Assembly: GCA_022925895.1 (NCBI GenBank)
Contig: JAKSYS010000232.1
Span: 1-64,000, forward strand
Reading direction: 5' to 3'
From: Fragilaria crotonensis
Taxonomy: Eukaryota > Bacillariophyta > Fragilariophyceae > Fragilariales > Fragilariaceae
DNA: 64,000 nt
Part shown: positions 1 through 64,000 of the stretch, piece by piece
Layout: each line of letters starts with the position of its first letter
Numbering within the stretch: the stretch's first letter is position 1
The notes under the pieces: model-generated
Database searches by the model: none
Told to the model about the DNA's origin: nothing
The model's input: only the letters and a program-made list of their open reading frames with translations
Translations under genes and position numbers: made by a program

Positions 1-310
1 TTGTAGGAATAGCTTCTCGCAAAGCATCACGATCCCACTTGAGCTGTCGTCCGCATTTGTGTTTTTGTGGCGAAGCTCTAAAGGCACGAATACCAGGATT
101 GCTAAAATTTTCGCAGGCACGCTTCCACACTCTCCTAATTGTTTGAGGATCCACATGAAACTGGCGCGCAACGATGGTGTATGCCCCGTGCTTTAAAATC
201 TCCATCTGTTGTGGGTCTTTGACCTCACACATCAACAAAGATATGATTTGTCGTGTCTCAAGTGCCGTTAACTCTCTTCGCTGTCGCCTCTGGGCAACAA
301 GTGTCTTTGC
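1..310 (-). mobile_element. Tc1/mariner-like transposase, N-terminal part, cut by window edge
   Basis: The minus strand is open from about 310 down to base 1 and reads as a helix-turn-helix DNA-binding region. It has a basic start (QRRQRRELTALETRQ), then YTIVARQFHVDPQTIRRVWKR, which is the recognition-helix pattern of Tc1/mariner/IS630-type transposases, then a basic linker (SPQKHKCGRQLKWDRDALREA). The catalytic DDE part would lie left of the window. In this frame a TGA lies about 20 bases upstream of the first clear coding residues and no ATG lies between. A nearby ATG at about 338 is in another frame and soon hits a stop, so the 5' end looks damaged or needs splicing. Family assignment is by motif only. 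Confidence 0.6.
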
Positions 311-1007
311 GGAGGGTCAGGGTGTGGGAGATCCATGTTCGCACGTTACGGCCTAAAAAACAAATTTATGTCAATTTCACAATGAAAAAACTCGATAATG
401 AGCATTCAAACTCAAACGCCAAGATTTGATGTTATACAGCCATGTATAGTGTTCATTGCAAGGTACTCGAATCATATGACGTTTCGGTGAAATGCCAGAA
501 TTCCCTCGACTGAAAAAAGAAATCGATCAAGTAATTGTAAACGGAGGTAGTATGCATTATGCATGTATAACTCTAATAATCAGAAGACAAGTTTAAATAT
601 TCACTTTCCGTCTTTTCATTCGCCAGCGCGACATTATTTTTTCACGGATTCCCTTTATCCATCTGACATTTTTGATGAAGATTTGGTTGGATTCCGGCAC
701 CCCTCGATGTACATTTGGTCGGTACAAATCTCCGAGAAATACTGGTAGATGCTTCGCCCGTTATTCCTCCTGAGTACTTGTACTGGAATGCATATTCTAG
801 ATACGTAATCTGTACTACTTACAGTACTGAATACGCAGATACATAAACAAGTACTGTTCGTGTTTTACTGGAGTACAGTACGGAGTATGGAGTACTGGAT
901 ACAGGATGGGTTCGGATTTGTGCCCATGGTTGTCAACCGTGATAAACGATGGCGCATGTAAGATATAATCCCGGGAAATGCTCCACTTAGGCCTGTAGGC
1001 ATGTCGA
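311..1007. other. Spacer without a clear gene
   Basis: AT-rich sequence with no convincing coding region on either strand. From about 770 to 905 it holds a cluster of GTAC/AGTACT near-palindromes like those in other host spacers of this window. Confidence 0.5.
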
Positions 1008-1433
1008 TCATTGATGCTGTCTACGGCGTTGCCTCTGAGATGATTCCACCCTCCTGGCGCGTCGTCTCCGTTCAACAATAATGGAATCGACGTCAGAATC
1101 CGAATCGTCATCCTGTGAATCCGTAGCTTGACCCAGGCGACTGACGTTGTCGTTGGGGGGATTTGAATGCAATAGTTCAATGAAGAAGATATCAAATTCC
1201 GTCGCACATTCCTTATTGAATGAATCTTCTCCTCTGAGAGCCGTAGGAATCGTCTGCCTATTGTCATCCGCATTGTGGACTTCGTTGAACGTCCTGTCTG
1301 GACGCATCCCACTAGTGTGAGGGCGTGCGCTGGGACTGTTGAAGACGTTCTTGGGCTGTATCTTGCTGAGTTGTTGGTGTGATGTGTTAGTTCCAGGCCG
1401 TTGGATTGATTTGGCAAACATCGACTTAATCAT
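1008..1433 (-). CDS. Possible hypothetical protein, 141 aa
   Basis: A minus-strand frame opens at an ATG (1431-1433) and runs 141 codons. The product is polar, with an acidic stretch (DSQDDDSDSDVDS, about residues 104-116) followed by a basic tail (ERRRRARRVESSQRQRRRQHQ region). I recognise no family. A second minus-strand frame overlaps it, so the coding status is uncertain. It could be a gene fragment or the end of a spliced gene, or part of the neighbouring mobile-element material. Composition is the only support. Confidence 0.22.
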   Translation of the reverse strand: MIKSMFAKSIQRPGTNTSHQQLSKIQPKNVFNSPSARPHTSGMRPDRTFNEVHNADDNRQTIPTALRGEDSFNKECATEFDIFFIELLHSNPPNDNVSRLGQATDSQDDDSDSDVDSIIVERRRRARRVESSQRQRRRQHQ

Positions 1434-3267
1434 GTCAGAAGCAGTTGTTATTTTCTAGTTTTCGAAATTGTGATAGTCTTGAACTCAGGTGTTGGCGTCT
1501 ATCATAGTGTCAACAGTTGGGACTTCGGACTTGGGACTTGGGACCACATGTCAGACATAAATGACCTTCTCATTGTATGTCATAGTTCGGTGAATTGGAC
1601 TCAGGGTACTCTTCTCTAGAGTAGTGCTAGATTTCAACAAGCGGTCATTGTTGCATACGACGAGCGATCAGCAAATGCGTACTTGTAGCACTCACTTAGG
1701 CGTCCAACCGAGATTGACTCATCATTGTTTTATGTACGATGAATTCATATTTCACATTTCGTGCTCCGCTTGAAGTTGAGACGCACATCACAGGAAAAAC
1801 GGGCGGGCTGTATAATGCTCATGCAAATCCATATCAGAGTTTTCGTCATGGAAGAGGAGGTGAAGAACAGATAGGTGTATGTTGAAGGTTGATAGATTTT
1901 AGCGGCCATCGGGGATTAAGATATGGTCATTTTTCATTCCCTTATGCGATCGTCAAGTGCGTACTTGCACTCTTTTCTTGTTCTGACTTACAATTCCAAC
2001 TCGAGGATGACGCATCGTTCCATACTCTCGTATCAAACATTTATAAGGGTTTTGCGAAGGCGCGGTACGAGTGCAAGTACTGAAGAAGAGTACACAAAAG
2101 CACAATCTGCTTAAAAACACTGTTGTCATTCGTCATGATGAGAGTCGTGCTCCAGGCAAACACTTAATGGAAATATTGCGCCTCAGTAGTTTTGCCATTT
2201 ACCGGTAGCACTTGGAGCTACACGACAGCAATACCATTACCAATAACACCATATTATATACTACCGGAGTTGCATAGTACAGTACTCCTCTCGTGCACTG
2301 ATATACTCCACGAAACCAACATGATAGGTTCATCTCATGAAAAGGAAAGGATGGAGACACGAAAGGGGAGAGCGACGGAGGAAGAGAGAAGAAGCCACCT
2401 CATTCACTTGCCGCAAGATACACAACAAAATGTCAACTTCAACACTAATTTAAGCAATGCAACATTACAAATACAGAATTGATAGCCGAGGCTCACTACT
2501 CGGCTTGTCGGCAAGTCAGGGAACTAAGGTCAGCTGCGGCGATTCAAACAAATGTTTAGGGCGCACTGATCCATCTGCCCCTCTTTTATCCAGACCAGTT
2601 GGAGAGAGTTGAGTCTTTGACAGTCTCCTCTGCAGGAATCGAAGTCTTCAGTTTGAGTTCAAGCACATCGGCAGTAACTCGCCATCTTTCGACCATACAA
2701 TCAATACAGACCTGCGCGAAGGGTTCAAACTCTTGGTGAGGATTCATTGTGCCATACGAAGTTTGCACAATGGTTGGTCATGGTCAGGGCAGAGGTCACA
2801 ACCCAGAGTGCCCAGTGATCCATTGTTGCTGCGCAGCGTTCAACTTTCGGTTTCCCGATGTTGTGTCACCATCATGTAGTTGGAGTCGACGTTGCAACAC
2901 CAATTGGATGCTTGGTACTGGGAACAACCGAGCTGGGTCATCCCTAATCTGGCATTCGTTGGGGTGGATGGTTGGCACGGGACCGTTAGTGGTCTACGGT
3001 TGCTGGGTGTAAGTTAGCCAAACCATTACGTAATCATCATCGTTGATGGTTGCGCCTTCAAGAAGCGCTGGTTCATCAAAACGTCATGAGCATTCTCTTG
3101 GCAGGTTGTCAAGGCTACGACACGTATATTGGTAGAAATCTAATTAGGAACATCCTTCCAATTAATCTTATGGTAAGTCCTCACTTCCTGCTGGTTGGTA
3201 CTACATGGGCTTCCACAATCTCGCCCGTCATGACCTTAGGCCCTGAATGCTCCACTTCGCCTTCAGC
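1434..3267. other. Spacer without a confident gene
   Basis: Only short overlapping frames occur here. Two consecutive minus-strand frames (2978-2796 and 2768-2586) are weakly protein-like but match no family I know. Nothing else is supported. Confidence 0.4.
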
Positions 3268-4808
3268 CTAGTCCGCATCCTCTGTCAGTACCGGTTCATC
3301 ACTTTCACGAGTCGACGACTCGGCTTCGTCACTGTTCGCCTCAAGTGAATCCTCGGGTTCATTTAAATCCTCCACCACCATGGGCTCGTGTTCTGTTCGT
3401 TGAGCCGCTTCTCGTTCGACTTCCTTTCTTTTCCAGTACAGCTCTTCATGACTATACCCCACCGCATCTTGAACGGATCGAAAGCCCCCATTCTTAAGAA
3501 GCGATGCCAACTCGTGCCGCATGGTGGTAACAACGCCTGGCCCCTCAAACGCCAATACCGAATATACTTGTACCAAACTAGCCCCGGCTTTGAGCTTCTC
3601 CAACACGTCTTCTGCAGACGATATTCCACCAACTCCGATAATGGGTATCTTTCCTTCCGTGTACTGGTATAAGAGTTTAATGCACTCTGTCGATCGATCT
3701 CGAAGGGGAGCACCTGATAATCCTCCAGGTTCTTCCTTGGAAGCTCCCATCAATTGTGCTGGTCGAGTATTGGTAGTATTGCACACAATCAGACCGTCCA
3801 GTTCGCACTCCAACACGGCCGCGGCAATCTCTCGGAGCTCATCATTGCTCAAATCGGGAGCTAGTTTGACCAAGAGAGGGATTTTAGTATTGTTGTTGTT
3901 GTTTGCCGACAACAACGACAACGACACCTGGTCACGTTCGTACAAGCATGCACGGATCAATTCTTGCAACGTCGAGGGCGCTTGGGAATCACGCAATCCG
4001 GGCGTATTGGGAGAACTAACATTAATGACAATGTAATCAGCGTACGGTCCCAACATTCGAATGCCCTGACGGTAATCATCCGCTTCGGATGTTTGTGAAA
4101 CTTTGTTCTTCCCAGATTGACACCAACCAGAGTGGACGGCGTGTAGAAATGAGAAGGGAAGATCGTCTTGTGAAGACGCGTGTAAGACTTTTTGAGGAAC
4201 GTTACAGTTTGAATGATGCGATGAAGTGGTTGTGTGCTTTCGTTGTCGTTTTTGGTCTCGACAGGTTCCAACAATGATTCTCGATACTCTGCCAAGTTGG
4301 TCTTGACAACTTGCATGCCTTCAGAATTGAACCCATATCGATTAATGATTGCATTGTCTGGAAGGAGCCGAAACATTCGAGGTTTTGGATTACCAGGTTG
4401 CGGCTGGGGAGTGACGGATCCAATCTCGATAAAGCCAAAGCCCATGTTCTGCAATCCAAGAATCGACGTTCCATTCTTGTCAAAGCCAGCTGCCAGCCCA
4501 ATGGGATTGGAGAAAGATATTCCGAATACCCGCGTTGACAGATCTGTTTGTTGTTCCTTGGCACTGGGCCGATAGATAGGTGCCAATCCTTTGCGAGCAA
4601 AATAAAGTGCTAGATTATGAGCAGTCTCTGGACTGGCATATCCTCGAAGTAGGGGAGTAACAGTTTGATCAACAAAGTGATGATACGTCTCTGAGGCACG
4701 TCCTTGGGATGGAAGATGCGTTGTTACTTCGACGAGCAACACTGCAGTAGTCGCTGTCAGTGTTGTGCGAACAACGGCTTGCCGAAGGGAACGAAGATAG
4801 GATGTCAT
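3268..4808 (-). CDS. DHODH: Dihydroorotate dehydrogenase, class 2 (mitochondrial type), interrupted by one frameshift
   Basis: This enzyme oxidises dihydroorotate to orotate, the fourth step of pyrimidine synthesis, passing electrons to quinone in the inner mitochondrial membrane. The ATG at 4808 begins a short N-terminus with a hydrophobic segment (about residues 11-28), as in class 2 enzymes. Recognisable blocks are NPIGLAAGFDKNG, GFIEIGSVTPQPQPGNPKPR, NRYGFNSEG, VNVSS-type VINVSSPNTPGLR (with the class 2 catalytic serine), VKLAPDLS, CNTT and IPIIGVGGISSAEDV. The first frame covers the N-terminal half to VGVNLG near 4110. The rest continues in a second frame, where GKNK follows if one base is added. 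The C-terminus carries an unusual acidic tail of about 55 residues. Full length would be about 510 aa against roughly 400 in the family. No intron explains the break, so it is a base-call error or a real mutation. Confidence 0.88.
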
Positions 4809-5525
4809 GCTTGATTCTATTGACAATGACTGTGAAGCACATGTCACATGTCGGCCTGTAATTGGATATTGGTGAAAAAGCGAATTCAGGTGTTGGGGTA
4901 TGGGTTCAGGCTGCAGGGTCAAGTTGCTCGTTGTGAGTTGTGCGAATACTGAAGTACCAGGTACTCGAGTACTTGTACTTGTATGCATACCTGGTAGCTG
5001 GTAGTCTGCATAATACACTGCTGCACTCTGCTCCGAACGGAGTACGAGCATAAACATAGTACCTGGACCCGTAAAATTATTCGATGTATCTGCAAACTTC
5101 ATAACCAACATTTAACGGCAGCAACTGATAGATCTAATCAAGGGCTTTCTTTTAAGCCACTCAAAGTAAAGACACGACGCGTATTGACGAAGACATGGGC
5201 AATCAAATTCTTTCCCCTCTGATTTTTTTTAACATAGTCCCTGGACTCGTAAGTCACGAGTAGTATAGCAAATCCAGTCCATTTCGACAATCAGTATGTT
5301 GATTGTTCTACAACTCCAGTTCATGAATTCACCTTACGTGTATAAGCTAACAGTCTGTTGTGTTAGAAACGAAGTGCTTTGTTTGTAACGCATTCTAATT
5401 GTGATCCATGTGCACGACACAAATTTTGGGACATTGTAGTGAAATTCCGGTCTCTTCCATAGTAATCGAAGAGTCTAAAATGAGTCTATTGGTGACGTGC
5501 GATCAATACTTGATAATTTTGATTA
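4809..5525. other. Spacer upstream of DHODH
   Basis: It contains a dense GTAC cluster at about 4950-5060, in the likely promoter region of the DHODH gene. I see no gene, and no inverted-repeat end for the neighbouring transposase gene. Confidence 0.4.
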
Positions 5526-8134
5526 CTAGGCTGTGGTAGTTGGAATCTCAGTGTTGTCGTTGCAAGTAGGAATGTAAGTGGTCCAATGGTTGGGCAAATC
5601 AGCAAGCTTCGCAAGAATTTGTTCTTTCTTTTTCAAGTCCTTGAGCAAAAACGTGACCTTTGCTTCGGGGAGCACCCATCGAATCATGTCACCCCAGTCC
5701 TTTTCATTCAAGGAGTCTTCATCAGTTTGGTATTTGGTCAACGCCAGCTGAGCTTTATCGAGAGTCTTTGACTGAAGTTCATTTCTCTTTCTGGCAACCT
5801 GCAGCCGCACTTCTTCGTTCAACTGAAGCTGCTTCTTCTGAGCTTTAAGGGTCACACCTGCATTTCCCAATCCTGGAATCGCAATTGTTCCACTGGCCGG
5901 AGACCGAAAAGGCCTTGTTAGATTTGACAAGCGCTTCCACCTGTTCGTTCTCAGTTGATGCCCTCTCTACATGCACAGCAGTGGGAATGACGGCATCAAA
6001 GATGCCAGGATTGAAACCACCAGTCTCGACCACATCCACCAAAACATCGTATCGGAGCTGCAAATTTTCAAGCGCTTCGTCCTTTTGATGTTGCCCCAAC
6101 TCCTTCCGAACCTTAGTGTTCTTCAAACAGTTCCGAGAGAAAGGTACAAACCCAACCTTTGCCCACGACCACAAGATTTTTTCTTTCGTAAAGTGACAAT
6201 GGAATGGGCGATCAGAGAGTTGATCTTCTGGCTTACCATTCACAATCATTGCAAAATCGTTGAAGTCTAGGTTTAAAGTAGTCGCTCCTTTTGGTTGCTC
6301 GCCATTCCTCCTTGCAAGACCTCGCTTCCGTAGCTTTTCTTGAACAACCTTCTCGCCACGCGCATATGTTGCCGATTTAAACGGTCCATACGCATCCATT
6401 TCTTGTTGCACACTCGTTGCGTTTGGGAGTCCCATTAGAATGATGAGGCCGCGTTCAAAGAACTCTTCACGTTTCAACAGGATGGCTTCCGACGACACAA
6501 TTCTGCCAGGGCCTGAATCCAACTTCAAAATTACAGGCCCCTGGTTCAACTTGCCGCTGACAGGATCAAAGATTGCAGTTTTATGCATGTTTGGGTAAAG
6601 AGGCATGATGACTGTCTCAATGTAGAAGTTGAGGAGCGATTCATCCATCAATCCTCGGGGACGGACAGCATAGAAACTGCTGGATTCTATCTCTGTAGGG
6701 CAGCCAAACCTCCCTGTCACCGATGGTAGCCCTTCAAGCCAGCTAACCTTGACCCGGAAGTTCTCATCCGATTTCGCACTTGAGTCAAATATATAGAAGG
6801 GAGGCAAGGCCTCACCTGCCGAATTAGTAGCATAGGCACCGGTGACGTGTCTAGCTGACTTCGCTCCTCGATTGGCACCCCTCTGGAAGGCAGGACTGTG
6901 ATATGAGACCGCCCAAGAGCCCCCTTTGTCACCTGTGATGCTCAAGTCGTGATGCGTTTCGTCCATATTAATTATCCTCCGCTCGGTATCCTTCAAGAAC
7001 CGAAGCTCCGACACCAAAACACCATCCTTGTTGAACACATTTTCATCGACAACAAGTCCAGTACCAAGTAAATCCTTTTTTACATTGTCAAACCATTGAT
7101 TTAGGTTGTCATGTGTAGTCCACTGTGCCCTTGCATCATCAATCGATATTTTGGTCCCAGCCTGAAGAGCGTCTGGGAATTCCCTTCTTACCTTTCTCCA
7201 GACCGATTCAACCTGGAAGGAATCTTCGTAAGGGGTTCCAACAATCGATGCACCAATCAACCGCTTGAAATCCCTGCCCTTGAGCTCTCCATCACCAACC
7301 TGACATACCTTGGCGTGGGTGGCTACCAATGTGATGAAGTCACCTGCTATTGGTCCCATCTTCTTTGGGCTCTTTCCAGCAAAGCCATCCTTGGCACCCT
7401 CGTACACAGTGCTTCGCTTAAGCTTCTTTTTTCCATCAAGATTGTAGGCCTCATTGAGTCTCTTGCACACACTTGAACAGGCTCGTGTTGCTTACCACCA
7501 ATTACTAGCGTGCTCGTTCTATTTCTTGCAACAATGTTTGTCGCATCTTTGAATGCTGCCTTGTACCTTGCATCATACTCGGTCTTTTGTTGCTTTGTCT
7601 CAAGTTTCAACAAACTAGATTGCCGTGGGGACCTACGTGATTGCTTCGGTTTAGACCTTGTTGTTGTTGTTGTCATTGTTGCGCTGCCTGTACTAGAAGG
7701 CAGTGTCACAGGAGACAATAATGAATCACTCCTCGCATCCTCGTCGACCTCTATCACATCAATACTAATTCGCTTTGCTTCCTTCTTGTATCTTCCTTGT
7801 TTTCTTGCGACCCGTACACGATAGCAAAAGGTAGTATACGGCACCTTTCCTATTAATTGACAAGCCCCAAGTGCTTGATCCGCCTTCAGTTTGTTGACAA
7901 TCACCTGTCGAAGAGTTTTAGAAAGACAACATGAAAAAAATAGTCAGTACAAATCACACGTAGGATTGTATTTTCAAATTTTGCACTCCACCATGTGAAC
8001 TTTGTGGCTTGCAATCAAAACGAAAAACGTACCAATTTGATCGCATCCTCGATGCTGTATTGAAGCAGCGGTCTACCAACCCTTGCTACTCCAGCCTCAT
8101 CAGCCTTGGGGCACATCTTTCTTCTTTGTGACAT
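5526..8134 (-). pseudogene. Decayed pogo/DDE_1-type transposase gene
   Basis: Exon 1 (8033-8134) starts MSQRRKMCPKADEAG. A 128-nt GT-AG intron (7905-8032) joins it in phase to a helix-turn-helix-like region (QALGACQLIGKVPYTTFCYRV). The central region has a DDE_1/pogo catalytic pattern: INMDETHHDLS, VILKLDSGPGR, and LPNATSVQQEMDAYGPFKS with the third aspartate. The tail is coiled-coil-like and rich in K, Q and L. Two frame breaks divide the coding sequence: near 7460, at a GTGTG dinucleotide run, and near 5915, close to a TTTT run. Each is fixed by a one- or two-base change, so the copy is either recently dead or affected by sequencing error. I could not find terminal inverted repeats. Confidence 0.75.
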
Positions 8135-9179
8135 GCTTCTGTTATGAGCAATTTAATTTCAATGGTGCATTTCGCTGCGCCCAAAAATTCTCTGGATTTT
8201 CAGAGCGCGCTATCTATCGAAAAAGAACTTCCCTACCGGATTGACCTACGGTAACCCCCCCTATGTTTGGGTTTGCTTTGACTCTCTACTGGGAACAAAG
8301 CTCGATCTTAGTGGACAAATAAGTTGTTTCTACTTATTCTTTATGCATCTGCCACTGCAATGAAATTGCAAGTTCCTTGTAAAGGAAGACGAAATGATGG
8401 GGCTGTCCTTGTTTAGCGTACAGCATGCTGCACCACAACATCATTTGCATATGCCATACTCCCAATATCAAAAAGGCAGAGTTGTGATTGTGAACCTTGT
8501 CTAACAACGAGAAGAACTAATATGGATTCACTCTCCTCACAGACAAAACTCATCCAGCAACAGGTATCTTTGATGTCTACCCGAACAGCATGTCTGCTGG
8601 TGGTGAATTAGCAAAGTACCAAGGCACAAGGTTCAACATGCTACATGATGAGGTGTACTACGACGCACGACACTATTTACTACGCCCTTTTCAGACCCGT
8701 CACATTCTATCATGGCAAGGGTGTTGCCTGTGACCAAGATCCTGATCCTAGGAGAATAGTATGACAACAAGGTAACAAAAGGGGTATAACAAAGAAATGA
8801 TGTCAACAACAACAGTAGTATAAGCTCTTAATCTTAGGCCAGATGTGTTTCCAAATTATTCCAGAGAGTTGATGTCGCTTCCAATTGGTGTCACCCACAC
8901 TGGTGTCGCACAGTAATACAGTACACAGTAGTTAGTGCTGCACTAGCATGCATATCAGTATACAGTATACTAGGAAAGTCTTTCTAAGAATGGAGCTCAA
9001 AGTTGTGCAAGTATGTTTCTGGATTGGTCCTGACAGTGTCTATAAGATTGTTGTTAATATCATGCACTAGCTAGTAATTGAAGTGACTACGCTAGATAGA
9101 ATACTTCATCTATTACCTATACCCATGGGTGTGTCGACAACATGGCTAGACTGTTGAATAGCCAGACAGATGTCTCTAT
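8135..9179. other. Spacer without a clear gene
   Basis: No coding region is supported. A short run of CAGTA/GTATAC sequence lies at about 8905-8970. Confidence 0.4.
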
Positions 9180-9690
9180 CCTGACCTTCTCTTCAACTGT
9201 ACATGCTAGGATCATGCCCGGATTGCGGATGCTTGGTGGACGTTTCCGGATCTGTCAAAAGATGTCAGAAACCCGCCGTATCAAGGACATTCTCAGGCGC
9301 CTCCTTCCATGCAAAGAAGTCCTCATCCAGACGGGAGAACTTTTCAAGAGTCGGCACGGCCTTCTATTCAAAATCCGGGAAGGCTCATCGTGGAGTCGGG
9401 TTTAAACCTACCGAACTGGACAGAGTCAATGATCTACTGCAACTTCTCAACAATGGCCGGACGAGCAGTAAGAGCTGGAACCCCGGTGGCCGTAACTAGC
9501 CAATGCCGTAGCGACATCCACAGAGGATAACACCATCAAATCCTCCCATGTGTTCACCTGCCAGTGCTCCGGGAATAGATGTCCGATCCCAGCCTTCAAT
9601 GTTGGACGAATCTCACTGTCCGGAGGCAACACATCCGCGATCAAATCAAGAATATCCGGCGAAAAACGGACCAAACGAGTCGCTTTTTCT
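9180..9690 (-). mobile_element. Decayed retroelement gag-like remnant
   Basis: Reading the minus strand, several frames interrupted by stops give protein-like pieces. The first is a 75-aa piece with LTW-like NTWEDLMVLSSVDVATALASYG. After a frame change comes LEKFSRLDEDFFAWKEAPENV, then HLLTDPETSTKHP. The sequence around DEDFFAWKE followed by a short LxTAGF and LTDP resembles the capsid-like gag region of Ty1/copia-type retroelements in diatoms, from memory of that pattern. Internal stops (for example after TAGF) show that it is dead. No long terminal repeats or reverse transcriptase are visible nearby, so this is a small fragment and the assignment is tentative. Confidence 0.32.
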
Positions 9691-10448
9691 CCGAAAGAAG
9701 CACAGGGGTGACACTAGTAGTGAGGTTTGCTGGGGCAGTACTAGTGGGGGTGCATGGGTCAGACATAGTAAGACTAAGCAACAAGAAGAACTGTTTATGG
9801 TCACCATGCACTTAAAGACGTGACTAGATAAAATACCTCATCTAGTACTACCTAAAGCGATGGGTGTGTAGACGAACTATGAAATGGATGACATCTCCTT
9901 AGTGGCTCTTGAGTTCATGCATTCAATGGACATGGTGAAATGGAGGATCGGTTGATGTTCATTGTCATTGTCGCGGGATGGTTCAAACGGACCTTCTGAG
10001 TTTTGTCGACTCCGGAGCCCTCGCGCAAGTTCTGCTTTTGATCATGCGTCGGATTGACAACCGTATCATCATCTACAACATTAATAGCCGGATTAAAGGA
10101 AGAGTTAGAAAATACATTAGTATACTACAGTACCAGTCAAAAGGTATTATTGGGTGATTCGACATGCGACCAGAAAGCGAAAATAGAATGACGCAAACTA
10201 GGGAGCCTGCATTGTGGCCGCACCTTGGTCATCCAATTCATTTCTTCAACTGGCAGCAGGTAACGCGAGAATCGGGCGTGTTTATGACTCACTTAAAAAA
10301 GATCAAAGTTCAGAGCGTCACTGTGTGAACAGAGAGGTTTCGTTGTCTATGTGGACCATGATGTCATTGTGGATTGTCAGATGCCGAAGTGGGAAATGGG
10401 AGAGAATGATGAGGCTTTCAACGAGTAGTAGTATGCTTCTTAGTACTC
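9691..10448. other. Spacer downstream of the CIA30 gene
   Basis: No supported gene on either strand. It lies 3' of the minus-strand CIA30-domain gene. Confidence 0.4.
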
Positions 10449-11201
10449 TTAATACGCCTTGATCTCAAGAATTTGAAGCTCCACATCGCCTACTTCGAAT
10501 TTTGGGTTCAATTCACCATCGTACTCAAACTTGGAATACGCGAGTTGCACACCCACAACCGAATCTTTCTGAAAGGACTTGCCAGGAACTGTCTTGGCGA
10601 AGATCGTTGGAATCTGTTTGTCAAACGGAATCCGAATAGTCGACGTCGATGCGTCGTTGCCGTCCTGATTCAAGACATTACGAAATAGCTTGGGTAGACC
10701 CCCGCCAACATTGACACTCGTTGTCCAACAGATACCATTAAAATCAGTAGAATCTCGAAGCACAACCTTGAATCGCTTTCCTAGTTTTCCACCACGCAGT
10801 TTTAATTCAATTCCTTGGCACGCGGACATATCCCACTGACATGCCGGAAAGGATCGTATTCCAATAAATCCACCATTGTTCGCATCCGTTACCTGTCCAG
10901 TCCATGTCCCTGTCGCGTCATCAAAAGTCGACGAACTGGCCCCACCCATGACTACATCATCCAGTGGTCCAAAAGAAAACGACGACGACGAGGAGGATGG
11001 TTGCCAAAGGATTGTGCCCGGAGAAATGGCGGTAGACTTGGAACTTGGACCAGGCAAAAAGGGAAGGGTCACGAATTTGCTTGATTGCTTCACGAACCTT
11101 CCAAATTCCCATGGTTGTCGTGCAGGGTTTTCAGTAGCGAGAGAAAGAACGACTGTGGGAAGAAAGAGGAGACTGAGGAGACGCAGGCTCATCATATTCA
11201 T
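10449..11201 (-). CDS. CIA30-domain protein, secreted or organelle-targeted
   Basis: The product (250 aa) has the NADH:ubiquinone oxidoreductase intermediate-associated protein 30 (CIA30) fold. Diagnostic stretches are FGPLDDVVMGGASSS, WTGQVTDANNGGFIGIRS, GIELKLRGGKLGKRFKVVLRD and the closing VGVQLAYSKFEYDGELNPKF. In mitochondria CIA30 (NDUFAF1) helps assemble complex I, but algal and plant CIA30-domain proteins also act in plastids or elsewhere. The first 20 residues (MNMMSLRLLSLLFLPTVVLS) form a hydrophobic signal-like segment, so import through the ER is possible. The ATG at 11201 was chosen because it sits directly before this segment; the frame is open further upstream. A serine run lies before the domain. 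Single exon. Confidence 0.8.
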   Translation of the reverse strand: MNMMSLRLLSLLFLPTVVLSLATENPARQPWEFGRFVKQSSKFVTLPFLPGPSSKSTAISPGTILWQPSSSSSSFSFGPLDDVVMGGASSSTFDDATGTWTGQVTDANNGGFIGIRSFPACQWDMSACQGIELKLRGGKLGKRFKVVLRDSTDFNGICWTTSVNVGGGLPKLFRNVLNQDGNDASTSTIRIPFDKQIPTIFAKTVPGKSFQKDSVVGVQLAYSKFEYDGELNPKFEVGDVELQILEIKAY

Positions 11202-12521
11202 TATTGTCCTTCGGGAATACGTTGTTGTGATATCGCAAGAACTGCTCTTGTCATGAACCATGACAGGGTGCCCGACAGGGACCACGTACATAACGACAAA
11301 CAACGCTGGAGTGTGGCGACGTCCACACGACTGGATCACTTCCCATTCCCAGCTTCCTGAGTCATCTCGCGGACCGCATACGCAAAAATTCGAGACCACG
11401 GAGCAACCTCCGCAGTACCTGAGCGGAGTGCAGAACGTACCTGTAGCATTTAGTACTACAGTACCGTAGAGAGAACTGAGCACCTGTCACCGCTGTGCGT
11501 CACCTAAGATTTCGACTCTCGATTTAAAAGCAACAACTGCGTTCAATATATAGATATATTATATTTATGTGTGAATAATAATATGTACCAGTACTCTGTA
11601 CTGCGAGTTCCTGCTCTGAATAGTCTACTAGTACATTGGTGTATTATTAGGGTATGTTGGTTGCATTCTACTACCGACTCAGTACTCACAGTGCGTGGCG
11701 CTGTGGCGCATATTTCGTACCGCCGGTTGGCGGGAGGCTACAGTAGTACAGGGACAACCCTAAAGAAATTTACATATGCATATGTACATAAAACGGTCAC
11801 CTTGCTTGGTTGTCTCACCAATTGCTACAGACGCGCGAAGATCATGTCGTGTTTACTGAATACCCAGTACTACTAGTAGTAGTACACAGGAATTCTCGTA
11901 GCTCCATGTTGGCTGCAGAGCACGGTTTCTCAAGACGAAGAAAATATATCGATGGCAAACCAACTAAAGGTCGATTTCAACGCTTCGGTCGAGCAATGAT
12001 GAACTAGGTTGTACCCAAGCAGTTCGCAAACAATGGAGGAAAAGATCATTACCTACCGCTATGTCGATGGATATCCACATAGCACATAGAGCATTACTGC
12101 ACTTTCCAATCATAGACCAAAATCTAAATAGTGGATACCCCATCGTCCCAAGTGTGGAATGAATGCTTCATTTCTGTACCACCCATTTGACGATGCATGG
12201 AGTAAGAATTTCGAGGACGCCAAATGACGTGCCGTCGGCATGTTGATGCACAAACAACGATAACGCAAATTATCTGGCTACAACACTGCTGCACCTAGTC
12301 ATCTCATTCCTTGAAATCTGATTCCATACGCCGCACCAGGTACTTGCATTTATTCGCAAGACCACGAATGGTGATTCAAAAAACTTCCTTCCCGGAATTG
12401 CCATCCACAACATAAAATCGTTCACTATGTATCACTTGGAGTCTTTAGATATGACGTTACATGCCCATTCCTGGTATCTCCTGCCGTGCATAATCATTCT
12501 AGTTGGTTGGGGCTCGAAAAT
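11202..12521. other. Intergenic region with GTAC-rich clusters
   Basis: No gene is supported. GTAC/AGTACT clusters occur at about 11440-11470 and 11580-11640, with others around 11740 and 11870. The stretch lies 5' of the CIA30 gene and 3' of Rab1. Confidence 0.45.
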
Positions 12522-13614
12522 TTAGCAGCAACCACTGTTCTGCTTGACCGCTTGGCTCCTGAGCGAGACACCTCCTTTTCCTCCCTGGGCGCCAGTGGCA
12601 GTGGGCTGGGTCTTCATACGTGCCTTGATCTGGCTTGCCATGGTGAGGAAAGCTTGTTCAACATTGGTGGAAGTCTTGGCAGACGTCTCGAGGAACTCAA
12701 TTCCGAGAGAATCCGCAAATTCCTTTCCTTGCTCAGTAGACACGACACGCTTGGCGGTCAGATCGGACTTGTTACCAACCAAAAGCTTGTTAACATTCTC
12801 ACAGGCATATCTGTCAATTTCATGCAACCACTGCTTTACATTGTTGAAGGACTCATTGTCAGTAACGTCGTAAACCACAATGATACCGTGGGCACCACGG
12901 TAATAGGACGATGTGATTGTACGGAAACGTTCTTGTCCAGCAGTGTCCCAAATCTGAAGCTTGATAGTTTTTCCGTCCAGCTCGATGGTACGGATTTTCT
13001 GTTGAGAGCCACAGAAGGAGGATTGTGAGTTCGAACGGGAAGCATGAGTTACACCAAGAAACAAAGCACGACTTACAAAATCCACGCCAATCGTCGAAAT
13101 GTAACTCTCAGTGTAGGTATCATCAGCAAATCGAAGAAGCAAACAGGACTTTCCGACACCTGAGTCTCCGATCAATAGGAGCTTGAAGAGGTAGTCGCTG
13201 TAACAAGAACGGGAAGGAAGCATGGCGTGTCAGAGCAAATTCCAAGACTGCACATGGAAACACGACTTCGAAACTGAAACATGGGCGACTGCTCAACAAG
13301 GTGATCATCAACAAGCAGCAGCAATGAAAGTGCATGAAGCTCAGGCAATTAACAAACATCAGGAACAGCATTGTGTTGTAAACAGGCAACAGAATCGTTC
13401 TCAAGAGCAGTCTGTCCCTGTCCATGACTGCTAAATAAGTCGACAGAAGACCCCGAATTTTGTGCCACACCTAACATCTCCATCATTGGTACTCCTCGTT
13501 CCTTCAATGTTCGTCCGCTCTCCATCCCTTTCACATGTCTCCCTACAGTTACTAAATTCGTTGGTCTTTACGAAAGCGACGATGCAGGAAGACCACTCAC
13601 TATTCTGGATTCAT
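12522..13614 (-). CDS. RAB1: Rab1/Ypt1 small GTPase, three exons with a 14-nt first coding exon
   Basis: Rab1 GTPases drive vesicle traffic from ER to Golgi. The spliced product is 203 aa, the usual size. Coding exons are 13601-13614 (ATG to codon MNPE plus two bases), 13077-13197 and 12522-12998. The introns are 403 nt (13198-13600) and 78 nt (12999-13076), both GT-AG. The 14-nt exon restores the family N-terminus [18 protein letters not shown]. Visible motifs are the P-loop GDSGVGKS, the effector region TIGVDF, switch [15 protein letters not shown] and ETSAK, and a C-terminal Cys-Cys for geranylgeranylation. The second intron is a multiple of three and has no stop, so unspliced RNA stays in frame and inserts 26 residues. 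No alternative family is plausible. Confidence 0.95.
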
Positions 13615-15047
13615 TGTTGCTTTTGTACTTCGACGTTGCCGTTGGGAAAATGGGATCAGAAAGGAATTTTCGGTGACCCTTTTTGTTCCTACTTACGTAA
13701 GGTGTAAAAGCTACAGCTATTCGAGTCGAGCAAGTCCCAGCAAGGCGGAGCGTGGAGCGAAGCATTTCGAACTCTCTTTGTCACTGTTAATGTTAAGGAT
13801 AGTGGTACTCTATTAACTACAGTACCGGGAGTACACAACCTGTAGTGCACTGGAGTAATTACCGAGTACTGTATTCCAAGTACGGTACAGTAGGTGGTGT
13901 ATTCCTATTCCCTATTTCCCGTTTCCCGTAGTCGTACCAGTAGCACACATTAGATGTTACACGGTTGAGGTGCCAAGTATGATACAGCAGTATCGTACCT
14001 GGTACTGTACCAATTCTATGCTCGCTGGACGGGATAGCCTTCCACCCTGCACCCTCGTTTTCTACAGATTTTTTACCTGTATGATGCACATGCAAACAAA
14101 GATGGCTCTTCTACTGCAGTAGTACGATAGTACTCCGTATTTGACTACTCGTACCTCCTACTCGTAGTAGCATAGTACACATGCTGTTGACACATGTAGG
14201 TAGACACTGATCATACCCAATCAAGTTCCGGTAGTAATACCTGATACCTGGTTTGCTCCTCATATCGCTCTCTATTCGCAACGAAACATAGCATCCAGTA
14301 TCAGGAACGCATTGCAATAGTTATGCGTTATCCAGTATACCACCCGTAGAAGGCGAAACCCTGAGGATTTCCCAACGTATCGCAGACAGCGGCACGAACA
14401 GAAAACGAGGAAAGAGAAAAGGTGGAGAGTCAACGATTCCTCTCCTCGACACGAGTCCGGAGTCCGGAGTGACATCATTTTACTCCTAGAGCAATTCTTC
14501 CATGCAACGGCTCCTCCATTGGTCGCTCGCAGGGGAACCCGGTGAGTTAACTCGCATATTAAACTCAAGGCATTAAGGTGAAATAAAAAACCTGAGCAGA
14601 CGGATTCGTTTCATTTCATCACAATCAAACACTAGAGGGTTTGCGACATAGCCAAAGTGAAAAATGAATACAGACTTGGGGATAATCGTGTATTATTTCA
14701 AGCAGAAACATGAGCAATAGTACTGCAACGAACTGCATGCGGTTGGCGTCATCCGCAGCGTCGCTACGACCTCGTGCCATGCCATGCCTTCCTCGTGTAT
14801 CAAAGAACGAGTCGACCTCACAATCCGGAAGAAATTTCTCAAATTAATCGTGAACTGACTTCGTGATGGTGATTTCAAGGAACAACTAAGAAACGATGCG
14901 CCAGAAATACAACCGGTACGATGCGAGGTAGAAGATCATTTCCTCGAGTTTGTACTGAACGGGTCATGGGTCATACTACAGTATTCGATACTGTAGGACA
15001 CAGTAACCCCTTGTTGGAACTGGCAGTGGGAAGGAGTGTGTGCATGA
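13615..15047. other. Intergenic region upstream of Rab1
   Basis: Contains the presumed Rab1 promoter. GTAC-rich near-palindromes cluster at 13800-13890, 13980-14010 and 14110-14170. Only short overlapping frames are present and none is protein-like. Confidence 0.45.
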
Positions 15048-15299
15048 TCAGCATGTAGATTTTCTTCCAGCAGAACTCCCCTGGTCGTTGGAGGAATTCG
15101 CTGCCATTTGGTCGAGAATGGCGGCGCCAATCCAGAGATTATCGAGGGACTCTGCTTTAGGACTTGAGCTAAAACTGCTTTCATCTGAGGACGCGACAGA
15201 AACGGTATCCGGTGTTTTCGACACAGTGGATACCGCATTCTTCTGCTTCTCCAGTTTTGGATCCATTTGGAAAACAACGTTGGAAATACTTGCGCTCAT
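15048..15299 (-). CDS. Small hypothetical protein, 83 aa
   Basis: An ATG at 15299 opens an 83-codon frame. The product is serine-rich in its middle (VSVASSDESSFSSSPKAES) and has one hydrophobic helix-like piece (LDNLWIGAAILDQMAANSS). It has no signal peptide and no domain I recognise. The wording of the sequence, charged start then Ser/Asp-rich linker then short amphipathic helix, looks more like a real small protein than the overlapping frame 14936-15277. It might be one exon of a longer gene. Confidence is low to moderate. Confidence 0.38.
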   Translation of the reverse strand: MSASISNVVFQMDPKLEKQKNAVSTVSKTPDTVSVASSDESSFSSSPKAESLDNLWIGAAILDQMAANSSNDQGSSAGRKSTC

Positions 15300-16580
15300 T
15301 GTGACGGGTGGTGGTGAAACTCCTTGCTGTGACCGAGGGAAACGACTTCACGATTCCAGGAAAACTGAAAAAGTGAACAGGTTTGTCAGTGCTGCGGTGA
15401 TACTGTCGTTGCTAGCTAGAGAGGCGAGGTCTAAAAGAATTTTATGCATTTTTCCCTCCATCCGTTTGGAGTTTGGAGTTTGGACTACAGAAGTATACAA
15501 AAGAACGTACAAACCGAAGGGAACGACGATTTGTTCATGTGCATTTTCCTGCCACAAAATTGGAAGGAACATGTTCGGCTCTGGCTGTTTGAAGAGAATC
15601 GTGACGTTGAAGACGGGCTGGCGTCCGAAGGTTACAACTTGATACTGTGGACTACTTGTACTAATCCTGCGTATTACTCCAGACAGTACAACACAACTTG
15701 TTCAATCTACGATGTGCATCACATACATCATATATGCATACATCATACATCATAGACTACAACGTACTTGGAGTACGAAGACTAATACATGTATGCATAC
15801 ACATCGGTATCTGTCAGCTGTCAGCCAAAGGTGACGCAATTCGCCAGAGAACTATAGGTCCGACGTCAGTCACCGGAACATGTGTGTCGACTTTCGACAC
15901 ATGGCACAAGGAACATATGCACGCCTATCTCATGGCTCACAGTCAGTGCAAGGAGAACACATCGCAATTACCACTTTCCACGATAGGAACGACGCATGGC
16001 AGACGCTAAAAGATACGGGACATTTGAGTACTATGAATAGTCTAGTACCAGGTTCCTTGTAGGCAACAAGAGTGCAAGTATGCAGAGTCTATACACATGA
16101 TGTAGTACCTGTGTATACTACTACTACTATACTACTATACTCTATAAACTCTATACCACATATGCCATATTCCAAATTCCAACCAGCGCATGTTCATATG
16201 CTCCGAACTGCGATCTCTTTTTCTCGTTTGCCTATAAATCATTAGCAAACATACATAGCAATTCGAGAAGGGCAACTAGCAATGACAAGGCTGGGTGATA
16301 GTGATGACCTACAGCTCTATCCTTGATGGTGCAGAACAAAGAAGATAAAAGCAAGGTCGAGGTCAAGGGTTCCACAAGGTATTTGGGACGTTTTTTCCAC
16401 AAGTTAACCCAGCACTCAAGGAATCCCATTCTCAATTCAGTGGTGGATGCCCGACCGCAAGAACCCAATCTAACGGCAATCTTCGTTCCCAAATTCAGTC
16501 AAGCCCTCGAAACAATGGGTTCGAAGGTCGCAGATGATTTATCATTATTCCTTCTTTTCTTTCCTATTTTTCTATACAAT
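15300..16580. other. Intergenic region
   Basis: No gene is supported. GTAC, CATACATCATA and TACTACTAC low-complexity stretches lie at 15650-15800 and 16030-16150. The right end is the 3' flank of the NAE1 gene. Confidence 0.45.
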
Positions 16581-18209
16581 CTAAAATTGATACACTGCCC
16601 CAACGGAGGCAATGCCATTGTAGACATAGGTATTGTTGAGGGGTGTGTACTGTCCGGTAATGAGTTTGACGGCTTCTTGAGATGCCACACCACCGACAAT
16701 ACTGGCAATCACGTGCAGTTCTGCATTTCCGTAGCGTGTCAATTCCGCGGCCATATTGGACGTAGTATTCGACGTCGCAAGTGTCTGTTGGATCCAATTG
16801 TCACCTTCCAAAAGTTGCATGTCACGACACACTTGGACGATCTTTTCCTGGACCAGATCAACATCGGACTCCCAATCTGATGTGACACCGGGATACCTGC
16901 CGACTTGTATGTGGAATAAACGACAGGCTCGCAATCCAACGTACCAGAGCAACGGTGTGTGTTCAGGTACTTCGTAGGGGTCCAACGAGTGCCACTCCTC
17001 GACCAGGTCCTGGGGTGGTGGTACGACTTGATATTCGTCATGACAAGATCGGAGGACGAGAATATCCAAGTCAAACACGTTGGCACAAAACCTCGACACT
17101 TCCTCGCACGTTGGTATCGTTCCAGAGGCATCCTGTTCCAGATAGGACCTAAGTTCCAAGGCATCCTTTTGTGCTTGATCGTGATAGAGTTGTTGCAATT
17201 GAACATACGATTGTGTGGATGCTGTCATGTCCGGGAGTGTCCCTCCAAGTGGTGCATGACCGCCTCGGTTGTGCAAAAACTTGATCAAGGCTGATAGAAG
17301 CTGTTGTGATGTTGACGTGGATGCTGTTGGATGCCCTTGCAGTTTCTCCAAGAGGCCTTCAATGTGATTAATGTCAAGAGTCTTTTCGGTGTATGCTAGA
17401 TATGCATTGTTGTATGCTTCATGAAAGTTTACCTGCTGGTCCCATTTGCGCGCCATTTTCTTAATTTGTTCTCTAAACTCTTGCTTTTCAGCAAACGTTT
17501 TTGGCAATGCACCCTGGTGTGATACCTTCCATTGGTGTTGCAATTTGTATAAGATGACTGGATATGGGACATGCGAATATTGATGATCGTCCATGTCCGC
17601 CGATTCCATATTGATAGAGTTGCAATACTCGACGAACGCGGGGAATGGTGTCACGAGTCGCAGATCCGGCGTCGACGAGGCTGGTTTGGAGTCAAAAACA
17701 CACAATGGTCGGGGAGCTTGGAGACGTACTAACCCCAATAGGCCGAATGATTGTACATGAATAAATGGGACAGTGAGTGAACAGACATGTGCCACAGCGT
17801 CCGAGAGACTCGGTTCTAGATCTGCGCCAATCACCAACAAATTGGTATAAGACGCAAACAATTGAGCGTAGTTGACGTCACTGAGGTCTGCCACGTGAAG
17901 ATACGACCCTTGAACATCCGGATTGAGTTCTTGCAACAATTCCAGCGCAATCTTTGCTCTCGGAACAGGCTCAAACGTGGTGGTTGTCGTCGACATTGTG
18001 ACAAAGAAATTGGATTGAACGTCCATGTCAGTCAGGATGGCGTCATCAACGACGACTATCTTTCCCACACCTGGAAGGACAAGATTCTTGAGCGTTTCTG
18101 TACCAGCTGCAGTGGCTCGCAACAACATCACTGTCGTTTCACTGAGCGCCTTCTGGCCGTTGGCACCCCATAAACGGAGTTGTCGATCGTACTTGTCGTT
18201 TGTTGCCAT
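16581..18209 (-). CDS. NAE1: NEDD8-activating enzyme E1 regulatory subunit (NAE1/APPBP1/AXR1)
   Basis: With UBA3 this protein forms the E1 that activates NEDD8, which is then attached to cullins to control cullin-RING ubiquitin ligases. It is a single-exon frame of 542 aa; human NAE1 is 534 aa. The start KYDRQLRLWGANGQKAL is the signature N-terminus of the family. A Rossmann-type ThiF fold follows (LLRATAAGTETLKNLVLPGVGKIVVVDD), then the DVQSNFF loop, and the family C-terminus with IASIVGGVASQEAVKLITGQY and YVYNGIASVGAVYQF. As in other regulatory subunits, no catalytic cysteine of the E1 type stands out. The start ATG (18209) directly precedes the conserved N-terminus. The gene is divergent from NDUFS4, 806 bp away. 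Confidence 0.93.
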   Translation of the reverse strand: MATNDKYDRQLRLWGANGQKALSETTVMLLRATAAGTETLKNLVLPGVGKIVVVDDAILTDMDVQSNFFVTMSTTTTTFEPVPRAKIALELLQELNPDVQGSYLHVADLSDVNYAQLFASYTNLLVIGADLEPSLSDAVAHVCSLTVPFIHVQSFGLLGLVRLQAPRPLCVFDSKPASSTPDLRLVTPFPAFVEYCNSINMESADMDDHQYSHVPYPVILYKLQHQWKVSHQGALPKTFAEKQEFREQIKKMARKWDQQVNFHEAYNNAYLAYTEKTLDINHIEGLLEKLQGHPTASTSTSQQLLSALIKFLHNRGGHAPLGGTLPDMTASTQSYVQLQQLYHDQAQKDALELRSYLEQDASGTIPTCEEVSRFCANVFDLDILVLRSCHDEYQVVPPPQDLVEEWHSLDPYEVPEHTPLLWYVGLRACRLFHIQVGRYPGVTSDWESDVDLVQEKIVQVCRDMQLLEGDNWIQQTLATSNTTSNMAAELTRYGNAELHVIASIVGGVASQEAVKLITGQYTPLNNTYVYNGIASVGAVYQF

Positions 18210-19015
18210 GGTGTTATAATTCTGTAATCGGCGAGTCCTTGTCTTTTACTGTAACTGATAAACAGTTGATTGAGGTAAGTACAGAAGACTTTGACCTGTT
18301 CCGTGGACGATTGGTAGTGAATGCTCTCCCTGGGACTCTAGAGAGAGTAGAATAATCAAGGCCTTGACCTGTTCGTGTGATCCTGATGAAAAGTGTCGAT
18401 AGGCGATAGCCGATGCATGTTTTGCGTCTGCGCTAGAGAGTAGGATTGGAAACAGTACTTGTCCCGGTAGGTATCCTAGTAGGTCCTTAGTCCGTAGATT
18501 GTATGCTGTACGCTGTACCGTCAGTACAGTACAGTATGCTCCTCGTAGCAACGGAGTCTACACAGTGCACAGTCTACATGCACTATGTACACTTGAGACT
18601 TGAGACACTTTTGTGATCATGTACGTCAGGCTGTCAAAACTTATGCTTTTGTTCCCGAGTACAACTAGTAGCTGCGTGTCCTACTCTACTTCCATGTACC
18701 GGTAGTCGTAGAATTAGACCCACGGTGTGTAACAAGGACCAACACGCATACTGCGATACGGCATACGATCTTCAGTATGGAGAGTAGAGCGCACGTTGAA
18801 CTCCAATATGTACTAGCTACTAGCACGTACTCGTAACGTGGGAAACGGAATACAACAACATCTCTAGAGCAACTCCATCATCACCAAACTTCACTTCGAG
18901 AAGTCTTTGTGACGTCGATCAACACTACAGTTGTTTGTGAAGTGTTGATTCTTGAGATTTGAACCTGTTGCCGTTGGCTTACTCCCTTCAACATTGAAGA
19001 AAGTCTGTCAGCATA
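18210..19015. promoter_or_regulatory. Divergent promoter region between NAE1 and NDUFS4
   Basis: The 806-bp spacer separates two genes transcribed away from each other, so it must hold both promoters. GTAC-rich sequence lies at 18450-18545 and 18600-18850. No TATA box or named factor site can be assigned with confidence. Confidence 0.4.
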
Positions 19016-19813
19016 ATGATTACTTCTCGCCTCGCCCTTGCTCACGTGACACGCAGTCATGGTGGCGTTGTCGCTGCATCTGTTTCCTCCGCTGTTAGAT
19101 CCTTATCTTCCTTGACTTCCACCGACGCGGCCGCGCAAGAGATGGAAGCATTGAAGTCCGCGACTCAGCGTAAAATGGAAGCCATGACCAAGGTCGATCC
19201 ATGGATGGTCTACGGTTCCACCGATCCCGATCCTCCTCCTCGTTTGCCCGATAATCCTGCCGAAATCGCCGCCCTCGATATCGCGCAGCGTGTCGATTCC
19301 GTCCAACCCGACGGAACCACCCGCATCGTTCACATTCGTCAGGACGAATGGAAACCGGGCCAAAACCCCCAAACGTCCGAAAAGCGGTGGTTGATCTCCT
19401 TTATGGACGAGGGAACCACGGCGACGCAGAATTGGATCAATCCACTCATGGGGTGGGTCTCCGGAAGTGATCCCATGGCGAGCAACATTCAATTGCAATT
19501 GCAATTTGATTCCGCCACGGAAGCTGCCTATTTTGCCAAGAAACGTGGGTGGCAATTCGTGGTGGATAAGCCAATTTTTCGTGAAGTTAGGAGTGATGAT
19601 GTGCAGTACCAAGATAACTTCTTGCCGCAGATTGTAGCGTCGGATGTCCAGAGGAACAAGACCCAATGCAAGCACTGGGAGCGAACTGCGGCGGGCACAT
19701 CGCATTATCAGAGACCACTCAAGTACCATGGTGATGGTGAAGTCCCACAGCACGGTCCAAATGGCAAAGCTCCTGTTGCGAAGCATGTGGAAGGATACTA
19801 CAAAGTGAGGTAA
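19016..19813 (+). CDS. NDUFS4: NADH dehydrogenase (complex I) iron-sulfur protein 4
   Basis: An accessory subunit of mitochondrial complex I (18-kDa type, AQDQ) that stabilises the NADH-oxidising module. The product is 265 aa in one exon. An N-terminal presequence rich in Ser, Ala and Arg and poor in acids (about residues 1-40) fits mitochondrial import. The domain signature is WKPGQNPQTSEKRWLISFMD, then LMGWVSGSDPMASNIQLQLQFDSATEAAYFAKKRGWQFVVDKP, matching the family W-M-G-W-S-S-D and F-x-S-x-E-A-x-x-Y-A-x-x-x-G pattern. A C-terminal extension of about 70 residues (NKTQCKHWERT and onwards) is longer than in animals. The ATG at 19016 is the first in frame. Confidence 0.93.
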   Translation: MITSRLALAHVTRSHGGVVAASVSSAVRSLSSLTSTDAAAQEMEALKSATQRKMEAMTKVDPWMVYGSTDPDPPPRLPDNPAEIAALDIAQRVDSVQPDGTTRIVHIRQDEWKPGQNPQTSEKRWLISFMDEGTTATQNWINPLMGWVSGSDPMASNIQLQLQFDSATEAAYFAKKRGWQFVVDKPIFREVRSDDVQYQDNFLPQIVASDVQRNKTQCKHWERTAAGTSHYQRPLKYHGDGEVPQHGPNGKAPVAKHVEGYYKVR

Positions 19814-20652
19814 AGACCGGAGGTTATGGCGAGAGGAGGTTAGGAAAGATGAATCTATTTAGATTTGTTCATGTTGGAGAGGATTTGTAGATTTGTAGTA
19901 ATAATTGCCATCCCGAGGTCTGTGAACAATTCCTCAAAACTACTGTAACAGGCAGGGGACTCCGAGCGCATGTGTTACCTACTCCAAGTAGGGAGGCGTA
20001 AATTGTTAAACGCCAGAAAGAGAATACTGATAGAAGAGCAAGTAGAAATCAAGCAACTCGCTTGGCATAAAAAAAGACAGGCAAGATTTTGAAAGGAAAT
20101 ATTTTGGACGACGAGGATGATGACCCTGCACCTCGAAAAAACATAATTCATAAGTGAGAAGTGGGTTGGCCGAATGAACAATGGAAAAGGAACAAACCTT
20201 GAGGAGGAGGGCTTTGTGAGGAAAAACTTTGGTGATGCTTTTGCTAACAAACTTAAGAGCTCAAACAGAGGTTTTGTTGATGTTCCAGTTGGAGATTGCA
20301 AACCTTAGCATCTGCATCTTTACCCTGATTTGGACTTTCCTGGTGCACCGCATGAACAATATACTCAAGCAGATGGCAAGGACTTGTGCATGTCAAAGTC
20401 ATTATGATCCACTCTTTACCCTCTTGGATCTCATAAAGAAGCAGAACAAATCAATTTCTTTGGTGAGGAATTTTTAAAGGTGCTGTTGTTGATGCTCTAG
20501 AAGACCGTGTGATGCAACATGCAAGACAGATTCTTCATAGGAAAAAATCATTTGATTGGCAGAAAGATCTGGATGAGCGCCACCTCTTGGTTGGTGCCTT
20601 GTTGGCTTCAGATGGGAATTGTTCTCATACTGTATCAATCAAAGGCCGGCGT
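19814..20652. other. Spacer at the left edge of the mobile-element block
   Basis: 3' flank of NDUFS4 followed by AT-rich sequence with only fragmentary frames. It probably includes worn mobile-element DNA, but no family is recognisable. Confidence 0.35.
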
Positions 20653-21572
20653 CTATAGAGGAAGTGAAGAATTCATTTGTTTGAAACTTTGTTTGGTACA
20701 AAGGGTCCAAAAAGCAGAAACTTGATCAAATGACACTTGCATACTCATGAACTTGAATGGTCCAATCTTAGTTTTATTACATTTGGATGGAATTTGGTGA
20801 CCAGTACTTGTGGAGATTACTGAATTGAGCAGCAGGCAACTCATCATCATATGGCTTGGTAACCAAGATTCAAGAACCATCATCCTTAATGGAGATCACA
20901 AAACATGGAGAATCAATTAGATTAGTTGATATAGCATAGTATTTGCTTGACCAGCAAGTCCATTCTGTGATTAAAACCAAATCCACGCAAGAATGTTCAA
21001 TGGCTGCCTGTATTACCATACAATAGCATTCGGGATTGCTTGGATCTTCATCCATGACCACCACTGCTGCCAATCGACACGGACAAATAGTATTATCAAT
21101 GAATTTGACATTCATCCAATCGTAGATTGCTCCACCCGATTGATTTGTGGGATGACATTGAAATGGAAACACAAGACGGATGTATTCAGTTGCCAGTCGG
21201 ACATTGATGCCAAAGTTGTACCCGTACTTTGTATTGACAAGCAATAATGCCAGGCCCTTGAACAATGTGCGTAACTGCTGCAAAAGTTGCTTGGCCTGAA
21301 GTTTGCAAAATGACAGAATCTGTATTTGGTGTGCTGTTGTCATGGTCATCACTGTTGTTGCAACTTTCATCATCGTGATCCTCACCCCAAATACGAGTGT
21401 GAACCATGTCAATTATCAGTGACTCCGCAAGCCGTTGTGCCGATTGCAATTCATACAATGAACCAACATGTCTTTTCTGGGCACGATGCCCAGGTTGTTT
21501 AGCGGCATGAATTAACAGTGATTCTGGACGTTTCTTGTTGAATTTGCGTGGTGCCCCAAATCGTTCAATCAT
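20653..21572 (-). pseudogene. Decayed coding remnant, probably from a mobile element
   Basis: Three overlapping minus-strand frames together read like one broken protein. It starts APRKFNKKRPESLLIHAAKQ and GSLYELQSAQRLAESLIIDM, passes YGYNFGINVRLATEYIRLVFPF and IYDWMNVKFIDN, and ends DSPCFVISIKDDGS and LVTKPYDDELPAAQF. Frame changes near 21400-21300 and 20880 break it. The protein-like sequence is clear, but I cannot name the family. Its place inside repeats and its decay suggest a mobile-element gene. It shows no obvious likeness to the intact genes of the 6.4-kb element, though such a link was not excluded. Confidence 0.35.
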
Positions 21573-21922
21573 GTCATCAACAATATGTAGTAGCAGCAGT
21601 TCGTTGAACTTTCTTGGAGATCATTTCCAACAATTCTTTTTAAAGACTAGAATATTTTTTCTCACAACTTTGATAATGCTTCACTGATTGGATGGCATAA
21701 ACGCTGTAAGAATTGTTCCAGAATGTGTCTTGCATTAGCCATGTATCAAAACAGAGCAGAGCTTTCAACACCTCGACCACATTTCTACAGTGGCGGTGCT
21801 TTTGCATTCAAATGTGTGATCCAAAATATCCCAGCCCTTGTTGTATTGAGACTTGATAACAAAGAGGAAAACCAGCCTGACTCGGTCAGAAAATGTACCT
21901 TAAGCCCCTGAAAGGAAATTTT

Positions 21923-22242
21923 GTAGGACAAATTTTGGCGACCGCCGCTTACTTCCAATTCTTAATACCTGGAGATACTGAAGCGTACAAATGGCTCCTG
22001 AATGCATTGCCTTTCTTAATCCGTCCCTCTTTTGAAAAAAGGACTGATACTGGTGTTGGTATGATGACACAAAGATAGCTGTGTAGGACAAATTTTGGCG
22101 ACCGCCGCTTACTTCCAATTCTTAATACCTGGAGATACTGAAGCGTACAAATGGCTCCTGAATGCATTGCCTTTCTTAATCCGTCCCTCTTTTGAAAAAA
22201 GGACTGATACTGGTGTTGGTATGATGACACAAAGATAGCTGA
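21923..22242. repeat. Perfect tandem duplication, 2 x 160 bp
   Basis: Bases 21923-22082 are repeated without a single difference as 22083-22242. Each copy begins GTAGGACAAATTTTGGCGAC and ends in ACAAAGATAGCT followed by TG. The complete identity points to a very recent duplication, or a duplication created in assembly. Confidence 0.93.
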
Positions 22243-22360
22243 GTTTTACGAGGTCATCTTATATTTTGTCCTTGGAAAAATTGTCAATAATAGGACAAAT
22301 TAAATTAAATGTCTCCGTACAAAAATTGATTTCTAGATTTTTACTCGGTAAACTCCTGTG

Positions 22361-22973
22361 TTAAATCACATCTTCACCATGATGATCACTGCTGTCTCTG
22401 AATTTGCTGACAACCCCACTTTCTATCACATCAAAAAGTTCTTTCTTGTCCATCGCTCCCTTGGGTTTTGCAGTCACTTTTTTGTGGTCTGGCATCAAGT
22501 GGCTGGAATATTGGCACTTATGTGAATTTTTAGATGCGTCCATGGTAAAATCCCATGCTAAATCTCATCTTCACCAAAATCATGACCCCCGCAGCTTGTG
22601 GCACATGTAGAAGCGAGTGCGTGGATACACTGTCATCATCAAAAGGATGAGCAGTAGTAGACCAGCCGTGTGTGAGAAAATCATTCTTTACGAAATCACA
22701 ACGCAGCGGCACGGCGCGTTGCAAGCTTGAACTCCGAGTACTAGTATATAATGCGTTGGCGTCGTCATCATCAAGGCAGCGTTTTGGACGTGATGCCCCA
22801 ATGGGGCTGTTTAACCCCACACCGGTGGGAGGAACACCTGCGGATATACGGGCACGAAAGAAATGCCAACATGAAGTAAATTTTTGTAAATGCATACCAA
22901 ATGATTTTTCAGTAACAAACCGACAACGGTGTCCCGTGCACCAATGAGGATTGCAACATACATAGGACGACAT
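22361..22973 (-). pseudogene. Decayed remnant with a zinc-finger-like N-terminus
   Basis: Minus-strand frames 22973-22530 and 22543-22361 look like consecutive pieces of one broken gene. The first has CRFVTEKSFGMHLQKFTSC, similar to a degenerate C2H2 finger as found at the start of several diatom mobile-element proteins. It continues with an acidic, serine-rich stretch (KRCLDDDDANALYTSTRSSS). The second piece is charged (KKVTAKPKGAMDKKELFDVIESG). It lies upstream, in transcription sense, of the remnant at 20653-21572 and could be the 5' half of the same dead gene; the perfect duplication sits between them. The family cannot be named. Confidence 0.3.
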
Positions 22974-25842
22974 GAAGGGAGGATACTATACAAACATACA
23001 AGGAAACACGCACAAGAAGGCTTGAGCAATGATGGAATGATAAAAAGATAAAAAGCACCAATTGTGGAGGAACAAAGGTGAAAAACATGCATTGCAAAAC
23101 GTGGTCTGTGAGACCCTTCCAATCAGCAGCATACGGAATTTTCTCATTCCTGAAAGCACAGATTGAACTAAAAAACAATTTATCTGAGACAAAACAATGA
23201 ATAATGAGCTTTCTTAAGAATATGAAGTCGTTTGGTGACTTGCTACCATTTCATACCTATGAGAATTCTTAAATGAATACTCTGAAATTGAAATGCAGAT
23301 AAATGATAAAAATGATTATAAAATTTTTGAACTCTGTCAGATTTACAACTAACAGTTACTAAATATGAAATTCTTTATCTAAATAGCGTATTTTGGTAGT
23401 TTTAATGAGGAAGAAAATAACGTAAATATTGTTGAACCTCATCCCAGCAATGCCCATAGATGCAGATGAAGGGCTCAAATTCTTTTCCCTCACAAAGAGC
23501 GGTCGCTTCGACATACTAGACTTGCAACTTTGCACACCTCCTCTGCACAACAAGGCTCCGGACTTCAGGTTATTTCTACCAACTTTCCATAGGCGTCAGC
23601 ATCACGCAATAGCAAACTTCCCTACCGGTTCGTCGATCTACAGGCAGTCACAACAGGTACCGTCGCTCCAAGAAGCCTTCAACAAATGCTGTTATCGTTT
23701 TCCTTTAGCAACTATATACCTTCGGCTACCCGGCGTGCTCACATATAATCATGACTGTTTCAACATTTCAGCAGCTTCTCCATTTCTAGCTACCCTGCAA
23801 TTCAAATTCTGAGATTATAAGTTCCTTGTGACTCCTATACCAATGCTCAGTTTTCAGTATCCAATTTTACTTGCCTGCCATAGGCCAGCAACATGAAATA
23901 CCTTGTCCTAGAAAAAGTTTGCGGTTTAACATGTATGAAGAGATTACGATATATGTACTAGAGGATTTCTACTAATTCAAAAGATGGTGCACTTTAAAAG
24001 TTGATGTCTTGTGTTAGTAGGCATAATGCATACCTTCTTTAATTGCTCATTCCTCTGCTATGATGATGTGATGGCTGATATCCGAAGCTTCAGGATCTTT
24101 CCAGAGGCCGTGACCATCATTGCAAAATGTTGCGCTTCATATCATGATTCGTGGACTTTCTAACATTCACTGTGCAACTCAAAATGAAGGTGAAGGGGAT
24201 CAGGGTTTGATCCAGCATGTCAACATAAAGTCTTGGTGTCATCAAGGCTGATCAATCACTTTAGGCACTATACATTGGTGATGTAGTTGAATACCTCAGC
24301 GACGGTCTCAACAGGTGAACATAGTGGTGATTCCTCTTTGTTCAGCAGAGACGAACAATATGCCCCTCCTGGGAACGACCAACCATAGCGCTGAGCGGTA
24401 CTGAGCCGTTCCGGACTAAAATGACATGCTGGTACAATTGGGCTGCTTGACGTACAACCAATGACACCGAAACAGCTTTCCTTCGCTCTGAAAGTTCAAG
24501 ATGAACTGCAATTCAACATTTTTTTATCTGTTTCCGAACAAGAAGGACAGCCCGGCCAAAGGGCCCCTCACCAGTCAATGAAATATATTGATATTCCGTG
24601 TAGTTTCCATTGCACACCCATACTCCTATTTGTACGCCATCTTCTTGATTGGATTCAATTTAGTATCCTGAACATTGGTGCCACTGCAAGCATGTCCTTC
24701 TTGTTCTGCAAGTGCTTTGCATTTGAAATTGTCCAGACAGCATGCAGTTGAAGAACAAGCAAATAAGCCGCAGCAATTCCTCACCATATTCAAGACAGCC
24801 ATACCCATTCTGGGAGTTGTGTCTTGACATTTGCAACAACACCGCTCAGAATGAATGCACTCATCATGGTTGCGTCCTATGTAAGGTCACGTGCATTTAA
24901 GCAAGGACAGTACCCACACAGCATTTCCGAAACTTCTGCGTTTGGATGAGATGCTTCAGCCAACATCAACATGAGATGCTCCACCTATTCCTTTCCGCCA
25001 ACCTCTTATATCTTTCTGACCCTTGACTAGTACTCCACCTTTGCAAGTTGCGGCATACTTTCATATACTATCATTTCCAGCATTTGCTCAGTAACAATAT
25101 TCTCCTTCTTGCCCTTGACTTCTCATGTCTGAGTGAACATAAAGTAAATGCAGGTTGAAGCATCATTTCCTTCTTTTTCTTGAGTCCTTTCTCTGGAATA
25201 CATTGTCACCTCCGATGCAAAAAATATGGATGATATCATTGCTCTTGGATTCAACTTCAAGTTCAATTCAAGCCACAAAGCAAGCGAGCGAAAAAGCGCT
25301 CAAAACAAATGGCAGGATGGAAGGACCCAAACATATCTGCAATGGTGCATCTTACTTGTCATACAACTTCTTTGACCAGTTCAACTTTTTTCAGCGCACT
25401 CGGAATTATGTTCTTGTGTACTCAAATGTACTCCATTACTTGCTGTGTTTGGTCATCCACCACATCATCTGCAATCAAATGGAATTGAAATTGCCAATGT
25501 ACCGGCGTACCTCCTCAAGAAAACATCATATGCACCTTCTTTTCTCCAGCCTGCAGGAAAAACTTTCCAATTAAGAAGGTCATGCAAGCATCAAATGTTG
25601 AGTCTGAAAATGCTTCTTTTGAATCCTTGCCTTGTTCCTTGCTTGTCCTCATTTACATTTGTGATGAGGGCATTGCTTCCTGATTGATACTCATAATATA
25701 TAAGAACTAATTATCGGGTTGTCACCGTCTTTGATCTTAATACAAGACCAAAGTGTGTACCCCTCTGTGGCCAAACCATATTACAGGTTGGCGACAGTTA
25801 TTTCCCTAACCCTAAAATGAGACACTGATACTGTGACTCCCG
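22974..25842. other. AT-rich mobile-element wreckage without a recognisable gene
   Basis: Almost 2.9 kb with only short frames and none protein-like over a useful length. The GTAC clusters of host spacers are absent here. Two telomere-like repeats (CCCTAACCCTAAAA) lie at about 25806-25819, next to the 3' end of the LINE fragment. Confidence 0.4.
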
Positions 25843-27189
25843 CTACTGTGCTGTCGACACAGGACGATAAAATTGTGTCATCAAAAGTTGGCGGCTGCCT
25901 TCCTTAGACATGCGTTCTCGCGATAGTCGCATATACCTTAGCCACCGTCGGCGTGTTGTGGTACTCTTCTTCAATATTGACTCCAACGATCTCTCGCAAT
26001 AGTGGCGGTCGCCAGCCTGGACTCTCTCAGGATTGGCATCCACGGCCCTGATCTCGACAGTTTGCGCGTCTCTAATACATCGGAGATGTTCCTCTGTTGA
26101 AGTATGAAGAACATGGTTCCGAGCTTGCCATAGCCGCTGGGTTGTTTGTTGGAGATGGTTCAATATAGTGGTAAGAACTCGGAGACCTTTGCCTTCTTGC
26201 TCGTCGCACGTGTTTCCATATGGACTTAGATCCGCTAACAGTCTCCATTCCACGCTCAGGTATCCTTTTATTGTGTTGTTCCATCCAATACACTCTTGTT
26301 CGTTGAGCGCTTTCCGATTGCGATCCTGTAGTTTTTGTGGGAATTCCTCAATATCTGGGGAGTATACTTCCCCTTTAAGCCAGGCCATGATACTCGCTTT
26401 CAGAATTGGGAAAATTGGATGATATTCTGTAGGGGATAGTCGACGTCCTAACTCCCTCACGCTCTTGTCGTGTTCAGGATTAGCCGTGCATCGAAGTATG
26501 TGGTCTGTTGTTTCGGCATGTTGCTTACAACATGGACATAAGTCCAAATCAACATCGTGCGTTTGTGACACACGTGCCCGTTTTACTCCCGTATGCCATT
26601 GATCGAAGATGAATTTCGAGTGCGACAGCTGCTGTGCCTGTGGATTCAACTTACGGTAAAACCTCCCAAAGACTTCAAAGTCAATACTGTCCCACACTTT
26701 ATTGGTCCATCGTTGGCGTGATTGAATGTATTGGCGCAAGTGATATCCATTGATGTGATATCGGAGTGTAGTAGCTTCCTCTTGGCCAAGGAGACGAATA
26801 CCGTTTACCGAGATGGTCACACGAGCCTCTGGTGTATGTTCGGTATATTCAACTGACTGACGAAGCTTAAGATTGCTGCAATACCATGTTGCCAGCTGAT
26901 TGGCACGATTGTTGTCTACAATATCTTTCCTTTGTCTGCTCCTCCCCGATATCACCTGGTGACCTTTCACCCAAACCGGACGTACCTTTCGCCGCAATAA
27001 ACGTTTCTCTGCTTGTATGATACCCAGAAGATCTGCATTGCTTGGCTGTCGTCGCTTCGTGGACGCATTGTCTTTCTGTTTGATGACTTTCGCTATAGCT
27101 GCCTTGCTGTCTGTCACCCATTGAAATGTACACTTGTGACGCTTTCCCCACAGAGAATGAAGAAGTGATATCCTAATTGACTCTACTAC
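25843..27189 (-). mobile_element. 5'-truncated LINE: RNase H domain and C-terminal zinc-knuckle region
   Basis: The minus strand is open from about 27189 to the stop at 25843 (about 448 codons) with no start codon, as expected for a 5'-truncated non-LTR retrotransposon. RNase H motifs are VTDSKAAIAKV (catalytic Asp), VWVKGHQ, and DNNRANQLATWY (final Asp). Downstream comes the region that follows reverse transcriptases of LINEs: KFIFDQWHTGVKRARV, then LDLCPCCKQHAETTDHILRC, which fits a CCHC zinc-binding pattern. The reverse transcriptase and endonuclease domains are absent. A TAG lies just upstream of the open part. The coding sequence is intact to its end, so this copy is not very old. Confidence 0.82.
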
Positions 27190-27548
27190 TATGTACTAGT
27201 AAACAAGGTTACCTTCAGTTCTTGTAACACTACTCCACACATTGCAGTAATGAGTAATAAGGCATGAAATACAAATGAGCTTTCTTTTCTATTGCCAAAA
27301 TTGGGTTTGCATTTCCTGCAGGCTTTGTTGTCCAGAAAGTCTTCAAATTCCCAATACCACTGCGGCACCTTGTCATTTGGAGTAACTACTTGCAGTCTAA
27401 TAACAGCCATCACCTTCATTGCAAGTGCAAGATTATGAGGACACTCACATCCTAATGGGCATTAGTGGATAAAGAAATGCAGCATGATGAAGCGATAATA
27501 GAGAATACATTGGTACGTCATGATACTAGTTATGGTGTTATGGTCTCA
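27190..27548. other. Spacer between the LINE fragment and the 6.4-kb transposon
   Basis: No gene is seen. The last three bases (TCA, 27546-27548) are the left target-site duplication of the following element. Confidence 0.5.
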
Positions 27549-27565
27549 GGGGCGTTGTTAACTCC
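27549..27565 (+). repeat. Left terminal inverted repeat of the 6.4-kb element
   Basis: 17 bases, GGGGCGTTGTTAACTCC, identical to the reverse complement of 33939-33955. TCA precedes it. Confidence 0.92.
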
Positions 27566-28100
27566 CAAAAAATGCACCAAAACCGGATACAACTCCGGGT
27601 ATTTTGGTATCATGCCGTTATTTTTGGCCGTTAGCCTGATACAGTATCCGTGAACCTGATACGAATTTTTTTGGAACGAAAATATCAGGATCAGGATCAC
27701 GGATACCGTATCACGATGCCGGCTAACGATGAAATAACTTCTAACGGAAACAATGTCTGCATGTACTTCGTAACAATATATGGATATACATACCTCCTAT
27801 CACAAATACGCGCAATATCAATTTGCTGCGAATATTTTGTATTCTCACTTGTTGTTTGTTGAGTGTGATACGAACACCAATACAGTACCAGGTAGTAGCA
27901 TGATACAATGTACAACGTACAATGCAATTAAAACGTGTATGTACTGTGCTTATGGTGCGCATACGATGTCTATTGTCGCTATTGTGTACGTATTGCGCGG
28001 ATGTCGTACTCCAGTGTTGTCAACCGAACCAATGCAATACCGACATTGTGCACGCGAGGCACAACGACGATTGAATCCCAGGAGGGGTTTAGAGCGTTGC

Positions 28101-28135
28101 ACTAGAGACCATTCGGGCTCCGAAGCAGTGGCCCA
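28101..28135 (+). repeat. Left internal inverted repeat of the 6.4-kb element
   Basis: The 35 bases beginning CACTAGAGACCATTCGGGCT match the reverse complement of 33692-33726 at 33 positions. The pair lies about 550 bp inside the left end and 230 bp inside the right end. It could be a second recognition site or the end of an older element. Confidence 0.8.
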
Positions 28136-28332
28136 ATTTCTGGTTATGAGCACCAATTTGGCCAAAACTTTAACGTCTTCTCTGAAATGCAACCTCCATC
28201 TACTTGGGTGAACATTTAAAAAAATTGTTTAAGAAAATAACCGGCCATGCCCAATCCTGCTTCGGCGCGCAAATTTGTGGACTCATTCAGCAGCATGTTT
28301 ATTCGAGCAGCACCAAAAAATGTATTTTTAGC

Positions 28333-29807
28333 ATGGTGCGGATCATGACATCAATGCAGCAGCCATTCTCATGGGAATCACTGATTCCTACATCATTCAA
28401 GAACACTCTGTACATACCATCCCTGAAGATGTCAGTGACCGCAGGATCATTTGTGAGATACAGTGCAGTTGAGGCAGGCCCTCCCAACGTTGGTCGCATT
28501 CTTGAAGTGGTAACATCAATGGATATGATTCCGGATCATGAAAATCAACCACTCCTCCACCTTGAATCATTGTCAGAAGGTCAATTTGAAGATGATCAAC
28601 CAGTTCAGTATGCAAAGGTCAACATATTTAAGGACCGCGAATCGTTTCCTGCTGATTGCAATTTTCCAGAGGGCAGCGATCGGTTTGACAGATGGCAAAG
28701 AATTGTCCAGCTTGGAAAATGTGAGTGGATACCATCGTATTTCATCATTGGCCTTGCATTTGTTGCAATTGAAGATGATGGCTTCTTTGATGATTGCCAT
28801 GGAATGTGTAACTTTTTCCTTGTAAAATATCGCATCGCAGAAAATGGAACTGTTTCTATCATCCCGCGACGAGCGTGTCCACCATTCCCGGACAAATAGA
28901 GAGTTTTCGAAGGATTTGGTCAGTGGATTACTGCGAACTTGTATTTAATTCCATCCGACATATAAGACAAGAAATGCAACGAATTCTGTGCCGTGTCGCA
29001 CAATCGCAGGGCAACTTTGCAGTTAAGAACACAAAATTGCAGGTGCCCAGCTGCACCTGGCACTTTATCAAGGACACGCTGACTACAAAAGGTATCGAGA
29101 GTAACACTGTCAAATTCAGCCAACCCCGCAGCTTCCTTTCCTGGGGACTGGTGTACAATTCATGTCGACACACTGGGTACCTTGACGTGTTGCGTTTTGA
29201 CACGGTATGCAAGTTACAAGTTTTCCGGGCTTTCTTTGGCAACATGGCGGGTTTTGGGGTCCGCAAGAAGCGACCAAAGTATAGCGATGGTCGTTTTCTA
29301 TTGACTGTGAATGATGTGCTTAATGTCGTCTCGTGTCCTTCACAAGAACAAGTAGATGACAACAATACAAATTGTTTGCCATTCCAGCGATTCGGAGTAA
29401 CTGAAGATGGAATCGACTTGGCATATGATGCATCGGAGGGCACTTTACAGATTGTACTGCGGTATCGAAAGGTCGTGGTGACAAGTGAATCAATTCAGTC
29501 TCTTGCTGATGTCGGTGTTGCTGCTGTGGTCGGTGTGAATAAACCGAAAATGGGTTGTGCACTTATTAACATGAGTGCCCAATCACTTGAAATGCTAAGC
29601 TGTGTCGCTCCTGGAATGGAGTTCATCGACAACTTGTATGTGATGCGAGTGCAGGACGTTTTCAAGAGCACTGGTGAAATACGTGCTAAGAAGGTCTATA
29701 AGATACACGAAACGACAAGACGAACAACAAATGTGAATACAATGGAACTCGTTACATACACTGACGTCGCATTTGTCTATCAACAAATTCAAGAAATGCT
29801 CGAATAA
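28333..29807 (+). CDS. Second gene of the 6.4-kb transposon, unknown function, one frameshift
   Basis: The coding sequence lies in two overlapping plus-strand frames: up to a TAG at about 28900, then the next frame to 29807. Adding one base near 28895, in GGACAAATAGAG, joins them into a protein of about 490 aa. I chose the ATG at 28333 (MVRIMTSMQQPFSW); the frame is open back to about 28204. The first half has VTAGSFVRYSAVEAGPPNVGRILEVV, loosely like the entry of a BAH-type chromatin domain, but this is a guess. The second half has CTWHFIKDTL, FFGNMAGFGVRKKRPKYSDGRF and a final TYTDVAFVYQQIQEML. I do not recognise a family. Its place inside the TIRs and its converging orientation make it an accessory gene of the transposon. 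Confidence 0.6.
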
Positions 29808-29844
29808 GAATACTCTCAATTAAGTTAGATGTAGAATGTTCAAC

Positions 29845-32800
29845 TTAGTCGCAACGTGAGCCGTCATCCCTGCTTTGTACACTTTCAGCACAGGTAAAGT
29901 CATCGTCATCATCATCATCGCCTCCCTCATTGCTGTGTTCGTATGACCTACTACTACTTTCATCATCATCACCTTCATCGTTGCTGTCGTCGTACGTACT
30001 ATCATTGTTACTATTCTCACAATTTGAGAAAAGGGAATCACCATGGCCACTGAACCACATCATTCTTCGCTGGAGCCATCGAGCTATTCCCAAGAGTTTG
30101 CTTTTCTTGACTGAATTCCTCGCCAAGCCGCCTTGATTGGTTCGACGGAAAAAATATGATTTTATTAAAGCATTCACGGCTTCCCATCCCTGTTGCGAGA
30201 AGCGATGCAAGCACTTCCACTCTTGCATGTATCGCATAACATGTGAGGACGAAAGCATATGAGTATAATTAGTGCATCCCTCTTTGCCATAGACTTTCAC
30301 CCAGTCACAGAACCAGGCATCGATATGGGCCTGAAAGGTTCGTATCTCAGCTTCGGTTGCATCTGTGTTCTTCCGAAGGAGAATTATTGCTGACCTGTAT
30401 CGATGAAAGCAATGAAGCAACAAATGTTTATTCACATCTGAGTCAGGAAACGAGTCCTCGATGAGCAACTCAATTGAGTTCATTACAGCCCGAGTGCGAT
30501 TGTTGTCCATTGACAACGTCCCCATGTTGCCTTCCTCGGTAAGTGGGAAGCGCCATTGGGAAGGTGCCATCCCTGTACCCAGAATCTTAGTATTGATAGT
30601 GCGTGTGATACGAAGAACATACTCATCTTGTCGTCGACTGGACCCGTTTGCTACTGTCCAGTCCAACAGTCCTTTTTGAGCGTTTGAAATTCCGGAACGA
30701 AGGATACTCTCGATTGATTTCAACCCAACTCGATTTTCCAAATGCAAAATGCATACTACTGCCTGCAACACGAGGTACATAGCTTGATCCTTTGGTTCGC
30801 TGTCAGCCAGCATTTGAGTTATATCTCTCGTCCGCTGCTCATTTACAAGCTGTTGTCGGAGTCGCTGCTGGCGATCAAAAAGTGTGCCAGTGACCGGCAA
30901 TGAACGACTAGCGAGTTCATCGGTGATGTGACGAGCCCAAACTGCTTTGTCGCTTTGCTGACTTGGTTTGAAGTCAATATCAAATCTGTCGCCTTCAATC
31001 ATTAGTTCTCCTTTACGACGAACGTACATCTTCTGCTGCTGGTGAGAGGGGATATTGTCGTGACCTCCTTCGTCGTGGTTGCCAGCATCTGCATCGATAA
31101 GAACATCATGAACTAGCTCAGTCAGGACACGAAGCTCATCCTCAAGTTCAACCCTCACCTCTGGATCAGCCAAAAATGGGTAGTGATAGCACTCTTCATC
31201 ATTGTCGAGGGGCTTCTCTCTGCATAACACGCAGCTTGCCTTGTCTTGAGGAACATGCAAGGATGAAGACCGGCATGGACAAATGTAGCAAAACTTTTCC
31301 TTCACTTTGGCGGCCCCGCCATCATCAAGGGCTCCCCACTGGAGCTTCATATCTCCGGGAAAGGACATCTTAAATTTCTGACAGAGTAATGCCCTGGCCA
31401 CCTCACCATCATTGAACTTGTCGTAGTACAGTGCTCGAAATCCATTGAGAGTTGTCTTATTATCTTTTGCAATCACAATTCGAAGCGGAAAACAGAGATT
31501 CCGGCTCTGAACAAGAGAGTCAGGTTCATGTAGTAGAAGGGGATGCTTTGTTAGTGGATCGCAGAGTCCCATATCATTAAACTTTAATCCCGCCGCTACA
31601 TGAGAAATGGAATTCGTCAGTTGAGCACCATCGGATGTAAGTGCCAACTCCACTGCTCGACTCTTGGCTACCTCCATAAGGCCAAACGCCTCAAACAAAG
31701 TCTTTGTCACCTTTATCGCATCGAATTCGAAGCCCTCGCCAATGTCATTGTCATGATCAATGTTGCTGTTCTCATCGTCGATGCCTTGAAATGTTTGTCC
31801 TATCATAGTGAATGGACAGAATGCCTCGGCAGCTGCTTCTAACATCCTGGCTGTTCGTAATATTGAAGACTTACTAGGAAGAATACCTCGTGCATACTTC
31901 TCAGTCACATCAACATGCCGCAACACCTCGATTCCTGCCAGACTTAAATTGAAGCCGGCAACATCCATGGCCTTCAAAATCTTCCATGGTGTGAAAACAC
32001 TTTTCCGAAGATGGCTTCGAACCTTTTCAATCATGCAGCGTTGTACTTCGCCATCAAGAAAGTTGTCATCCCACATGCAATCAACAAGAATCGCAGCTTT
32101 GCTCTTGTCACAACATCGTTTCATGTCCTTAACGTTCAACAGCTTTGACAACGCAGACCAAGCATCGCCAGCATTGCAGTGTGAAGAAATTTTTTCTATT
32201 TCAGAATAAGTCCATTCAAACGACAGTATACTGTCGACAACAATCTTTGCAAGGCGACTCTCTGGAAACTTGCGTTTGTCTGCAAAAGATGACCTGTTAA
32301 CAAAATCATCTATAAGCATTGACAACTCACGAGAGAATTGAGTATTCTCAATTTGGATACGATGTTTCCTACTCTTCAGCACGGGGTCGCTATGGCACTT
32401 TCCACTTTGTTCAGCATCAGCATCATTGAATTGCTGCGTTTCGATATTCTTACTGTGCACTTTAAGTTGCGCAATCTCTGCTGTAAGAGCCTCCATTTTC
32501 ACAACAAGATTAACATGGCTGCGATCAAGTTCACTCACGCGCTTATTCAACCATGCATTTTTCTCTTCGAGTGCAGTGGTGTACTTTTCTTTCATTGATT
32601 CAAGTTTCTCGTTAGTTGCCGGAGTAACACATGTTGTTATCGGTGGCCGCGTGGCCATGTAGTAGGGCATTGTATAACTTCTGGTTTCGGGGCTGCTGAT
32701 TTCTTCATCAACATTGAGCGACGACAAAGAAGGATTCCCTACTAGTACTTGCTCATGATTGTTATCACTCCCAAATGATGAGGCAAATAATCGTTGGGGT

Positions 32801-33273
32801 GCAACAAGCTCTGATTCTGCACCTGCACTTTGTTCTTCGCCACCACTTTCCTCACCAGCAGCAGCTGTTTCTGAGGTACTCCATTTTACAGAATTTTGAC
32901 GTCGAGGCTTTTTCTTGGTCGGGCTTGCAGTTGGTGATTTGATTTCATTCTTCGCGTCGTTGGTGCAGGGAGATGCAGATAAATTGCAAAATAAAAAATC
33001 ATCTCGTCCTTGTTTTCCGACCTGCTTGGTATTTTTTTCTCGATACGGCTTTTGAAGGGTTGTAGGGTGGGCCAGATTCGAATGTCCACCTGTACACACG
33101 TAGCGTTTCTTCTGACGGTTGGCCCTTTTCATGTTGTTATTTACAGCATCCTCAAGCAGATCACAACCGTGGCAAAAAAAGTAGTCAGGATACTCTTCTT
33201 TCCGATTTTTTCCAAACGAGAGACATGTGACAGGGTAATCCCTGCCTCGTTTGTAGAGATCATGTGGCCGCAT
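29845..33273 (-). CDS. Large DDE-like transposase of the 6.4-kb element, 1142 aa
   Basis: One uninterrupted frame from the ATG at 33273. Regions in order are: a Cys-rich start (FCHGC at 33-37, YVC near 58-60); a Ser/Thr-rich linker; a coiled-coil-like stretch (about 222-280); a core with ALTSDGAQLTNSISH (Asp548) and FPGDMKLQWGALDDGGAAKVKEKFC (Asp641); a zinc-knuckle-like cluster (Cys662, Cys665, Cys667, Cys681, Cys684); then HMLSSSHVMRYMQEW and FSQQGWEAVNALIKSYFFRR (Glu1031). The tail is Asp/Ser-rich and encoded by GAT/CAT runs. Asp548, Asp641 and Glu1031 are proposed as a DDE triad by position and context only. The G-W-E...RRTNQGG block resembles unnamed proteins seen in many eukaryotic genomes. 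An intact reading frame suggests a young or active copy. Confidence 0.75.
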   Translation of the reverse strand: MRPHDLYKRGRDYPVTCLSFGKNRKEEYPDYFFCHGCDLLEDAVNNNMKRANRQKKRYVCTGGHSNLAHPTTLQKPYREKNTKQVGKQGRDDFLFCNLSASPCTNDAKNEIKSPTASPTKKKPRRQNSVKWSTSETAAAGEESGGEEQSAGAESELVAPQRLFASSFGSDNNHEQVLVGNPSLSSLNVDEEISSPETRSYTMPYYMATRPPITTCVTPATNEKLESMKEKYTTALEEKNAWLNKRVSELDRSHVNLVVKMEALTAEIAQLKVHSKNIETQQFNDADAEQSGKCHSDPVLKSRKHRIQIENTQFSRELSMLIDDFVNRSSFADKRKFPESRLAKIVVDSILSFEWTYSEIEKISSHCNAGDAWSALSKLLNVKDMKRCCDKSKAAILVDCMWDDNFLDGEVQRCMIEKVRSHLRKSVFTPWKILKAMDVAGFNLSLAGIEVLRHVDVTEKYARGILPSKSSILRTARMLEAAAEAFCPFTMIGQTFQGIDDENSNIDHDNDIGEGFEFDAIKVTKTLFEAFGLMEVAKSRAVELALTSDGAQLTNSISHVAAGLKFNDMGLCDPLTKHPLLLHEPDSLVQSRNLCFPLRIVIAKDNKTTLNGFRALYYDKFNDGEVARALLCQKFKMSFPGDMKLQWGALDDGGAAKVKEKFCYICPCRSSSLHVPQDKASCVLCREKPLDNDEECYHYPFLADPEVRVELEDELRVLTELVHDVLIDADAGNHDEGGHDNIPSHQQQKMYVRRKGELMIEGDRFDIDFKPSQQSDKAVWARHITDELASRSLPVTGTLFDRQQRLRQQLVNEQRTRDITQMLADSEPKDQAMYLVLQAVVCILHLENRVGLKSIESILRSGISNAQKGLLDWTVANGSSRRQDEYVLRITRTINTKILGTGMAPSQWRFPLTEEGNMGTLSMDNNRTRAVMNSIELLIEDSFPDSDVNKHLLLHCFHRYRSAIILLRKNTDATEAEIRTFQAHIDAWFCDWVKVYGKEGCTNYTHMLSSSHVMRYMQEWKCLHRFSQQGWEAVNALIKSYFFRRTNQGGLARNSVKKSKLLGIARWLQRRMMWFSGHGDSLFSNCENSNNDSTYDDSNDEGDDDESSSRSYEHSNEGGDDDDDDDFTCAESVQSRDDGSRCD

Positions 33274-33691
33274 GCTTTACTTCGCTTGCAATACACTCGA
33301 AAAGTGCTGAGGTACTGCGTTATCTCCTCGACAAAGATCACATGCTACTCTGACTTGTGACAACGCAAATTCTTGCGATCCAAATTTCTCGCGTACATTC
33401 TACGTGTGAATTGGTACACATTTCTAATTTACCTCCACGTGGCAGGTCACTTCTGAGCCACAAATCGACTTCTCCAAAAAGCCGAACGACGATGCGTCCG
33501 TGCATCTCGTGTTACAACCCTATGTAACAAGCTTAACGATGCACTATCTCTACGTCGTTTGAAGAATTGGTTGAGAAATCAAGCTTTGAATGAGCTCAGA
33601 AACCGTTATCGACTCTGTACTAAAGAGTGCTTTCTCAGATCATACAAAAGCGAAAGTGATAACGGTCTTTTAACGAGAGGCTGGCGGGATC

Positions 33692-33726
33692 GGGCCACTG
33701 CTCCAGAGCCCGAATGGTCTCTAGTG
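33692..33726 (-). repeat. Right internal inverted repeat of the 6.4-kb element
   Basis: Partner of 28101-28135 in inverted orientation, with two mismatches in 35 bases. Confidence 0.8.
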
Positions 33727-33938
33727 GCGTGTCACAAACATCCGTTTTTGCTGAACGAACCATCAAATTGTGTGACGTTATGTGGGCAGTTGAAATAAGT
33801 GTGGATGCGTCAGCAATCATCGTGATACAAACTTTTGAGTTAATAACGAATTCTTGTATCACGGACTTTCAGTTTAACTAAAAATATATTTAACGTTAAG
33901 TTCACAACTGCCTGATACAAAATTTTGTGATACGCAAA

Positions 33939-33955
33939 GGAGTTAACAACGCCCC
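33939..33955 (-). repeat. Right terminal inverted repeat of the 6.4-kb element
   Basis: GGAGTTAACAACGCCCC, the exact reverse complement of the left end, followed by TCA. Confidence 0.92.
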
Positions 33956-34016
33956 TCAAACCCCCTGGTGCGGCCGTGCGCTAGTTCTACCAGTAGTAGG
34001 TACTACTAAGCTACTA

Positions 34017-34041
34017 CCGTAAAACTCTCTGGTTAAGACCC
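34017..34041 (+). repeat. Left TIR of the pogo/Tigger element
   Basis: 25 bases starting CCGTAAAACTCTCTGG and ending AAGACCC, preceded by TA. An exact inverted copy ends at 37152. Confidence 0.95.
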
Positions 34042-34475
34042 CTCGTAGGATAAGACCCACTCCCTCCAAAAAGGGATGTTTTCCGTACATGTGCATGCCA
34101 ATCCAGTAGTACTTCGTTCTAACTAGAATGGACAACACGACCGAAAAGAGGACGAAAAGGGCTTCAATTCCATATACAACACTTATATAATCAGACGACG
34201 TTACGAATGATTTCTATTCAAAGATATAGGTGAATCACAATGATTTTGACGGATTCCTATGGGTGCCAACAGACATTTTTGGCCAAAACAAACCATGCGT
34301 GCTTGCACACACAATTTTCAATGGATCAAACACGACCCCATAGAAATTTGTTGAAGCATTTTGCAATTGCTGTGCCACAAAACAACGCTGTTGCAAGCAA
34401 TCAAAAGTGACATGAGAGCAACAACCCCTGCCTCTGCTTTCTGTTGTCTGTTCATTTGTTGATGAGTCACTCACC

Positions 34476-35000
34476 ATGTCCATGTCACCATCCGCAGGAA
34501 GAAACGCAAGCACCAGTGCCAACAGTCCACCAATACATCCGTGCGGTGTCACGGTTGAGATTGTTGGTACTGGGAGGAGTGATCGTGGACGCTCCTGCGA
34601 GGAACATGATGTTTGTGGTACGGTGTTGCAGGAAGACTCCGTTGTGCGGATACGCCACATGCAGATCATTGGTGATACAGGAAAAGAGGAATCCGCGCTT
34701 GCTGTCTATTGGATTAGTGACGGAATTGATCGCTGTCGTGTTGGATTTCTTCCGCGTCACCTCATGAAGCAGTGGCAACTGTATGATGGGCGTATTGCAC
34801 AAGTGGTAGATGTATACGAAGGGTCTGAAAGCCCTACAAAACGACGCAAGAATGTTCGAAATTGCGGTTGCTGTGAGGCTGTTCTTATTGACAGTCGTGA
34901 CGAGGAGGGTGCGACCGGTAGTAGTGACAACCGAAAACGCACCTGCAGCGAGAAGAACGACAGTTCTGCAGCAAACAAGCAACAGAAACAACAAGAGTGA
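34476..35000 (+). CDS. Accessory gene of the Tigger element, 174 aa
   Basis: An ATG-started frame inside the TIRs that runs towards the transposase gene, ending 78 bp from its stop. After a polar start comes a compact domain: VRIRHMQIIGDTGKEESALA, VYWISDGIDRCRVGFLPRHL and QWQLYDGRIAQVVDVYEGS. The tail is basic and polar with CGCCEAV. The block ISDG-DRCRVGFLPRH reads like a folded conserved domain, and I have the impression of similar small proteins in other diatoms, but I cannot name it. A role in regulating or assisting transposition is an inference from position. The antisense frames here are shadows. Confidence 0.65.
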   Translation: MSMSPSAGRNASTSANSPPIHPCGVTVEIVGTGRSDRGRSCEEHDVCGTVLQEDSVVRIRHMQIIGDTGKEESALAVYWISDGIDRCRVGFLPRHLMKQWQLYDGRIAQVVDVYEGSESPTKRRKNVRNCGCCEAVLIDSRDEEGATGSSDNRKRTCSEKNDSSAANKQQKQQE

Positions 35001-35078
35001 CAAACTAGCTAACATGTTAATTATGGTACGTACTGAGAGAGGAGGGGCTCCGAGTTGTGATGTTGTTGATCTTGTTGC

Positions 35079-36938
35079 TCACTCCTGCCTGTTTGCGTGC
35101 TGGACTTCTTGCAGAAGTTGAACAAGTTGCAACGTGTCAGGCAGTGGCGGAAAAGATTCTGATGTGATGTGAGAATTAGTACCGTCGATGATGATATTCT
35201 TGTTTGATGTCCCATTGTTTGTCTCGCCAAGAATGTGCCCATGGATGAGCGGTTGGTTGTCTTCATGATGGTAAGAAAGGAGGGGCTCCGAATGATTTCT
35301 CGTCTCGTCATCGCTGCTATTGTACTCATGATCACCACTCCCATCATCCTCATCGTTAGCCTGTTGCTGCTGGAAAGGATTGTCGTTTCGGTTTCTGAAG
35401 GTGTCGTCGTTAACTTCCTGCTCGTCGGCGGTGGCGTGCTGCTCTTCCTCCTGCTGCTGGTTGTGCGCTTGCTGGTTGCCTCCATGGTAAGAAAGAAGAG
35501 GCTCCGAATGATTTCTCAGCATCTCGTCATCATCACTGGCATCGTCATCGTTCTCATCACGACTCTCATCATCGCTGTTAACCTGCTGCTCCACAGGACA
35601 GTTGATTCCGTTTCTGACAAAGGTGTTGACTTCGTCGTCGTCGGCTGCATGCTCGTCCTCCTGACGCTGGTCGGCTGCATGCTCTTCCTCCTGACGTTGG
35701 TCGGCTGCATGCTCTTCCTCGTCCTGCACTGAAGGATAATAGCTGTACGTTCCATGACGCCATGCATTCCTTACCATCTGTGCAGGTAAGTCACGACAAG
35801 ACGTCGAACACCATTCAGCGATGTGTTTTCTGGTCGGTGGATCGATTTTCCCTTGGTGTAAACCAGTACTAATCATCCATTCCTCCCACAGTTTGCGCAA
35901 TCTGGATTTGAATGGTTTATTAACGCCAACATCAACCGGTTGGCACAGAGAAGTGCAACCACCAGGAATGTGTTCGACCTCAACACCCAAATCCTCGATT
36001 GCGTTTACAGTCGATTTCATCATGTGACAGCGGTAAGAGTCAAGCAACAGCAGCGGAACAATTCCAGGAGGTGCCTGGTCTACGTACGGCTTCAAGATTC
36101 TCTCGATCCATAAATGCATCACTCTTTCATCCATCCATGCATTGCCTTGGCATGCGTACACTATGTCATCTGGATAAGTGACGAATTCGTTTTTTTCAAT
36201 GCGACCATTTGGAGCTCCTTTAAAAACAAGTAATGGGGTAAGTACACGACCGCTTGCAGACACTGTCATGGCACATGTTACCCTCTTTGTGTCGCTTGTT
36301 GACTTTCGAATGTGAATTGTTCGCTGTCCCGCTAACTCAAGCGTACTCTTCGCATTGAATGTAAATGGAACAGGTGTTTGATCCATATTAAGGATAAAAT
36401 CTTCATGACGGTTGCTCTGTATAAGTTTTGGACGGATTGTTCGCACGTAATCTTGAGCCAAACCTGCAGTCTCGGATGGGGATCGCTGGCTTTCATGTGT
36501 TCCCATCCTGTGGACGAGACTGTGTTTTCTGATCCACCTCCGTACACTTTGATACCTTGCCCGGCTTGATTTTCGTTGGAACTCCGCCATCAATCGAGAA
36601 GCTTGAATGACGACAGTAGAAATAGAAACCGCAAACCCTTGTTCTCTTAGTTCAAAGATGAATTTGAGTAGATCATTTTCAATTGGCGCTAGGACTGAAG
36701 TAGGACCCTTAGCTGTACTCTTTGCCTTTGAGTTGCCGTGTTCCATCATGGTCCTTGAAATTGTCGACCATTCTCTGTACTGTTTCGGAATTATGTTGAG
36801 TGCTCGACATGCGGCCCTGATAGATTCACCTGCCTCTACGCGCCTTCTCACATTCCTAACGATTGCAAGCCTCTCAAAGTTCGCGAAACGCCTCCTTCTG
36901 CTGCTGTTACTGAGAGTAGGAGTAGTAGTCCCATCCAT
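35079..36938 (-). CDS. Pogo/Tigger (DDE_1) transposase, 619 aa
   Basis: The ATG at 36938 starts a helix-turn-helix region (FERLAIVRNVRRRVEAGESI to PKQYREW, about 20-57), followed by a CENP-B-like second DNA-binding region (about 85-150). The catalytic domain has FILNMDQTPVPF (Asp186), LLLLDSYRCHM (Asp300) and CQPVDVGVNKPFK (Asp336), the DDD triad typical of pogo elements. The C-terminal 250 residues are acidic and repetitive: three 10-residue units of the EEEHAADQRQ type, and two copies of NHSEPLLSYH. A further copy of that motif lies just beyond the stop in another frame (near 35045). The frame is open upstream of the ATG, but that part leaves the element. Confidence 0.92.
   Translation of the reverse strand: MDGTTTPTLSNSSRRRRFANFERLAIVRNVRRRVEAGESIRAACRALNIIPKQYREWSTISRTMMEHGNSKAKSTAKGPTSVLAPIENDLLKFIFELREQGFAVSISTVVIQASRLMAEFQRKSSRARYQSVRRWIRKHSLVHRMGTHESQRSPSETAGLAQDYVRTIRPKLIQSNRHEDFILNMDQTPVPFTFNAKSTLELAGQRTIHIRKSTSDTKRVTCAMTVSASGRVLTPLLVFKGAPNGRIEKNEFVTYPDDIVYACQGNAWMDERVMHLWIERILKPYVDQAPPGIVPLLLLDSYRCHMMKSTVNAIEDLGVEVEHIPGGCTSLCQPVDVGVNKPFKSRLRKLWEEWMISTGLHQGKIDPPTRKHIAEWCSTSCRDLPAQMVRNAWRHGTYSYYPSVQDEEEHAADQRQEEEHAADQRQEDEHAADDDEVNTFVRNGINCPVEQQVNSDDESRDENDDDASDDDEMLRNHSEPLLSYHGGNQQAHNQQQEEEQHATADEQEVNDDTFRNRNDNPFQQQQANDEDDGSGDHEYNSSDDETRNHSEPLLSYHHEDNQPLIHGHILGETNNGTSNKNIIIDGTNSHITSESFPPLPDTLQLVQLLQEVQHANRQE
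35641..35730. repeat. 30-bp in-frame tandem repeat inside the Tigger transposase
   Basis: About three units of 30 bp centred on GGTCGGCTGCATGCTCTTCC, on the plus strand. On the minus strand they encode repeats of the type EEEHAADQRQ. The repeat keeps the frame and expands the acidic tail. Confidence 0.75.
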
Positions 36939-37127
36939 TATGGACAAGAACGATGTCAACAAACAAAACTGTGAACGAACGCAACAGTCACGTTTCACAA
37001 ACGCGCGCCAAATAACAAGTAGGTAAAAAGACTTTTTTATGGCGCACATTTGGACGGAATCTTGCTCTTGGTTTACGTAGGTTAAGACCCACCCCGCAAA
37101 AAAAGTGTCAAAACCCGCACAATTCCT

Positions 37128-37152
37128 GGGTCTTAACCAGAGAGTTTTACGG
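37128..37152 (-). repeat. Right TIR of the pogo/Tigger element
   Basis: Exact reverse complement of 34017-34041, followed by the duplicated TA. Confidence 0.95.
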
Positions 37153-38070
37153 TAGGTATTGTACAAATTCCATGCACTATGAATATGGACAGTAAAGTCG
37201 GATTTCGGATTGCTAAATACCGTAGACCCCGAACACCGAATACCGACTACCGACTCCTACGAGTACTGAGTGTGTGGAACAAGGTACTAGTACTGTGTAC
37301 TCCGGAGTACCTCTCTCAGGGTTCATGTTGTATTCGTTCCATATGTTCGGTACGCTGCACGCCATACGTAATTCTACAGTCAGTGCAAAAGATGTCATAG
37401 TTCCCAAAATGGTGGTAACACGTACTGCACCACGCACTATTGTTAGGAATGTACACCACGCCAATCGACGAAGGCACCTACACTATGCAGATGCTTGTGA
37501 ACATATAAGCAATACTGGAAATCCAGAAGTTCCGTGGATTCCGACTGGCATCGCACAACACACGATGCAATTCCGACTTCCAAGGTCATCCTACTGTTCT
37601 ACTCATGTGCTATTCTGTACTCGAGTATGTAGCAGTGCTTGATCGTCAGTGCGACTGCTTGCCTAATGGGACAGATACTCCGAGTACAAGTATGCAAGTA
37701 CTTGACCTTGCTGTGCCAGCGATGATAGGCAAAGGAAAGGGTGACCGCAAGAACTGTTGTGAGTACTTGTACCCGTACCCAGTACGAGTAGAATAGTGAA
37801 TAACCAGTATCAAATTGGCCATCTGCATAGAGCGGTCGCCAGAAGTGACAATTGATGTGTCGCGACATAGCGGTACATGCACATACTCCGAGTATATGTG
37901 TATGGTGTCGACGAATCCAAGAGAATCTCGGTTCAGTTCTTCTTCACACAGCCAGGATGTCAAGGTTCCCGTCATAATCACAAGATCATCACAGAAATAC
38001 GACTACACTGATTAGTATTATGAGAGTACATTCATGAGCCGAGATCTTCAAACTCTTCTCTTAGATCATC
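37153..38070. other. Spacer between the Tigger element and RIC8
   Basis: No gene is supported. GTAC-rich sequence is dense: a 14-base perfect palindrome GTACTCCGGAGTAC lies near 37297, and TACTCCGAGTA occurs at 37676 and 37884. The right part is the presumed RIC8 promoter. Confidence 0.45.
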
Positions 38071-39618
38071 ATGAACGATAACTTCCCGTCACAACTCCTC
38101 CAAGCCCTTTCGCTGGTATCATCAACTGAGTCATCATATCAATCTTCCAATCATCGTTTCGCTTTGGAGGAATGCAACAGAGCATTTGAAGCAGCTTCTC
38201 CTTCAACATTATCGACATTGCCAGCGCCGTCCAATTCGTTGTTGCACAAGGTGACACATGTCCTGGAATCGATGCTCCTTCAGGATATTCCAAACGACTC
38301 GGACGATACCGGTAGTGCAAGTGGTACAGGCAACTCGGAGACGTTGGTGTACTCAGAGTACTTGAGAGCCGCCAAGAATTTGTTGCGATGGAATTTAATA
38401 TGGCAGAGTCTGCAACCGATCAGCGCAATGTCAACTCCAGCACCGACACCAGCGGCGGTGTCAGGATTGGATGATGATAACCAGGACGAAGGTGGCAGCG
38501 GCGAAAACCTGAATAGCAACAATGGAAATCCATTCGAGGCATTGCAACGGTTCAGCATGTTGAGTTTGTACATGTCTCATCTCAACGCCAGTATTGGAAT
38601 CCCATCTCGTCAGGAGGAGGCACGGTATGCCACCCTTTGCCTCTTGCATGCCACGTACCATAATACCATTGATACCAGTAACAAGGAACAACAAGAAGAG
38701 CAACAGCAATCCCCACTCGAATACCTGGTCCAAGATCTCTCGTATTTACAAATCTTTTGCAAGGTCATGTTGAATGTGGCATCCACTCGAGCTGTACAAT
38801 TGGCCAATCTACGACTGCTACATAACTTGATGGTCTCGCTCCCATCCTTTGTCAAGGATCTTCATCAATGCAAACTGAGCGACGCCTACGACGAGGACAA
38901 CAAAAACGCTGTTGTTCCGCTGACGAATATCAACACCGTTCAGGACTTGTTGCTGTATCATGTCGACGTGTGCACGTCTGTGGAGGACGGTGGTGGCGAC
39001 GACAATGACGACCGCCACCAGGAGGTTGTCACCGAACTCACACGCATTCTCTACATTCTACGTGCTGGCAGAACAATGGACGCACAACTCCTGAAAAGAT
39101 TGTTGCTTCTACCAGAAAGTCGACTACTTGCAATTATGCTCCTCACCGATACCCCGACAGCAGCTGTGATCGAGATGGATGTAAAATCCATATTGATGGA
39201 CGCTTTCGAAGCTCAGGTATCAGCCGTTGTGGACCAGACCTTGCTAGGGACGGAGGCTACCAGCGCATTGACTCCCGTTCTAATGCTGTTTAACAACGTT
39301 TGCCAAAACCACATTGAGTTCCGACAAGCAACTCGCAGTCGCATCTTCCCGAATCCCATCGACTCGTCTTCGGCGGCTGGAAATCCAAACGACACAAGAA
39401 TGACACCGGCAGACGCTCCTCCGGGAACTCTCCGCAACAGATGCATTCGATTGTTGTCATGGACCGAATCTCACACGAAACGTTGGATGGCAGAACTGCT
39501 GTGGATTGTGTGTGACGGAAATGCCGAGGAATATGTGCAACGAGTGGGATTGGGAAATGCCATGCCCCTATTAAACGCCCGTGGATTGATGGAATTACCA
39601 ACAACTGACCAATCATGA
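38071..39618 (+). CDS. RIC8: Ric-8/synembryn-like G-alpha chaperone and exchange factor
   Basis: Ric-8 proteins fold nascent G-alpha subunits and promote GDP release outside the receptor cycle. The 515-aa product is helical and repeat-like (armadillo type), with long Ser/Asp/Gln insertions. The C-terminal part matches the family best: LTPVLMLFNNVCQNHIEFRQATRS, then TLRNRCIRLLSWTESHTKRW, MAELLWIVCDGNAEEYVQRVGLGNA and LLNARGLM. This corresponds to the L-x-x-L-T, T-L-R-N-K-L-V-R-L-M and G-Y-G-N-A-A-G-L-L-A-x-R-G-L order of animal and fungal Ric-8. Single exon, starting at the first ATG (38071). The N-terminal half alone would not be recognisable. If correct, the organism should have heterotrimeric G proteins. 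Confidence 0.8.
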   Translation: MNDNFPSQLLQALSLVSSTESSYQSSNHRFALEECNRAFEAASPSTLSTLPAPSNSLLHKVTHVLESMLLQDIPNDSDDTGSASGTGNSETLVYSEYLRAAKNLLRWNLIWQSLQPISAMSTPAPTPAAVSGLDDDNQDEGGSGENLNSNNGNPFEALQRFSMLSLYMSHLNASIGIPSRQEEARYATLCLLHATYHNTIDTSNKEQQEEQQQSPLEYLVQDLSYLQIFCKVMLNVASTRAVQLANLRLLHNLMVSLPSFVKDLHQCKLSDAYDEDNKNAVVPLTNINTVQDLLLYHVDVCTSVEDGGGDDNDDRHQEVVTELTRILYILRAGRTMDAQLLKRLLLLPESRLLAIMLLTDTPTAAVIEMDVKSILMDAFEAQVSAVVDQTLLGTEATSALTPVLMLFNNVCQNHIEFRQATRSRIFPNPIDSSSAAGNPNDTRMTPADAPPGTLRNRCIRLLSWTESHTKRWMAELLWIVCDGNAEEYVQRVGLGNAMPLLNARGLMELPTTDQS

Positions 39619-39855
39619 CTCATCCTGACAACGTTGTTACAACGAACCGTATTGACTACTGTACAACGTTGTCTCCACCAATAAATGCCCTATAGCTAAA
39701 GTAGCACGCTAACGTTAGGTTTACGGAAAACTCCAAACTCCAAGTTTTTCTGCCGTTCCATCGCGTCGAACGCATTGAGATTAACCCGTGCTACTTCCCG
39801 GAGCATTAATTATTTTACCTGCCAAAACAAGGTGCTGTATCGCGCTCTCGCGCTC

Positions 39856-41259
39856 TCAAATGACTAGCTGCATGCATGCCGGTCCCGACCCACGGCTGGC
39901 AAGCCAAGCACCGAGCATGCTAAAGCTACCCCTCCCCTTGACAATGCACGTCGCTTGTGCCATGACCAACACGTCGGCCCAAACAGCCAAACTCCCCTCC
40001 AAATCATTCAACCCGGGCCCAGACCGATCCACATGAATAATTTTGGTATCCGCATACCTTACCACTGTGGGATCCTTATCGTATAGTATCTTTTTCGCCT
40101 TGGCATCGTCCGACACGACGACAATGGGAAAGTTGTTGTTGGTATTATTGTTGTTGGATTGGAGCATTCCACGCCTCACCATTTTGGCATTGCCAAACAA
40201 ATTATCCAAATCATCCCTTGTAAATCGATCGGCATCTTTCCACCGCACCCCATCTCCTCCAGTCCGTGCATGGACCACCATGTATGGTATTGTCGCACTC
40301 GTGGTGCTACTCATCGTCATCCTTGTGGCGTTGTGGTTAAAATGAATTCCCAACTGTTCTCGCAAGGCCACAGTCGTGGCAACCAGTTGTGGCGATGGTC
40401 GGTACAGGGTACTAAAGATTTGCTTGTACAAATTTCCTGGCACTCCGGCACCGCGACCCACCCCGTGTGCGGCCAAGAGGGATCGGACCTCTGGAGATCG
40501 CCACTGGTGTTCCAAATTGACTGGACTGTTGGCCTCTATGCGAAGGACAGGAATGTGAGATAGGGATTGGAATTTGGAGGGTGTGTCCAGGACGGGTGGA
40601 TTCTTGTTGCGTAGTTTCATGAGTTTTGATTTGAGATCATTCAGATGAGGTGGGAACCAGTTCCATTGGATGCGATTGGGTTGTAGAATTAGTTCCAGTT
40701 GGATGGGGAATGTAATGTCAATCAAGAAAATGCGATTGGTAATGATTGCCACTATGAAAGATGCCATGATGGCACGTTGTCGATTTCCCGTTCCGGAACA
40801 TGATTTGTGACAAGTGAAGATTAGATACTTGTTTTGGTCGGTATCCTTGGTTTGCTGATGCGCATTGCGGAGTGATTCGTTATGAAATTTTACGTATGCC
40901 TCCATCCATGGAGGTATTGATGTATCAATATTGGGGGCAGCGACACTCCAGGGAAGAGCATTTGTTAGGTCGTTCTTGGAGGGAGTTACTGGTAGATCTG
41001 TTGATTGAGACGATTCCCGAGGAACAGAGACGACAGTTTCGGCTGCATTCCTTGTGCCAAGTGGATCAGCCTTTTTCCGTATTGCTTGACTGAGGTTATC
41101 TTGAGGGAGACGGCTAACGTCACGTACAAGATCGATCGGCAAGACTGGATCTGGAGGTGAACACATGCTGAACAAAAATATTACAAGACCAAGCGCTGCA
41201 ACGATCGCAAGTTGAAACCTTCTCGTTTGCTTAGAGTTTCGGACTCTAGCGAAACGCAT
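39856..41259 (-). CDS. Type II membrane protein, fucosyltransferase-like
   Basis: The 467-aa product has a short basic cytosolic end, one membrane anchor (about residues 16-34) and a long luminal part, the layout of a Golgi glycosyltransferase. CHKSCSGTGNRQRAIMASFI with ITNRIFLID (about 150-181) resembles the G-x-G-N-R-x-x-x-x-x-S-x-F-x-x-A-x-x-T-x-R entry of plant xyloglucan and NodZ-type fucosyltransferases. VVHARTGGDGVRW recalls their GDP-fucose-binding H-x-R-x-G-D. A run of asparagines lies near residue 370. Donor and acceptor cannot be told from sequence. The start ATG (41259) precedes a basic segment before the anchor. It converges on RIC8, with 237 bp between them. Confidence 0.6.
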   Translation of the reverse strand: MRFARVRNSKQTRRFQLAIVAALGLVIFLFSMCSPPDPVLPIDLVRDVSRLPQDNLSQAIRKKADPLGTRNAAETVVSVPRESSQSTDLPVTPSKNDLTNALPWSVAAPNIDTSIPPWMEAYVKFHNESLRNAHQQTKDTDQNKYLIFTCHKSCSGTGNRQRAIMASFIVAIITNRIFLIDITFPIQLELILQPNRIQWNWFPPHLNDLKSKLMKLRNKNPPVLDTPSKFQSLSHIPVLRIEANSPVNLEHQWRSPEVRSLLAAHGVGRGAGVPGNLYKQIFSTLYRPSPQLVATTVALREQLGIHFNHNATRMTMSSTTSATIPYMVVHARTGGDGVRWKDADRFTRDDLDNLFGNAKMVRRGMLQSNNNNTNNNFPIVVVSDDAKAKKILYDKDPTVVRYADTKIIHVDRSGPGLNDLEGSLAVWADVLVMAQATCIVKGRGSFSMLGAWLASRGSGPACMQLVI

Positions 41260-41728
41260 CCTGGCAGTGATAACTGCAGTATAGAGTATAGAAAGGCAAT
41301 TCGATGATCAACTTGCTGTGTCCATGTCCATAGCTCATTGTTCACCCCGTTCATGACGTGACATGAAATGACTACTGTCGTAGAGAGACATTCCACGTAC
41401 TGTAGCATTATAGGATTGGATCCGATTAGGTTTCACCAATTTGACGTCAGCGCCCACGTCATAGTAATAATCTACAGTGAGACCTCCTGTAGAAGAATTT
41501 TGAAGACATCGGAAATTTGAATGGCTGACAAAACACGGAATCTTTGTTGTTGACTTCTATCGGTGCTTTTCCTAATGCGCATGCCAAGCCTTTGTCATGT
41601 CAGATAGATAACTGCTACTCTTCTCCTTCTATCAGTGATTCATGTGTTTCCCTTTTGAATCTTCATGTGTTTCCCTTTTGAATCACTCGAGTACTACACT
41701 GTACTGCAACAGTACTACCGTACTCAAA
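41260..41728. other. Spacer with a small 23-bp tandem duplication
   Basis: No gene is seen. CATGTGTTTCCCTTTTGAAT starts two consecutive 23-bp units at 41641 and 41664. The right end leads into the 73-bp satellite. Confidence 0.6.
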
Positions 41729-42831
41729 GGACTATTTGCCATTGTACTGTACTGCTGTTACTGGTACTGTGACGACTATTTGAAGATCGAATTTCGATCA
41801 CCAAATAGTCGCCATTGTACTGTACTGCTGTTACTGGTACTGTGACGACTATTTGAAGATCGAATTTCGATCACCAAATAGTCGCCATTGTACTGTACTG
41901 GTGTTACTGGTACTGTGACGACTATTTGAAGATCAAATTTCGATCACCAAATAGTCGCCATTGTACTGTACTAGTGTTACTCGTACTGTGACGACTATTT
42001 GAAGATCAAATTTCGATCACCAAATAGTCGCCATTGTACTGTACTGGTGATACTCGTACTGTGACGACTATTTGAAGATCGAATTTCGATCACCAAATAG
42101 TCGCCATTGTACTGTACTGCTGTTACTCGTACTGTGACGACTATTTGAAGATCAAATTTCGATCACCAAATAGTCGCCATTGTACTGTACTGGTGTTACT
42201 CGTACTGTGACGACTATTTGAAGATCGAATTTTGATCACCAAATAGTCGCCATTGTACTGTACTGGTGTTACTTGTACTGTGACGACTATTTGAAGATCG
42301 AATTTCGATCACCAAATAGTCGCCATTGTACTGTACTGGTGTTACTCATACTGTGACGACTATTTGAAGATCGAATTTCGATCACCAAATAGTCGCCATT
42401 GTACTGTACTGGTGATACTCGTACTGTGACGACTATTTGAAGATCGAATTTCGATCACCAAATAGTCGCCATTGTACTGTACTGGTGTTACTCATACTGT
42501 GATGACTATTTGAAGATCAAATTTTGATCACCAAATAGTCACCATTGTACTGTACTGGTGATACTCGTACTGTGACGACTATTTGAAGATCGAATTTCGA
42601 TCACCAAATAGTCGCCATTGTACTGTACTGGTGTTACTCATACTGTGACGACTATTTGAAGATCGAATTTCGATCACCAAATAGTCGCCATTGTACTGTA
42701 CTGGTGATACTCGTACTGTGACGACTATTTGAAGATCGAATTTCGATCACCAAATAGTCGCCATTGTACTGTACTAGTGTTACTCGTACTGTGACGACTA
42801 TTTGAAGATCAAATTTCGATCACCAAATAGT
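41729..42831. repeat. Satellite array, fifteen 73-bp units with an internal hairpin
   Basis: Units begin GTGACGACTATTTGAAGATC at 41769 and every 73 bases to 42791; a partial unit precedes the first. Each unit contains two nested inverted repeats: GACTATTTG with CAAATAGTC, and GATCGAA with TTCGATC, giving a hairpin of about 37 bases. Units differ at few positions, many of them CpG sites. Units 8-13 alternate between GTGTTACTCAT and GTGATACTCGT at their ends, so a 146-bp dimer is the repeating unit there. The array is not coding and lies between two host gene clusters. Confidence 0.95.
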
Positions 42832-44028
42832 AGTCCCCATCCTACTCATGATGTCGAACAAGAACGAAAGTTGTTTTTAATTCTACTAAATGTACTACTT
42901 CGTGTGCTGTACATCAACAAAATTATCAGAAACATCAGTTTCATGTCCAGAACAGAGGTCGTTGAGTGGTGCCTCAGGCAAGTGGATCTCTTGCGACATT
43001 GATTAGCTAGGACCAAATAATGTGCTTGGAACCTTTGTACATAGAAGTAGTGTACTGAAAGAGGTCATACTTGGTTTCCAATGATACATTGAAATCGGTT
43101 GCATGACAAAAATGACCTTTGAAAGGCAAAGAAGCAGTCCATGACATAGCCTTGAGAGCAGATAGAGTCTGATCCACTGGATGTGGATCCTGCATCAATG
43201 GTCCTTCTTGCTTGTTGTGGATGATCCTAAAGAGAACAAAACAGGGGGGTTGGTTACAGAATAATCGGTAGGTGGGTGCTGTAGTAACGCAAAATGGCAA
43301 CAGACAGAGAGCGAACAAGAGCAAAAACAGAACAACAGCAACAAGAGAAACAAAAGCAGCAAGGAGAGCAAGAACAACAAGAGAAACAAGAATGACAGGG
43401 AGACAAAGTGCCGTACCATCGTGGTTGTGAAATATCAAAATTATGAGTTTTGTGTGAGTAAACTTGAATCCACTACTGGTACCCTGTTATATACACATCT
43501 AGACACGATCATTTTTATTTCTATTCAAACAAATGTGGCGCTGATTTATGTTCCTTATCTAGAACGTAGTTTTGCACAAGAGGTGGTTTGAAAAGTGGGC
43601 GCTGAGAAAATCAAAGATAAAGATTCCGTACAAGTTAAATTCCGCAACAAAAGTGCTGAAAAGTGCTGACGTCAAATTGGTGAAACCTAATCGGACCCGC
43701 TACAGTACTTGTACTCGAACCTTATCTATGCTACAGTAGAAGTAATGTACCAGGTCTATAGGTAGCGTAGTTAGAATCTGAAATCCCTTAATCCAAAAAA
43801 GCGATCTAAATTTTCAATTTTGACGCGCCGAATGACGAATCTGTTCAAGGTAACAAGACTCCTCCTTCCCTCAACTTGGTGCGAATTGCGATTACGACAT
43901 TGAGGTTGACACCGAACTTCCCGTGCTACGACAGAACAAGAACATCACCATTGCTGCGATATGACTAAGCACAATCGGTGAGCTATCGCAATCTGCACCG
44001 CCCTCATCTCTGTGAATCGGTCGTCATC
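42832..44028. other. Intergenic region
   Basis: No confident gene. A minus-strand frame at 43007-43438 is mostly a hydrophobic translation of a CAA/GAACAA-rich stretch (43310-43400) and was not accepted. GTAC motifs lie at about 43700-43760. The right end is the 5' flank of the first amidohydrolase. Confidence 0.45.
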
Positions 44029-44818
44029 ATGGAGAAGTATGTCCCAGCCGATCCTTACAAGTGGCCCTTCAATGGGAACTTGACGCCGTCCAACACGTGT
44101 ATAATTGTAATCGGTACGTTTACCAATGTTACCAAATGTTTGGTGAACAAGAAGCCACCATGTCATACAGTTATGCATAGCCTGTGACAGCTAAACCATA
44201 GCATATTCTCCAGACATGCAGGTGGATTTCTGTAGTCCCGGCGGCTACGTTGACATGATGGGCTACGACCTTAGTTTAACTCGTGCACCCATCGAGCCAA
44301 TCTCAAAAGTTCTTGCCTGCATGCGAAACGAGGGGTATCACGTCTTGCATACTCGTGAAGGACATCGACCTGATATGGCGGATTGTCCTCCAAACAAGGT
44401 CTGGAGAAGCAAACAAATTGGTGCCGAAATCGGTTCAATGGGACCGTGTGGGCGTATTCTTATCAAAGGTGAACCCGGCTGGGAAATTATTCCAGAACTC
44501 GCCCCTCTGGATGACGAAATCGTTATCGATAAACCTGGTAAAGGATCCTTTGTTGCGACGAACCTAGATCTCATTCTCCGATCAAAGGGAATTGTCAACA
44601 TCATCCTTGCAGGGGTTACCACCGATGTTTGCGTACATACAACCATGCGGAATGCTAACGATATGGGATACGAATGCCTTCTCCTGGAAGACTGTTGCGC
44701 CGCAACTGATCCTCTCAACCACGATGCTGCCATTTCCATGATCAAGAAGCAGGGCGGTGTTTTCGGATCAGTGTCAGACTCGGAGAAGCTCATTGCTGCT
44801 CTGGCGTCTTCTGACTAG
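44029..44818 (+). CDS. Isochorismatase-fold amidohydrolase, biuret hydrolase/RutB-like (copy 1)
   Basis: Two exons, 44029-44113 and 44214-44818, with a 100-nt GT-AG intron that falls inside the codon for the catalytic aspartate. The product is 229 aa. Isochorismatase-fold catalytic residues are visible: Asp29 in VIDMQVDF, a lysine in DKPGKGSF (about 134-138) and Cys168 in [11 protein letters not shown]. The blocks [33 protein letters not shown] and [13 protein letters not shown] place it with the biuret hydrolase/ureidoacrylate amidohydrolase (RutB) branch rather than with nicotinamidases. Such enzymes release ammonia or carbamate from urea-like compounds. No targeting signal is seen. A closely related second copy lies 1.6 kb downstream. 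Confidence 0.85.
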
Positions 44819-44941
44819 ACTGAATTGTAGATTGTAGCACTACTCAATTAGTTTGTTGGAATGAATTTGTCTGAAATAACTTCTCGATATTAAAATTGTG
44901 TTCATTGTTCTGACTGTGAACGTTGATCATCCAAGGTTGAC

Positions 44942-45901
44942 TTAACTTGTGACCATCTCCAGCATGATGCCAGCATCGAAATCAAGAGTGTAACCACTTT
45001 TCTTGAAAACCTCCAATGCTTCCTCGGCAGTGAAGGAAGTGTTAATCCTTGCCGTATCGTTGTCTACTCCGAATCGAATCTTCTCTTTGCACTGAAACGG
45101 CGGTCGATAGGTCGCTGCTTCCTCTTCGGTGGGTCGATTGCTTTCGGCTTTTCGCACAGCCGCTCGTATGCCGTCCAAATATGCCTGGTAGGCCTCCCTG
45201 GCATCTGCCGGGCACGTTTCATCAGCACAGTTCATACCTATCATGGCAGCTCGACCTTGATCGTCCACGCCGGCCCATTTCGCAAGCGACTCTGGGAAGT
45301 TAGTCACTTCCGTGCCATCCTCCTTGACGTACAGGACAGGACTGGGAACATGACTTTCATACTGAAACCATACAGCAGTCACTAAAGGTAGAGCGACGGA
45401 GTTCTTATTGGTCTTGCCTTGTTGTTCGATCAATCGCGAGAAGAGAGATTTCACAGCCGGTGTGGTTTCCTCTGCTAGCAAGTCGATTTGCCCCGTGTCA
45501 GGGGTGATGCTGAGAAACCGTGGTTCATTGTTCAAGACCGACATGACTTGCCTCAAATCTACCAAATAAACCCAGTATTCATTGGCATGCTCGGCGCAGC
45601 CACTTGCAAAGACATTGCTGTTGATGATGGGTTGATCTGGTTCGAGGGTGTATTCCCTCCACCCTGACTGCATGACGTCTAAGAATGCCTTGTATCCTTT
45701 GACGAGTCCTCTGCCGACGTAGATGGCCTTGGATTCGTCCTCTAGGCCATGGTTGTAATTGAGTTTGGGTCTCCCTGTGAATCCGTCCTGAAGGCCGCCA
45801 CTAACTCCAACAAGAAGATATTGACGATCCTTCACAGTAGTGTCCGCGATAGTTGTTGTTACCAGCAAAAAGGTGGCAAGGATAGTGTTGAGAGGTATCA
45901 T
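44942..45901 (-). CDS. Secreted protein of unknown function, 319 aa
   Basis: The first 19 residues (MIPLNTILATFLLVTTTIA) form a typical signal peptide. The mature part is soluble, with isolated cysteines (FASGCAEHANEYW, GMNCADETCPADA, FQCKEK) that could pair, and a possible N-glycosylation site near the end (NTSF). I recognise no domain. The C-terminal half has an alanine-rich helix (DAREAYQAYLDGIRAAVRKA). It is a single exon and lies on the opposite strand between the two amidohydrolases, converging on copy 1 (123 bp) and diverging from copy 2. Whether it has a related role is unknown. Confidence 0.65.
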   Translation of the reverse strand: MIPLNTILATFLLVTTTIADTTVKDRQYLLVGVSGGLQDGFTGRPKLNYNHGLEDESKAIYVGRGLVKGYKAFLDVMQSGWREYTLEPDQPIINSNVFASGCAEHANEYWVYLVDLRQVMSVLNNEPRFLSITPDTGQIDLLAEETTPAVKSLFSRLIEQQGKTNKNSVALPLVTAVWFQYESHVPSPVLYVKEDGTEVTNFPESLAKWAGVDDQGRAAMIGMNCADETCPADAREAYQAYLDGIRAAVRKAESNRPTEEEAATYRPPFQCKEKIRFGVDNDTARINTSFTAEEALEVFKKSGYTLDFDAGIMLEMVTS

Positions 45902-46454
45902 GTTGAGAAAAGTGGGCGGATACGGCCACTTTATATATCCACTAGCTAGTTGGTGGTCTACTGGTTTATTGGAGTCTCGTCAATTTGTAGTGTGACGGAC
46001 GAGTTGTCGAGCGATAACGACAGATCTCGTTGAACGTGTTGCAAGGTGCAATCCTCAGGTGGACGGAGTATGTTGAGAAGATACTCAGAGCACTTGTGAA
46101 AGAGTACACTCTCGCAATGTCATTTGTCTTGGTAGGTCGTGCTCTCCCAACTTCCGAAGGAAATCACATTCGGAGAGACGGAAGGAAAAACATCCATGAC
46201 CTATGACGTCATACTCGGTCTTCTCCTTCCATTTTTTTCTCAGAAGTTGAGCCTTGAAGAGCATCTACGAGTACTGGAATACAGCATTGTTACAACTACA
46301 GTAGTAGAGGGGCCCTACAGTAATGGATCATCCGCTTCAGAGATAAACTACGTTTTCCACGATGCATCTCATTTTTCCGTCATCACGGACGAAGCCAAGG
46401 AAATTATCCCATACATAAAGTACAAGTACCGTCGAAAGAAAATTCATCTTGACA
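45902..46454. promoter_or_regulatory. Divergent promoter region
   Basis: About 550 bp between the minus-strand secreted-protein gene and the plus-strand amidohydrolase copy 2; it must contain both promoters. A plus-strand frame 46139-46507 overlaps the start of copy 2 but is not protein-like. Confidence 0.4.
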
Positions 46455-47220
46455 ATGTCGTCTTCTATGGTCCGCGTAACGATGGAGCCTGTCGATGGCG
46501 ACATTGATCTGGCGCACACTGCCGTGCTCATCATTGACATGCAGAAGGATTTCCTCATACCCGGCGGCTTTGGAGCCATGCTCGGAAACGATGTCTCCAA
46601 ATTGACACGTGCCGTGGGGCCCTGCAAGAAGGTACTCGAGGCGGCACGGGCGAAGCAGTTGCTGGTCATTCATACGCGTGAGGTGAGTTCGTCCTCTCTG
46701 TGTGAAATTGACTAGTTTTCAGTTCTGTACGCGTAACTTACATATCACACCGACACTCCAGGGGCACAGGCCTGACATGACCGATGTTCATCCGTGGAAG
46801 AACAATAAAATAGACCAGGATGGTGCGATTAAGCGCACAATTGGAGAGCCTGGACCTATGGGGAGGATCTTGATTCGAGGAGAACCAGGACACGACATCA
46901 TTGAAGAACTCTACCCGGAAGCGGGCGAGCCAGTCATCGACAAACCTGGTAAAGGATGTTTTTATGCAACGGATCTAGCTACAATCTTGGCAGCCAAGTC
47001 CATAACCACGCTCATTGTTATGGGTGTAACAACTGAGGTGTGCGTTCATACAACGATACGCGAAGCAAACGATCGAGGCTTTCATTGCATTGCGGTGTCT
47101 GACGCCTGTGCGTCATACATCGATGAATTCCACGAAGTGGGTTTAAGGATGATATCTGCGCAAGGAGGGATCTTCGGATCGGTCGCCGATTCCGACAGCA
47201 TACTTGCTGCTCTTGTTTAA
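46455..47220 (+). CDS. Isochorismatase-fold amidohydrolase, biuret hydrolase/RutB-like (copy 2)
   Basis: Exons 46455-46682 and 46762-47220 flank a 79-nt GT-AG intron that joins HTRE to GHRPDM, the same sequence that is continuous in copy 1. The product is about 228 aa. Catalytic Asp lies in VLIIDMQKDF, Lys in DKPGKGCF and Cys in GVTTEVCVHTT. The copies share GRILI-GEPG, IDKPGKG and GGIFGSVADS-type endings but differ in intron position: copy 1 is interrupted before IDMQ, copy 2 after HTRE. Copy 2 has a shorter acidic region (YPEAGEPV). The ATG at 46455 is the first in frame; 46473 and 46488 are alternatives. Confidence 0.83.
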
Positions 47221-47363
47221 GCTGGATTCGATTTCAATGAACACACAAATTCCTCAATGTGTCCAGCGCCCTTCCAATAGGGCTATTCTCCCTGCATTTT
47301 TGTCAAGTCAATTGATCATACGTTGCGCTTCTCTATTGAGACTGACCAGTAAAGTTAACAATT

Positions 47364-50099
47364 CTACTTTTTCTTGTAGACGAAACTCTTTCCCTCCCTC
47401 TTTTCCGGTCTTTCTGCTCTGCCACCCCGGCCCGCTCTACTCGTCTTACCCCCACGTTTTGCTTTATCCCGCTTGGGTCCCGACGAACCCTGATCAAAGC
47501 CACTCCCTGCCACGGCCGCTCCCGCGAAGAACGGATTTGCTGCAGGCGGTGCGGAAGGATCATAAACCCCAATGTTGCCAACTGTAGAGTAGTCGAAGGG
47601 TCTAACACTTTCTTTCTCGGGTTTCTCTTCATCCCCATCAAAGTCCTCACTGTCACCTCGAGGGCGTGGTTTCAAAGCTTCCGCTTCCTCAGCGTCCTTC
47701 ACCCATCCAATCTGCTGCATAAATGCAATGTCGTCTTCTTGAGAAACCTGGTGATCAGTTTCTTCTTCGTCATGCTTTTGGCGTTTTCTTGAGAGGTCAA
47801 AATACGCGGTCCCACGCGCGCTAAGCACCGCCTCGGCTTCTGCTATGGTGCCAGCATCTGTCTTTGACCCTTGAGATGTGTCCAAACCAAGAGATTCAGG
47901 AGTCGCAACATTCTTGTTGCGACGATTCCGGTTGCTGACCTTATAAATCTCTTTCATCGAACGTGGGATTTCAAACTCGGTCTCACTGTCTTCATTTTCC
48001 TTGTCATCTTCAACTTCTTCTCGATCGTCGTCGTCGTCTTCTTCGATATCCGTTGAAGGCGAAATGAGTCCCAAGAGATTCGTGCCTCCCATGGCCGTGC
48101 GAACATTCGTCGCGGCTCGCTGTGCTCGCTCTGCCGCGGCTTCCACCTCGTCCGACAGACCGCTGGCCGCTCCCAAACCACTAGCCGTCTTTTCTCGAAA
48201 GCTCGAGGACGCGAGTGAGTGTGAGGAAAATCCAGCACTAGTTTGATATTGTTGGTTGGATTTGTCGACCAAAAGCAAGTTCTTGGGTTTCCCGTCCACA
48301 TCGTTAGGATCCTCGTCTTCTGTCGACTCATGAACTGAATCATGCAACACTGACGGAGTCATCCAACCTGCCTCTTTGTACAGGGCTTCCGTACCAAGAA
48401 CAGGGCTGAGCAACCCCCGTGGTGTCGATTCCTCATCAGGTTCGGCAGGTTTGAAGAAGAAGGCCGAAGTCGAGTGTGGCCCAGCAGGAGCCGCTGACGT
48501 CGCTTTGTCCTTTAGGATGTGATGGAAGCGTTGCAAAATGTCTTGCGAGAAGCGCAAGACCAGCGGTGGCATGGGGTTAAGGAGGGATTGGAGGGCTGTC
48601 ACCGTGGTGGGACACGCCATAGCTAGTCTCAGGAGGGATTTGTTGGGACAGACAAAGTGAGGCGATTCATCGCACTCCCGTGCTACCATATCACGCCAAT
48701 CGTAGAGGGAACGGAGCGCTTCTTCTTGTGTTTCGGACAACTCTGTCTTGCTTTTGCGATTAGAGTGAATCAGCGACTTGTGCCCGTTGATCCGAAAGAC
48801 TTCCTTGTCATAGCGAATGAGGCACACTTGTTGACAAGCGTCAAACAGCTTCTCCACGTTAACTTCGGGACTGGAATGATGTTGAACGCTCCACAACAAA
48901 TGCTGCGCTATTTTGATCAGATAATGGGTGTCCATTTTGGCGTAGTGCTGCATCGTCTCAGGCAGTGGTCGCTGCCGCCAATCACTTAATTGATGTGTCT
49001 TGTCGGCCGTCACGCCGACGTATGCTTTCAACAAATGTGCGAGACCAAAGGAGGGAAGTTTCAAGAGGCGCGCGGCACGTCCGGTATCCAAGAGATTGAC
49101 AATGTAAATTCCGAAATCTCGTTGCAACCACAGAACATCCGAGTCGGCGCCGTGCATGATTTTGAGGATTTTGGGATTGGCGAACGCGGGAGCGAGTGCC
49201 GAAGGAATGTCATGGAACAAAGCAAGCGTGTCAATAAGGTAGTCTTGCGATCCACCAGCAGCGTCGTCGATTGTGATTTGCATAAGGCAAACGAGTCCAG
49301 CAAAGGAGCGGTAGGAATGTGCTTCCAGATCGACCGCCATCTGTGCGACTGATTCCAACTTGTTGGCAAGATCAGAAAGTTTGTCTACCGTATCTACCCA
49401 CACATGATTGGTGTCACTCAAATCATGTTCTTGGACAGGTTGCGGTTCGTTATCAGGCAAAGGATAGTTGCATTTTAGGTTGCAAATTTCATCTCTCTTC
49501 ATGTGAGGACAATGGTGAGACGGCCCCACGACTGCATCCCCCAGGAACGAAACATCGGGAGTTCCACCGTATCTGGTATCGTTTGCTCGCCCAGCAACAA
49601 GAACAGCTTTCTCATATCCAATCGGCACAAACGGCGCCGTACGACTGTTATCGACAAGAATATTATACGTCAATTGTGGCTTTTCCATATCAACAACTCG
49701 TTCGTTGATACGACCGTAGGCCGATTGTGCATGGTCCCGTGCTGTGAGGGACCAATGCGAGAGTTCCAGTTGTGCATCGTCGCGCAGATAGAGTTCGGCT
49801 TGTTCGAGAAGCCAATCGCAAGCATCGGCACATGCATCCCACACAGCGGGATCGTCGCGATCCAAATCTTGTTGCTGATGATCTTGCAGTTGCAACGCGA
49901 GGCTCAAGACTTGTGTCAATTCAGTGGAGCCCTGTTGGACTAGATTTGCGAACTCTGGATAGGTGGATTCGTACAAAAAGTCATCTTCGAGTGGTAAGGA
50001 ATGAACTGCACGAGCGCCGGAAGCCAATGCAGAGAGAAGTTTGGAGAGATTGGCCACATCCTCGTTCTGATCATCGTCGTCTGAAGCCGACGACGTCAT
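47364..50099 (-). CDS. RRP6: RRP6/EXOSC10-type exosome 3'-5' exonuclease
   Basis: The nuclear exosome exonuclease that trims rRNA, snoRNA and aberrant transcripts. The product is 911 aa from the ATG at 50099; the frame is open a little further upstream without another ATG. The N-terminal part (PMC2NT-like) has VDMEKPQLTYNILVDNSRTAPF. The DEDDy domain has VDLEAHSYRSFAGLVCLMQI (Asp257, Glu259), IMHGADSDVLWLQRDFG (Asp319) and MQHYAKMDTHYLIKIA (Tyr386, Asp390). An HRDC domain follows (LRSLYDWRDMVARE to QDILQRFHHIL, about 450-535). The rest is disordered and acidic, ending in a basic Gly/Arg/Lys tail (GKTSRAGRGGRAERPEKREG) likely to bind RNA or act in nuclear import. Single exon. Confidence 0.93.
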   Translation of the reverse strand: MTSSASDDDDQNEDVANLSKLLSALASGARAVHSLPLEDDFLYESTYPEFANLVQQGSTELTQVLSLALQLQDHQQQDLDRDDPAVWDACADACDWLLEQAELYLRDDAQLELSHWSLTARDHAQSAYGRINERVVDMEKPQLTYNILVDNSRTAPFVPIGYEKAVLVAGRANDTRYGGTPDVSFLGDAVVGPSHHCPHMKRDEICNLKCNYPLPDNEPQPVQEHDLSDTNHVWVDTVDKLSDLANKLESVAQMAVDLEAHSYRSFAGLVCLMQITIDDAAGGSQDYLIDTLALFHDIPSALAPAFANPKILKIMHGADSDVLWLQRDFGIYIVNLLDTGRAARLLKLPSFGLAHLLKAYVGVTADKTHQLSDWRQRPLPETMQHYAKMDTHYLIKIAQHLLWSVQHHSSPEVNVEKLFDACQQVCLIRYDKEVFRINGHKSLIHSNRKSKTELSETQEEALRSLYDWRDMVARECDESPHFVCPNKSLLRLAMACPTTVTALQSLLNPMPPLVLRFSQDILQRFHHILKDKATSAAPAGPHSTSAFFFKPAEPDEESTPRGLLSPVLGTEALYKEAGWMTPSVLHDSVHESTEDEDPNDVDGKPKNLLLVDKSNQQYQTSAGFSSHSLASSSFREKTASGLGAASGLSDEVEAAAERAQRAATNVRTAMGGTNLLGLISPSTDIEEDDDDDREEVEDDKENEDSETEFEIPRSMKEIYKVSNRNRRNKNVATPESLGLDTSQGSKTDAGTIAEAEAVLSARGTAYFDLSRKRQKHDEEETDHQVSQEDDIAFMQQIGWVKDAEEAEALKPRPRGDSEDFDGDEEKPEKESVRPFDYSTVGNIGVYDPSAPPAANPFFAGAAVAGSGFDQGSSGPKRDKAKRGGKTSRAGRGGRAERPEKREGKSFVYKKK

Positions 50100-51024
50100 G
50101 TGCGTTACCGTTTCTGAGTCGGCCGATGGCAGAAACACAACGAAATCTCAGTCGTAAGTGATAGGATGCGTCAAGATGTGCTTAGATTGCTCCGTACGTG
50201 CAGTCGAGAACTCCTGAACGATGAGAGGTGTGTGTCAGCAGTTGATACTGCAGTCGATGATCGATGATCGATGACTTAAGATGAAAGACGGATTGATGGT
50301 TGGAGGTCAGATGCGGATAGTGGACAGTGGACAGAGGGATACTTGTACTTGTAGCGGAGAGCGGACGCGCAAAGTGGTTGCAGTCCCAGTTGCCAGTGTC
50401 CATTGTCCACTACTACTCTAGTACCAGTACTTCAATCTTCTGTACTGTAGCCACTGTACCAATACTCTGTTCTGCATATGAGCTATCATATGTACTACTC
50501 GGAGTACGACGTATGCATACGATAGGCATTTTTGGCATACTCCGAGTATTGTACTGTGTACTGTGCACTGATAAATTACCAGTACCGGTACAACGATGAC
50601 TGCAGTAGATATATCTTGATGATTTGTCCGCATGGTGGCAATTTTTGGTTCCCATCTAATTCAAAACACATTTTCAGCGGGCCTTTTTACTATCACTGTA
50701 TACAATAACGTATAAAGGTATACTCCCGCGCCATTCTTTCAAAAGTCATGCTTAGGGATTTGTAGGTACGAACCCACTGGCGAACTTTGTAGGGGGGCTT
50801 ATCGTGGTAGTTCAGCTTTCCCTGTTCTGATGCTCCGCCTTTGGCGCACCATGTGGATGTACGTACTAATGGTAGGTACAGTCCTTCCACTAGCAACTTT
50901 CGACCTTGCTCCAAATCACAAAAATTGCCTCCACTGAGTTTGATCTTATCATCGAGATCACCTTTCATTCCTACTACCGATAGTAAGCAAGCAAAGCAAC
51001 CTCGCTCCACCCAACATCGCAACC
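50100..51024. promoter_or_regulatory. Divergent promoter region between RRP6 and PCNA
   Basis: 925 bp between divergent genes. It has a dense GTAC cluster (50340-50600) with TACTCCGAGTA-type sites at 50496 and 50538. An E2F-like site lies nearer PCNA. Confidence 0.5.
50840..50847 (+). promoter_or_regulatory. E2F-like site upstream of PCNA
   Basis: TTTGGCGC fits the E2F/DP consensus TTTSSCGC and lies 178 bases before the PCNA ATG. PCNA is an E2F target in animals and plants. An 8-base match can also occur by chance. Confidence 0.45.
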
Positions 51025-51898
<874 letters not shown>

Positions 51899-52495
51899 AT
51901 TAGCCAACACACTGCATACTCCGAGTACCTGGTGCGCCTGATCAATGAGCAATGAATATACTTATTGCATAGGTGAACTGTCTATTGTCACAAATCGTCT
52001 TCAATCCTTGCGGCTGCGGTGAATTCCGATTACAAGATGTTGAGCAAGTACTTTGCTCTATTCTGTACCTCGGTGTCACCAATAGAGGGCCATGCAGAGC
52101 TGAACATCTGCGCACAAGATAACTGCATGGAGGAACGAGGAACTGCTCACGGGCGCGTCTTCAATCCAGAATCCATAGTCACCGACACGATCGCTCTGTA
52201 CTGTATGCTTTACTCCGAAATGGGAACAGGAATGATACAAGTACAAGATACCTGGTACTCCAGTACTCGAGTGCTCGTACTCCAGTACTGTAAAAGTACT
52301 CGTACAACGGTACTCCGAGTACAACGAAAACCATTGTTGTGACTCGAAAGGACGATGCCGATGGTCATTTCAACTCCTTGCAATCATTGAATGCTATAGA
52401 TCGACTTGCATGCATACTACTTGCACTTGTTGACACGTTGGCACTTGATACGCTAGAGACACAATACACCGCATCTCAATAACTCTGTCAGAAAA
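51899..52495. other. Intergenic region with a GTAC cluster
   Basis: No gene. GTAC-rich near-palindromes run from 52200 to 52325, and TACTCCGAGTA occurs at 51917 and 52311. Confidence 0.5.
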
Positions 52496-53479
52496 ATGAA
52501 GCTCACGATGGCAAAGATCGGGATCATCTACATCGCATTAAACTTGTTGGTAGCTGCAACCGCCGACTTGATATCCGACACTTTCGAAACTTTGGATATA
52601 AAGAAACTTCTGGAGCCAAAGCTGTTGAAACATCCAGCAGTCATGGAAAGTATAAGTGAAAGCCTCAAGGATGGAAAAGTCATGGTCCTTCGAAATGCCT
52701 TTCATCCCGATGTGGCGGAAGCCGTCTTTAGAGAGTTGAATACGGCATCCGAATTCGTCATTGATCAAGATTATCACGAACGCGGCAGTCATCACTTCTT
52801 TCGCTCCCTGAATGTTGACGCGATGCGTCATCACCCAATTTTGAACGCCACGTTGGAGGTTTTCAACAGTGAGGCAACTAAGCAATTCATATCGAATTTA
52901 TCAGGACGAGATTGCATGGGAGAAATGACCGAGGCTAGAGGAGAACACTATCAGCTCGGTGATCATTCCTTGCCGACTCCAGATTTTCTGAATCAAAGGG
53001 CAGTTGGCTTTCAGTGGCATCTTGCCAAAGATTGGAAACCAGAATGGGGAGGAGCACTTTACTGGTGTCAAGAATCAGCGGGATCTGCCTTTCTTCACGC
53101 ATCCTTCAATACGCTGATTCTCTACAATGTCAACCAGGATTTCAGTCACTTTGTAACGCCCATCACGACGGAAACCTCGAGCAAGCGGTTGTCAATAACT
53201 GGATGGTGGAACTCCGCATGGGATCCACAAATTGACGATGATTACGAGCATATTCTGGAAGCTTGGCAAAGCAACATGACGCAACACCAATATTTGACCA
53301 CGGAGATGATCATCAGATCAGAAGCCTTTGGACATGAACGGCGGAGCAAAGTAGATCAACTCTTGCTGAAGGTGCTCAACTCTCGACTTCGTCCGAATGA
53401 AGGCATTTATCGTTTTGGCGAAGATGAAGGACTAGAGGAGGATGGAAATGATCGAACGCACGACGGGGAAGAACTATAG
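52496..53479 (+). CDS. Secreted 2OG-Fe(II) oxygenase-like protein, possibly lacking one iron ligand
   Basis: A 327-aa single-exon product with an N-terminal signal peptide (hydrophobic to about residue 22). The core resembles 2-oxoglutarate/Fe(II) dioxygenases of the prolyl-hydroxylase type: HYQLGDHSLPTPDFLNQRAV, then GFQWHLAKDWKPEWGGALYW, FNTLILYNV, DFSHFVTPI and KRLSITGWWNS. His218 and Arg231 would be the distal iron and 2OG ligands. The family H-x-D should fall at residues 161-163, but here it is T-P-D, so one iron ligand appears replaced. The acidic C-terminus is disordered. Family membership is inferred from the second half; the start is unremarkable. Confidence 0.65.
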   Translation: MKLTMAKIGIIYIALNLLVAATADLISDTFETLDIKKLLEPKLLKHPAVMESISESLKDGKVMVLRNAFHPDVAEAVFRELNTASEFVIDQDYHERGSHHFFRSLNVDAMRHHPILNATLEVFNSEATKQFISNLSGRDCMGEMTEARGEHYQLGDHSLPTPDFLNQRAVGFQWHLAKDWKPEWGGALYWCQESAGSAFLHASFNTLILYNVNQDFSHFVTPITTETSSKRLSITGWWNSAWDPQIDDDYEHILEAWQSNMTQHQYLTTEMIIRSEAFGHERRSKVDQLLLKVLNSRLRPNEGIYRFGEDEGLEEDGNDRTHDGEEL

Positions 53480-53651
53480 GCGGAAACAGTCGCATTGAAA
53501 AGATGAGATTATATGGACGAATGGAAACGCCAGAAGAGTATCGTTGCTCTTGCAATTCGTTATGTAAATGAATCGGGAAAGCGAGTGATTACATGGTACT
53601 ACGCACTACGCGGCCAAGATACAGGCGTGGTCCCAATTGCTTGGAGTGATT

Positions 53652-54527
53652 TCATGTTAAATTCTCCACTATAGCGTCGCATTCACATTGTTTGGTGACG
53701 ATTTCTCGAACTCGATGATCGAATTGCTCTCGCCCTGATTTGTCCCACAGGCTTCCAAAGGGCGGTTGGGACCAGATCGTAACGCTTTCTTCCGCATCTA
53801 ACTCTAAATGCAAGGCGCTTGCATGAAGATAGGTTCTTGGTGCAGGAGCACCATTTGAATTGCCGTCTTTGTAAACAGGATCACCCAAAAGGGGAAGGCC
53901 CACACTTTTTGCAGCGACACGTATTTGATGTGTTCTCCCAGTGAAGGGAAGAAACAGAATGAGGGTCTTCGGTTGAATCTCCGCGTCTATCAGATGATCT
54001 TCGAGCAGTGATAAACCACTAGTGAAGAACCTGGTCTTCGCATAGTTATCACTGTTTGCTTCTGATTCTCGAGTCAACAGCCAACTCTTTCTCCGACCCT
54101 GGACCATGTTTCCCTTAACCAACCCCTGTTTTTTCGTGGTCGGCTTCTTTGCCGATATGCCGCAATAGCATTTTGTGATTTCCCCTTCTCGGAACTTAGC
54201 AGAGAGAACGCCTGCAGTCGCCGGGTCTTTCGCAAAGAGCAAGATCCCTGACGTTACACGGTCCAATCGATGCACTCCGTAGATCCTACCTTGATAACCA
54301 ATTTCACCACTAGCCTGACACTTTCGAATGAGCGACATGATTCCAGATCCCTCCTCGTTGTCGTCATGGTGAGAGATCCCCTCGGGTTTACAAATTGCGA
54401 GGATGCGATCAGATTCGTACAGAACCTCAGGCGACGTTCCTTGATGCAACGATGTTTGACGCCTTGAAACACTTGCATCGACCACCAAACTCTGCACTTG
54501 AGACGCAGGTGCAAGGCAGAGAAGCAA
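53652..54527 (-). CDS. RluA-type pseudouridine synthase, 5' end uncertain
   Basis: Converts uridine to pseudouridine in RNA. Family blocks are ILAICKPEGISHH, the catalytic GVHRLDRVTSGILLFAKD (Asp in HRLD), ITKCYCGI, FTGRTHQIRVAAKSVGLPLLGDPVY and TYLHASAL. About 290 residues are visible. The open frame begins at a TTG at 54527 and has a TGA further up with no ATG between. An ATG at 54553 lies in another frame, so a 5' intron or a frameshift near 54490-54540 is likely; AAGTGCAG just before 54491 is a possible acceptor. The organelle or nuclear location is not clear. RluA proteins of this branch modify rRNA or tRNA. Confidence 0.85.
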   Translation of the reverse strand: MLLCLAPASQVQSLVVDASVSRRQTSLHQGTSPEVLYESDRILAICKPEGISHHDDNEEGSGIMSLIRKCQASGEIGYQGRIYGVHRLDRVTSGILLFAKDPATAGVLSAKFREGEITKCYCGISAKKPTTKKQGLVKGNMVQGRRKSWLLTRESEANSDNYAKTRFFTSGLSLLEDHLIDAEIQPKTLILFLPFTGRTHQIRVAAKSVGLPLLGDPVYKDGNSNGAPAPRTYLHASALHLELDAEESVTIWSQPPFGSLWDKSGREQFDHRVREIVTKQCECDAIVENLT

Positions 54528-54559
54528 GGAATGGAAGATGAGGGAAACATCAAATCAAT

Positions 54560-55205
54560 TGTTTACGTAGTCACATCTCACATCACATCACCACCATCCA
54601 ACCATCATCATTCATCATGCATCATGCTTGTCCGACATGGATTTGAATGGACCATGCATGCAAGTACTACAGTACCAAGTACCTGTACCAGTGCCACGTG
54701 GCATCAGTCACTGGGGTCACTACGCTCCTGTATACATGTAATAATTAATTACCGTATATGTTAATTCAAGATCCAAACCAGCAGAAATAGATTTAGTACT
54801 CTACATTATCGAAGACTAAATGTATTTAGCGTGATCCTATAGGGCACCACGTCACAAATCATATGTGTATATATGCTTGGTATTGAATACACGATGAGGT
54901 CCCGGTTGGTGTATGAAGCGGCCGTTGCCGGTCGACAGGGAAGGCAGCATCCAAGGTGCGACCCACATGTAAACACGAGCGAGCACACGATGGGAAAATC
55001 CTGAGCATCATCAAGGCCTCACAATATTTATCTTTTGACTGTTCGTATTCGATGTAAGTTCCGCCAATGTGATGTGCCGCCACTCAATGATGGAGATCAT
55101 CCTCCTCCTTTTCGAAGCGCATCCACCAAACAGCATCCTATGCCATTCGAACTCTAACAACTGGGTCGCTTGCGATGCAGATATATTAAACTACATCATT
55201 TTACA
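54560..55205. other. Intergenic region upstream of CDC20
   Basis: Contains CATCA low-complexity sequence (54575-54640), a short GTAC cluster (54660-54700) and no supported gene. Confidence 0.45.
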
Positions 55206-56657
55206 ATGACCAATTCTGTTACTGATTTCGAAAACCTTGGCCGGACTTTCTCCGAAACGACCGGAAGTGGAGTTCAATCACGATGGGAGCGTAAGAAGCA
55301 ACGGGTGGAAGGCGACCGAAGGCATCCGTTATCTAACAGCAACGGAAGCGACCGTTTCATTCCCAACCGATCGCACATGAACATGGATATCTCACGCCAT
55401 AACCTCAGTGAAAGCGACATGGAAGTAGATGGAACTGACAAAGAAATGGGCACATACAAGGCTGCCCTTTCATCTGCCCTCCTGGGCGAGGGCAACTGTC
55501 GTGTTTTGGCATTCGGCGATAAAGCTCCTGAACCGAAGGGCGACGTAGTCAACAACCTCAACGTCCTCTACTCGAATTCTATGGGAGCTGCTGATCGTAA
55601 AAAAAGCAGCAACTCGAAGCTCGTCCATCGCCAGATTTCATCTGCTCCAGCGCGAATTCTGGATGCGCCAGATATGCTCGATGACTACTACCTTAACCTG
55701 TTATCGTGGAGTGACACAAACGTCCTTGCAGTTGCGCTTGAGAAGACTGTTTATCTGTGGGATGCTGGCAGTGGCAACATCACCGAACTTTGCACAGTTG
55801 AGGGCGATCTCGATGCACATGTTGCCTCTGTCTCTTGGGTTCAAGAAGGCGGCGCTCACATTGCAGTAGGTACGTCCTCTGGTCGCACTCAATTATGGGA
55901 TGTCCACGCCGGCAAGATGCTTCGCTCTATGGACGGACATTCCGACCGAGTCAGCTCTCTGAGCTGGAATGAGTACATTCTTAGCAGCGGTGGACGCGAT
56001 TCTGTTATCGTAAACCATGACGTCCGCATAGCCAGGCACAATACCGCAACACTCAGCGCTCATACACAAGAAGTTTGCCAGCTGGCCTGGAGCAGGGACG
56101 GCAAGACCCTTGCCAGCGGAGGCAACGACAATAAGCTTTGCCTCTGGGATGTGACAACGTCATCTGGAGCTTCTCCTCGTTTCGAGCTAATGGACCATCA
56201 AGCTGCAGTCAAGGCATTGGCCTGGTCACCCCATGAGCGAAATTTGCTTGCCTCAGGTGGCGGTACAGCTGATCGCGCAATCAAGTTCTGGAATACCCAG
56301 ACCGGTTCCCTTTTGAACTCAATCGATACTGGATCACAAGTATGCGCTCTTCAATGGAACCCATTTGAGAAGGAGATTTTATCGTCGCATGGATTTGCCC
56401 GCAATCATCTTTGCTTATGGAAATATCCTTCGATGGCCAAAGTAAAGGAGCTTGAGGGGCATTCTTCCCGTGTCCTGCATATGGCGCTGAGTCCTGATGG
56501 AGGAACTGTCGTTTCTGCCGCTGCCGATGAGACGCTTCGCTTCTGGGAAGTGTTTGCTCCACCTGGAAAGGGCAAAGGTTCCCAACATCGATCCGTTAAA
56601 ACGTCGTCAGAGTTGCCGTTCAGCGCCGACTTTCTTCGCCCGATGCAAATTCGCTAG
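55206..56657 (+). CDS. CDC20: CDC20-type activator of the anaphase-promoting complex
   Basis: A WD40 protein that recruits substrates to the APC/C ubiquitin ligase. The ATG at 55206 gives 483 aa; a more upstream in-frame ATG (55170) would add 12 residues. The C-box DRFIPNR is at 49-55. The family join ARILDAPDMLDDYYLNLLSWS leads into seven WD repeats, with LWDAGSG, LWDVHAGKML, LWDVTTSSG and FWNTQTG among the repeat ends. NVLAVALEKTVYLWD and RIARHNTATLSAHTQEVCQL follow CDC20/CDH1 order. The last residues are Ile-Arg, the IR tail that binds APC3. The shorter N-terminus and RILDAP favour CDC20 over CDH1. Single exon. Confidence 0.92.
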   Translation: MTNSVTDFENLGRTFSETTGSGVQSRWERKKQRVEGDRRHPLSNSNGSDRFIPNRSHMNMDISRHNLSESDMEVDGTDKEMGTYKAALSSALLGEGNCRVLAFGDKAPEPKGDVVNNLNVLYSNSMGAADRKKSSNSKLVHRQISSAPARILDAPDMLDDYYLNLLSWSDTNVLAVALEKTVYLWDAGSGNITELCTVEGDLDAHVASVSWVQEGGAHIAVGTSSGRTQLWDVHAGKMLRSMDGHSDRVSSLSWNEYILSSGGRDSVIVNHDVRIARHNTATLSAHTQEVCQLAWSRDGKTLASGGNDNKLCLWDVTTSSGASPRFELMDHQAAVKALAWSPHERNLLASGGGTADRAIKFWNTQTGSLLNSIDTGSQVCALQWNPFEKEILSSHGFARNHLCLWKYPSMAKVKELEGHSSRVLHMALSPDGGTVVSAAADETLRFWEVFAPPGKGKGSQHRSVKTSSELPFSADFLRPMQIR

Positions 56658-57058
56658 CTAAGGAATCGTGTCATGCGCCGTCGACAATCAATGCCAGGGA
56701 ACCAGCCACGTGAGCGACTTGTCTTTCTTGTTTATATCCTCGTTTTCTTTCGTTTTGCTTTTTTCGCTTGTCATCGCCCTCATGTGTTTTCATTCTAACC
56801 TTGGAGAGGAGTCTCAACTCCAATCCAAAAAATCAGGTCAGTGATTCGTAGCAATGTCGACGATTATCTGCTGTTTCTTTTACTCACGAGTTCTCCTTTC
56901 CCAATACGATGTCGGACGCGTGAGAGACTTCTCTATTGGAATGCTGTCGTCATAAATACGATTGTACGGGTAGGGGTGCGGAGGGGGAACTCGCGAGGAT
57001 GTTGTACGGAAGAATTGGGTCTTCATAAATCTGATGTAGTTCTTGAAGCGCAGTGCCG
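56658..57058. other. Convergent 3' spacer
   Basis: The 3' flanks of CDC20 and of the PhyH-domain gene. It is T-rich downstream of CDC20 (56720-56800). No gene. Confidence 0.5.
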
Positions 57059-58618
57059 TCAACTTGTGGGAAAGATGGCTTCGTTGTTGTTCCAGTTCTT
57101 AGGATCATGAAACCATGCCTGGGTCATATTCGTATAAAGTAAAGGGCGCTCAACATCCTTGGATGTATTGGCTAGCCCAAAATGTAGTACCCGGCAATCG
57201 AACAACAGTAAATCACCGACATCAAGAGATGGTCGAACAAGATTCTGCAAAACGCGTGGCTCCGTGGTGACACTCCAGTTATCCTTCAGCGAAGCCGTGA
57301 ATGAAAGCTTGTGGGATGCATGCACAAAGGCAGTCCCGCCCACTGGACTTGCTCCAGTAGACATTCCATAACTATCTTTGCCGTAGACGATCTCGGCTCC
57401 TAAACAGAATGCGTTTATATAGTGAGCCGGAAGGCAGTCGTACGTTTCAAACAAATGTGGCGTATCCGCATGTATGGCCTGATCAGCTGAACCTGGCAGC
57501 GAGATAATGCCACCCATCGGACCAATGCGCAGTGGTTGCGGTGATCCGTCGGGGCCGTTGCCATCAAAGTTAAATCGTCCAAAGTTTCCCGGCGCCAATG
57601 TCGCGTCAGTGGGGTTGAGAGTTTGTTGCACAATGTGCAACACAGTCGGGTGAAACCGAAGGCAGGATTGGTCCGATTTGTAAGAAAATGCATGGTGTAC
57701 AATCGCTGGAGCCTGAGTGTCTGGTAAACCAAAACCCTCGCCGTCCCTCATCTTTCGTATCCTTGGTCCATCCCTCAAATCCATGCGTAAATCCTCTCGC
57801 ATTGATAATTCACGATAGGATTGTGGCTCTCGATGACTGTCGTGTGGATGATACAAGTCAATTTGATCTCGAGTCAATAGTATCTGAGATGCGTCTCTCA
57901 AATCTTGCAGAACGGCTGCGCCCCAAGCGCGGCATTTGGTGTGATCCAAAACATTCTTCACAATACAGTATCCGTAATTCCGAAGGGCATTCACAGCCTG
58001 AGACATCGCATGCGTGGTTAAGGGAGTGTTGTGGATGGTTTCGTAGGCTGAAGGCACAATAGTGGCCTGTTGCAAGAGCCCTAGTTCGTTGCGACTCTGA
58101 CCTTTTGGTTTCCAAGGACAGGAAAGGGCGTTGGCAGGACAACGCCATCGAATAACTACCCACAACTTCACACCATCGTCCTCTTCTACCAAATTAGCAT
58201 CACTGCAAGGAACGTTCCATACTGCTGGGTGAAAGTGTTCGATGGACGGTGCCTGATCCGCAGAAGTCATCAACATGACGCACCCTCCCGGTACCACGCG
58301 TTGCTGTAGGGAATAATCACCATTGGTGATAATGGCAGCATCACAGGGGCTTCCGCTTCCACCCGGACTCAAGATTTGAACGCCTCGTTGACAAAGTGCA
58401 TCCTTCCAACTACTCGTATTGCCAGATGTGTCGTTGCACGGCGCGCCAATGGCGACGATTCGCTTTGCCAGTCCAATTTGAGGATTGTGCTTCAAAAAGT
58501 GTTGGGTCAAGTACGTGATTCCAGCCTGGACAAGTTTCGATTGGTTTTGTTGTTGTCTTTCGTCGTCCTCCTCCTCTTCGCTTGTATCGTCACCGAATGC
58601 ATCCCATGGATCAGTCAT
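57059..58618 (-). CDS. Phytanoyl-CoA dioxygenase (PhyH) domain protein with an extra N-terminal domain
   Basis: 519 aa from the ATG at 58618, which starts MTDPWDAFGDDTSEEEEDDE; the frame is open for 152 codons further but without coding character. The C-terminal half (about 205-510) is a PhyH-type 2OG-Fe(II) dioxygenase: NYGYCIVKNVL, AIHADTPHLF (His383-x-Asp385), GDLLLFDCRVLHFGLANTS (His479) and Arg491. All iron ligands are present. Residues about 45-160 form a separate unit with AKRIVAIGAPCND, DAAIITNGDYSLQQRVVPGG and VKLWVVIRWRCP, which looks Rossmann-like but matches nothing I know. Substrate unknown. It converges on CDC20. Confidence 0.8.
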   Translation of the reverse strand: MTDPWDAFGDDTSEEEEDDERQQQNQSKLVQAGITYLTQHFLKHNPQIGLAKRIVAIGAPCNDTSGNTSSWKDALCQRGVQILSPGGSGSPCDAAIITNGDYSLQQRVVPGGCVMLMTSADQAPSIEHFHPAVWNVPCSDANLVEEDDGVKLWVVIRWRCPANALSCPWKPKGQSRNELGLLQQATIVPSAYETIHNTPLTTHAMSQAVNALRNYGYCIVKNVLDHTKCRAWGAAVLQDLRDASQILLTRDQIDLYHPHDSHREPQSYRELSMREDLRMDLRDGPRIRKMRDGEGFGLPDTQAPAIVHHAFSYKSDQSCLRFHPTVLHIVQQTLNPTDATLAPGNFGRFNFDGNGPDGSPQPLRIGPMGGIISLPGSADQAIHADTPHLFETYDCLPAHYINAFCLGAEIVYGKDSYGMSTGASPVGGTAFVHASHKLSFTASLKDNWSVTTEPRVLQNLVRPSLDVGDLLLFDCRVLHFGLANTSKDVERPLLYTNMTQAWFHDPKNWNNNEAIFPTS

Positions 58619-59115
58619 TCTTCTCTTTCCATGGTGAAGGACGATGGTGAGGTTGCTTGCGTGTTGTGAGTTGTGAGTGGGACAAAACGAACACGATTCC
58701 AGATACCGTACAGTGCACGCCAGTAGAGGAAAACAGTAACCAATGAATAACGGGATACTCCGTACATTGCTACTGTACCTGTTACCAGTACGACAGTAGG
58801 TTCTCGATTCTCGACTCGAGACTCGAGTCTCGAGACATGGTGCGTACACGTCCAGTCCGTTGAACAGTGCCGCTTTTGTCCCAGTATGATTCGTGTGTGT
58901 GCTTCCCCCTTCGAGGGTTGCACTTTGCGTAGGCGTGCAAGAGTCAAAGTACGAGTCACTTCCAACTTTCAACTGTTCCACACGCCGTGTGCATACCTGT
59001 ATCCCATTGCGTGTGACTTGTCTGTCCATTACAATCAGGGGCCCTCCACTGATCGATATAATCCTCAATTGCAAGACAAAGAACTAGAGAACTAGTAGTA
59101 AAGTATCAAGGAAGC
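58619..59115. promoter_or_regulatory. Divergent spacer between the PhyH gene and VPS2
   Basis: 497 bp holding both promoters. A CTCGAGACTCGAGTCTCGAG run at about 58813-58835 and GTAC sequence at 58740-58800 are visible. The CTCGAG run is a short perfect-looking palindrome array. Confidence 0.4.
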
Positions 59116-60050
59116 ATGGGTCAAATCTTTGGAAAGGAAAAGCCGCTCAAGGAGGTGATGCGTGAAAACAAGCGCATGATCACGCGAGCGGTACGAGAAT
59201 TAGACCGCGAGAAGCTGGCGCTCGAACGTGAAGAGAAGCGCCTTACGATTGAGATTAAAAAGGCAGCCAAGGAGGGGCAAATGTCCAGTGTCAAAATCAT
59301 GGCAAAGGTATGTATACTCTATGAAGCCAGTGCGGCGAACTTTCTTCCTAGAGGTCATTGCACGACATGTTCCGTTCTTAATCGTGCAAGAACTCACATT
59401 TGCGCTGCTCTCTATTGGAATATTTTGCACCGTCTCTGTTTAGGATTTGGTTCGGACTCGACAGTACATTACCAAGTTTATTGAAATGCGAAGTCATTTA
59501 CAAGGTTGCGCTCTTAAGCTCCAAACTGTCAAATCGCATCAAGCGATGGCAGAAGCCATGAAGAATACTGCCACGGCGATGGTACGTTACTTTTGTTCTT
59601 GTCGAAACAACAAACGCACAAATGTTTTATATCGATGATGGGTTAGTAGCGTAGATATGCTTTTGCCTAACTAACACGTTGATGCTTTGGTGGGGCGGTG
59701 TACTACAGGCCAAAATGAATAAGGCTGTTGATGTACCTGCCATTAACAAAATGATGGCCGACTTTGAGCGTGAGAATGCCAAGACCGAAATGATGCAAGA
59801 AATAATGGGTGATGCCATCGACGACGCTTTGGGAGATGCCGATGACGAGGAAGAACAGGATCGCATTGTATCGCAAGTCTTGGACGAAATCGGCATCTCC
59901 TTTGGAAATGAAATTCCAGATGCCCCAATGTTGGGAACACCAGGGAAGATGGAATCGGCACCGCCAGGAAAGACTGCGACTGCCGTTGGTGGAGGAGACG
60001 ATCCAGCTCTGTCGGATTTGGAAGCAAGATTGAACAATCTCAAGAGATGA
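59116..60050 (+). CDS. VPS2: ESCRT-III subunit VPS2/CHMP2
   Basis: ESCRT-III polymerises on membranes to cut them during multivesicular body formation and cytokinesis. Three exons, 59116-59307, 59444-59581 and 59709-60050, with GT-AG introns of 136 and 127 nt that both fall between codons, give 223 aa. MGQIFGKEKPLKEVMRENKR is the classic CHMP2 start, followed by a basic helix (EREEKRLTIEIKKAAKEGQM) and ARTRQ-like DLVRTRQYITKF. The second half is acidic (MGDAIDDALGDADDEEEQDR), and the end DLEARLNNLKR is a MIM1 motif that binds the MIT domain of VPS4. The codon flow and splice sites agree in all three joins. Confidence 0.95.
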
Positions 60051-60064
60051 AGTGATTATCTTTG

Positions 60065-60823
60065 CTAGGTGTTTTCCTCGACGTTGCGTGTCATGTAAAA
60101 TAACATTTCGTCCTTCATCTCGCCAGTTCGACCGGCTCGTACGATCCTAGTATTCTCGTCGACGTAAGTGGTTCGCCAGACTCGCTTGGTGTTTTTGAAC
60201 TTTTGAGACAAGACGGGGAAGCCGAAGACCTTGATCGTGAGTGATTCAAACGTAACCACCCAACTCGTCGCACCATAGTCTTCATTGTGATCAGGTGTCC
60301 AATCAGATGTTTCCGAGACCCTACCGACAGTGGTCCCTTGCTTTGAATTGTCGGAATCATCCTGGATAATTACTCCATCCCATTCCTTCCATGTAGCTTC
60401 CAATGTCGCAGTCAACCAATCATTCGGCGGAACTTTTAGAATATTGGCATAGCGCCCGGACTCCAAATCGACTGCTTGATACGCAACACCAGCAAATGGC
60501 CCCAACTGACCGTTGGAAGGCGCCGATGCGTCAGTGTATTCAACCAACCAACTACCTTGCACAAAGGGACTTCGTGCAGGTGCTGTAAGTTTACACAAGG
60601 ACTCTATCTCGCGAAAGTATGAATCCAATTCTTCTCGTTTCTGTGACGACACCTTCCTACCTCTGTCAGTTGAAGCAACTTTAGCGGCAACCTCGGATTG
60701 ATCGATTATGGTTTGAAATAATCTTATTGATCGATGTTGATACGATGCCGATGGGAGTGGGGACCATGCCTGGATCGAAACACCGATCAGGCATAACAAG
60801 AGGATTAGAGATTTGTCCACCAT
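60065..60823 (-). CDS. Plastid fibrillin/PAP-like protein
   Basis: Plastid lipid-associated (PAP/fibrillin) proteins bind lipids at thylakoids and plastoglobules. From the ATG at 60823 the product is 252 aa; the frame has further ATGs 90 bases upstream, but this one starts a clean signal peptide (KSLILLLCLIGVSIQA). The segment ends A-W-S-P-L, which fits the diatom bipartite signal where an aromatic residue follows the cleavage site. Family blocks are LCKLTAPARSPFVQGSWLVEYTD, GQLGPFAGVAYQAVD, RYANILKVPPNDWLTATLEATW, and the closing RVWRTTYVDENTRIVRAGRTG. The tail-to-tail gap to VPS2 is only 14 bp. Confidence 0.78.
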   Translation of the reverse strand: MVDKSLILLLCLIGVSIQAWSPLPSASYQHRSIRLFQTIIDQSEVAAKVASTDRGRKVSSQKREELDSYFREIESLCKLTAPARSPFVQGSWLVEYTDASAPSNGQLGPFAGVAYQAVDLESGRYANILKVPPNDWLTATLEATWKEWDGVIIQDDSDNSKQGTTVGRVSETSDWTPDHNEDYGATSWVVTFESLTIKVFGFPVLSQKFKNTKRVWRTTYVDENTRIVRAGRTGEMKDEMLFYMTRNVEENT

Positions 60824-61104
60824 GGCTGGAGTGGAACCGTGCTGGGCAACTGGGAAAGGCGAAGGTGATAATGTGATTGTTTTGAAGCTTGAAGCAAGCA
60901 TCAAGCGATCCATTCTGTGACGTCAAGTATTCCGACATATTTGCGCCAATCAGATTCCCTTGAAACGTCATCCCTTTCGAGGCTAGCAAGAACATGCAAA
61001 ATGCAAAATGCAAGATTAGACCTGCTGGGAGTCAACATCATAACAAAACAGATACTTAAATCCGAAAAAGGCTTTCGGTCAACTTTCAACTCTATTGATT
61101 TGAC

Positions 61105-62991
61105 TTAAAATTCAGCATTTCCTGGATATCGGGGAAAGGCGATCGCCTCACGAATGTTTTCAATGCCCGTTACGTACTGGACCAATCGTTCAAATCCAAG
61201 ACCGTAACCGGCGTGGGGAACCGATCCAAATCGACGTAGATCCAAGTACCACCAATAATCCTCAGGGTTGAGGTCAAGTTCCTTCAATTTTTGCTCCAAA
61301 ACATCCAATCTTTCCTCCTGCATTACGAGCGAAAATGTGCGAAGTGAGATACACATGTGAGAACAAAGACAACGTTCCCGACTTTCATTATCAATAGCAA
61401 CCTCGATCGAACTTACTCGTTGACTTCCTCCAATCAGCTCTCCGACACCTGGAACAAGCAAATCCATGGCATTTACCGTTTCACCACCATCTTCATCGTT
61501 GTCGCGCATGTAAAATGCCTTTATTGATTTGGGATAATTGTACAAGAAAACACAACTGTTAAACTTGGTCTCGGCCAACCACCGCTCATGTTCCGTCGCC
61601 AAATCGGTACCGAACTCAACCACCGGGAATTGCCATTTGGACGGATCCTTGGCAATCTCCTCTTGCAAGAAGACAATGGCATCACGGTAGGAGCACCGCG
61701 CAAATGGTTGTTGCACTAGAGTGTCCAAGCGCTTGCTTGGGGAGTCATCATAAAATTGTTGAAAAAAGGTCAAATCCTCGTCACATTGGTCCAAAACATG
61801 CTTTACAACATATTTGAGCATGCCTTCGGCATTGTTCATGGCGGCCGTAAGGTCGGCGAATGCCATTTCTGGCTCCAGCATGTTGAACTCCGCCAAATGG
61901 CGCGTTGTTTGTGAGTTTTCCGCACGAAAGGTGGGACCGAACGTGTACACATCGCCGAGGGCACATGCGTGCGTTTCTGCCGCTAGTTGACCACTGACAG
62001 TGAGGTAGGCCGGCTTGCCAAAGAAATCTTGAGTGTAGTCTGCTCCCGGTAAAACATTTCCGTCCTCGTCCTTGTTCTTGGCAATGGTTTCGAGTTGATC
62101 CAAATCCAAGGTCGTGACTCGGAACATTTCGCCCGCGCCTTCACAGTCGCTGGCAGTAATCAAGGGTGTCTGAACGTAGACGAATCCTGAAGATTGGAAG
62201 AAAGCATGAATGGCGCCTGCAAGGGCCGATCTGACGCGTGCAACAGCGGCAACAGTGTTGGTTCTAGGTCGGAGGTGTGCCAGGGTGCGCAAGTATTCCA
62301 AGGAATGTCTCTTCTTGGCGAGAGGATAGGTATCGGCAGGACAAGCACCAACAACTCGGAGGGAAGTGGCTGCCAATTCCACAGACTGCTTGCCACCCTG
62401 CGACGCTACGAGAGGACCGGTCACTTGAACGGAACAACCGGTTGTAATCTTGCTAATTTCTGTTCAAAGGTACGTGCGGGGGCGCGGGTCAGAAGTTAGT
62501 GCGCAGAAGGTTTGTATACAAGGCCGCAGCACGTCGTACTGCAGAACATGTACTAGTAGTCATCATCTCAACATAACATATAACACAAAGTCAGCCGTAC
62601 CTTCTCTCGTCAACTCATCAATGTCATCGAACGAGAGGACGCATTGAATACCTCCAAGATTAGATCCATCATTAACTTCGACAAATGCCAAGGTCTTTTG
62701 TTTTCGAACGGTCCTGACCCATCCCTTGACCATGACGGGTCCATCAGATGGTTCGTTTGCGTCACATGTCTTGATGCGAGGAAGAATGGTGGGTTGTGCG
62801 GTTATGGATGGCGTTGTTGATGACGAGGATGTGGAGAAGAGCGCGAATTTCCTGTTGATGGATGTAGATCTTGTTCGATCAGAGATTCGATTAGATGACA
62901 ACGGGAATGGTACCAAGGCTGCGGCGGAACGAATCCCTCCGGAACGCCGAATGGAGGTCAAGAGACCAGTCATGGCGAAGTAATGGACCAT
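61105..62991 (-). CDS. Asparaginyl-tRNA synthetase, organelle type
   Basis: A class IIb synthetase that charges tRNA-Asn. Coding exons are 62601-62991, 61417-62459 and 61105-61317, with introns of 141 nt (62460-62600) and 99 nt (61318-61416), giving 548 aa. The N-terminus is rich in Ser, Arg and Ala ([20 protein letters not shown]), fitting a mitochondrial or plastid presequence; 62973 is an alternative start. The anticodon-binding OB fold has [25 protein letters not shown]. Motif 2 is [21 protein letters not shown], motif 3 [19 protein letters not shown]. Bacterial-type spacing supports an organellar enzyme. The second intron has no stop and is a multiple of three. Confidence 0.93.
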
Positions 62992-63703
62992 GATGTACAG
63001 GCTGGATAGGAGGTTGATGTGAACCATATGTTCTTCGTTTGTAGTTCGTCGTTTGTACACCCTGTTCCTTGTTGGATTTCAACCGGTACTTGTGTTGCGT
63101 TGATAAGTTTCGACGATTCAGAGTTAAAGTCAAAACTAAAGTGGAACAAACGATCAGCTATTCGCGATGAACGATCTGCACATTCAATTGCACGATCAGA
63201 CAATCGGCAGTGCGATGAGTGATGCGTGATGTGGATGTGTGATGCGGAAACTGTTCGGAACATTCAGCAACATTTTCGAATGACGACAGCAACGACGTAC
63301 GATGTACAAACCACGATCTTGTCTACGGTATGATCGTGTCTGTCCTCTAGAATACGACTAGTATTGTACTCCGAGTACTACATATTTACATATGTCATAC
63401 CATTTCTCGTACTGGGGTCCTGGTATTCAGTACTCAGAGTACCGGTACAAGATACGGAGGTAGAACACAGTACTAGAGTACCAGGTACTTCGTACAACTC
63501 GGAGAGTGCACGGAGTGAAGTAGATTCGACAGCGAACGACGAGCAAGACGGTCATAGCCGTGTGTCTGCCGTCTGCCATCAGCCAGTCCTCTTCGTGCCA
63601 CACATTCTAGTCCTCGCGCCTTGCCCCTTGCCCCTCTCTCAGCGTTTACGAATAACCAACAACATCAAACCTCATCAACAGCAGCAATTTTTGACTGGAA
63701 AAC
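62992..63703. promoter_or_regulatory. Divergent spacer between AsnRS and the right-edge gene
   Basis: About 710 bp. A GTAC cluster at 63360-63490 includes TACTCCGAGTA at 63367. A pyrimidine-rich stretch (63620-63645) precedes the right-edge ATG. Confidence 0.45.
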
Positions 63704-64000
63704 ATGGCAGGACCAAAGGTGAGTCCAAGTGACAGCCCGCATGTCCAGACTTGGAGCACAGCATGCGTTGTTGGATAGATTTTGTGTGTTACACTAGGAT
63801 GCTATGCTAAAGCTTATGAGCATTGTTCAGCGTCAAGAATCAAGAACCGTGGATATATGCGACATCGCATGCAAGATTCGACCCTCGTCAAGCTGTTACT
63901 GGTTCCTCCAATGCGATCCCTAGGATTAATGCACTCAAGATGTCACTTCTTGACGCCCTCCCCACCCTCTCACACCATTTTCCTCTTGCTAGTTTGACGT
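63704..64000 (+). CDS. Start of a gene with a 15-nt first coding exon (MAGPK), cut by the window edge
   Basis: ATGGCAGGACCAAAG at 63704-63718 is followed directly by GTGAGTCC, a good splice donor. The upstream sequence is C/T-rich like a 5' leader. The pattern of a tiny first exon encoding MAGPK and then an intron recalls ribosomal-protein genes, and a 14-nt first exon occurs in Rab1 in this window. No further exon can be identified before base 64000, so the product is unknown. Confidence 0.45.

Follow-up and report, generated by a model that had tools for sequence, protein, structure and literature searches.

Positions 27549 to 33955 of the window (the whole 64-kb stretch of DNA that was analysed) consist of two DNA transposons, the second inserted inside the first. 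As an account of the entire 6.4-kb block, we hold with good confidence that a non-autonomous PIF/Harbinger element on the outside was interrupted by an undescribed two-gene transposon with terminal inverted repeats (TIRs), for which a DDE mechanism is proposed. The features to which the text refers are as follows (window positions, strand, description).

27549..28099, plus strand: left part of the outer element, a non-autonomous PIF/Harbinger transposon, matching the uninterrupted copy L005
33727..33955, plus strand: right part of the outer element, matching the same uninterrupted copy L005
27549-27565 (plus) and 33939-33955 (minus): 17-bp TIR of the outer element, GGGGCGTTGTTAACTCC
27546-27548 and 33956-33958: TCA target duplication of the outer element
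28100..33726, no strand assigned: inner two-gene transposon of branch A, 5,627 bp, interrupting the outer element
28100..28137, plus strand: left TIR of the inner element (CACTAGAGACCATTCGGGCTC...), 38 nt, 92% complementary to the right TIR
33689..33726, minus strand: right TIR of the inner element, 38 nt, 92% complementary to the left TIR
28204..29807, plus strand: gene 2, putative convergent accessory gene, split in the window copy into overlapping frames 28204-28899 and 28875-29807
29845..33273, minus strand: gene 1, open frame of 1142 aa, proposed transposase
33082..33225, minus strand: N-terminal Cys/His cluster of gene 1 (C17, C34, C37, C60, H64), read from the family alignment
31630..31632, minus strand: codon of D548, SDGA / IDGA motif, proposed first catalytic acid (D in 16/17 aligned stretches)
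31351..31353, minus strand: codon of D641, proposed second catalytic acid, followed by C662xxC665 (D in 16/16 aligned stretches)
30181..30183, minus strand: codon of E1031, SQQGWEAxN motif, proposed catalytic Glu (E in 15/16 aligned stretches)

An earlier sequence-only reading had described the block as one transposon, and its individual observations are borne out: the matched 17-bp ends are present, TCA lies directly outside both of them, a second inverted repeat is found further in, and TGATAC-type repeats lie close to both ends. Of the 59 occurrences of TGATAC/GTATCA in the whole window, six fall in the left part of the outer element, four in its right part and one in the intervening 5.6 kb. 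It is their union into a single transposon that fails, since the 17-bp pair bounds one element and the second inverted repeat bounds another. The outer element is found elsewhere without interruption (C361, copy L005), 96% identical to the window's two flanks joined, and the inner element is therefore a separate insertion. Moreover, the inner ends are common to other copies of gene 1 and the 17-bp ends are not. In the ten relatives L018-L027 of the protein, with four mismatches allowed, the 17-bp ends never form a pair (L027 has one lone match with three mismatches), and the inner ends are present at left and right in seven, L021 and L023 being one insertion; other copies with different ends are what the sequence-only reading had itself named as evidence against its claim. 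Although matched ends and TCA do stand on either side of the entire block, a single 6.4-kb transposon with these borders is rejected and has next to no chance of being right, in view of the different ends of the relatives, the uninterrupted outer copy and the Harbinger genes inside longer elements with such 17-bp ends.

The outer element is of the ordinary PIF/Harbinger type. Its 17-bp end, with at most two mismatches, occurs at 40 places in the genome as against one for the reversed control pattern, which is far above chance. The 3-bp TWA/TNA duplication is seen as TCA/TCA in the window and as identical TNA flanks at 10 of the 14 loci where the ends form a pair, and longer coding relatives with ends of the same kind (L014, L015 and L016) contain transposase frames that match DDE_Tnp_4 (PF13359; E 2.8e-23, 2.4e-20 and 3.2e-26, respectively). 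The 17-bp ends and TCA, previously assigned to the element of the 1142-aa protein, are thus Harbinger-type. The outer element itself encodes no transposase and is therefore non-autonomous.

The inner element has its own ends, CACTAGAGACCATTCGG, and belongs to a family with two branches (A and B) in the Fragilaria crotonensis genome. Ends of branch A, to which the window copy belongs, read CACTASAGACC and begin with CACTA; those of branch B, found at L029-L031, read CAATAGCGACC and begin with CAATA. Three inner-end patterns were found at 288, 126 and 84 places in the genome, against 62, 33 and 0 for the respective reversed controls. Branch B includes three complete copies that are 99.8% identical and occupy three sites, so the family has evidently moved recently.

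The inner family makes a 1-bp target-site duplication. The matches listed yield 62 independent end pairs, and in 51 of these the base next to the left end equals that next to the right end (in 100,000 shuffles the mean was 16.7 and the highest count 33), with the 11 pairs that lack a matching base as the counterpoint. By length, the flanks of these 62 pairs match over 1 bp in 51 cases, 2 bp in four, 3 bp in one and 4 bp in none, and the fraction of matches, again among those listed, is 0.84 at the junction base versus 0.13-0.42 when the first bases are compared at other offsets. A 3-bp duplication of the CACTA type at the inner ends was rejected on the same comparison, longer exact matches being rare. 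The duplicated base may be any of the four; around it, purines are weakly favoured at -3 and pyrimidines at +3, and a strict target motif is unsupported. The pairs were drawn from 100 of the 288, 100 of the 126 and all 84 end-pattern matches, with flanks taken by hand. Two lone ends of the 288-place pattern (C235 and C488) and 12 of the 13 two-mismatch matches of the 126-place pattern were left out, none of which has a partner end within 9 kb among the matches listed. Within the same listed matches, a first count of 73 pairs was reduced to 67 (56 matching) by dropping six duplicates, and a second count to 62 (51 matching) by dropping five more with a shared 8-base flank; for two of these five (C58 and C690), both with a matching base, the shared 8 bases were taken as coincidence.

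Comparison with paralogous empty sites gives the same length: seven of eight, from five insertions, are best fitted by exactly one duplicated bp (three of them at 60/60), and the remaining one (L025 versus L056, 53/60) is better at 0 bp, beside an A-run of changed length. The window copy has the base G at both flanks (28099 and 33727); at its own site the sister copy L005 has small indels at the junction, which make the length of this particular duplication unreadable. Phrase searches of the literature for a 1-bp duplication returned no transposon paper except a LINE-1 paper with '1 bp target site', and among the matches listed for 'single base pair duplication' none had any target-site duplication phrase. 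To our knowledge, no DNA transposon with a 1-bp duplication has been described.

Searches of Pfam, NCBIfam, PHROGs and PDB gave no significant match to the protein of either gene, and the 1142-aa protein had no significant match in viral or prokaryote collections, nor in plasmids, where a 586-aa core piece of it was the query. The best weak Pfam matches, below the cut-off, are to coiled-coil or unrelated families (KASH_CCD, E 0.006; NRBF2, 0.0069), NinF follows below the cut-off at E 0.035, and the best weak matches elsewhere are the EEA1 coiled coil in PDB (E 0.093) and two NCBIfam entries (E 0.15 and 0.37). A search with short patterns matched 58 viral and 32 prokaryote contig stretches, of which none was confirmed. 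The models of KDZ and Plavaka transposases, both present in Pfam-A, are absent from the matches of the family at E<=1. The earlier reading is right in that the 1142-aa protein and its convergent partner constitute a mobile DNA system recognised by no library searched.

Judged from its sequence features, the inner element is best read as belonging to a new superfamily of cut-and-paste DDE transposons, or as a very remote relative of CACTA/EnSpm (CMC); the general DDE features of terminal inverted repeats and a target-site duplication are both present. CMC transposases have the catalytic order D, D, CxxC, E. A very divergent CMC element, with its duplication shrunk to 1 bp and no superfamily of its own, is a serious contender, if on balance a doubtful one: the branch-A ends start with CACTA, inverted-repeat ends and large proteins are shared, and the order D...D...CxxC...E, in which the last E follows after a long interval, resembles this CMC pattern (a lead rather than a test). 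However, the CACTA model Transposase_21 (PF02992) is absent from the matches of eight family members at E<=1 (a search of the genome with it returned nothing, its control being silent too), branch-B ends start with CAATA, and CMC duplications are put at 2-4 bp in the relevant part of PMC4482050, as against 1 bp here. PIF/Harbinger (PHIS) transposons, among which the outer element belongs, are alike in having two genes, but the inner element differs in its ends, its proteins have no match to DDE_Tnp_4 (PF13359), and its duplication is 1 bp rather than 3 bp (3-bp flank match in 1/62 pairs). The Spy group of PHIS, as covered in a section of PMC4482050, makes no target duplication, an example of how DDE transposons can leave the usual duplication lengths; Spy enters AAATTT, whereas the inner family duplicates one base of any kind and has no sequence match to it.

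The 1142-aa frame is intact, as first described, and its product may contain an RNase H / DDE catalytic core, with D548, D641 and E1031 as the putative triad, although many other acids of gene 1 are equally invariant. The structure prediction recommended to look for an RNase H fold did produce models, with AlphaFold run without an alignment on the whole protein and on a 201-aa piece, but at a mean pLDDT of 34 in both they were unusable and no fold could be read from them. With neither fold nor profile support for a DDE core, gene 1 could in principle be a different enzyme (for instance a tyrosine recombinase or HUH enzyme), the matching base arising from different chemistry; this is improbable given the conservation of D548, D641 and E1031, the inverted repeats that bound the element at left and right, and the duplication of whichever of the four bases is present, which suits a staggered target cut better than the shared core sequence of such enzymes.

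The convergent gene claimed beside gene 1 is indeed there, but in the window copy it is split over two frames; in L018, L025, L029, L030 and L031 it is a single open frame. Both genes are conserved. The convergent pair is found at all 15 loci examined, in both branches, at a between-branch identity of about 31% for gene 1 and 26-28% for gene 2, and Ka/Ks is 0.085-0.181 in five of the seven comparisons, those with unsaturated Ks. Such a record, together with complete copies in which no gene besides these two is known (further short genes left aside), makes it very unlikely that another protein moves these elements, with genes 1 and 2 as mere cargo or as genes captured from the host, even though neither matches a known transposase. 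A BAH-like domain, considered for gene 2, was given no support by any tool.

Under the preferred reading of a DDE transposon, gene 1 would bind the ends of either branch via its N-terminal Cys/His cluster, which is conserved in the branch-B proteins of the alignment and is possibly a zinc-binding end-recognition part. The same protein would excise the element and link each of its 3' ends to one strand of the target, at positions one base apart, and repair of the resulting 1-nt gaps would leave the 1-bp duplication. Gene 2 probably encodes a dedicated accessory protein for end or target binding.

Duplication length, according to a passage of PMC10045372, reflects how far apart strand transfer takes place on the two strands of the target and is generally typical of a superfamily; for DNA transposons, parts of PMC4482050 and PMC10045372 give lengths of 0, 2, 3 or more bp. 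In a 1-bp system the two joining sites would lie nearly opposite each other on the target, a geometry that thereby becomes testable. Annotation tools for which a duplication of at least 2 bp is a requirement would miss such elements or place their borders wrongly, and relatives of the inner family may therefore hide among 'unknown' repeats.

What the sequence-only reading had taken as one transposon, spanning window positions 27549-33955, has its 17-bp ends, TCA flanks, inner inverted repeat, TGATAC repeats and 1142-aa frame in the sequence as claimed, but the Harbinger ends were misleading, as an inner transposon family sits inside a Harbinger element. The features are as follows:

25843-27117, minus strand: 424-aa frame with no Pfam match at E<=1e-5, which on visual inspection resembles the terminal part of a protein of reverse-transcriptase type
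27549-28099 and 33727-33955: outer element, with the 17-bp ends
28100-33726: inner element, a branch A copy
28204-29807, plus strand: gene 2
29845-33273, minus strand: gene 1, the 1142-aa frame, proposed transposase
35079-37166, minus strand: 695-aa frame matching DDE_1 (PF03184, E 2.5e-23), likely a further transposase or a derivative of one

In the genome, 40 places match the 17-bp end at <=2 mismatches, against 1 for a reversed control; the end is paired at 14 loci (the window and fetched loci L005-L017). Identical 3-bp TNA flanks are present at 10 of these 14; the other four are L011 and L008-L010, the latter three with common flanks. L014-L017 have 3.8-4.8 kb between the ends, with transposase frames, all three of which that were scanned (L014, L015, L016) match DDE_Tnp_4, and a second, convergent gene with no Pfam match above cut-off in three frames scanned. 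L005-L007 measure ~0.7-0.8 kb and match the outer parts of the window. Because the window's left part (27548-28099) and right part (33735-33959) adjoin in L005, where the joined window flanks match at 96%, sequence comparison identifies the outer block as a Harbinger element of the non-autonomous kind, split after position 28099.

As ends of the element encoding the 1142-aa protein, the 17-bp ends fail, being found as a pair in none of ten fetched gene 1 relatives (L018-L027); the suggested genome search did return many copies, but the ten fetched have ends that differ from these. The relatives are bordered by CACTASAGACCATTCGG or close forms. Against the window's 21-base inner end, both ends fall within 4 mismatches in L018-L021, L023, L025 and L027 (the first base is changed in L020); the two ends of L024 differ by 5 and 3, and the only matches in L022 and L026 have 6 mismatches. 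Branch B, whose gene 1 is ~31% identical to that of the window, has CAATAGCGACC as its ends (L029-L031), with one clear end in L028.

Gene 2 is convergent to gene 1 at all 15 loci (the window and L018-L031, with L021 and L023 being the same insertion), even though branch B gene 2 shares 26-28% identity with that of L018. Genome searches returned 47 and 57 matches with gene 1, and 47 and 73 with gene 2 of each branch; many copies of both genes are broken and others open, and the window copy combines an open gene 1 with a gene 2 split into two frames. Ka/Ks was 0.085-0.181 in five of seven comparisons, Ks being saturated in the other two. Alignment of gene 1 shows a Cys/His cluster at the N-terminus and a number of invariant acids, among them D548 (D in 16/17 stretches across fetched copies), D641 (16/16) and E1031 (E in 15/16); these form a putative triad, which is only a proposal because other acids are equally invariant.

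The genome searched, to which the window belongs, comprises 62 Mb in 881 contigs. Insertions with shared flanks lie on separate contigs (C26/C233, C131/C153, C336/C548, C279/C845 and C386/C548/C877), which suggests that both haplotypes, or else duplicated segments, are present in the assembly. Separately, the silicon-transporter domain has 19 matches in the genome, many of them strong (best E 4e-193), which points to a diatom; three matches are consecutive in a single 1456-aa open frame (G000:C97:29749-33762), possibly a fused triple transporter.

The target-site duplication was read by pairing neighbouring plus and minus inner ends <=9 kb apart among the matches listed, which gave 67 pairs after 6 duplicates were dropped, with the same base on both sides in 56. 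Under stricter removal of shared flanks, again among the matches listed, the base agreed in 51 of 62 pairs (branch A 29/37, branch B 22/25, elements >4.5 kb 13/16), against a mean of 16.7 and a maximum of 33 when one side was shuffled 100,000 times; exact longer matches numbered four at 2 bp, one at 3 bp and none at >=4 bp. The match fraction in the 67 listed pairs was 0.84 at the junction base and 0.13-0.42 at other direct offsets of the first bases, and the same procedure applied to this genome's Harbinger ends, the positive control, returned 3 bp.

For empty-site queries, one of the two junction bases was deleted and the flanks joined in 29 copies, of which 26 were searched; unoccupied sites spanning the junction were found for five insertions (L025, L029, L031, L042, L043). 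Eight such sites were fetched and aligned to versions lacking 0, 1, 2 or 3 bp; seven of them, drawn from all five insertions, fitted best at 1 bp: 60/60 for L029 (two sites) and L031, 59/60 for L043, 57/60 for L042 (two sites) and 56/60 for L025 against L057. The exception, L025 against L056, fits better at 0 bp (53/60), and the adjoining A-run differs in length. The window's own insertion has G on both sides, with the duplication length unreadable there because its sister L005 has small indels beside the junction.

Complete copies L031 (C38), L061 (C58) and L060 (C274), which share 99.8% identity over 5.37 kb, occupy three sites, with duplicated bases G, C and A. Short derivatives measure ~120-240 bp in branch B and 0.3-1.8 kb in branch A; L032 (G000:C22:106450-106870), a short branch B copy read from end to end, is almost perfectly palindromic and could fold back on itself.

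Neither gene has a match above cut-off in the libraries scanned (Pfam, NCBIfam, PHROGs, PDB), no gene 1 relatives were found in viral, prokaryote and plasmid collections, and models of gene 1 built without alignment gave no usable structure. The inner element behaves like a DDE-type TIR transposon. It comes nearest to CMC in its ends, which begin with CACTA in branch A and CAATA in branch B, and may also resemble CMC in the order of gene 1 residues. CMC differs in its duplication, quoted as 2-4 bp (PMC4482050), against 1 bp here. The lengths quoted in PMC4482050 and PMC10045372 are 0 bp for Spy, 2 for ISL2EU, 3 for PIF/Harbinger, 4-5 for Ginger, 5-8 for hAT, 8-9 for Merlin and 3-4 or 9-10 for Academ, and 1 bp is absent among those quoted there for DNA transposons; phrase searches of open-licence literature likewise gave no report of a 1-bp duplication in a DNA transposon among the matches listed. 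The inner elements form a real DNA transposon family that has moved recently and makes an unusual duplication of 1 bp; it is at the least a novel kind of TIR transposon and possibly a new superfamily.
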